Of a stretch of 23,953 nt of DNA, positions 1-23,953 are shown piece by piece. Under the pieces are notes generated by a model. That model was not told the origin of the DNA. It did no database searches and was given only the letters and a program-made list of their open reading frames with translations. A program made the translations under genes and the position numbers. How positions within the stretch are numbered: the first letter of the stretch is position 1; each line of letters starts with the position of its first letter. The DNA comes from a virus: positions 1 through 23,953 of IMG/VR virus record IMGVR_UViG_3300025823_000017; one strand, written 5' to 3'.

Positions 1-204
1 CGGCGAAATCGTCCGCCATTGCCGCCCACCGTCGCACGTCGGTGTCCGTATCGGTGCGTGCCCACGCGAGATTCCGTCCGGCGAAATCGTCCGCCATTGC
101 CGCCACCCGTCGCACGTCGGTGTCCGTATCGGTGCGTGCCCACGCGAGATTCCGTCCGGCGGATCGGTCCGCCAGCGCCGCCCACCATCGCACGTCGTCG
201 TACT
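1..204. repeat. 78-bp tandem repeat, about 2.6 copies
   Basis: Copies begin at 1, 79 and 157. The first two (1-78 and 79-156) are almost identical. They differ only by a CAC/ACC rearrangement near 27-30 versus 105-108, which swaps Trp for Val in the encoded protein. The third copy (157 to about 204) is diverged and incomplete. The period is a multiple of three, so the repeat adds 26 residues per copy to the leftward gene without breaking its frame. More copies may lie beyond the left edge. Confidence 0.95.
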
Positions 205-400
205 TGTTGGTCCTGGCGTCGGTTCCATCGCTATCGAGGATGCGAGCCAGCGCGTCGCGGCTGTACCGAGGGGACCAATGCGCGAGCGCTTCGGGTCGGC
301 TGAACCGATGACATGCGGCGATGTAGACGGCGGTCTCGGCCTTGCCCTCGCGGAGCAAATGGAAGCCGCGGTCACTGTAGAGGTGTCGGAGCTCCTTCAC
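1..400 (-). CDS. Repeat-containing hypothetical protein (3' end outside window)
   Basis: The reading frame starts at a GTG at 400-398 and stays open to the left edge, giving at least 133 residues. An AAGGAG at 414-409 lies 8 nt upstream and fixes the start. The N-terminal ~75 residues look like a soluble alpha-helical domain (it opens with residues VKELRHLYSDRGFHLLREG). From about residue 78 the protein becomes a 26-residue tandem repeat rich in Trp, Arg and Asp, with the core RRWAAMADDFAGRNLAWART followed by DTDTDV. Two copies are nearly identical and a third, nearer the N terminus, has diverged. It is the last visible gene of the leftward operon and sits just after the 76-aa gene. I do not recognise the family. 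Repeats in this style suggest a binding or scaffolding surface, but that is inference. Confidence 0.7.
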   Translation of the reverse strand, partial: MKELRHLYSDRGFHLLREGKAETAVYIAACHRFSRPEALAHWSPRYSRDALARILDSDGTDARTNKYDDVRWWAALADRSAGRNLAWARTDTDTDVRRVAAMADDFAGRNLAWARTDTDTDVRRWAAMADDFA

Positions 401-425
401 GCTTCCCACTCCTTCTTCTGCGTCG

Positions 426-656
426 TCACTCGACGACCGCGACGGTCACGCGCACCCGCACGGGCGTTGCGGACCGAAACCAACCGTCGTAGCGAGTGGG
501 TGTCCGCAGTGCCGCCGCGGCCTCGCGAGCCTCGGCTCGGGTGCCGTAGAGGACCACGTCACCCTCGTGGACGAAGAAGTTTTGGTATACCCACCGCTTT
601 CTAAAGCCTTGCCGGGTCACGATCGCCCACGCATATTTGACTCTGTTGTGCGTCAC
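426..656 (-). CDS. Small hypothetical protein, 76 aa
   Basis: The GTG start at 656-654 overlaps the TGA of the upstream winged-helix gene (655-653) in a GTGA arrangement, so the two are probably translationally coupled. The product is basic and aromatic-rich (KYAWAIVTRQGFRKRWVYQN near the N terminus). It then has a short segment containing VLYGTRAEAREAAAAL and ends in a Val-rich strand. A longer upstream reading in the same frame is Arg/Ala-rich and looks like a shadow of the neighbouring gene, so the GTG is preferred. The pattern (two strands, one helix, one strand) suggests a small alpha/beta fold. No family is recognised. Its place between a DNA-binding protein and a repeat protein gives little clue to its role. 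Confidence 0.6.
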   Translation of the reverse strand: MTHNRVKYAWAIVTRQGFRKRWVYQNFFVHEGDVVLYGTRAEAREAAAALRTPTRYDGWFRSATPVRVRVTVAVVE

Positions 657-1000
657 AGGAGCCGCTCCTGCACGGGCTCGCGTCCCGCCGGCGTTGCGGG
701 CCGCGACACGCGGTACTCCCACAGCCCTGCACCATCGCGGCGGCGTTTCTCGACCACGAACGCGCCGAAGGCCGGCTTTCGCAGGTGCCGTAGCTGCGCG
801 GAGACCGACGCCTCCGGATACTCGAGCGCGCCGGCGATCTCGGCGAGCGTCCGCCACGGTCCGCCGCGCGGGAGCATGTAGTCCCGGATCCGCTCGTGCT
901 GGCGGGCAATCCGCTCGCCGTCGACGCGCGCGTCGAACGCGGGGCCGTGGGTGCCTGCGACGGTCAACGCTTTCCCCGGTTCGCAAGGTTCACGGAGCAT
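653..1000 (-). CDS. Winged-helix DNA-binding protein, 115 aa
   Basis: The ATG at 1000-998 is preceded by GGAGGG about 8 nt upstream. Residues ~38-100 form a helix-turn-helix with a wing: a helix around RIRDYMLPRG, then TLAEIAGALEYPEASVSAQLRH as the helix-turn-helix, then a strand pair ending GAGLWEYRV. This resembles the MarR/ArsR-like winged-helix modules that phages often carry in early operons. It probably binds DNA as a transcriptional regulator or in DNA metabolism; the target is unknown. It lies downstream of the RecT-like gene in the leftward operon and overlaps the next gene by 4 nt (GTGA). The fold assignment is fairly safe, the role is not. Confidence 0.75.
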   Translation of the reverse strand: MLREPCEPGKALTVAGTHGPAFDARVDGERIARQHERIRDYMLPRGGPWRTLAEIAGALEYPEASVSAQLRHLRKPAFGAFVVEKRRRDGAGLWEYRVSRPATPAGREPVQERLL

Positions 1001-1104
1001 TCAGTGTGCCCTCCAAGCCGGCCGCCCAGAGATCCTTCAATGAAACTCTCGACGGCCGGCCGTCCCGCCCTGTGCGGGAAAATCATTCCGTCTCGCGCGG
1101 TCGG
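1001..1104. other. Short intergenic stretch with a tiny possible ORF
   Basis: On the minus strand a 23-codon frame (1108-1037) begins at an ATG that overlaps the stop of the 45-aa gene as ATGA. It ends before the winged-helix gene. The overlap is suggestive, but the peptide (MTDRARRNDFP at its start) has no recognisable feature. The stretch also holds a small hairpin, CCCGC-N5-GCGGG, near 1066-1080, without a T tract on the minus strand. I see nothing else here. Confidence 0.3.
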
Positions 1105-1242
1105 TCATCCGTCAACGCGCCGGCACTCGTCCTCCGGCTGCACGTCGATCACGAGCCGGTCGACGTCGAGCGGTGCAGCCCCGAGGAAGAACCCGACGAT
1201 GCCGGAGAGCGCGAGGGCGAGCAGCAGGAGGAGAATCCGCAT
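1105..1242 (-). CDS. Small single-span membrane or secreted peptide, 45 aa
   Basis: The ATG at 1242-1240 overlaps the TAA of the RecT-like gene (TAATG), and a GAGG lies 7 nt upstream inside that gene. The product begins MRILLLLLALALSGIVGFFL, which is either a transmembrane helix or an uncleaved signal sequence. A short acidic tail with one Cys follows (VIDVQPEDECRRVDG). There is no lipobox: the only Cys is near the C terminus. Tight coupling to a recombination gene suggests co-expression early in infection. Small membrane peptides of this kind in phage early operons are often of unknown role. Possible roles such as superinfection exclusion or host-membrane interference are only guesses. Confidence 0.6.
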   Translation of the reverse strand: MRILLLLLALALSGIVGFFLGAAPLDVDRLVIDVQPEDECRRVDG

Positions 1243-2381
1243 TAGAATGCCTCACCGCGCGCCATCGCGATCTTGGCGAGGTCCGCCTCCGCCCGGCCGA
1301 TCAGGTGCATCCAGAGGTCCGACACCGTCGGAGCTCCGAGCTTCTTCACGACCGCGACCAGAGTCGCATCGCCGGCGCCGGCGCCGAAGAGTTCTGTCGC
1401 CTTCGCCCGCAGCCGTGCCTCCTGCTCCGCGTCGATCGTCGGCGGCTCCTCGCCCGGAGGCGTCCAGGATTCGACCGCGGACAACAGGTCCCCGAGCTTC
1501 GATGACGGCGTGTCCGATGCGCCGGTGAATCCGATCGCCGCGCAGCAGGACTTCGCGACCCCGGGCCAGTTCTCCGGATCGACGCCGCACAGCTCGAGAC
1601 GCGCGCGTACCGCCTGCTGAATCGTCTCGAGGGCCGTCGCGCTCTTCGCGATCGGAGGATCGTAGTCGTCGACGCTCGCCGGCTTGTCTGCGCTCTTCGA
1701 CACGCTCTTCTTCGCGCTCTTCTTCGCCGGCTTCTCCGACGGCGCCGACGGTCTCCGGGTCGGCGTCACGTCGATCGGGGTCACGCCGTCGTCCGCGAGC
1801 GCAGCGCCGAGCTCCTCGGCGGTGTAGACGACACCGCCGGCGGCGTCGGGGCAGAACGACCGGACACCCTCGGTCATGGCCCGCGCGAAGAGCATCGCGC
1901 GCGGATAGCGTTGCCAGTTCTGCTTGTTGGCGAGGCCGGCGCGCTTCGCGTCCTCGAGTGTCCACTCGACGGATCCGACCGACTCACCGCGCTCGAAGAA
2001 CTCGATCTCGCAGCGTTCGTTCGACCGCTCGCGGACGCGGTAGTCGTAGCGGCCGCTCTTCTTGACGTTCGCAGCGATTGCGGTCGCGGCCGCCGTCGGC
2101 TTGCCCTCGACGATGTGGATCTCGGCCAGGGCGCGCACCGGACCGATCCCCATCTCGCGGCCGGCGAGCATCTTCACGACGGCCTGCGATGCGTCGCGGA
2201 CATCCTTGTAGTACCCGCTCGCGGCGCAGGCCGTCGCGACCCGCTCGATCTCGTCGAGGGTCGAGAGCACGAGCTCGCCGGCGATCGTCGATACCGCCGG
2301 CAGCATCGACTGACGCTCGGCCACGCCCATCGGCCGCACGACGCCATCGCTATCGGGCTTCACTACTTCGAGGTCGCTCAT
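1242..2381 (-). CDS. RecT-like single-strand annealing protein, 379 aa
   Basis: The ATG at 2381-2379 overlaps the upstream gene's TGA (ATGA) and has GGTGAG 7 nt before it. Residues ~50-195 carry a pattern I associate with phage RecT-like ssDNA-annealing proteins: QAVVKMLAGREMGIGPVRAL, EIHIVEGKPTAAATAIAANV, SGRYDYRV, EIEFFERG, then KQNWQRYPRAMLFARAMTEG and VVYTAEELG near 184-192. Such proteins anneal complementary ssDNA during phage recombination, usually with an exonuclease partner; none is visible here. A Lys/Ser/Ala-rich linker (~212-236) separates a C-terminal helical region (~250-379). Longer upstream starts give Arg-rich shadow sequence. The family call rests on remembered motif similarity, not a search. 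Confidence 0.7.
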   Translation of the reverse strand: MSDLEVVKPDSDGVVRPMGVAERQSMLPAVSTIAGELVLSTLDEIERVATACAASGYYKDVRDASQAVVKMLAGREMGIGPVRALAEIHIVEGKPTAAATAIAANVKKSGRYDYRVRERSNERCEIEFFERGESVGSVEWTLEDAKRAGLANKQNWQRYPRAMLFARAMTEGVRSFCPDAAGGVVYTAEELGAALADDGVTPIDVTPTRRPSAPSEKPAKKSAKKSVSKSADKPASVDDYDPPIAKSATALETIQQAVRARLELCGVDPENWPGVAKSCCAAIGFTGASDTPSSKLGDLLSAVESWTPPGEEPPTIDAEQEARLRAKATELFGAGAGDATLVAVVKKLGAPTVSDLWMHLIGRAEADLAKIAMARGEAF

Positions 2382-2680
2382 TCGGTTCTCACCCCCTGGT
2401 CGACGATCGACGCGGCCGCGAGATCGGCCTCCGTCAGCGTCGAGTGGTCGCTGATGTAGTGCGCCGACGATTCCGTCGTCTCGAACAGACGCCAGCCGTC
2501 GCCGCTGTGGCGCGCGGCGACGAACGTGCGGCCGGCGCCGGCGAAGCGGAGCCGGTAGATGCCGGCGCCCATCTTCTCGACCTGGCGCTCGGGCTGCTCG
2601 GCGAGCTGCGGCGCGTCGCCGACGCGCTGCGTCTGGTGGTCCCGCGCGAGCTGCCAGTCGGCCGGTACGGTGCGAAGCAT
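2378..2680 (-). CDS. Hypothetical early protein, 100 aa
   Basis: The ATG at 2680-2678 is preceded by GGAGGGGAG within about 5-12 nt. This is the first gene of the leftward operon. It lies just downstream of the operator cluster at 2705-2765 and overlaps the RecT-like gene by 4 nt (ATGA). The N-terminal third is polar and Gln-rich. The centre, from about residue 38, reads as beta strands (GIYRLRFAGAGRTFVAARH, then GWRLFETTES). The C terminus is helical. I do not recognise it. Its position suggests an early recombination or regulatory accessory, which is inference from context only. Confidence 0.65.
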   Translation of the reverse strand: MLRTVPADWQLARDHQTQRVGDAPQLAEQPERQVEKMGAGIYRLRFAGAGRTFVAARHSGDGWRLFETTESSAHYISDHSTLTEADLAAASIVDQGVRTE

Positions 2681-2704
2681 CTGGTCTCCCCTCCCGATCG
2701 TGGT

Positions 2705-2765
2705 ATCGGGTTAACCTATGACAAGCTGAACCGATACGCAACAGGGATTAATCGGAAAAACCGAT
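2705..2765 (-). promoter_or_regulatory. Leftward early promoter with operator cluster
   Basis: Two 15-bp sites of the form ATCGG-N5-CCGAT are visible: ATCGGAAAAACCGAT at 2751-2765 is perfect and ATCGGGTTAACCTAT at 2705-2719 is slightly imperfect. A half site (CCGAT at 2731-2735) lies between them. On the minus strand a -35-like TTGCGT (2741-2736) and a weak -10-like TAGGTT (2718-2713) are 17 nt apart and lie among these sites. This would drive the leftward operon beginning at 2680 under repressor control. The sites are seen; the promoter and repression are inferred. Confidence 0.5.
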
Positions 2766-2816
2766 AGTCGATCGCGAGGCACGTACGATGGGACGAAATC
2801 GGGCGACATCGTCTGA

Positions 2817-2978
2817 ATGCGCCCATCTGCCGAAGTAGCGCGCTACTTCGGCTCCTGGCCGCGGCTCACCCCGGAAGGGAAGCAAGCCGCGATGCAGCTT
2901 GTCGGGGGTAGCTGTCGCGAGTGCCAAGCACTCGCGCGCGCGGAGCTCGCCTTTACCCCGCTACTTGAGTCTGCGTGA
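2817..2978 (+). CDS. Possible small ORF, 53 aa (uncertain)
   Basis: An ATG frame runs from 2817 to the TGA at 2976-2978, starting MRPSAEVARYFGSWPRLTPE and containing a CREC pair near the middle. It reads like a plausible small protein. Against it, there is no ribosome binding site, it lies opposite to the flanking leftward genes, its tail overlaps the end of the repressor gene by 18 nt, and much of it consists of two strong inverted repeats. It may be a chance frame in a regulatory spacer. Confidence 0.25.
   Translation: MRPSAEVARYFGSWPRLTPEGKQAAMQLVGGSCRECQALARAELAFTPLLESA
2829..2852. repeat. Perfect 24-bp palindrome
   Basis: GCCGAAGTAGCG at 2829-2840 is followed directly by its exact complement, CGCTACTTCGGC. 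It lies in the spacer between the repressor gene and the leftward operon promoter. A perfect, loop-free palindrome fits a dimeric protein-binding or cruciform site better than an RNA terminator, and there is no adjacent T tract. Confidence 0.8.
2916..2936 (-). terminator. Strong hairpin downstream of the repressor (terminator-like)
   Basis: CGCGAGTGC at 2916-2924 pairs perfectly with GCACTCGCG at 2928-2936 across a 3-nt loop. On the minus strand it begins about 25 nt after the repressor stop codon. No T tract follows, so it is not a classical intrinsic terminator. It could still protect the repressor mRNA 3' end or assist termination. Confidence 0.4.
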
Positions 2979-3368
2979 CCGGCGGAGCTCGACGGTCCAA
3001 GCCCCGATCATCGCGTCGAGACCCTTCTGCAGCTCCGTTTCGGGCATCGCGACCAGTGCTGCGAGATGGTCGTAGCTCACGCGGCCTGAGAGCGTCAGTG
3101 CGAGCGCTTCGATCGAGTCTCGCCTGCGGAGCGCTTCCGGCACGAAGTACGACGAGGGCTCGCCTGTGAGCTCGACGACCGCCTTCAGGGTCGCGACCGT
3201 CATCTGGTGCGCGCCCGTTTCCCAGCCGGACACCGTGGCCTGCGTCACGCCGCACCGCCGGCCAAACTCGGTCTGGTTCAGCGCTAGCTTCTCGCGCGCG
3301 GCGGCGATTCGTCGCCCCATCTCGACCTTCCACGGCTCGACTGCGGTCGTGTCGTGCTTGTGTCGCAT
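2961..3368 (-). CDS. XRE-family HTH repressor (putative immunity repressor), 135 aa
   Basis: The ATG at 3368-3366 has GGGAGG about 7 nt upstream; a longer start at 3446 would run through the promoter and operator and is rejected. Residues ~16-75 are a classic XRE/Cro-type five-helix DNA-binding domain: RRIAAAREKLALNQTEFGRR, then CGVTQATVSGWETG as turn and recognition helix. The ~60-residue tail (DSIEALALTLSGRVSYDHLA onwards) is helical and probably dimerises. At 135 aa it is shorter than lambda-CI-type repressors and has no visible S24 (LexA-like) peptidase domain. It is divergent from the Cro-like gene and probably binds the ATCGG-N5-CCGAT sites. The HTH assignment is firm; the immunity role is inferred from position. 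Confidence 0.8.
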   Translation of the reverse strand: MRHKHDTTAVEPWKVEMGRRIAAAREKLALNQTEFGRRCGVTQATVSGWETGAHQMTVATLKAVVELTGEPSSYFVPEALRRRDSIEALALTLSGRVSYDHLAALVAMPETELQKGLDAMIGAWTVELRRSRRLK

Positions 3369-3419
3369 GGCTTCGCCTCCCTCTCTCGAGAGGGTACGAA
3401 GGCGCGGGTTGTATTTCCT

Positions 3420-3451
3420 ACAGGGTAAACCGATAGAAGGCGTCACGTCAA
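3420..3451 (-). promoter_or_regulatory. Leftward repressor promoter with operator
   Basis: On the minus strand, TTGACG (3451-3446) and TACCCT (3427-3422) are separated by 18 nt. This is a plausible sigma-70-type promoter for the repressor gene starting at 3368. The operator-like site ACAGGGTAAACCGAT (3420-3434) covers the -10 box, with one half site perfect and the other degenerate. This suggests autoregulation or Cro control. The boxes are seen; their function is inferred. Confidence 0.5.
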
Positions 3452-3456
3452 AGCCC

Positions 3457-3490
3457 TTGACTTTTCGCCTTCCGTATCGGAAATTCCGAT
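3457..3490 (+). promoter_or_regulatory. Rightward early promoter with perfect operator
   Basis: TTGACT at 3457-3462 is a good -35 box. The expected -10 area, about 17 nt further on, falls in the AT-rich centre of ATCGGAAATTCCGAT (3476-3490), a perfect inverted repeat around a central A and the best copy of the operator in the window. A repressor bound here would block RNA polymerase. Transcription would be expected to begin near 3490-3494, almost at the GTG of the Cro-like gene. Confidence 0.55.
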
Positions 3491-3493
3491 CCC

Positions 3494-3715
3494 GTGGAGC
3501 ATCCGCACCCGATCAAGGCGTACTGCGCTCGTCACGGGATCTCGCAGAAGGATCTCGCCGCCCGCGCGCGTATCTCGTACGGCTATCTGAACCAGATCGT
3601 CAACGGTCACGAGTTCGCCGGGCGCGATGCCGCGAAGGCGCTCCGGGATGCGATGGGCGGCGAGATCACGCTCGACGAGCTGCTCGACTGGAAGGCGAAC
3701 TCAGAGCCCGCCTAG
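3494..3715 (+). CDS. Cro-like small HTH regulator, 73 aa
   Basis: This is the first gene of the rightward operon, starting at GTG 3494. Residues ~6-42 form a helix-turn-helix (IKAYCARHGISQKDLAARAR, then ISYGYLNQIVNGHEFAG), followed by a helix and a short acidic tail (EITLDELLDW). The size and position opposite the repressor match Cro-type antirepressors of lambdoid phages, or YdaS-like proteins. There is no Shine-Dalgarno sequence, and the predicted promoter lies directly upstream, so the mRNA may be leaderless. It probably competes with the repressor for the shared operators. The HTH is clear; the Cro role is inferred. Confidence 0.8.
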   Translation: MEHPHPIKAYCARHGISQKDLAARARISYGYLNQIVNGHEFAGRDAAKALRDAMGGEITLDELLDWKANSEPA

Positions 3716-3718
3716 TAC

Positions 3719-4435
3719 ATGGATGTGACCACCTGGGGGGTGGGGTTGGGACGCAAGCAGTACCCGAGCGACAAGCGCCGCTGGTTTCGCGTCATGGAGG
3801 ACATCCTTGACGATCCGAAGCTCGGCCGCCTCGATCTGGCGGACCTCGGCCTCTACGTGAAGCTGCTCGCAGTCCTCAATCGGCAGAAGTCGCGAGACGG
3901 AAAAGCGACTCTCGACAGGTTCGCGGCCTGCGCGGTAGCGCGCCGTGAGCGCTTCGCCTACGCCCGGCCGGCGTTCGACCGGCTGGCTGCCGGCGGACTT
4001 CTACGGGTCTCGTACGGAGACGGCACCATAACGTATCACGTTCTCAAGTGGTCGGAATTACAGGGATTCACTCCGTTGGAACTCCGACAGGAGTCCGTCC
4101 AAACTCCGTCTACTACCCCTACCCCTACCCCTACCCCTACCAAACCCCCCCTAACCCCCCCGACAAGCGGGGGGGGACCCGGGGGGATTTTCGATCAGGA
4201 ACCCCACGATCCGCTCTCGGATCCGGATCGGGCCCCGGGCACGAGTCCAGACCCGAAGCGCGCGCCACCCGAGGGGTGGGGATTCACCGACGAGCCGGAG
4301 AGCTGGCCGGACCCCGACCGGAGCTCGATGCGCGTGCGGGCGCGGCGCGCCGCCGAGGAGGCCGAGCGGGAAGCACGACGCCGGCAACGCAGTGAGCGGC
4401 GCGAATTGCGTGCTGCCGGGAGGACGAGTCCATGA
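3719..4435 (+). CDS. Replisome-organiser-like replication initiator, 238 aa
   Basis: The N-terminal ~115 residues resemble phage replisome-organiser/replication-initiator winged helices: RRWFRVMEDILDDPKLGRLD, then LYVKLLAVLNRQKSRDGKAT, ending in a wing (GGLLRVSYGDGTITYHVLKW). A Thr/Pro/Gly linker (~129-156) follows, then an acidic Pro-rich part and a highly basic helix (~203-234). Such proteins bind the origin and recruit the helicase with a loader, here the next gene, which overlaps by 4 nt (ATGA). The ATG at 3719 is 3 nt after the previous stop and lacks a clear ribosome site. A TTG start near 3747, behind a G-rich stretch, is a possible alternative. Confidence 0.65.
   Translation: MDVTTWGVGLGRKQYPSDKRRWFRVMEDILDDPKLGRLDLADLGLYVKLLAVLNRQKSRDGKATLDRFAACAVARRERFAYARPAFDRLAAGGLLRVSYGDGTITYHVLKWSELQGFTPLELRQESVQTPSTTPTPTPTPTKPPLTPPTSGGGPGGIFDQEPHDPLSDPDRAPGTSPDPKRAPPEGWGFTDEPESWPDPDRSSMRVRARRAAEEAEREARRRQRSERRELRAAGRTSP
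4114..4186. repeat. TACCCC hexamer repeat with C7/G8 inverted runs (G-quadruplex-prone)
   Basis: TACCCC is repeated four times in a row at 4114-4137. It is followed by two runs of seven C (4145-4151 and 4155-4161), a GACAAGC spacer, then eight G (4169-4176) and six G (4181-4186). The minus strand therefore reads GGGGTA four times, a strong G-quadruplex pattern. The C7 and G8 runs can form a GC-only hairpin. All of it lies in the linker-coding part of the initiator gene. Confidence 0.9.
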
Positions 4436-5007
4436 CCCCGCTGTTCTCCCAGAAGCTCCGCTCGCTGCTCGAGCTCCACGGAACGCCCTCCGACGATCTC
4501 GAGGCGCTGGTGCCGCACTACGTGGCGGCCTGCGAGGACATCCCGGTCACGGCGTTTTTCTCGGCCTGCGCCGAGCTCGAGCGGACCTGGACGCTCGGCC
4601 GGCGGCCGAAGCCGGGCGACATCCGCGACGCGGCGAATCGCCTGCAGCAGCGTGAGAACGAGCGCGGCGACGACCGCAAGAGAACCGACCAGCAAGACCT
4701 CGCGCGAGAGCGCGCGCGGGTCGAGCGGCAGGTGGGCTCGGGCGAACGTCGGTACTACGTGGAGCTCGTCGTCAACGGCGTCCGCGGCGAGGTCGGGTTG
4801 CCCCCGTACGAGATCCCGCACGACTGGCCGTGCTGCACCGTGGCCTCGCTGGTCGAGGAATGGCAGTCCAAGTGGTCCGCCGCTCGCAGCGAGTATCGGC
4901 AGCTAATTGAGACGAATCCATCACTCGCGGATGTGCTCGGTGGCGCGCTCGGTCTGCGTTCCGCCGTACCCGCGCGACAGGAGGCGTCAGACGATGTTCC
5001 GTTCTGA
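4432..5007 (+). CDS. Putative helicase-loader-like replication protein with SSB-like C-terminal tip, 191 aa
   Basis: The ATG overlaps the initiator stop (ATGA). Residues ~4-70 are helical, with the pattern HYVAACEDIPVTAFFSACAE then RRPKPGDIRDAANRL. This resembles phage helicase loader/inhibitor proteins of the G39P type, in which short helices end before a 'PKPGDI'-like turn. A charged Arg/Glu/Asp stretch (~73-102) follows, then a mixed domain (RYYVELVVNGVRGEVGLPPY) and a helical segment. The last residues, SDDVPF, match the acidic tip of bacterial single-strand-binding proteins, which docks on many replication and repair enzymes. No phage helicase is seen here, so it would act on the host helicase. 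The loader role is an inference from position and pattern. Confidence 0.5.
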   Translation: MTPLFSQKLRSLLELHGTPSDDLEALVPHYVAACEDIPVTAFFSACAELERTWTLGRRPKPGDIRDAANRLQQRENERGDDRKRTDQQDLARERARVERQVGSGERRYYVELVVNGVRGEVGLPPYEIPHDWPCCTVASLVEEWQSKWSAARSEYRQLIETNPSLADVLGGALGLRSAVPARQEASDDVPF

Positions 5008-5263
5008 GGGGGGCGATTGGGCGTCCGTGCGGTGCGTCTCGTGCGGAGATTGTTTCGAGATCCGGGAGCGGCCGCGGCAGGGATGGAGGCTCCATCGGTG
5101 CGCCGACTGCGCGGCCGCGATCCACTCCCGGCAGAGGCAGTGCGCCGACTGCGCGGCCGCGATCCACTCCCGGCAGACGGCCGCGCCGGCGTTGGCCGGC
5201 GGCGAGGTCGTCAACCTCCGGGCCCCGGTCGATGCAAGCGGTCAGCGATGCGCATTGCACTGA
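4994..5263 (+). CDS. Zinc-ribbon-like protein with duplicated CxxC segment, 89 aa
   Basis: The ATG at 4994 has AGGAGG 9 nt upstream, inside the end of the loader gene (14-nt overlap). Two CxxC pairs, CVSC near residue 14 and CADC near residue 36, define a zinc ribbon. A further CADC comes from an exact internal duplication (CADCAAAIHSRQ twice, 14 residues apart). A Gly/Val segment and a final C follow. Small zinc ribbons of this kind are common in phage replication modules and may bind nucleic acid or protein. The extra CxxC could make a second metal site or simply be neutral. The real family is unknown to me. Confidence 0.6.
   Translation: MFRSEGGDWASVRCVSCGDCFEIRERPRQGWRLHRCADCAAAIHSRQRQCADCAAAIHSRQTAAPALAGGEVVNLRAPVDASGQRCALH
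5098..5177. repeat. 42-bp tandem duplication in the zinc-ribbon gene
   Basis: The segment from 5098 repeats from 5140. The first 38 bp of each copy are identical and the last few differ. The 42-bp period keeps the frame and adds 14 residues, including a CxxC pair. The near-identity points to a recent event. Confidence 0.95.
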
Positions 5264-5442
5264 TGGTCGTCGCGTTGCTCCTGGCCGGACTCTTCGCGGC
5301 TTCGATCGCGTTCGTCGGCGTGCTCGCCTGGGGCGTGTCCCGCGCGGATCGGGACGCGCAGCGGGAGTCTGCGCTCGACTCCGTGGGCGCCGATCTCGAT
5401 CGCCACGTCGTCGCGGACCTGGTCTCCGAGGTGCGCCGGTGA
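5248..5442 (+). CDS. Small membrane protein, 64 aa
   Basis: The start is ATG 5248, overlapping the zinc-ribbon gene by 16 nt; the ribosome site is weak, so coupling is likely. Residues ~4-30 form one long hydrophobic helix (IALMVVALLLAGLFAASIAF onwards), followed by a charged cytoplasmic-type tail (SRADRDAQRE, then helical). It resembles the 45-aa membrane peptide of the leftward operon only in general layout. It sits between replication genes and overlaps the RusA start by 1 nt (TGATG). The function is unknown. Confidence 0.6.
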   Translation: MRIALMVVALLLAGLFAASIAFVGVLAWGVSRADRDAQRESALDSVGADLDRHVVADLVSEVRR

Positions 5443-5819
5443 TGGGCGGCGAGGCGTACGCGCATACGTTCCGCTTCGCCGCGCCGCTGCCGAAGCTTCA
5501 GGCGGGCAAGGGGCACTGGCGAGCTGTGCATGCGGAGCGCCAGGGTTGGCACCGGCGCGTCGCCGAAGCGGTGATGGTCGAGCGAGCCAGGCCGAAACTA
5601 ACACTCCAACGCGCCCGGATCGTCTGCACGCGGCATTCATTCGCCCAACCTGACTTCGAGAATCTCGCGCACTCGTTCAAAGCGTTGCTCGACGGATTCG
5701 TGAAGTGTGGCGTGCTGCAGGACGACAACCCGCTCGTGCTAGTCGATCAGGAGTACCGATGGGAGCCGGCACCGCGCGGTGGTTCGTTCCTCACCGTGCT
5801 GATCGAGGAAATCCAATGA
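5442..5819 (+). CDS. rusA: RusA-family Holliday-junction resolvase, 125 aa
   Basis: The start is ATG 5442, with GAGGTG about 8 nt upstream. Length and layout match RusA-type endonucleases, which cut four-way junctions before packaging. The signature region is QPDFENLAHSFKALLDGFVK followed by CGVLQDDNPLVLV: D71, then the conserved N74, D84, and D94/D95. In the E. coli enzyme the metal-binding residues are aspartates in a DPDN pattern and a later DD. Here the second position is Glu (E73), a conservative change. The C terminus is a beta strand (SFLTVLIEEI). It lies in the replication/recombination operon and overlaps the next gene by 4 nt (ATGA). Confidence 0.85.
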   Translation: MGGEAYAHTFRFAAPLPKLQAGKGHWRAVHAERQGWHRRVAEAVMVERARPKLTLQRARIVCTRHSFAQPDFENLAHSFKALLDGFVKCGVLQDDNPLVLVDQEYRWEPAPRGGSFLTVLIEEIQ

Positions 5820-6334
5820 GTCGCTCGAATCTCGTCTTGATCCGCCAGAATCGCGGTCTCTCGCAAGCCGCGCTGGCCGAACGCTCCGGGCTGAGCGAGA
5901 ACACGATCCGACTGGCCGAGCGCAGTGGTTCCTGCCACCGCAAAACGAAGCGGCAGATCCTCGAGGCGCTGCGGCTCGAGTGGCAGGATGTCCGCGCCGT
6001 CTGGCCTGACGAGCGCGCTCCCGCGCTGCCGGCCCCCGTACCGACAGAAATAAAGCGTCCGGCGTCGGCACCGGTAAAGGCCCTCGAGCGGCACGTCGCT
6101 GAGGCACTGAGCGGCACAGAGCCCGGTGGCACGAACGGATTCAGCCGACACTTCGGGCGCCTGCACGAGCTCATCGACGCACAGTCCGCGAAGGGTCTCG
6201 CCAAGTACCCGGAGGACCCCGCCCGGCAGCAGCTCGGCCCCGTCTACTGGCTCCGCGAGGCGCAGCAGGAGCTCGTCGACGCGGCGGTCTATCTCGAGCG
6301 CGCGATCGAGAAACTCGAGGAGGCTACCGAGTGA
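5816..6334 (+). CDS. HTH plus MazG-like fusion protein, 172 aa
   Basis: The start is ATG 5816, overlapping the RusA stop. Residues ~3-60 are an XRE helix-turn-helix (LIRQNRGLSQAALAERSGLS, then ENTIRLAERS). A Pro/Ala linker (~68-92) leads to a helical C-terminal domain (~112-172) with HFGRLHELIDAQSAKGLAKY and QQELVDAAVYLERAIEKLEE. The latter matches MazG-like all-alpha domains often carried by phages. Those hydrolyse nucleotides or serve as degenerate relatives; the usual metal-binding E-rich signature is only partly visible (E in REAQQELVDA). The fusion suggests regulation linked to nucleotide pools. It converges with the leftward regulator 5 nt away. Confidence 0.65.
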   Translation: MSRSNLVLIRQNRGLSQAALAERSGLSENTIRLAERSGSCHRKTKRQILEALRLEWQDVRAVWPDERAPALPAPVPTEIKRPASAPVKALERHVAEALSGTEPGGTNGFSRHFGRLHELIDAQSAKGLAKYPEDPARQQLGPVYWLREAQQELVDAAVYLERAIEKLEEATE

Positions 6335-6339
6335 GTGCG

Positions 6340-6666
6340 CTACCGCTGGAGGCGCTCGACGATCACATCGGACCGCGCGGTGCCCGATCGCGCCGCCTCG
6401 TCGTCGAGCTCGTCGACCAGTCCGCGCGGCAACCTCACCGAGACGACTCGGCTTCCTCCGGCGTACTTCGGCGCCGGCCCGGGCTGCGGATCGAGCCACT
6501 CGCCCCGCTCCCGATGGACACCGTTGATCGCGACGCTCCGCTGCGCGCCGCAGGCGCAGACCTCGATACGAGTGATATTTCCGTGTGCGGCGACGGTCTG
6601 GCGGCGCGCCACGGGGCCGGCGAACGGTCGGTCAGTAGACTTTTCTGCGCGGTGTCGATGGGTCAT
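6340..6666 (-). CDS. Ribbon-helix-helix regulator with CxC motif, 108 aa
   Basis: The ATG at 6666-6664 has AGGAG about 9 nt upstream. The C-terminal ~40 residues form a ribbon-helix-helix (RVVSVRLPRGLVDELDDEAA then RSGTARSDVIVERLQR), typical of the CopG/Arc class of DNA-binding proteins. A middle segment (ITRIEVCACGAQRSVAINGV then HRERGEW) has one CxC and resembles small metal-binding-like modules found in phage proteins, but lacks a second Cys pair. It is the only leftward gene between the early and late rightward blocks and is divergent from the HNH gene. A TGTAAC-N4-GATACA inverted repeat lies in its promoter. It may repress itself or gate the late genes, which is inference. Confidence 0.75.
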   Translation of the reverse strand: MTHRHRAEKSTDRPFAGPVARRQTVAAHGNITRIEVCACGAQRSVAINGVHRERGEWLDPQPGPAPKYAGGSRVVSVRLPRGLVDELDDEAARSGTARSDVIVERLQR

Positions 6667-6708
6667 TTCCGTTTCTCCTCGTGTCGTCCGTGATTGGACG
6701 ATGGGTAT

Positions 6709-6736
6709 ATTGTAACTCGGGATACATGATATGCAA
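6709..6736 (-). promoter_or_regulatory. Leftward promoter with inverted repeat for the RHH gene
   Basis: On the minus strand, TTGCAT (6736-6731) and TACAAT (6714-6709) are separated by 16 nt and make a fair sigma-70-type promoter. TGTAACTCGGGATACA (6711-6726) is an inverted repeat with one mismatch per arm and sits between the boxes, overlapping the -10. Ribbon-helix-helix proteins usually bind such short palindromes. The rightward late genes begin 14 nt beyond. Confidence 0.5.
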
Positions 6737-6749
6737 GGGGGTCGTTGAA

Positions 6750-7160
6750 ATGATCCGTCTGCCGGGCTCAGATCCTCGGAGGGAGCGCGACTCGAAGCCT
6801 GTGCGGGCCACTGCGCGCGCGTGCGGGCGGTGCGGCCGTGCGTTCCGCGGCGCGCACTGCGCGCCGTGCGAGCGCGCGCGGAAGCTAGAGGTGGACGCCC
6901 GCGGATTGAGCGCGGCAGCGCGTGGCTATGCCTCGGTCACCTGGCGCCGCATTCGTGCCGCCGTGCTACAGAAGTCTCCGGTGTGCGTCGCCTGCGAGTA
7001 CGCTCGCGCGAGTCACGTCGACCACGTCGTACCGCGTAGGCGCGGCGGAACGGATTCGGCCGAGAACCTGCAGGCGCTATGCGCGTCGTGTCACGCCCGG
7101 AAGACTGCGCGCGAGGATGGCGGGTTCGGAAATTCGCGACGGTCGGCGCGCGAGTCGTGA
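6750..7160 (+). CDS. HNH endonuclease (packaging associated), 136 aa
   Basis: The ATG at 6750 has AGGGGG about 9 nt upstream; an earlier in-frame ATG at 6681 is possible but lies across the promoter. A Cys4 zinc knuckle comes first (CGRCGRAFRGAHCAPC, residues 25-40). The HNH core follows: CVAC (79-82), SHVDHVVPRRRGGTD with the catalytic-type H92 after D91, N107, and the second CxxC with H (CASCHARKT, 111-119). HNH proteins next to the terminase genes assist cohesive-end cutting in HK97-like phages. The order HNH, TerS, TerL, portal here is typical. The family assignment is safe; the packaging role follows from neighbours. Confidence 0.85.
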   Translation: MIRLPGSDPRRERDSKPVRATARACGRCGRAFRGAHCAPCERARKLEVDARGLSAAARGYASVTWRRIRAAVLQKSPVCVACEYARASHVDHVVPRRRGGTDSAENLQALCASCHARKTAREDGGFGNSRRSARES

Positions 7161-7271
7161 TCGGAGGGGGAAGGGTGGGTCGAATCGCTGCAGGCGTAGG
7201 GGGTCAAGACAGCGGAGGAAGTCAGAAAGAGGCCGTCGCGGTTTCAAAAGGGGAATTTTAGAGGTGTGGAA
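7161..7271. other. Non-coding gap, candidate cos region
   Basis: This gap lies between the HNH and small-terminase genes, where the cohesive-end site of cos-type HK97-like phages is often found. It is G-rich on the plus strand (runs of G near 7164-7178 and 7199-7203), followed by an A/T-rich patch (7239-7260). I cannot see a defined nick site or a clear overhang sequence. A 60-codon frame overlaps the HNH end and this gap, but its composition looks like read-through of the HNH gene and it has no ribosome site. Confidence 0.3.
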
Positions 7272-7322
7272 ATGAGGTTGGTATTCGATCTGTCGGATCT
7301 CGCGGTCGGTCGCGATGCCTAG
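7272..7322 (+). CDS. Possible leader peptide before TerS, 16 aa
   Basis: ATG 7272 has a good GAGGTG 5 nt upstream and codes for MRLVFDLSDLAVGRDA. It stops with a TAG at 7320-7322, just past the TerS ATG at 7315. TerS itself has no clear ribosome site. A ribosome finishing the leader could restart on TerS, so the leader may set TerS level. The arrangement is visible; translation of such a short frame is unproven. Confidence 0.35.
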   Translation: MRLVFDLSDLAVGRDA

Positions 7323-7830
7323 CGGCGGGCGCCGGGGCGGATCCGGCCGGAAGAGGACGCCCACGCAGCTCCGTGTCCTCCGCGGTGACCCGGGTCACCG
7401 GGGGGTGAACGATCGCGAGCCTACTCCGCCTCGTGGGATTCCGGATCCGCCCGACTGGCTGCATGCGCTCGAGCTCGAGGCATGGGGGACGCTTGCGGCC
7501 GCGCTCGAGCCGATGGGCGTCGTCACGGTGTCCGATGGTCCGGCGCTGACGGCACTCGTGCAGGCCTGGGCGGAGTGGCGCGAGGCGCGCGGGACGCTCG
7601 ATCTCGAGGGCACGTACTACGACACCCTCGACGCCGCCGGGAACAGGATCGTCCGGAAGCACCCGGCGGTCGGGGTAGCCTCCGACGCCTGGCGCCGCAT
7701 CTCGTCGATGCTTTCCGAGTTCGGCCTGACGCCGAGCTCGCGATCTCGCCTGCAGGTCGTGGCATCCGGAGAGCCAGACGCATTCGAGAGCTTCCTCGGG
7801 CGGAGGGCAGGTGGCGAAGACCGGGCGTAA
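7315..7830 (+). CDS. terS: Terminase small subunit, P27-like, 171 aa
   Basis: The N terminus (MPSGGRRGGSGRKRTPTQLR followed by VLRGDPGHRGVND) is the basic start typical of P27-family small terminases. The central helices contain WLHALELEAWGTLAAALEPM, then LTALVQAWAEWREARGTL and the recurring HPAVGVASDAWRRISSMLSE FGLTPSSRSR region. The small subunit recognises viral DNA at cos or pac and hands it to TerL. Length is about that of the family (~150-180 aa). It overlaps TerL by 20 nt. The start at 7315 has no ribosome site of its own and may depend on the 16-aa leader. Confidence 0.85.
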   Translation: MPSGGRRGGSGRKRTPTQLRVLRGDPGHRGVNDREPTPPRGIPDPPDWLHALELEAWGTLAAALEPMGVVTVSDGPALTALVQAWAEWREARGTLDLEGTYYDTLDAAGNRIVRKHPAVGVASDAWRRISSMLSEFGLTPSSRSRLQVVASGEPDAFESFLGRRAGGEDRA

Positions 7831-9523
7831 ACCGCCGAAGCTCCACCCGTGGGCATGGGCCGTGCTGCGTGGCGAAGTGGTCGTCGGCGAGTTGACGCGG
7901 CTCGCCTGCGAGCGCTCACTGCGCGATCACCGCGAGGGCAAGCGACGCGGCCTCTGGTTCGATGCGAACGCCGCCGAGCACGTCCTGACGTTCTTCGCGT
8001 TCTTGCGCCACTCGAAGGGGCGCTGGGCGGGCGAAGTCTTCAAGCTCGAGCCGTGGCAAGAGTTCACGCTGTGGGAACTCTTCGGCTGGTATCGCGCCGG
8101 CGGCGGCCGTCGCTTCCGCGAAGCCTACTCGGAGGTAGCGCGGAAGAATGGCAAGACGACGTTCCTCGCCGGCGTCGGGCTCTACATGCTCGCGGGCGAC
8201 GGCGAGCCGGGAGCGGAAATCTACACGGCCGCGACGAAGAAGGACCAGGCGAAGATCATGCACTCCGAGGCCGTGCAGATGGTCCGGAAGTCGCCCGAGC
8301 TCTCCTCCCACCTCGAGACGTTTCGGAACAACATCTCGAGCTCACAGACGGCGTCGAAGTACGAGCCGCTCGGGGCCGACTCGAGAACGCTCGACGGTCT
8401 GAATATTCATTGCGCGCTGATCGACGAGCTGCACGCGCACCCGGACGGAGAGCTCTACAGCGTCCTCGACACGGCGACCGGGGCTCGGACGTCGCCGCTC
8501 ATCTTCGCGATCACGACGGCTGGTTCGGACGAGACGAGCTACTGCTACGCGCAGCGCGACTATGCGACGAGTGTCCTCCGCGGTGGCGTCGAGGATGACA
8601 CGCTCTTCGCGCTGATCTTCGCGCTCTCCGAGGATGACGACTGGCGCGATCCGGCGGTCTGGGTGAAGGCGAATCCAAGTCTCGGCGTCACGATCGATCC
8701 GGTCGAGCTGGCCGACCAGGTGCGCCAGGCGGAACAGTCGCCGCGGAAGCAGAACTCCATCCGCCGTCTGAGGCTCAACCAGTGGATGCGTGCTACGACG
8801 CGCTACCTCGATCTCGTGGCGTGGGATGCCTGCCGCGGTGACCTGATGCCGCTCGAGATCGAGCAGGCCCGGGTCGGAGACGTCTGCTACGGCGGGCTCG
8901 ACCTCTCGACAAATGACGATGTGACCGCATTCGTAACACTCTTCCCGCCGAGCTCCGATGCCGGCGACGCTGGCTATTGGGACGTGGTCTGTCGGTTCTG
9001 GATCCCGGAGGAGGGCCTCGCCGAGCGCGTCCGCACCCACAAGATCCCCTATGACGTCTGGGAGCGCGAAGGGTGGATCACGGTGACCGAGGGCAACGTG
9101 ATCGACTACCGGCGGGTCCGCGAGGACATCCAGGCGCTGCTGGAACCCTTTCGCACGGTCGAGATCGGGTATGACGGCTGGAACGCGACGGAGACGTCGC
9201 TCGAGCTCCAGGACGCCGGCTTCGAGATGGTGAAGGTCGCGCCGAACTACCTGAACATGTCGCCGGCGATGAAGCTCGTCGAGAACAGGGTTCTCTCGCA
9301 GCGTCTCCGTCACGGCGGGCACCCGATTCTGCGCTGGATGGCGGACAACCTCGAGGCCCGCGAGCACGACGGCGCCGTGCGTCCCGTCAAGCCGGCAAAC
9401 AAGATGAGTCACAAGAAGATCGACGGCATGGTCGCGCTGATCCTCGCGACCTCTCGGGCGATGGCCGGCGAATCAGAGCCTGCGGAGTCGATCTACGCAA
9501 AGCGTGGGTTCGTCTCGGTATGA
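7811..9523 (+). CDS. terL: Terminase large subunit, 570 aa
   Basis: A GTG start at 7811 with GGAGGG 4 nt upstream gives the usual TerL length. ATPase domain: Walker A-like ARKNGKT at 110-116, Walker B LIDE at 203-206, then a coupling region (FAITTAGSDE, ~232-241). Nuclease domain of the RNase H fold: GGLDLSTNDD at 361-370 (D364), IGYDGWNAT at 452-460 (D455) and KIDGMVA at 536-542 (D538). These are the three acidic positions expected for metal binding. It packages DNA into the procapsid through the portal and cuts it. It overlaps TerS upstream and the small membrane gene downstream (ATGA). Confidence 0.95.
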   Translation: MAKTGRKPPKLHPWAWAVLRGEVVVGELTRLACERSLRDHREGKRRGLWFDANAAEHVLTFFAFLRHSKGRWAGEVFKLEPWQEFTLWELFGWYRAGGGRRFREAYSEVARKNGKTTFLAGVGLYMLAGDGEPGAEIYTAATKKDQAKIMHSEAVQMVRKSPELSSHLETFRNNISSSQTASKYEPLGADSRTLDGLNIHCALIDELHAHPDGELYSVLDTATGARTSPLIFAITTAGSDETSYCYAQRDYATSVLRGGVEDDTLFALIFALSEDDDWRDPAVWVKANPSLGVTIDPVELADQVRQAEQSPRKQNSIRRLRLNQWMRATTRYLDLVAWDACRGDLMPLEIEQARVGDVCYGGLDLSTNDDVTAFVTLFPPSSDAGDAGYWDVVCRFWIPEEGLAERVRTHKIPYDVWEREGWITVTEGNVIDYRRVREDIQALLEPFRTVEIGYDGWNATETSLELQDAGFEMVKVAPNYLNMSPAMKLVENRVLSQRLRHGGHPILRWMADNLEAREHDGAVRPVKPANKMSHKKIDGMVALILATSRAMAGESEPAESIYAKRGFVSV

Positions 9524-9726
9524 CGCGGATGGGGCGTGCGCTGGCGGTGGTGTGGAGGCGGTTCTCCCTCGACCTGCAGGATCTCCTCACGCTCGGAGGG
9601 ATCGGGGCTGCAGCCTACGGGGCCAGTCTGATCTATGCTCCGCTAGGCTGGATCGTGGGGGGGATCCTCTATGCGAGCCTCGGGCTCCTGATGGCGCTGC
9701 TTCGGGCGCGCGTCGGCGGACGCTAG
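9520..9726 (+). CDS. Small two-span membrane protein, 68 aa
   Basis: The start is ATG 9520, overlapping the TerL stop by 4 nt (ATGA). After a basic N terminus (MTRMGRALAVVWRR) there are two hydrophobic segments, ~23-40 and ~42-62, joined by a Pro-Leu turn. A basic C-terminal tail (LRARVGGR) follows. Small hydrophobic proteins between terminase and portal are seen in many HK97-like phages. Its role is unknown. Confidence 0.65.
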   Translation: MTRMGRALAVVWRRFSLDLQDLLTLGGIGAAAYGASLIYAPLGWIVGGILYASLGLLMALLRARVGGR

Positions 9727-9728
9727 TC

Positions 9729-11489
9729 ATGGGTCTGCTAGCGCGCACATTCGAGTCTCGGGCGACGACGGCCGTCAATCCGCTCCACCCGAAGGACCCG
9801 GGTCTCGTCAGCCTGCTGGGGCTCGGGACTGCGACGGCCTCCGGCGTTGCGGTGTCGCCCGACCGGGCGATGTCGTACTCCGCGGTCTACCAAGCGGTCC
9901 GCATCATCTCGGAGACGGTCGCGCAGGTCCCGCTGCTGACCTACGAGCGGACGGGCGAGCAGGGCAAGCGCCGCGCGACGGAGCACCCGCTCTTTCCTGT
10001 CCTCGCCACGCAGCCGAATCCAGAGCAGACGAGCTTCGAGTGGCGCGAGTCGATGGTCGGTCACTTGGCGCTTCGCGGTAACGCGTACTCCGAGATCGTG
10101 ATGGACCGCGGCGGTGCGGTCCGGGAGCTCTGGCCGCTACACCCCGACCGCGTGCATCCGTATCGAACAGAAGGCGGACAACGTCGCTACAAGGTCGACG
10201 TCTCCGGTGGCGGAATGGTCGACCTCGCGGATCAGAAGATCCTGCGCCTCCGGACGCTCTGGGGCATGTCCGTTGTATCACTTGCACGTGAGTCGATAGG
10301 CGTCGGGCTCGCACTCGATCAGTACGCGGGGCGTTTCTTCTCCAACGGATCATCGCCGCGTGGCGCGATGATGATGCCGCCCGGCAAGAACCTCGGCGAA
10401 GGCGAACTCGCGGAGGAGAACCGCAAGCGTCTCCGGCAGTCGCTCTCGGATACCCACGGCGGCGTCGAGAACTTCCATCGCGTCGTGATCCTCGAGGACG
10501 GCATGAAGTGGGAGCCGATCGGGATGACGCAGGAGGACGCGCAGTTCCTCCAGAGTCGCCGATTCCAGGTCACCGAAATCGCGAGGTGGTTCAACCTACC
10601 GGCGCACATGCTGAACGATCTCGAAAAAGCGACGTTCAGCAACATCTCGGAGCAGGCAATCGCGTTCGTGCGATACTCGATGATGCCGTGGTTTACGCGC
10701 ATCGAGCAGGCTCTCTCGTCGAGGCTCCTGTCGCCACTCGAGCACCGAACGCATTTCGTCGAGTTCCTGGTCGATGGCCTGCTGCGTGGCGATATGGCGG
10801 CCCGCGGCGAGTTCTACACGAAGCTATTCCAGCTCGGAGCGCTCTCGCCGAACGAGATCCGCAGCCTCGAGAATCACAATCCATTCGACGGCGGAGACGA
10901 GCACTTCGTACAGCTGAACATGGTCCCGGTCTCGCAGGCGGCCGAGATGCAGGCGACTGGATCCGATCCGGCGTCGCCGGCGGAAGGGCGGAGTGCAGAG
11001 GATCAGCGCCGCATCCTCGCGGTCGTGCGACCGCTGGTCGCTGCCGCCGCCGCCCGGCTGGTGCGTGCCGAGGATCGCAACGTGCGTCGCGCCCTCGCGC
11101 GGACGCTCGACTTCGAGGACCTCGAGGGATTCAGAACCTTCCTGGATGGATTCTATGGCGCCACCGGCGAGGCGCGCGCGCTCGCGCGCCGCTCGTTCGA
11201 GCCGGCGTTCGCCGCGCTCGCTGAACGCCTCGCGGAGATGGTCGGACTTGGCGCCGAACTCGATGCGCGCGCGATTGCGCGCGCTGCCGCGACCGACATC
11301 GCGGAGAGCTATGCCGATGAGTCCAGGAGCCAGCTCTCCGACGCTGCCGACAGTCATACCGTGCTCGGGAAACTCAAGACGTGGAAGGATCTGCGGGCGC
11401 GCGAGCTCACAGATCGGGGACTCCGAGAGGTGAATCTGTCCGTCTCGGTCGAGGCGAAACGCCTCGCCGGTCGGATGACAGGGGGGTGA
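9729..11489 (+). CDS. HK97-like portal protein with C-terminal extension, 586 aa
   Basis: The start is ATG 9729, 2 nt after the previous stop and with only a weak ribosome site. The core (to about residue 415) has the HK97 portal signature: SYSAVYQAVRIISETVAQVP (~49-68), EHPLFPVLATQPNPEQTSFE (~85-104), LRGNAYSEIV (~115-124), the central QYAGRFFSNGSSPRG, and RRFQVTEIARWFNLPAHML. NEIRSLENHNPFDGGDE near residue 375 is the usual end of the clip/stem region. Residues ~416-586 form an unusual helical, Ala/Arg-rich tail without a function I recognise. The portal is the dodecameric DNA channel and connector. It is followed by the prohead protease. Confidence 0.9.
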   Translation: MGLLARTFESRATTAVNPLHPKDPGLVSLLGLGTATASGVAVSPDRAMSYSAVYQAVRIISETVAQVPLLTYERTGEQGKRRATEHPLFPVLATQPNPEQTSFEWRESMVGHLALRGNAYSEIVMDRGGAVRELWPLHPDRVHPYRTEGGQRRYKVDVSGGGMVDLADQKILRLRTLWGMSVVSLARESIGVGLALDQYAGRFFSNGSSPRGAMMMPPGKNLGEGELAEENRKRLRQSLSDTHGGVENFHRVVILEDGMKWEPIGMTQEDAQFLQSRRFQVTEIARWFNLPAHMLNDLEKATFSNISEQAIAFVRYSMMPWFTRIEQALSSRLLSPLEHRTHFVEFLVDGLLRGDMAARGEFYTKLFQLGALSPNEIRSLENHNPFDGGDEHFVQLNMVPVSQAAEMQATGSDPASPAEGRSAEDQRRILAVVRPLVAAAAARLVRAEDRNVRRALARTLDFEDLEGFRTFLDGFYGATGEARALARRSFEPAFAALAERLAEMVGLGAELDARAIARAAATDIAESYADESRSQLSDAADSHTVLGKLKTWKDLRARELTDRGLREVNLSVSVEAKRLAGRMTGG

Positions 11490-11493
11490 GACG

Positions 11494-12204
11494 ATGCGAC
11501 GCAAGTTTGACCGGGCGGTATCGGGGCGTGAGGTGCGGAGCTTCCCGACGGAGCTCCGCGCGGAGGGCGAGGCCGGCGCTCGCAAGATCGTCGGTCATGC
11601 GGCGGTCTTCAACTCGCTCTCCGAGCCCATGTGGGGATTCCGCGAAGTAGTTCGGCCTGGCGCGTTCACGAAGACGCTCGGCGAAGGCGCGGACGTGCGG
11701 GCCTACTGGAACCACGATCGGAACATCATCCTCGGTCGGCGATCTTCCGAGACGCTCGAACTCTCCGAGGACTCCGACGGCCTGGCGATGACGATCACGC
11801 CTCCCGACACGCAGACGGTCCGCGACCTGGTGCTCGTGCCGATGGAGCGGCGCGACGTCCGCGAGGCCAGTTTTGGTTTCAGGGTCGTGAAGGATGCGCA
11901 GACGGTCGAGCGGGGCGAGAACGTCCGCGAGCTCCTCGAAGTAGCGCTCTTCGACGTCTCGCCCGTCTCCGAGCCAGCCTACCCCGCTGCGTCGATCGAC
12001 ATGCGCTCGCTGGATCTCTCCGAGGAGTTGACGGAGGCCTATCTCGAGGCGTTCCTGGCGCAGCTGAAACTGCGGGGGTTGACGCCCGCGGAAATCTCGG
12101 CAAGATTCGTTCCGACGGGGAAAGAGGCCCCGCCGCCCGCACAGGGCGGACGTGGTCTCGGAAGCCTGAGCCGGTCGCTCGATCTCGAGTCCGTCTCGGT
12201 CTGA
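11494..12204 (+). CDS. HK97-like prohead protease (peptidase U35), 236 aa
   Basis: The start is ATG 11494, after a GGGGGTGAG ribosome site a few nt upstream. The protease core is residues ~30-170: VGHAAVFNSLSE, GFREVVRPGAF, then YWNHDRNIILGR (catalytic H74), RDVREASFGFRV (S126), and LFDVSPVSEPAYP. These fit the His/Ser pattern of the U35 (S78) family, which cleaves the capsid N-terminal delta domain and degrades itself. The C-terminal ~70 residues are Pro/Gly-rich and end in a helical/polar tail. It lies immediately before the capsid gene across a repeat-bearing spacer. Confidence 0.9.
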   Translation: MRRKFDRAVSGREVRSFPTELRAEGEAGARKIVGHAAVFNSLSEPMWGFREVVRPGAFTKTLGEGADVRAYWNHDRNIILGRRSSETLELSEDSDGLAMTITPPDTQTVRDLVLVPMERRDVREASFGFRVVKDAQTVERGENVRELLEVALFDVSPVSEPAYPAASIDMRSLDLSEELTEAYLEAFLAQLKLRGLTPAEISARFVPTGKEAPPPAQGGRGLGSLSRSLDLESVSV

Positions 12205-12231
12205 TCTCCGGACAGCGGCGTGACCCGAGAT

Positions 12232-12318
12232 GAGCCGGGCCCAGTGGCCCACTCCTGACCGGCGAGACGCCCGAGCGACCCAGAAGAGCCGGGCCCAATG
12301 GCCCACTCCTGACCGGCG
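12232..12318. repeat. Two 33-bp direct repeats, each able to fold into a hairpin
   Basis: A 33-bp element at 12232-12264 recurs at 12286-12318 with a single mismatch (54-bp period). Each copy holds GGGCC-CAGT-GGCCC or GGGCC-CAAT-GGCCC, a short stem-loop flanked by GCCGG and CCGGC arms. In the reading frame of the capsid gene the copies encode SRAQWPTPDRR twice, so the capsid frame is open through them. They occupy the 202-bp gap (12205-12406) between protease and capsid, in which I see no other gene. They may be RNA structures controlling the downstream gene or a remnant of coding sequence. Confidence 0.9.
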
Positions 12319-12406
12319 TCCTCGACGCAACCCAAGCACCTCGTGGGGCGCGTTCGGACTCCCAACGTCAGGACCCGACTTCGCCCCGATCTCAGGAGGC
12401 GAAGTC

Positions 12407-13657
12407 GTGAAGACCATCCAAGAGCTCCTGCAGCTCCGCAAGAAGGCCATCGACGCATCGCGCGCGATTCTCGACAAGGCGAAGACTGAGGGTCGCGAGA
12501 CCCTCACCGCCGAGGAGCAGGCCTCCTACGACAAGGCGTTCGACGAGGCGGTCGAGCTCCGCGAGAAGGTCGACCTGCTCGAGCGCGAAGAGCGAACGCA
12601 GGCAGCCGAGCGTGAGCTCTCCGAGCGCGAGGAACGCGGGCGCCGCGGCCTCGACGACGGTGACGAGGACGACCCCGAGGATCGGAGCAATCCGCGTGCC
12701 GCGAAGGAGTACCGCGCGGCGTTCCGCAGCTGGCTCGGACGCGGCTTCGGTGGCATCTCGCCGGAGGAGCAGCGCGCCCTCTCCGTCGGATCGGACGTGG
12801 AAGGCGGCTACACGGTCGCGCCCGAGCAGATGGTCCAGATGATCCTGAAGGATGTCGACGACATGGTCTTCATCCGCGATCGGGCGATGAAGTTCCAGAT
12901 CCCGTCGGCGCAGAGTCTGGGTGCACCGCGCCTCGAGGCGGATCCGGCCGATTCCGACTGGACGTCGGAGCTCCAGACTGGCTCCGAAGACTCGACGATG
13001 TCGTTCGGGAAGCGCACCCTGTCGCCGCATCCGCTGGCGAAGCGTCTGAAGGCTTCGGCGAACTTCCTGCGGCAGTCGGCGGTCGCCGGCGAGCAGTTCA
13101 TCCGGGAGCGACTCGCCTACAAGTTCGCCATCACGTTCGAGAAGGCGCTCCTGCTGGGCGACGGGAGCCAGCAACCGCTCGGCGTCTTCACGGCGTCGAC
13201 GAACGGGATCTCGACGGATCGAGACGTGTCGGCAGACAACACGTCCTCCGCGATGACAGCGGACGGCATCATCAACGCGAAGTATGCGCTGAAGGCGGCC
13301 TACTGGCCGCGTGCGGAGTGGGCATTTCACAGGGACGGAATGAAGCAGATCGCCAAGTTCCAGAACGACCAGGGCGACTACCTGTACCGGGAGTCGCTGC
13401 GTGCCGGGGAGCCGGATCGGCTGCTCGGCCTGCCGGTCAACATCTCCGAATACGTCCCGAACACTTTCATGACGGCGCAATACGTCGGCATCCTCGGCGA
13501 CTTCTCGCACTACTGGATCGCGGATGCGCTGAACCTGCAGATCCAGCGGCTGGTGGAGCTCTACGCGGAGACGAACCAGGTCGGCTTCATCGGGCGCCTC
13601 GAGAGCGACGGCATGCCGGTGACCGAGGAAGCGTTCGTCCGAGTGAAGCTCGGCTGA
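12407..13657 (+). CDS. HK97-like major capsid protein, 416 aa
   Basis: GTG 12407 has AGGAGG with a 7-nt spacer. An in-frame ATG at 12230 would add 59 residues but has no ribosome site. Residues 1-~110 are a charged coiled-coil delta domain (TIQELLQLRKKAIDASRAIL onward). The mature part probably begins near residue 120-130, at RALSVGSDVEGGYTVAPEQM, typical of HK97-fold capsids after protease cleavage. Later landmarks are QTGSEDSTMSFGKRTLSPHP (E-loop area), EKALLLGDGSQQPLGVF, and WPRAEWAFHRDGMKQI. Several hundred copies build the head. It is probably the most highly expressed gene here; a strong hairpin follows it. Confidence 0.95.
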   Translation: MKTIQELLQLRKKAIDASRAILDKAKTEGRETLTAEEQASYDKAFDEAVELREKVDLLEREERTQAAERELSEREERGRRGLDDGDEDDPEDRSNPRAAKEYRAAFRSWLGRGFGGISPEEQRALSVGSDVEGGYTVAPEQMVQMILKDVDDMVFIRDRAMKFQIPSAQSLGAPRLEADPADSDWTSELQTGSEDSTMSFGKRTLSPHPLAKRLKASANFLRQSAVAGEQFIRERLAYKFAITFEKALLLGDGSQQPLGVFTASTNGISTDRDVSADNTSSAMTADGIINAKYALKAAYWPRAEWAFHRDGMKQIAKFQNDQGDYLYRESLRAGEPDRLLGLPVNISEYVPNTFMTAQYVGILGDFSHYWIADALNLQIQRLVELYAETNQVGFIGRLESDGMPVTEEAFVRVKLG

Positions 13658-13671
13658 TCGGTGAGGTGAAC

Positions 13672-13700
13672 GCTCGCCGGCGGTCCGGCCGCCGGCGAGC
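13672..13700 (+). terminator. Perfect 12-bp hairpin after the capsid gene
   Basis: GCTCGCCGGCGG (13672-13683) pairs perfectly with CCGCCGGCGAGC (13689-13700) across a 5-nt loop, 15 nt after the capsid stop. There is no T tract, so it is likely an attenuator or mRNA-stabilising element that keeps capsid transcript high relative to later genes. The next gene's ribosome site (GGGGAG) follows a few nt downstream. Confidence 0.6.
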
Positions 13701-13718
13701 CAGGAGAGGGGAGCGTCC

Positions 13719-14135
13719 ATGCAGGATCTTCACAACGTCATCGACCACCGGCACGTCATCAGCCCGCAGTCCGTGGCGGACAACACGGCACTCGTGGGCA
13801 CGATCATCGACCATGCGGACCACGACTCGGTCGAATACCTGATCCAGATCGGATCCGTCGGCGATGCCGATGCGACGTTCACCGTGCTGCTCGAGGATGG
13901 TGACAACTCGAGCCTCACCGACAACGCCGCGGTGGCCGATGCTCAGCTGCTCGGGACGGAGGCCGGCGCGAGCTTCATCTTCGACGACGACAACCAGGTC
14001 CGGAAGCTGGGCTATCGCGGCGCGAAGCGGTACAGCCGGCTCACGATCACGCCCGCGCTCAACGCGAGCGCGGCGCTGATCGGTGCCAGCGTCATCCTGG
14101 GCCACCCTCGAAAGGAACAGACCTCGCAGGAGTGA
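13719..14135 (+). CDS. Capsid-associated protein, 138 aa (possible decoration protein)
   Basis: The start is ATG 13719, with GGGGAG about 5 nt upstream. The chain is mainly beta: DNTALVGTIIDHADHDSVEY then LIQIGSVGDADATFTVLLED, FIFDDDNQVRKLGYRGAKRY and SRLTITPALNASAALIGASV. A protein of similar layout (N-terminal DLHNVID, later KLGYRGAKRYSRL) commonly follows the capsid gene in HK97-type phages. It is usually uncharacterised or called a head decoration/accessory protein. It is separated from the capsid gene by the strong hairpin. Confidence 0.55.
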   Translation: MQDLHNVIDHRHVISPQSVADNTALVGTIIDHADHDSVEYLIQIGSVGDADATFTVLLEDGDNSSLTDNAAVADAQLLGTEAGASFIFDDDNQVRKLGYRGAKRYSRLTITPALNASAALIGASVILGHPRKEQTSQE

Positions 14136-14160
14136 TGGGCGTCTGAACGGAGGCTAGCGA

Positions 14161-14439
14161 GTGCCGCACGAGATCGAGCTGCTGACGCTCCAGGCGTCGC
14201 CGGCCGGCGTTCTGAGACCGGGCCACCGGCTGACCGTGCCCGATGATCTCTCCGAGAGCGAAGCGCAGGCACTGGTCGCCGGTGGGTTCGCGCGTGAGAT
14301 CGGCCCGGCGCGCGTAGTCGAAGAGGCGGACAGGAAGGCGCCGTCGACTGCGCCGCGCCGGCGCCGGCGCCGTACCGCGATGCAGCCCGGACCTCCGGAG
14401 ACGGGCGAGGCGGGAGGCGCGCCGGCGCGGAAGGGGTAA
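14161..14439 (+). CDS. Small head accessory protein, 92 aa
   Basis: GTG 14161 is preceded by GGAGG with an 8-nt spacer. Residues ~4-55 are a small SH3-like or beta-grasp pattern (IELLTLQASPAGVLRPGHRL then LSESEAQALVAGGFAREIG), a shape often found between capsid and connector genes in phages. The tail (~56-92) is Arg- and Pro-rich (TAPRRRRRRTAMQPGP) and disordered in appearance. The exact role is unknown. It may be a head accessory protein or bind nucleic acid through its basic tail. Confidence 0.5.
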   Translation: MPHEIELLTLQASPAGVLRPGHRLTVPDDLSESEAQALVAGGFAREIGPARVVEEADRKAPSTAPRRRRRRTAMQPGPPETGEAGGAPARKG

Positions 14440-14442
14440 CGC

Positions 14443-15018
14443 GTGGCTCTTACCTCGCTGTCCCGCGTCAAGGATTATGCCTCGATCACTGATTCGGGCA
14501 GCGACGCGATCCTCAATACGCTGATCGCCGCGGTCAGTCAGCGGATCGAGACCCATCTCCGTCGGACGCTCACCGAGACCGCCGTCACCGCGGAAAAGCA
14601 CGACCATCAGGGCAAGAGCGATCGCCTGCAGCTCCGCCAGTTCCCGCTCGTCACGACGGAATCCGTGGACGTCCGGATCAGCGGCACGGCCGTAGACGCT
14701 GCGGATTTCGCGATCGAGGACGCCGCCGCGGGATGGCTCATCTACACGCCAGGCGGCGAGCCGGGTGTCTGGCCCGCAGGTCGACAGCACATCGAGGTCG
14801 ACTACACGCACGGGTACTCTTCGATTCCCGAGGACATCGCCGAAGCCGCGACCACGCAGGTCGTCTGGCAGTTCAACCGGACCGGGCACCGCGGAAGCCG
14901 GCTCGGATCGCGCACCACGGAGAGCGGCGAGGGCGCGACGGCGACCTGGATGGTCGATGCGTGGGCGCCCGAAGTCCTGGCGCAGCTCGCGCCCTACCGC
15001 CGCATGGAGCAGTTCTGA
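14443..15018 (+). CDS. Head-tail connector (gp6-like adaptor), 191 aa
   Basis: GTG 14443 follows AAGGGG about 8 nt upstream. The start (MALTSLSRVKDYASITDSGS, then DAILNTLIAAVSQRIETHLR) is the helical bundle typical of gp6/gp15-like adaptors. A beta-rich insert follows (RLQLRQFPLVTTESVDVRIS onward). The C terminus, with IEVDYTHGYSSIPEDIAEAA and TTQVVWQFNR, matches the usual 'YTHGY..IPEDI..A' pattern of these connectors. A ring of these sits under the portal. The stop overlaps the next start (TGATG). Confidence 0.8.
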   Translation: MALTSLSRVKDYASITDSGSDAILNTLIAAVSQRIETHLRRTLTETAVTAEKHDHQGKSDRLQLRQFPLVTTESVDVRISGTAVDAADFAIEDAAAGWLIYTPGGEPGVWPAGRQHIEVDYTHGYSSIPEDIAEAATTQVVWQFNRTGHRGSRLGSRTTESGEGATATWMVDAWAPEVLAQLAPYRRMEQF

Positions 15019-15404
15019 TGCCGGTGACGTTCAAGACATACCTATCTGGTGACAGCCGCTTCGCCGAGATGCTCAATCGGATCCACGCGCCTCAGGTGCT
15101 CGAGGCATCGCTGGCGCGCGCCGCAGATGAGCTCGTCGCGCAGATGCGGGCGAACGTATCCGGCCCGCGTCCGCGCCGTCTCGACGTCGTAACCGGAGAA
15201 CTCCGCGACTCATTCGCGACGGACCTCAGTAACTCGCCTGACTCCGTGAGCGCGGGAACGCCGCTCTTCTGGGCCGAGTTCTGGGAACTCGGCAAGGGCA
15301 ACCGGAAGGCGAAGCCATTTGCGAAACCAGCGCTCCAGGCGGCGCTCGAGCGGGTGCCCGACTTCTTCGTCGATGAGCTCGAGCGCGCGAGGGACCGGGT
15401 GTGA
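15018..15404 (+). CDS. HK97 gp10-like head-tail joining protein, 128 aa
   Basis: The start is ATG 15018, overlapping the connector stop. The order of features fits gp10-like proteins: N-terminal helix (EMLNRIHAPQVLEASLARAA), then VVTGELRDSFATDL, then an LFWAEFWELGKGNRK loop, and C-terminal KPFAKPALQAALERVPDFFV. The 'GELRDS' and 'FWELGKG..KPFAKPAL' parts are the usual landmarks. It joins the completed head to the tail. It overlaps the following gene by 4 nt (GTGA). Confidence 0.8.
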   Translation: MPVTFKTYLSGDSRFAEMLNRIHAPQVLEASLARAADELVAQMRANVSGPRPRRLDVVTGELRDSFATDLSNSPDSVSAGTPLFWAEFWELGKGNRKAKPFAKPALQAALERVPDFFVDELERARDRV

Positions 15405-15820
15405 GCGAGTTTGGCGCAATCATCACCCGCCTCGAGACGCACTGGCGGACAGCCGACGCGACGATCCCGACCAGCACGACGGGATTCGAGCGCGACGTAC
15501 GACTGTCATCCGATCTCACCTCGGGCGAGCTGCCGCATGTGTTCGCGCACGACCCGAGCGAATCGGCGACGCGTCTGCCGTACCGGCAGGCGACGCGGAC
15601 CGTGTCCGTGCAGTTCGACTACTGGTCGAGGCACAAGACGCAGGAGGAGATCTCGGTCGTGCTCGATGCGTTCCGCGATGCCGTCGAGGCGGATCCGACC
15701 CTTGCAGGCATCGTCGAGGATGCGTTCGTCAGCTCTCGTGCGGTGGTCGATCACCAGTTCGCCGGCAAGCCTGAGCGCGCCGGCGTCGTGATCGTGACGA
15801 CTCAGATGGGGTCGGCCTGA
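15401..15820 (+). CDS. Tail-terminator-like protein, 139 aa
   Basis: GTG 15401 overlaps the gp10-like gene by 4 nt. The N-terminal helix (SEFGAIITRLETHWRTADAT), the central RTVSVQFDYWSRHKTQEEIS and C-terminal RDAVEADPTLAGIVEDAFVS then AGVVIVTTQMG resemble phage tail-terminator or tail-completion proteins of the gpU-like group. These cap the tail tube at the head end. The position between gp10-like and tail tube genes agrees. Distinguishing terminator from completion protein is not possible from sequence alone. Confidence 0.65.
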   Translation: MSEFGAIITRLETHWRTADATIPTSTTGFERDVRLSSDLTSGELPHVFAHDPSESATRLPYRQATRTVSVQFDYWSRHKTQEEISVVLDAFRDAVEADPTLAGIVEDAFVSSRAVVDHQFAGKPERAGVVIVTTQMGSA

Positions 15821-16248
15821 TGGCGACGCTCGCGACTGTCACCGCTGCGCTCGTGACGAAGATCGACGCCCTCGCGTCGCAGACCTCGCGGATGGTGACA
15901 TCGCAGCATCGTGACGACCTCGACGCTGTTCCCGTCGGCGAGACTCGCTACCAGATCCGCGGCCAGTACGAGAGCGACGACGGCCGCAACAGCGCCGCGC
16001 CGAAGAAAGGCGTGTCATTCGTCGTCGAGGTCCACCACCACCTCGACCTGGTCGGCGGAGATACCGAGGCGACGCACGTCGCCGGGGACATGGTGACGCT
16101 GCAAGCGGCGATGACCGGAGTCGCCTGGTGGAAGTCACTCGCCGGCGTCTACGAGGTTCGCAGTGGGCCCGATCTTGTGATCGACGTAAGGCGAGACGGG
16201 AACGTACTGAGCTACGGCGTCGGCGCCGAGCTCGTGATCGACACGTAA
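15820..16248 (+). CDS. Tail completion or second terminator-like protein, 142 aa
   Basis: The start is ATG 15820, overlapping the previous TGA (TGATG). It begins with a helix (ATLATVTAALVTKIDALASQ), then strands (RYQIRGQYES, FVVEVHHHLDLVGGDTE), a helix (HVAGDMVTLQAAM) and a final sheet (VIDVRRDGNVLSYGVGAELV). The helix-strand layout is that of small tail connector proteins, but no clear family signature is visible. It sits directly before the tail tube gene, so a role in joining head and tail is likely. Confidence 0.5.
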   Translation: MATLATVTAALVTKIDALASQTSRMVTSQHRDDLDAVPVGETRYQIRGQYESDDGRNSAAPKKGVSFVVEVHHHLDLVGGDTEATHVAGDMVTLQAAMTGVAWWKSLAGVYEVRSGPDLVIDVRRDGNVLSYGVGAELVIDT

Positions 16249-16264
16249 CGGAGGAGTAGGGACG

Positions 16265-17317
16265 ATGGCAGACCAGGGCTACGAGATCGGACTTGCGGTT
16301 GGGCTTCAGAACGACATCGACACGGTGAACGCAACGGTCTCCGCACTGTCGGGTGCGCTCGACGAGACGGACGGAATCGTGCTCGGCGACCGGGAATCTG
16401 GGGACTTCGCGAGCGGCATCACCGTGCCGAAGTTCGTCCGCGAAAACCGCGCAGTGGCCGATGTCTCCGGATCGTTCACGCCGCAGGCGAGTTCGTTCCT
16501 GCGCGTCGGAGCCGACGGGCTCGAGGTCACCTGGCAGGTCAAGGGCAACGGTGCCACCGCGACGCCGGCGGCCGGAGAGGCAAAGCCGGATGCCGGTATC
16601 GACGCGCTGCACGAGATGGCCGGCCTCGTCGGAGCGAACGGCACGGCTCCCGTGTACGACTACACGCCGCGCGTCTCTGCGACCTCGGGCGGCATCACGA
16701 AGTACGGCACCGTCAAGCTCTGGATCGCCGATCTCTCGTGGGTTCTGAAGTCCTGCACCATCCGGGACCTCCGATTCACGGTGCAGCCGTCGGGCATCGT
16801 CCTGGCGACTGCTCGCCTCGAGGTGGGATCCGTCGATGCGTTTGCCGACGGCGTGACGTTCCCGACGTTCGACTACGGGTCCCAGGCCACGCTGTCCGCT
16901 CAGACCGTCGAGAGCGTGACGACCAGCTGGGGATCGGCGCGCGGATGGGAGTCGCTCGAAATCTCGATCGCAAACGATCTGGGCACGGCGCAGGATTCCG
17001 CGAAGGCGGGCGGCGTGCGCGTCATCCAGAGCGGCCGCAGAATCAACGTCAGCGCCAGTATCTACGTCGACAGCGGCGACTCGGACTTCGAGTACCAGGA
17101 GCTGATCCGCGTCACGTCGCCGACCGGGGACCTGGGGTTCCAGCTCGGCGCTGCTGCCGGAGCCGCCGAAACGATCAACGCGATCAACTTCGAGGCGCGC
17201 AACGTGGAGCTCGTCGGGATGAAGCCCGCGCCCACCGGCTCGGTACTGGTGGCGGAGATCGAGGGGCACAGCACGGGCTTGACCGCCGGCAGCGAGGCGC
17301 TGTTCCGGTACAACTGA
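16265..17317 (+). CDS. Major tail tube protein, 350 aa
   Basis: The start is ATG 16265, with GGAGGAG a few nt upstream, a strong site as expected for an abundant protein. The N-terminal half is a beta-rich tail tube domain: EIGLAVGLQNDIDTVNATVS, then VPKFVRENRAVADVSGSFTP, FLRVGADGLEVTWQVKG and later FTVQPSGIVLATARLEV. The C-terminal part (GVRVIQSGRRINVSASIYVD, then FEYQELIRVTSPTGDLGFQL) continues the beta pattern. Length is in the usual range for siphophage tube proteins with an extra domain. The next gene begins 22 nt later, leaving no room for the usual chaperone genes. Confidence 0.75.
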   Translation: MADQGYEIGLAVGLQNDIDTVNATVSALSGALDETDGIVLGDRESGDFASGITVPKFVRENRAVADVSGSFTPQASSFLRVGADGLEVTWQVKGNGATATPAAGEAKPDAGIDALHEMAGLVGANGTAPVYDYTPRVSATSGGITKYGTVKLWIADLSWVLKSCTIRDLRFTVQPSGIVLATARLEVGSVDAFADGVTFPTFDYGSQATLSAQTVESVTTSWGSARGWESLEISIANDLGTAQDSAKAGGVRVIQSGRRINVSASIYVDSGDSDFEYQELIRVTSPTGDLGFQLGAAAGAAETINAINFEARNVELVGMKPAPTGSVLVAEIEGHSTGLTAGSEALFRYN

Positions 17318-17339
17318 GCGGCGGCGGGGTAGAGACCGA

Positions 17340-19148
17340 ATGGCGCGCAAGTTCAGCGTCGAAACGACGATCCAGGCGAAGGACAAGGCCTCCCCGGTCA
17401 TCGCGAACGCTGTTCGCAGCGTCCGGCTGCTCACGTACGTCACCCGCCAGCTTTCCCAGGGCAACGTAGATGCGATTCCGCTGATCCAGCGGCTGGTCGC
17501 TGGCATTGGAAGCCTGCGCGTCGCGCTCGGTGTCGGGTTGCTCGGTGGCGCGGTCGCAGTCACCGCGGCGCTGGGGGCTCTATTCAGCAAGATTGGAGAT
17601 GGCATCAAGGCTTTCTCCGAGTCGGAACGAGCGATATCGAAGCTCGAGGCCGCGCTCCGGTCGACGGGTAGCTTCACGCGCGAGGCCTCCAACGACATCC
17701 AGGCCTACGCGGACGCGCTGCAGGCGGGTACTACGGCCACGCAGTCGCAGGTGCTGGAACTCGTCGCTCTCGCGAAGGGCTTCGGCGCCACGAACGAGCA
17801 GGCGAAGGATCTGGCGTCGGCGACGCTCGACTTCGCCCAGGGCGCGCAGCTGAACGTTACCGAGGCCGCGCGGCGCCTCGGCCGTGCGCTGCAGGGGTCC
17901 GCCGCCGACGTCGCGAACTTCGCGCCGGAGATCCGTCAGCTCACGGCCGAGCAGCTCCGGCTAGGAGGTGCGACCGACCTCATCGCCGAAAAGTTCCGCG
18001 GACAGGCAGCGGCGGCGCTCGGCACGTACCAGGGCGCGCTCGAGAACCTCGCGAACGCACAACGCCGACTGGAGGAGGTGCAGGGCGCGCTGTTCGTCGA
18101 CTCCGCTGCGCTGACCGAATCCATCAGCCTCCAGGCCAGGCTCACGGATCGGCTCAGCGGCGCGACTGAGAAATCCCGCATCTCATTCGACCGCCTGGCG
18201 ATCGGGTGGCAGAATCTGAAGCTCCTCGGCACCGGGCTGCAGCTGAAGCTCGTCGAGGCCGGGGACGCCGTCGTCGACATCTCGTCAAAGGTCAACGCGG
18301 CGCTGCGGTCGTGGCTTGGATTCAAGGTTGCCGTTGAGGCAGTCACGGATTCCACCGCCGGCGCCCGAGACGCCTTCCGGCGGACCGTGGCGGAGAGTGA
18401 AGACCTGACCCAGAACCTCGCGACGCTGACGTCCGTTCTCGGCGATGAGGCGGCGGCGCTCGATGTCCTATTCCGCGCGCACGAGCGCGAGCTGCAACTC
18501 ATCCAGGACCACGCTGCCGCCGCGGAGGTGCTGAGCCTCACGCTGCAGAAGCTCGGGCTGCGAACGCTCGACCAGGTCGAGCGGGCGCTTGTCGAGGCCA
18601 CCGCAGCTCAGGGACGTATCGAGCAGGCGTGGAGGAACGGCGAGATCGGTGCGGCAACGTATACGTCGGCGCTCGAGAAGCTCGGGCTCGAGCAGGAAGC
18701 GCTCCGTGCCGTGCTCGACGGGACTGCGGAATCGACCGACGCCTACAAACAGGAAGTTCTCGAGACGCGGGCCGAGCAGGAGCTTGCGCGCCGCGCGACC
18801 GACCAGATGGCGAAGTCCACCGATGGGCTCCGGCGGTCCAATGAGGCCGGCACGATCGCACTTCGCGCGCAGCGCGAGGAGGTGCGGCTCACGGTGGCGG
18901 AGTTCGATGCGCTGGCGCGTAGCCAGGGACGCGCCGCCGCGACGACTGCGGCTCTAAAGCAGGGTGCTGTGCTCGAGCAGGGAGGGACGCGAGTTAGCTT
19001 CGGCGGTCCCGGACGCGGAAGCCGGCTCGTCGATAGTACGCTCGGCAATCGTGGCGGTCTGTTCCCCGGAATCTCGGGCGCCGTCTACACGGTGAACGTT
19101 ACCGAGGACGAGATCACACAGGCGCTGCGCCGCACGGGAAGGATCTAG
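17340..19148 (+). CDS. Tape measure protein, 602 aa
   Basis: The start is ATG 17340. The chain is nearly all helical and rich in Ala, Glu, Arg and Leu, the hallmark of tape measures. A hydrophobic segment near residues 58-82 (VALGVGLLGGAVAVTAALGA) may help DNA entry. Long coiled-coil parts follow, including QAQLNVTEAARRLGRALQGS-type stretches. The end is Gly/Arg-rich and polar. Tape length sets tail length: at the commonly used ~0.15 nm per residue this would give about 90 nm. At 602 aa it is short for a siphophage. The gene lies directly between the tube gene and the distal tail gene. Confidence 0.75.
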   Translation: MARKFSVETTIQAKDKASPVIANAVRSVRLLTYVTRQLSQGNVDAIPLIQRLVAGIGSLRVALGVGLLGGAVAVTAALGALFSKIGDGIKAFSESERAISKLEAALRSTGSFTREASNDIQAYADALQAGTTATQSQVLELVALAKGFGATNEQAKDLASATLDFAQGAQLNVTEAARRLGRALQGSAADVANFAPEIRQLTAEQLRLGGATDLIAEKFRGQAAAALGTYQGALENLANAQRRLEEVQGALFVDSAALTESISLQARLTDRLSGATEKSRISFDRLAIGWQNLKLLGTGLQLKLVEAGDAVVDISSKVNAALRSWLGFKVAVEAVTDSTAGARDAFRRTVAESEDLTQNLATLTSVLGDEAAALDVLFRAHERELQLIQDHAAAAEVLSLTLQKLGLRTLDQVERALVEATAAQGRIEQAWRNGEIGAATYTSALEKLGLEQEALRAVLDGTAESTDAYKQEVLETRAEQELARRATDQMAKSTDGLRRSNEAGTIALRAQREEVRLTVAEFDALARSQGRAAATTAALKQGAVLEQGGTRVSFGGPGRGSRLVDSTLGNRGGLFPGISGAVYTVNVTEDEITQALRRTGRI

Positions 19149-19149
19149 C

Positions 19150-20562
19150 GTGTCCTTCCTGGCAAACGCGTGGACGCAGTACCAGAACCCGCGCTTCTGC
19201 GTCGATCACCTGCTCCGCGATGAGGGCGTGGGGAGCCTGTCGGGCTGGACTGCCGCCACCGGGTATCCGCTCGACCGCATGCTCGACCAGCAGCAGCAAC
19301 TCGTCAGCCGAGCAAACGCAGCGGCGGCGACTACCCTGAAGTGGACACGGGCCATCCATCCGACGGTGACACATCGAATCCCGGTCGATCGGGTCGTGGT
19401 GCTGGGGTCGAACTTCCACGGCAACTACGTGCGCGTGCACATCGAGGATTCGCTTGACGACGCCTCCTACGCCGCGGTGGCCCAGGCGGACCCTTCTGCC
19501 GCGCCCGAGGACGCCGTGTCGTGGGGCGACGCGGTCTATCACTGCGCTCCGCCAGACATGATCGACTGGCACCTGTACTACGCCGGCGGAGCGCCGAACT
19601 ATCGCTACCTGAAGCTCTTTATCGAGGCGGGGACGGCGGGCTACACCGCGCCGGAGATTTCGGAGCTCTGGCTCACACGCACGCTGCAGCCGTACGCGGG
19701 TCCGGCGCACCAGTGGACTAACGGCGTCATTCCGAACGTCAGTTCTAGCGAGACGCGCTCAGGATATGTGACGACCACGAAACACGGTGCGGAACGCGCT
19801 CGGTACAGCCTCGCCTGGGATCATCTGCCGGTAGGGCAGCCTCCTGGCGTCACGAATCGCCGCAGCGATCTCGAGCTGCTCCGCTACGTGCACCGGAAAG
19901 CTGGCATTCGCGAGAATACCTTGCTCTACCAGCACCCCGATACCGGCGGCCCGACGGTGATCGACGACTTCGTCTCGGCGTCGGGTGCATCGACTGTGAA
20001 TTGCGGTCTGACGGTGCAGTCGAGTGTCGGTCCGGGTGGAAAGGATGTGGTGCGCTGCACTGCCTCCGCGGCAGGGGCTTGCTCGTTCTACCGGACCGGT
20101 GAGCCGACAGTCGACCTGCGTGATTCGATCCTCGAGGTCTGGGTTCGCGCTCCACTCGCGTCGATGCCGGACTTCAAGGCGTCGCTCAAGATCAGTCTGT
20201 TGTCTGGTGCTTCTCCGTACGTTGGCAGCACCACCTACAACCTGGGAGACGTTGTCGACGTCGAGGAGCTCGACGATGAGTGGTACCGCATCGCGTGGGA
20301 TCCGGAGACGTGGACGGATACGACGTTCATCACCGGAAACGACAGGCCCGCGGACCTCTCGCAAGTGACCTCCGTCGTCTATCACTGGATCTCAAGCGCC
20401 TCTCTCTACTACATCGAATGGGCCAAGATGATCCAGCGTCCGAAGCGCACCCGCCCCGTCGTGTGCCACCTCACCGAGTACACCGAGACGCAGACTGGCC
20501 GCATGCCGGCCGGGGTGCTGCTGTACGACGTCCAGATGCAGCTCGAAGAGGTCCTGACGTAA
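19150..20562 (+). CDS. Distal-tail-like protein with inserted carbohydrate-binding-like module, 470 aa
   Basis: GTG 19150 has AAGGA about 7 nt upstream. The N-terminal part (VVVLGSNFHGNYVRVHIEDS, later YRYLKLFIEAGTAGYTAPEI) reads like a galactose-binding-type beta sandwich. The C-terminal part (LLYQHPDTGGPTV, then RTRPVVCHLTEYTETQTGRM and YDVQMQLEEVL) fits distal-tail proteins. Residues ~275-430 between those parts look like an extra beta-rich, carbohydrate-binding-like module, with the strand landmark DLSQVTSVVYHW near 402-413. It may help attach to the host surface. The DIT role is inferred from position after the tape measure. Confidence 0.55.
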   Translation: MSFLANAWTQYQNPRFCVDHLLRDEGVGSLSGWTAATGYPLDRMLDQQQQLVSRANAAAATTLKWTRAIHPTVTHRIPVDRVVVLGSNFHGNYVRVHIEDSLDDASYAAVAQADPSAAPEDAVSWGDAVYHCAPPDMIDWHLYYAGGAPNYRYLKLFIEAGTAGYTAPEISELWLTRTLQPYAGPAHQWTNGVIPNVSSSETRSGYVTTTKHGAERARYSLAWDHLPVGQPPGVTNRRSDLELLRYVHRKAGIRENTLLYQHPDTGGPTVIDDFVSASGASTVNCGLTVQSSVGPGGKDVVRCTASAAGACSFYRTGEPTVDLRDSILEVWVRAPLASMPDFKASLKISLLSGASPYVGSTTYNLGDVVDVEELDDEWYRIAWDPETWTDTTFITGNDRPADLSQVTSVVYHWISSASLYYIEWAKMIQRPKRTRPVVCHLTEYTETQTGRMPAGVLLYDVQMQLEEVLT

Positions 20563-20564
20563 CG

Positions 20565-23500
20565 GTGCTGACGCTTACCGGACGACAGACGCGACTGATC
20601 GAAGGGGCCCCGCATCGGCTCGTGAACCTCTTCGTCCTGACCACGTACAGCGATCACGCTGCTACGCCGAAGACGGTCGAGGCCACGTACTACTGGGCGG
20701 AATCATACTTTGAGTATGACTGGGAGAACAGCGGGACGCTGCGCCAGTTCATGCCCTACGTGCAGCAGTCCGATCCGCAGCTAACGGAGAGCATGCCGCA
20801 CCTGCCGAGCGGTGCGAGCATCGAGGGCGAGCTCGTAAAGTCCTATCGGCTCGTGCTCTCGAACGTCGTCCAGGATGACGGTACGCGTCTGATGCAGACG
20901 CTCGACGGCGTCAACCTCGAGTTTGCTGACCTGGTCGTCGCCGAGCTCTTCCTGGATCCGGCGGTACCGGGTGGCGAAGATCCCGCGTCCCTCACCGGCG
21001 ACGAGCACATCGTCCTCGGCCGGTACCAGCTGTCGCAGGTGCTCGACGTCACCGAGGACTCGATTACGATCTCGTTCGATACGGAGCGAATCCAGGGCTT
21101 GCTTCCGGCTCCAGTCGTGGGCCCCGACATGTCTCCGCGGGACCTCGGGAAGCGCCCTCCGGTCCCGTACGGAGAGGTAGACAAGGTTCCGTGTCTCGCC
21201 GTGCAGGTCGGTGAGAAAACCACCCTTGCTCAGCCGCTCTCGACGACGGCTACGCAGCTCACAGTGTCGGATGCAACCGGATTCCCGGCGGCCGGTCTGG
21301 TGTACGTCGGCGGCGAGGCGATCCAGTACGCCGGCGCCAGCGCCAACACGCTGCTCAATCTGACACGCGACCCGATGCTGACGGCAGATCACAAGCAGGG
21401 CGAGCTCGTCGTGTTCATACCGCTCGAGGTCGTCTACGCGGTGGGTACGGGTGGATCCGTTACCGCAGTGCGAGACATCTGGATGCGGAGCCCGGAGACG
21501 GGCGAAGTCTTCAAGCTCAACAACACGGGTACGTTCCTGTCGAGCAATACGACCGTCATCGCCGGCGAGGATCTGGCGACCGTCTCGTGGTCGCAGACGA
21601 CCTGGCGCGCGCTGCTCGACGAGATCATCAGCAATGCGCGGGTCACGGCTCAGCCATCGTTCGAGGACCCGACATCTCCACCGACGACGGTCACCGCGAG
21701 CCAGCAGTACGATACGAACAATCGTAGGGTGAACAATGGCGACGAAGGCTGGTCCTCACCGGGGAAAGCTGATGGCAACTGGGACGAGACCAATCGCGTC
21801 TTCACGTACGACAGCACGAAGACCGACCGAAAGCTCGTCTGCGGGAACGATAGTCTGCCGACCAACGTCGTTGGCGTCCGGGCACGATTGCAAGTCTCGT
21901 TCACGATCGACGTATGGGCCGGCGGAGTCACGACAGTCGAGGTACGCGCAGCGTCTAAACGGAAGACCCAGACCGCAGATTCGCCGCTCTGGGGGACGCC
22001 TGGAATCATCGCTTCGGTCGTATCGGGTACCGGAGCCTATTCATTCGCGGGCGCCTGGCAGACTGCCAGCGGAAGCACCAGCGATAGCGAGACTGATGAG
22101 CTCTCCGATTGGGAACTCGAAGTCTTCTTTCGGGTCGATGGCGGAGGCGGTGCCGGGCAATTCCAAGCAACGGTCACGAACCTGTCGATTGAGTACGAGT
22201 ACATCTCCGCAGGACAACTGCTCGACCTCTTGAACCCCGTCGAGATTCGAGCATTCGCCGGCGGCGCGGGCGTCGAGCTCTTCGCGGACGTGGACGGTCC
22301 GATCTCACCCCCGACGGTCTGGGAGCTCGGGTACGACTTCCCCGATGAGGGCTGGACGAATGTCGATTCTGTCGATGTCGCAGTGACCGACGGCCGGCGC
22401 TTCTACAACAGTACGGCGTGGACGGAGCGGTTCTCTCTCGATTCCGATGCCAGTAACTGGTCGGCAGTTAGCGACGGATACATTGCGCTCTCAGACGAGG
22501 ATAGCCCCGCGCCGTCTGCGAACCCTTCGCTGCAGTTCGACATCACGAACCTAGTCGCATACCTAACGCTCCGCGGAGATCACGCAAACTGGTCTGGCGC
22601 CTACGTGACCAGCGGATTCAGCTATCTGGAGTTTAATCCGCCGGCGAGCGCGACGACATTCACGAGCCGCGCGACGCTCAGTGCGACGGAGAACTGGTCC
22701 GCGATGCGGTTTCGCGTATTCCTGCTCCTTCAGCCGGTCGCGATGTACGATGAGCTCTTCATTAGGTTCTACGATGGAACGGACTACGAGGAGTTCAAGA
22801 TAGTTCCATTCGTCAACTTCCAAACTGACGCGATGGTTCTCTATCTGAACCTAGACCTGTTCGATCCTTCATCCGACACGTACTACAACGCGACGTCAGG
22901 TACTCCAGACATGTCGCAGGTGTCGTCAATAGAGTTCGGTCTGACGCGGAATGCTACGGCCGGAACAGCGTACGGACTGAATCTTGGAGGCGACATCGAG
23001 CTTCGTCGATACGCTGGCGGATCGGTAGCAGCAGCGAAGACGTTCAGCAGCGAAGACTGGAGCGCACGGAAGTATCTCCGGTTCAAGGTCTTCATACCGA
23101 ATGACAACAGCGGCGCGCTGATTTCGCATCTGCGACTTCTGATCGGAGACGCGTCCGGCGAATACGTGATCTACCAATGGGCCGTCGGAGTAGATTTCGA
23201 CCTCGGGGCGGAGTCTACGCTGCTCTGCGAGCTCGGCCACCTCGCATTCCCTCAAGCGCATTTGTTCTCTTTTTCGATTGGATACGATCTCTCGATCGTC
23301 GTCAAGCTCCAATTCACAGCGGTCTATGGGTCCGACGCATCTGCCTCGAGCGTTGCAAACACGGAGCTGTACTTCTCAGACGTAGAGACGCTTGATTCCA
23401 TCCCGGCAGCGGGATTCCACGCCGCCGTCACGCCCGGATCGACGACTGATCTCGAGAGCGTCAATGATCGCTATGAGGTCGATTTCCTCCTGCGCGGATC

Positions 23501-23953
23501 TTCAGGAGACATCGAGATTCTCATCAGCGAGGACACTCCGTCCCCGATCACGGACGACCCTACGAACTACAAGAAGCTAACGATTGCCCTAGCGGACTTC
23601 GAGTCCGAGAGCAGAACGACGGCCGTCCTGAGCTCACAGGACTTCGGAACGCCCGCGGACATGTCCGACGTGCAGAACTTGCAGGTCAGGATAATCAGCC
23701 CGAACAGCGCGGATGTGGAAATCGAACTCTACTCGCTCAAGAAGACGGACGACGTCGCCGCCTATAAGGCTGCGTCAGGCGCACTCCTCGAGCATCCAGC
23801 CGACGTCGTTCGCCACATCCTCGATAAGCGCCTCGGGATCACCGACCTTGAAGCCTCATCGTGGTCGGATGCGGAGACGAATCTCGGAAGCAACGAAGTG
23901 TCGGCGCTGCTCGAGGAGCTCGGCGGTAGCTTCTACGAGATCCTGGGGAGGCT
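20565..23953 (+). CDS. Tail hub-like protein with multiple beta-rich insertions (3' end outside window)
   Basis: The GTG at 20565 begins a frame that stays open to the right edge (at least 1129 residues). There is no strong ribosome site, and it starts 2 nt after the previous stop. The core hub pattern is at ~1-380 (TYSDHAATPKTVEATYYWAE, FADLVVAELFLDP, QLTVSDATGFPAAGLVYVGG), near ~570 (GVELFADVDGP) and from ~1062 (AYKAASGALLEHPADVVRHI). The latter resembles central tail-hub proteins. At least two inserted regions (~380-545 and ~620-1060) are beta-rich, with landmarks DMSQVSSIEFGL (~782) and DMSDVQNLQVRI (~1032). They have lower GC than the rest. These are likely host-surface binding modules. 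Confidence 0.6.
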   Translation, partial: MLTLTGRQTRLIEGAPHRLVNLFVLTTYSDHAATPKTVEATYYWAESYFEYDWENSGTLRQFMPYVQQSDPQLTESMPHLPSGASIEGELVKSYRLVLSNVVQDDGTRLMQTLDGVNLEFADLVVAELFLDPAVPGGEDPASLTGDEHIVLGRYQLSQVLDVTEDSITISFDTERIQGLLPAPVVGPDMSPRDLGKRPPVPYGEVDKVPCLAVQVGEKTTLAQPLSTTATQLTVSDATGFPAAGLVYVGGEAIQYAGASANTLLNLTRDPMLTADHKQGELVVFIPLEVVYAVGTGGSVTAVRDIWMRSPETGEVFKLNNTGTFLSSNTTVIAGEDLATVSWSQTTWRALLDEIISNARVTAQPSFEDPTSPPTTVTASQQYDTNNRRVNNGDEGWSSPGKADGNWDETNRVFTYDSTKTDRKLVCGNDSLPTNVVGVRARLQVSFTIDVWAGGVTTVEVRAASKRKTQTADSPLWGTPGIIASVVSGTGAYSFAGAWQTASGSTSDSETDELSDWELEVFFRVDGGGGAGQFQATVTNLSIEYEYISAGQLLDLLNPVEIRAFAGGAGVELFADVDGPISPPTVWELGYDFPDEGWTNVDSVDVAVTDGRRFYNSTAWTERFSLDSDASNWSAVSDGYIALSDEDSPAPSANPSLQFDITNLVAYLTLRGDHANWSGAYVTSGFSYLEFNPPASATTFTSRATLSATENWSAMRFRVFLLLQPVAMYDELFIRFYDGTDYEEFKIVPFVNFQTDAMVLYLNLDLFDPSSDTYYNATSGTPDMSQVSSIEFGLTRNATAGTAYGLNLGGDIELRRYAGGSVAAAKTFSSEDWSARKYLRFKVFIPNDNSGALISHLRLLIGDASGEYVIYQWAVGVDFDLGAESTLLCELGHLAFPQAHLFSFSIGYDLSIVVKLQFTAVYGSDASASSVANTELYFSDVETLDSIPAAGFHAAVTPGSTTDLESVNDRYEVDFLLRGSSGDIEILISEDTPSPITDDPTNYKKLTIALADFESESRTTAVLSSQDFGTPADMSDVQNLQVRIISPNSADVEIELYSLKKTDDVAAYKAASGALLEHPADVVRHILDKRLGITDLEASSWSDAETNLGSNEVSALLEELGGSFYEILGR

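Follow-up and report, generated by a model that had tools for sequence, protein, structure and literature searches.

A helicase-loader-like phage protein with an SSB-type tip at its C-terminus

The DNA analysed here (the window, an IMG/VR virus record of 23,953 bases that belongs to a class said to consist frequently of fragments) encodes a 191-aa protein (ORF 4432-5007, plus strand) whose translation ends in RQEASDDVPF. The last six residues, SDDVPF, have the make-up of the C-terminal tip of bacterial single-strand DNA-binding protein (SSB-Ct), with acidic residues and then hydrophobic-P-F as the very end of the chain, while the N-terminal domain is predicted to resemble phage helicase loaders. 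DDxPF ends are rare on phage ORFs, yet far more frequent than expected by chance, and their carriers are for the most part DNA-metabolism proteins, other phage replication proteins among them. We regard as evenly balanced the reading in which the protein is a loader of the G39P/lambda P kind whose flexible tail docks the SSB-Ct pocket and would thus recruit a partner to the phage origin. The parts of the protein and the signals at its end are as follows.

4432-5007, plus strand: helicase-loader-like 191-aa protein with an SSB-type C-terminal tip (translation, coding score, predicted fold)
4432-4734, plus strand: residues 1-101, predicted four-helix N-domain with resemblance to G39P/lambda P-type loaders (AF2, Foldseek against BFVD, VIA)
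4741-4947, plus strand: residues 104-172, low-confidence model of a beta-hairpin and two helices, for which no fold match was obtained (models)
4948-5004, plus strand: residues 173-191, tip-bearing tail modelled as coil and probably disordered (block pLDDT 32-37, two models)
4979-4984, plus strand: AGGAGG, Shine-Dalgarno-like, 9 nt ahead of the ATG at 4994 and within the Q-E-A codons of the loader (sequence)
4987-5004, plus strand: SDDVPF tip, SSB-Ct-like, with the stop codon at 5005-5007 (translation)

The tip and the occurrence of DDxPF ends in phages

An earlier note on this DNA had placed an SDDVPF end at 4983-5007, which the translation confirms to within about one codon. When all six frames were scored by the codon usage of the other genes in the window, the loader frame was the best of six in every stretch tested. 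It reached +3.4 bits over 4882-5004, with the other five frames at -2.7 or below; because the loader frame scores best over this stretch, the tip is unlikely to be the product of a wrong frame, and such an origin was rejected. The third-position GC content drops over the last 40 or so codons of the loader, to 0.60-0.63 in 30-codon windows starting from 4882 and 4927.

Given the amino-acid composition of the window, the chance per ORF end is 5.5e-6 for DDxPF and 2.6e-5 for [DE][DE]xPF. In a set of 5,798 ORFs from 175 terminase-anchored phage or prophage loci (distinct closed six-frame ORFs of at least 100 aa, not curated genes), three ended in DDxPF, against 0.032 expected, and four in [DE][DE]xPF. 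Eleven other arrangements of D, D, P and F around x were counted in the same ORFs; ten were absent and one occurred once. The three DDxPF carriers are an SSB, a DnaB-like helicase and a DNA methylase, and the fourth ORF with a [DE][DE]xPF end is a RecT. Within their prophage or phage loci, the DnaB-like helicase (L036, 1-1518) ends in DDDDVPF, the methylase, of the N6/N4 type (L052, 584-1906), in DDAPF, and RecT (L169, 2814-3797) in EEDPF.

A pattern scan of IMG/VR with GAYGATGTNCCNTTYTGA gave at least 119 matches; the pattern requires an ATG across the D-V codons, and the scan is a measure of enrichment, not of frequency. Among the 119 matches listed, 113 of the DDVPF-TGA sequences terminate an in-frame ORF of at least 60 aa, compared with 1,015 of 13,702 random TGA triplets from the same loci (7.4%). 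These 113 ORFs, from the matches listed as L179-L297, include replication proteins and SSBs. The largest sequence cluster holds 44 of the 113 listed ORFs, and all ten of its members that were scanned match phrog_44, single strand DNA binding protein. A scan of 77 of the 113 as a set, which yields counts and not members, gave 19 matches to Pfam SSB, together with matches to DnaB-like helicase, primase/helicase and primase families. Ten of the larger ORFs were scanned singly: a DnaB-like helicase, a primase/helicase, a primase, a reverse transcriptase, a polymerase processivity factor and an SSB were matched once each, two ORFs matched families without known function, and two matched nothing.

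On phage ORFs a DDVPF end thus seldom arises by accident, and it is not restricted to SSBs; such ends behave as a real, selected-looking feature of phage DNA-metabolism proteins. The tip had been called unusual for a loader, which holds for the 31 loaders sampled (see below) but not for phage replication proteins in general, on which an SSB-type tip is not unusual. Another type of acidic end, similar to the SSB tip but with I in place of F, recurs near the terminase: large ORFs in L121, L122-L124, L126 and L131 end in DELDDLPI, HEHEALPI, QEHEALPI or DEDADLPI, and the VapE-like ORF of L122 shares its end with those of L123 and L124.

A rather doubtful but serious alternative is that the loader is real and its tip incidental, with the final residues owed to chance and to the start signals (AGGAGG, ATG) of the following ORF and no SSB-like function. 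The 3' end of the loader overlaps this ORF (ATG 4994) by 14 nt, the tip codons lie in the overlap, and AGGAGG is well placed. The overlap makes a chance D-V likelier, since the probability of DDVPF is 9.9e-6 with the overlapping ATG fixed, compared with 4.1e-7 without overlap (1.2e-6 for DD[ILVM]PF without overlap). However, P and F are not dictated by the overlap, the absolute probability remains near 1e-5 per gene, and the gene status of the next ORF is itself unsettled. An incidental origin also fits poorly with the listed phage matches to DDVPF and stop, nearly all of which are ORF ends, and with the identified carriers, which are mainly DNA-metabolism proteins.

Predicted fold and family searches

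The AlphaFold2 model built from the single sequence has an N-domain of four helices (residues 3-15, 20-33, 39-52 and 61-101) with block pLDDT of 70-90; after residue 101, pLDDT in the model of the whole protein is below 50. In a Foldseek search of BFVD the top match, and the only one at E <= 0.001, was gp57 of Gordonia phage Ashertheman (E 9.7e-4, probability 1.00), and the best 50 of its 289 matches include 14 that bear the names G39P loader, replisome organizer, replication protein P or helicase loader; taken over the full length of the model, TM-scores are low, the top match having 0.36 and 0.32. VIA ranked first in the PDB the lambda P loader solved with E. coli DnaB (9oa1, chain Y), which aligns to 74 residues of the N-domain with an rmsd of 2.8 and a Z of 7.4 (5.6 for the next row), a value that for a helical bundle possibly reflects just a common arrangement and is inconclusive by itself. 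The likeness to lambda P is confined to residues 2-75, with 14% identity and a Z within the range of common helical arrangements; Foldseek against the PDB gave nothing at E <= 0.001 and placed the same chain (9oa1_Y) third, at E 1.7.

In family-model searches the 191-aa protein matched no family of Pfam or NCBIfam and reached no E below 0.13 with any PHROG, and a sequence search of the PDB gave a single match at E 2.3, taken as chance. Neither PF11417 nor a loader profile was matched by its sequence, an HMM built from the N-domains of 11 actinophage loaders scored it at 2 bits, and the pairwise alignment with Ashertheman gp57 (E 0.010 over 46 residues) was not significant. Since its sequence similarity to loaders is not significant, we call the protein loader-like and leave it outside the PF11417 family; the name reflects predicted fold and gene order. 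A helical N-terminal loader domain is predicted by the AF2 model of residues 1-101, the names of the BFVD matches and the first rank in VIA, and the helicase-loader-like label of the earlier note is supported for this domain by predicted fold and gene order.

The low-confidence model of the C-terminal half alone has one hairpin and two helices, and a structure search with it returned no fold match. The last 18-19 residues are coil with block pLDDT of 32-37, which is a weak sign of disorder, as the entire C-terminal half, modelled with no alignment, scores low. A buried C-terminus is not predicted: the tip lies on a stretch modelled, at low confidence, as coil rather than packed.

The suggestion of a divergent single-strand DNA-binding protein, the tip being its ordinary SSB-Ct, is not supported. 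It draws on an SSB-type end on a small protein of a replication/recombination region, on the SSB-like nature of the largest DDVPF cluster (the 44 of 113 listed ORFs with ten of ten scanned members in phrog_44) and on the beta-hairpin predicted in the C-terminal half. The N-terminal half, on the contrary, is all-helical and loader-like, SSB families were absent at E <= 1 in Pfam and PHROGs and at E <= 5 in NCBIfam, and the model, poor in the C-terminal half, has two strands at low confidence rather than the five-stranded barrel of an OB fold. An SSB identity was rejected on the absence of a family match and the all-helical N-terminal half, and we consider it very improbable.

The long helix of residues 61-101 is rich in arginine, and the tail of the same protein is acidic and modelled as coil. 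Both features are compatible with the tip acting within the loader complex, where it would fold onto the DNA-binding surface of the loader or the helicase, autoinhibit loading and recruit nothing. Direct evidence for this is lacking, and the precise DDxPF end, as opposed to a generic acidic tail, suggests a hydrophobic-acidic docking pocket of the kind in which the DDxPF end of SSB-Ct docks; autoinhibition appears improbable.

Gene neighbourhood

The loader is preceded by an initiator-like ORF and followed by a Cys-rich ORF and a RusA-like resolvase, and a RecT-like protein is encoded on the opposite strand.

1242-2342, minus strand: RecT-like ssDNA annealing protein (phrog_561, E 5.7e-32), a possible in-phage partner of the tip; the coordinates are those of the stretch scanned, and the ORF extends upstream, with an in-frame Met 13 codons further
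3719-4435, plus strand: initiator-like 238-aa protein directly upstream of the loader, with a 4-nt overlap, ATGA (phrog_3171 replication initiation, E 0.064; synteny)
4994-5263, plus strand: Cys-rich (zinc-ribbon-like) 89-aa ORF (zinc-ribbon matches weak, below cut-off)
5442-5819, plus strand: RusA-like Holliday junction resolvase (phrog_34, E 7e-10)

The loader thus lies beside a putative replication initiator in a replication module, in an order similar to that of phage Lucky10, where initiator, loader and RusA are consecutive (the initiator is named so in RefSeq and as an HTH protein in GenBank). In Ashertheman the order is RecT, initiator, loader, with a RuvC-like resolvase ten genes further; the gene before gp57 is a replication initiation protein in the RefSeq record and hypothetical in the GenBank record. 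The 50 phage records examined that hold a gp57 relative include some GenBank/RefSeq pairs. The match is annotated as a helicase loader in 14 of these records and as a lambda P-like replication organizer in one, and 16 records annotate a replication initiator as its overlapping neighbour. The assignment of 3719-4435 as an initiator comes from weak hits, which include an RWF+V...PK motif in common with Ashertheman gp56 (pairwise E 0.013).

In its predicted helical N-domain and its position after the initiator, the protein is like SPP1 G39P (PF11417, Inhibitor_G39P) and the actinophage loaders (Lucky10 gp64, Ashertheman gp57), but it differs from them in having no significant sequence similarity and in carrying an SSB-type tip. 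The replication genes of SPP1 are described as encoding the organizer G38P, the loader G39P, the helicase G40P and an SSB replaceable by host SsbA, along with G44P, a resolvase of the RusA family (PMC5615212). RusA lies close to the loader in Lucky10 as well, and SPP1 too has organizer, loader and RusA-family resolvase (PMC5615212). No helicase gene was found among the 18 ORFs of the window, possibly a fragment, that were scanned against PHROGs, and therefore the target of loading would presumably be host DnaB.

It is not settled whether the Cys-rich ORF 4994-5263 is a gene: its own frame is the best of six by codon usage, yet negative (-4.8), and no match to it was found in phages. An exact 42-nt tandem duplication within it (5098-5177) doubles the CADCAAAIHSRQ unit and represents a recent duplication or an assembly artefact. 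Another repeat, a 78-nt unit present 2.5 times, occupies positions 1-197 at the extreme left end of the contig and is possibly an assembly end effect. Within the initiator-like ORF, CTACCC is repeated 4.8 times with no mismatch at 4113-4141 and encodes PTPTPT. By analogy with lambda O, in which the origin iterons lie inside the initiator gene, this array could possibly represent origin iterons. The three closest terminase relatives (L002, L003 and L004, 66-68% identity) are on contigs that start within about 0.5 kb upstream of terS, and perhaps a cos end lies near these starts.

Relatives and possible role of the tail

The tip is absent from all 31 loaders sampled, and none of these ends in PF. 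Eleven of them are actinophage loaders drawn from 11 of the 50 records with gp57 relatives, and 20 are PF11417 ORFs from 19 genomes, found in slightly overlapping sets of 24, 391 and 398 genomes; all 31 are distant relatives, at the level of fold or family, with different C-terminal halves. Homologues without the DDxPF end, which the earlier note had named as evidence against a function, are thus found at a distance (0/31 with the tip), while the collections searched yielded no close one.

Back-translated patterns of the 191-aa protein found no homologue in IMG/VR, and tblastn against 50,697 phage records at E <= 10 gave 17 records, all at E 2-9 and regarded as chance; those inspected, one per kind, were a Bacteroides hypothetical protein and a Pseudomonas locus beside a lysozyme gene. 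The protein likewise had no homologue in a plasmid collection, in the 16 contigs behind the first terminase loci or among the ORFs from the 175 terminase-anchored loci. In 296 genomes of the class of a Frankia MAG, partial matches of at most 19.9 bits occurred in eight and were taken as chance. Neighbour searches of IMG/VR with the initiator, RecT and HTH proteins, as well as a terminase-based contig scan, yielded no relative; a search with RusA gave one locus with different neighbours, in which none of the 14 plus-strand ORFs listed ends in PF. PF11417 was absent from 50 records searched for it, and phrog_2289 from the 296 genomes, the latter result being uninformative as the controls gave no match either. 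The loader HMM recognised no loader among the 77 of the 113 DDVPF ORFs scanned with it but also misses the 191-aa protein itself and so excludes nothing, and no loader was recognised by eye in the first 110 residues of 27 DDVPF ORFs outside the largest cluster, which is a weak check. The combination of a loader-like domain with an SSB-type tip is known from one sequence only, with no close relative in the collections searched; this single example, like the absence of the tip from the 31 distant loaders, is in keeping with an incidental tip.

The proposed recruiting role of the tail, which we prefer to an incidental tip, can be outlined as follows. The predicted fold and the gene order suggest that the N-domain would hold a host DnaB-type helicase and deliver it to the complex that the initiator, product of the preceding gene, assembles at the origin. 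The DDVPF end on its flexible tail would dock the pocket normally taken by the C-terminus of host SSB. Candidate partners, we infer, would be host DnaG, PriA, chi or RecO, or the RecT-like annealing protein of the phage, and the effect would be to bring the partner to the phage origin during helicase loading.

The bacterial SSB hexapeptide is DDDIPF (PMC5872125), and its described partners include DnaG (PMC5872125), RecO and PriA (PMC5928155), and chi (PMC6783573). The end studied here shares with it D-D-hydrophobic-P-F at the extreme C-terminus and a tail modelled as coil, but has V for I and S for the first D, and its carrier is loader-like, with no OB fold detected. In phage HK620 the SSB tail NDYPPF is described as required for recruiting the annealing protein Sak4 (PMC5928155). 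The phage of the window also has an annealing protein, RecT-like, besides an SSB-type tip, although the carrier of the tip is an SSB in HK620 and loader-like here. T7 gp4, a helicase whose acidic tails are described as contacting basic patches on gp5 (PMC12593628), offers a parallel for a non-SSB replication protein with an acidic C-terminal tail that docks a partner, as the tail of the loader-like protein would; gp4, however, is a helicase and not a loader, and its partner is the phage's own polymerase.

Within the literature searched by titles and abstract openings, a coverage that leaves most subscription papers outside, no description of SSB-tail mimicry on a helicase loader was found, and a loader-like protein with an SSB-type tip is apparently new. 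More tentatively than the docking and recruitment as such, one could hypothesise that the loader mimics the SSB tail and captures host primase, PriA, clamp-loader chi or the phage annealing protein while placing the host helicase, SSB-type tips being a portable module on phage helicases, primases, processivity factors and loaders.

If the tip works in this way, a phage loader would directly use the SSB interaction hub, helicase loading would be coupled to the recruitment of primase or a restart factor, and a short peptide would become available for study. One small non-SSB protein would then combine helicase loading with the recruitment of downstream enzymes. Perhaps more widely useful is the DDxPF end as a marker open to checking, by which some non-SSB phage replication proteins that may use the same pocket could be recognised.

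Follow-up and report, generated by a model that had tools for sequence, protein, structure and literature searches.

Two adjacent tail genes of an uncultured virus raise the question of whether the beta-rich segments within them are related modules, how such segments came to lie in both genes, and what they might do there. The placing of beta-sheet domains in loops of conserved tail proteins is a known phage route to the binding of surfaces, usually of sugars, and the resulting evolved Dit and evolved Tal devices are well described in Gram-positive siphophages. The stretch analyzed here (the window) is a virus fragment of 23,953 bases, and an original prediction made from its sequence held that one module family had been copied or swapped between the two genes, probably for the binding of host glycans. 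The reading favored below, with some reserve, is an adhesion device of the "evolved Dit / evolved Tal" type in a divergent siphophage lineage, probably glycan-binding. The features discussed are collected in the table.

Table. Tail features of the window, with hub residues numbered from nucleotide 20559 though the likely start codon is at 20565
Feature	Position (nt)	Strand	Remark
Tail-tube-like gene	16265-17317		Assigned from position and size
Tape-measure-like (TMP-like) ORF	17340-19148		Assigned from position and size
Dit-like protein, 470 aa	19150..20562	+	ORF, between tape measure and hub
Inserted predicted beta-sandwich module, Dit-like residues ~270-436	19957..20457	+	Missing in L150 and L206 homologues
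Motif DLSQVTSVVYHW, Dit-like residue 402	20353..20388	+	Turn and next-to-last strand
Re-entry to Dit-like core, last strands (...YDVQMQLEEVLT)	20458..20559	+	Match to L206
Tail hub (Tal-like), cut by window end	20565..23951	+	Likely start codon GTG at 20565
Small widespread beta domain, hub residues ~219-284 (TTLAQPLSTTATQLTVSDATGFPAAGLVYVGGEAIQYAG...)	21213..21410	+	
M1, first hub insertion site, residues ~365-558	21651..22233	+	
M2, hub residues ~583-825, DMSQV at 784	22305..23033	+	
Motif DMSQVSSIEFGL, hub residue 784	22908..22943	+	
M3, hub residues ~826-948, DLSIV at 910	23034..23402	+	Aligns to M2
Fourth, weaker motif DLSIVVKLQFTA, hub residue 910	23286		
M4, hub residues ~949-1066, DMSDV at 1034	23403..23756	+	
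Motif DMSDVQNLQVRI, hub residue 1034	23658..23693	+	
Return to hub core (...LLEHPADVVRHILDKRLG...)	23757..23951	+	Match to L206 ALIERPDHVIKHILIALLG

The tail genes and their relatives

The head genes of the window are of the HK97 type, with strong PHROG matches for the terminase, portal, protease and capsid protein. Unlike these, the tail genes are divergent, and neither the tail-tube-like nor the tape-measure-like gene returned a PHROG match. In the ORF list, the Dit-like gene lies between the TMP-like gene and the hub, which is the position of an evolved Dit between tape measure and Tal; the order in the prophage locus L206 is identical. The name "Dit" is thus one of synteny and gene order, not of a named family. 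Residues 22-217 of the protein match phrog_8610, a family of unknown function (E 3e-6), apart from which the core matched no family, and positions 19150-19700 gave no supporting Pfam match. Matches of this protein to nitrite reductase and lectins were at chance level and were dismissed.

For comparison, 160 related loci were fetched via capsid-protein alignment and then searched for tail genes. The tail block recurs in one of these loci, L150, where the tube protein is 48% identical to that of the window and the hub, about 1,157 residues long, is 31% identical (E 8e-34 for window hub residues 1-366). A profile built from the window and L150 hubs found prophage hubs elsewhere, including L200/L206; in L206, the Dit-like product measures 247 residues and the hub 800. 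The capsid relatives Chymera and L003 were ruled out as tail comparators because their tail genes are unrelated. Scans of viral contig proteins with the Dit-like protein, the hub and parts of both returned no relatives, and neither did a genome contig scan with the hub. Similarly, tblastn of both proteins against phages gave no matches at 0.01, and with E up to 10 plausible matches were confined to the small hub domain (residues 215-308).

The C-terminal piece of the hub aligns with the hub core of L206 (ALIERPDHVIKHILIALLG; z 8.0), in which the next domain is PF13550, Phage-tail_3 (E 1.4e-8). By this homology, the hub core of the window is classed as gp27-like / Phage-tail_3 type, with the window predicted to end before the PF13550 region; in the hub of L210, PF13550 scores below that family's cut-off. 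The small beta domain nearer the start of the hub matches phrog_4406 as well as virion proteins of cyanophages and Pelagibacter phages, and among 294 genomes of L026's bacterial phylum, 73 also have it in long proteins. The hub gene (21499-21518) also shares an exact 20-base match with the beginning of the terminase gene (8028-8047; E 4.5e-4).

Segments inserted into both proteins

The original prediction described each motif as lying within a segment that interrupts the tail core. This proved right for both genes, as relatives either lack the segments or carry different ones. Among the Dit-like homologues, those of L150 (266 aa) and L206 (247 aa) both lack residues ~270-436. On either side of this module of about 165 aa, the core can be followed: the N-terminal part of the protein aligns with the L206 gene in the same position (z 8.5), and its last strand, YDVQMQLEEVL, aligns with YDLQLEMLEVL of L206 (z 4.3, p 0.004). 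These alignments suggest that the insert occupies a hairpin near the C-terminal strands.

In the hubs, the site just before "LIE-PADV-RH" varies. Modules occupy it in the window and in L150; SKSGTV-type repeats, together with a segment of another kind, take their place in L206, L207 and L211; and it is empty in the prophage L210, whose hub, at 580 aa, lacks both hub inserts. Repeats at this site, such as VxDxIxVxDGI and SKSGTVTKTG, belong to the hubs at 6746-9148 in L206, 4914-7469 in L207 and 533-3004 in L211. The L150 hub has counterparts of M2 (z 3.8) and of M4 (z 4.2), and no counterpart of M3. Judged by these variable inserts of the relatives, the modules are inserted within the structural domain of the hub, as in evolved Tals. 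The upstream M1 position is occupied by a different segment in L150, L206, L207 and L211, with no sequence similarity among the M1-site segments tested. The idea that M1 is one more copy of the module was rejected, since M1 has neither the motif nor any similarity.

Structure models were prepared with AlphaFold2 for the whole Dit-like protein and for hub residues 676-1070, each from a two-row alignment. Confidence was low, with mean pLDDT values of 34 (Dit-like) and 40 (hub), best blocks of 50-62, and 20-37 in the Dit-like core, where the belt/ring fold of a Dit would be expected. In the Dit module (pLDDT mostly 46-60), strands were predicted at residues 326-333, 344-352, 359-364, 370-375, 378-383, 406-415 and 421-429. 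Those of M2 (pLDDT 35-62) lie at 717-724, 732-739, 742-749, 759-768, 790-796 and 812-819, and those of M4 at 971-980, 984-990, 1005-1010, 1040-1046 and 1051-1060. A full jelly roll would have more strands than were predicted for either M3 or M4, and the model of M3 is unreliable (pLDDT ~30). The predicted strand order agrees among the Dit module, M2 and M4 (block pLDDT at most 62), and the Dit and hub modules probably share a fold class.

Comparison of the models with known structures leaned toward sugar-binding folds for one of the two proteins. With Foldseek against the PDB, the best matches of the low-confidence Dit model were CBM27, CBM22, CBM27 and CBM28, which at E 2e-3 to 7e-3 are only suggestive; for the hub model, generic viral jelly rolls outranked CBMs, with CBM28 and other CBMs lower. 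Neither model had a PDB match reaching 1e-3, and the BFVD gave poor, long alignments only. A profile search for carbohydrate-binding families had been proposed with the original prediction; in Pfam, no domain of any kind, and no carbohydrate-binding family, matched any module. A PDB sequence search of the modules gave no significant match, and no ligand-site residues could be identified in them. Glycan binding by the modules is plausible by analogy with evolved Dits, and the weak Foldseek matches give no more than a hint of it. An unlikely alternative is that the inserts are not adhesins and serve instead as structural spacers or for the docking of other baseplate proteins; Dit loop insertions can indeed anchor receptor-binding proteins, as in the "arm and hand" of p2 and in 80alpha (PMC7291167), but the size of the inserts and their predicted compact beta-sandwiches resemble CBM insertions, and the Foldseek results for the Dit module lean to CBMs.

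A shared motif and the relation between the modules

The three motif copies that first drew attention are present at Dit-like residue 402 and hub residues 784 and 1034, and the weaker copy in M3 makes a fourth. When the two proteins were shuffled, D[LM]S[DQ]V was expected 0.011 times against three seen (0 of 20000 shuffles reached three) and D[LM]S.V 0.094 times against four seen, values that overstate significance because the motif was picked after the sequence had been seen. For the same reason, a leave-one-out test was run, in which a 16-residue block from three copies was used to find the fourth. The left-out copy was the top-scoring place in its protein in every case; the Dit-like copy ranked 1 of 455 (whole-protein p 0.003), and the weakest copy, at hub 910, reached a whole-protein p of 0.28. 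When the DxSxV letters were left out, the motif strand alone gave marginal values (p 0.01-0.03 per site), and block scans with the first and last module strands showed nothing consistent. By these scans, nearly all of the sequence similarity between the modules appears to lie in the motif block.

The place of the motif in the predicted folds agrees among three of the modules. In the low-confidence models of the Dit module, M2 and M4, [LM]S[QD] forms a three-residue helical turn (HHH) directly before the next-to-last strand, with turn and strand at 403-405 and 406-415 in the Dit-like protein and at 785-787 and 790-796, then 1035-1037 and 1040-1046, in the hub. The original prediction would have been undermined by a motif in unrelated positions of unrelated folds; instead, the motif falls at the same relative position in similar series of predicted strands.

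Such a turn may partly be a property of the fold, as a D-L-S turn followed by a strand (DLSxxxxLxF-type) recurs in unrelated, galactose-binding-like CIA30 proteins, in 4 of the 17 regions examined (DLSEYDGLRVRVL, DLSDYTGVRFRAR, DLSAYSGVSFEAR and DLSHLEALECVFE). On this basis, it is possible, though doubtful, that the motif is convergent, i.e., a helix-capping D-[LM]-S turn common before strands in galactose-binding-like and CBM jelly rolls, and that the modules have no special relation to one another. The M4 counterpart in L150 reads DATAV at the motif place, which fits convergence and indicates that the motif is loosely kept. Against it stand the four motifs in two adjacent proteins, the in-register alignment of M2 with M3, and the scarcity of D[LM]S in CBM_4_9 regions (1 of 27).

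Within the hub, M2 (702-825) and M3 (826-948) align weakly (z 3.0, p 0.013) and, unforced, in register, pairing ENWSA with EDWSA and DMSQV with DLSIV, which suggests an old tandem duplication. Between the proteins, no alignment of the Dit module with any hub module rose above shuffles, and BLASTP of the two proteins found no similarity beyond the motif. Whole-module similarity of the kind expected from one family shared by Dit and hub was thus absent, with only the motif block scoring, and membership of one family is unproven. The claim of related modules in two genes is accordingly supported for the inserted beta-rich segments and the shared motif position, and not for copying or swapping. 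Transfer of one module, by copying or swapping, between the Dit-like and hub genes of this lineage is improbable, even though the two genes adjoin, the motif block ranks first in the leave-one-out scans, and tandem M2 and M3 resemble an old duplication: the Dit module has no significant alignment to any hub module, outside the DxSxV letters, similarity is marginal, and in the other strands nil, and L150 has counterparts of M2 and M4 yet lacks the Dit module. The last observation means that the hub modules predate the Dit module or are independent of it. Rather than copying from one gene to the other, the preferred explanation is that the modules were acquired separately, out of a pool of related jelly rolls. 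More tentatively, the modules could represent an undescribed family of small jelly-roll adhesion modules, of which neither Pfam nor PDB sequences nor 50,697 phage records contain a detectable relative; its members would be shared out between the Dit-like protein and the Phage-tail_3 hub of a divergent siphophage lineage, and copies would be gained and lost between relatives.

Comparison with known adhesion devices

There is precedent for CBMs inserted both in the galectin loops of Dit and in the gp27-like domain of Tal (PMC7291167, PMC9437275), and evolved Dit and evolved Tal have both been reported for streptococcal pac phages (PMC7291167; see also PMC9437275, PMC9692632). Like the evolved Dits of Lactobacillus phage J-1 and of lactococcal and streptococcal siphophages, the Dit-like protein would carry a compact beta-rich module in a loop and is encoded downstream of the tape measure gene, and homologues without the module exist. 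It differs from them in several respects: the literature CBM measures ~200-250 aa and sits in a peripheral galectin domain, whereas the insert of the window has ~165 aa and, by sequence, sits in a C-terminal hairpin; in addition, the core is of a different lineage, the protein has a different N-terminal domain, and sequence detects no CBM family. Like the evolved Tals of streptococcal pac phages, with CBMs in their gp27-like N-terminal domain, the hub has several modules within its structural part. Unlike them, it is of the Phage-tail_3 type, with three tandem modules at one site and a segment at a second, and other members of its family carry repeats or nothing at the module site. The modules also resemble the jelly rolls of CBM22, CBM27, CBM28 and CIA30-like proteins, which gave the best, if weak, Foldseek matches, in their predicted beta-sandwich with a D[LM]S turn and strand, although they have no sequence match to these and no identified ligand residues.

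In the favored adhesion device, one of the two siphophage genes would encode a Dit-like protein and the other a Tal-like tail hub of the gp27 / Phage-tail_3 type, and both products would bear beta-sandwich modules of one fold class in their surface loops. The Dit-like protein would carry one module, in the hairpin close to its C-terminus; the hub would carry three or more in tandem directly before "LIE-PADV-RH", with the unrelated M1 further upstream. The modules would most likely stick out from the tail tip and aid adhesion to the cell envelope, the ligand probably being glycans, as with the CBM insertions of evolved Dits and Tals.

If this reading holds, the evolved Dit/Tal principle, drawn mainly from phages of Gram-positive dairy bacteria, would also apply to an uncultured lineage, one in which hardly any relatives of the tail proteins are annotated. 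The module borders and the module-less controls given here can now be used for testing whether the inserts set host binding.
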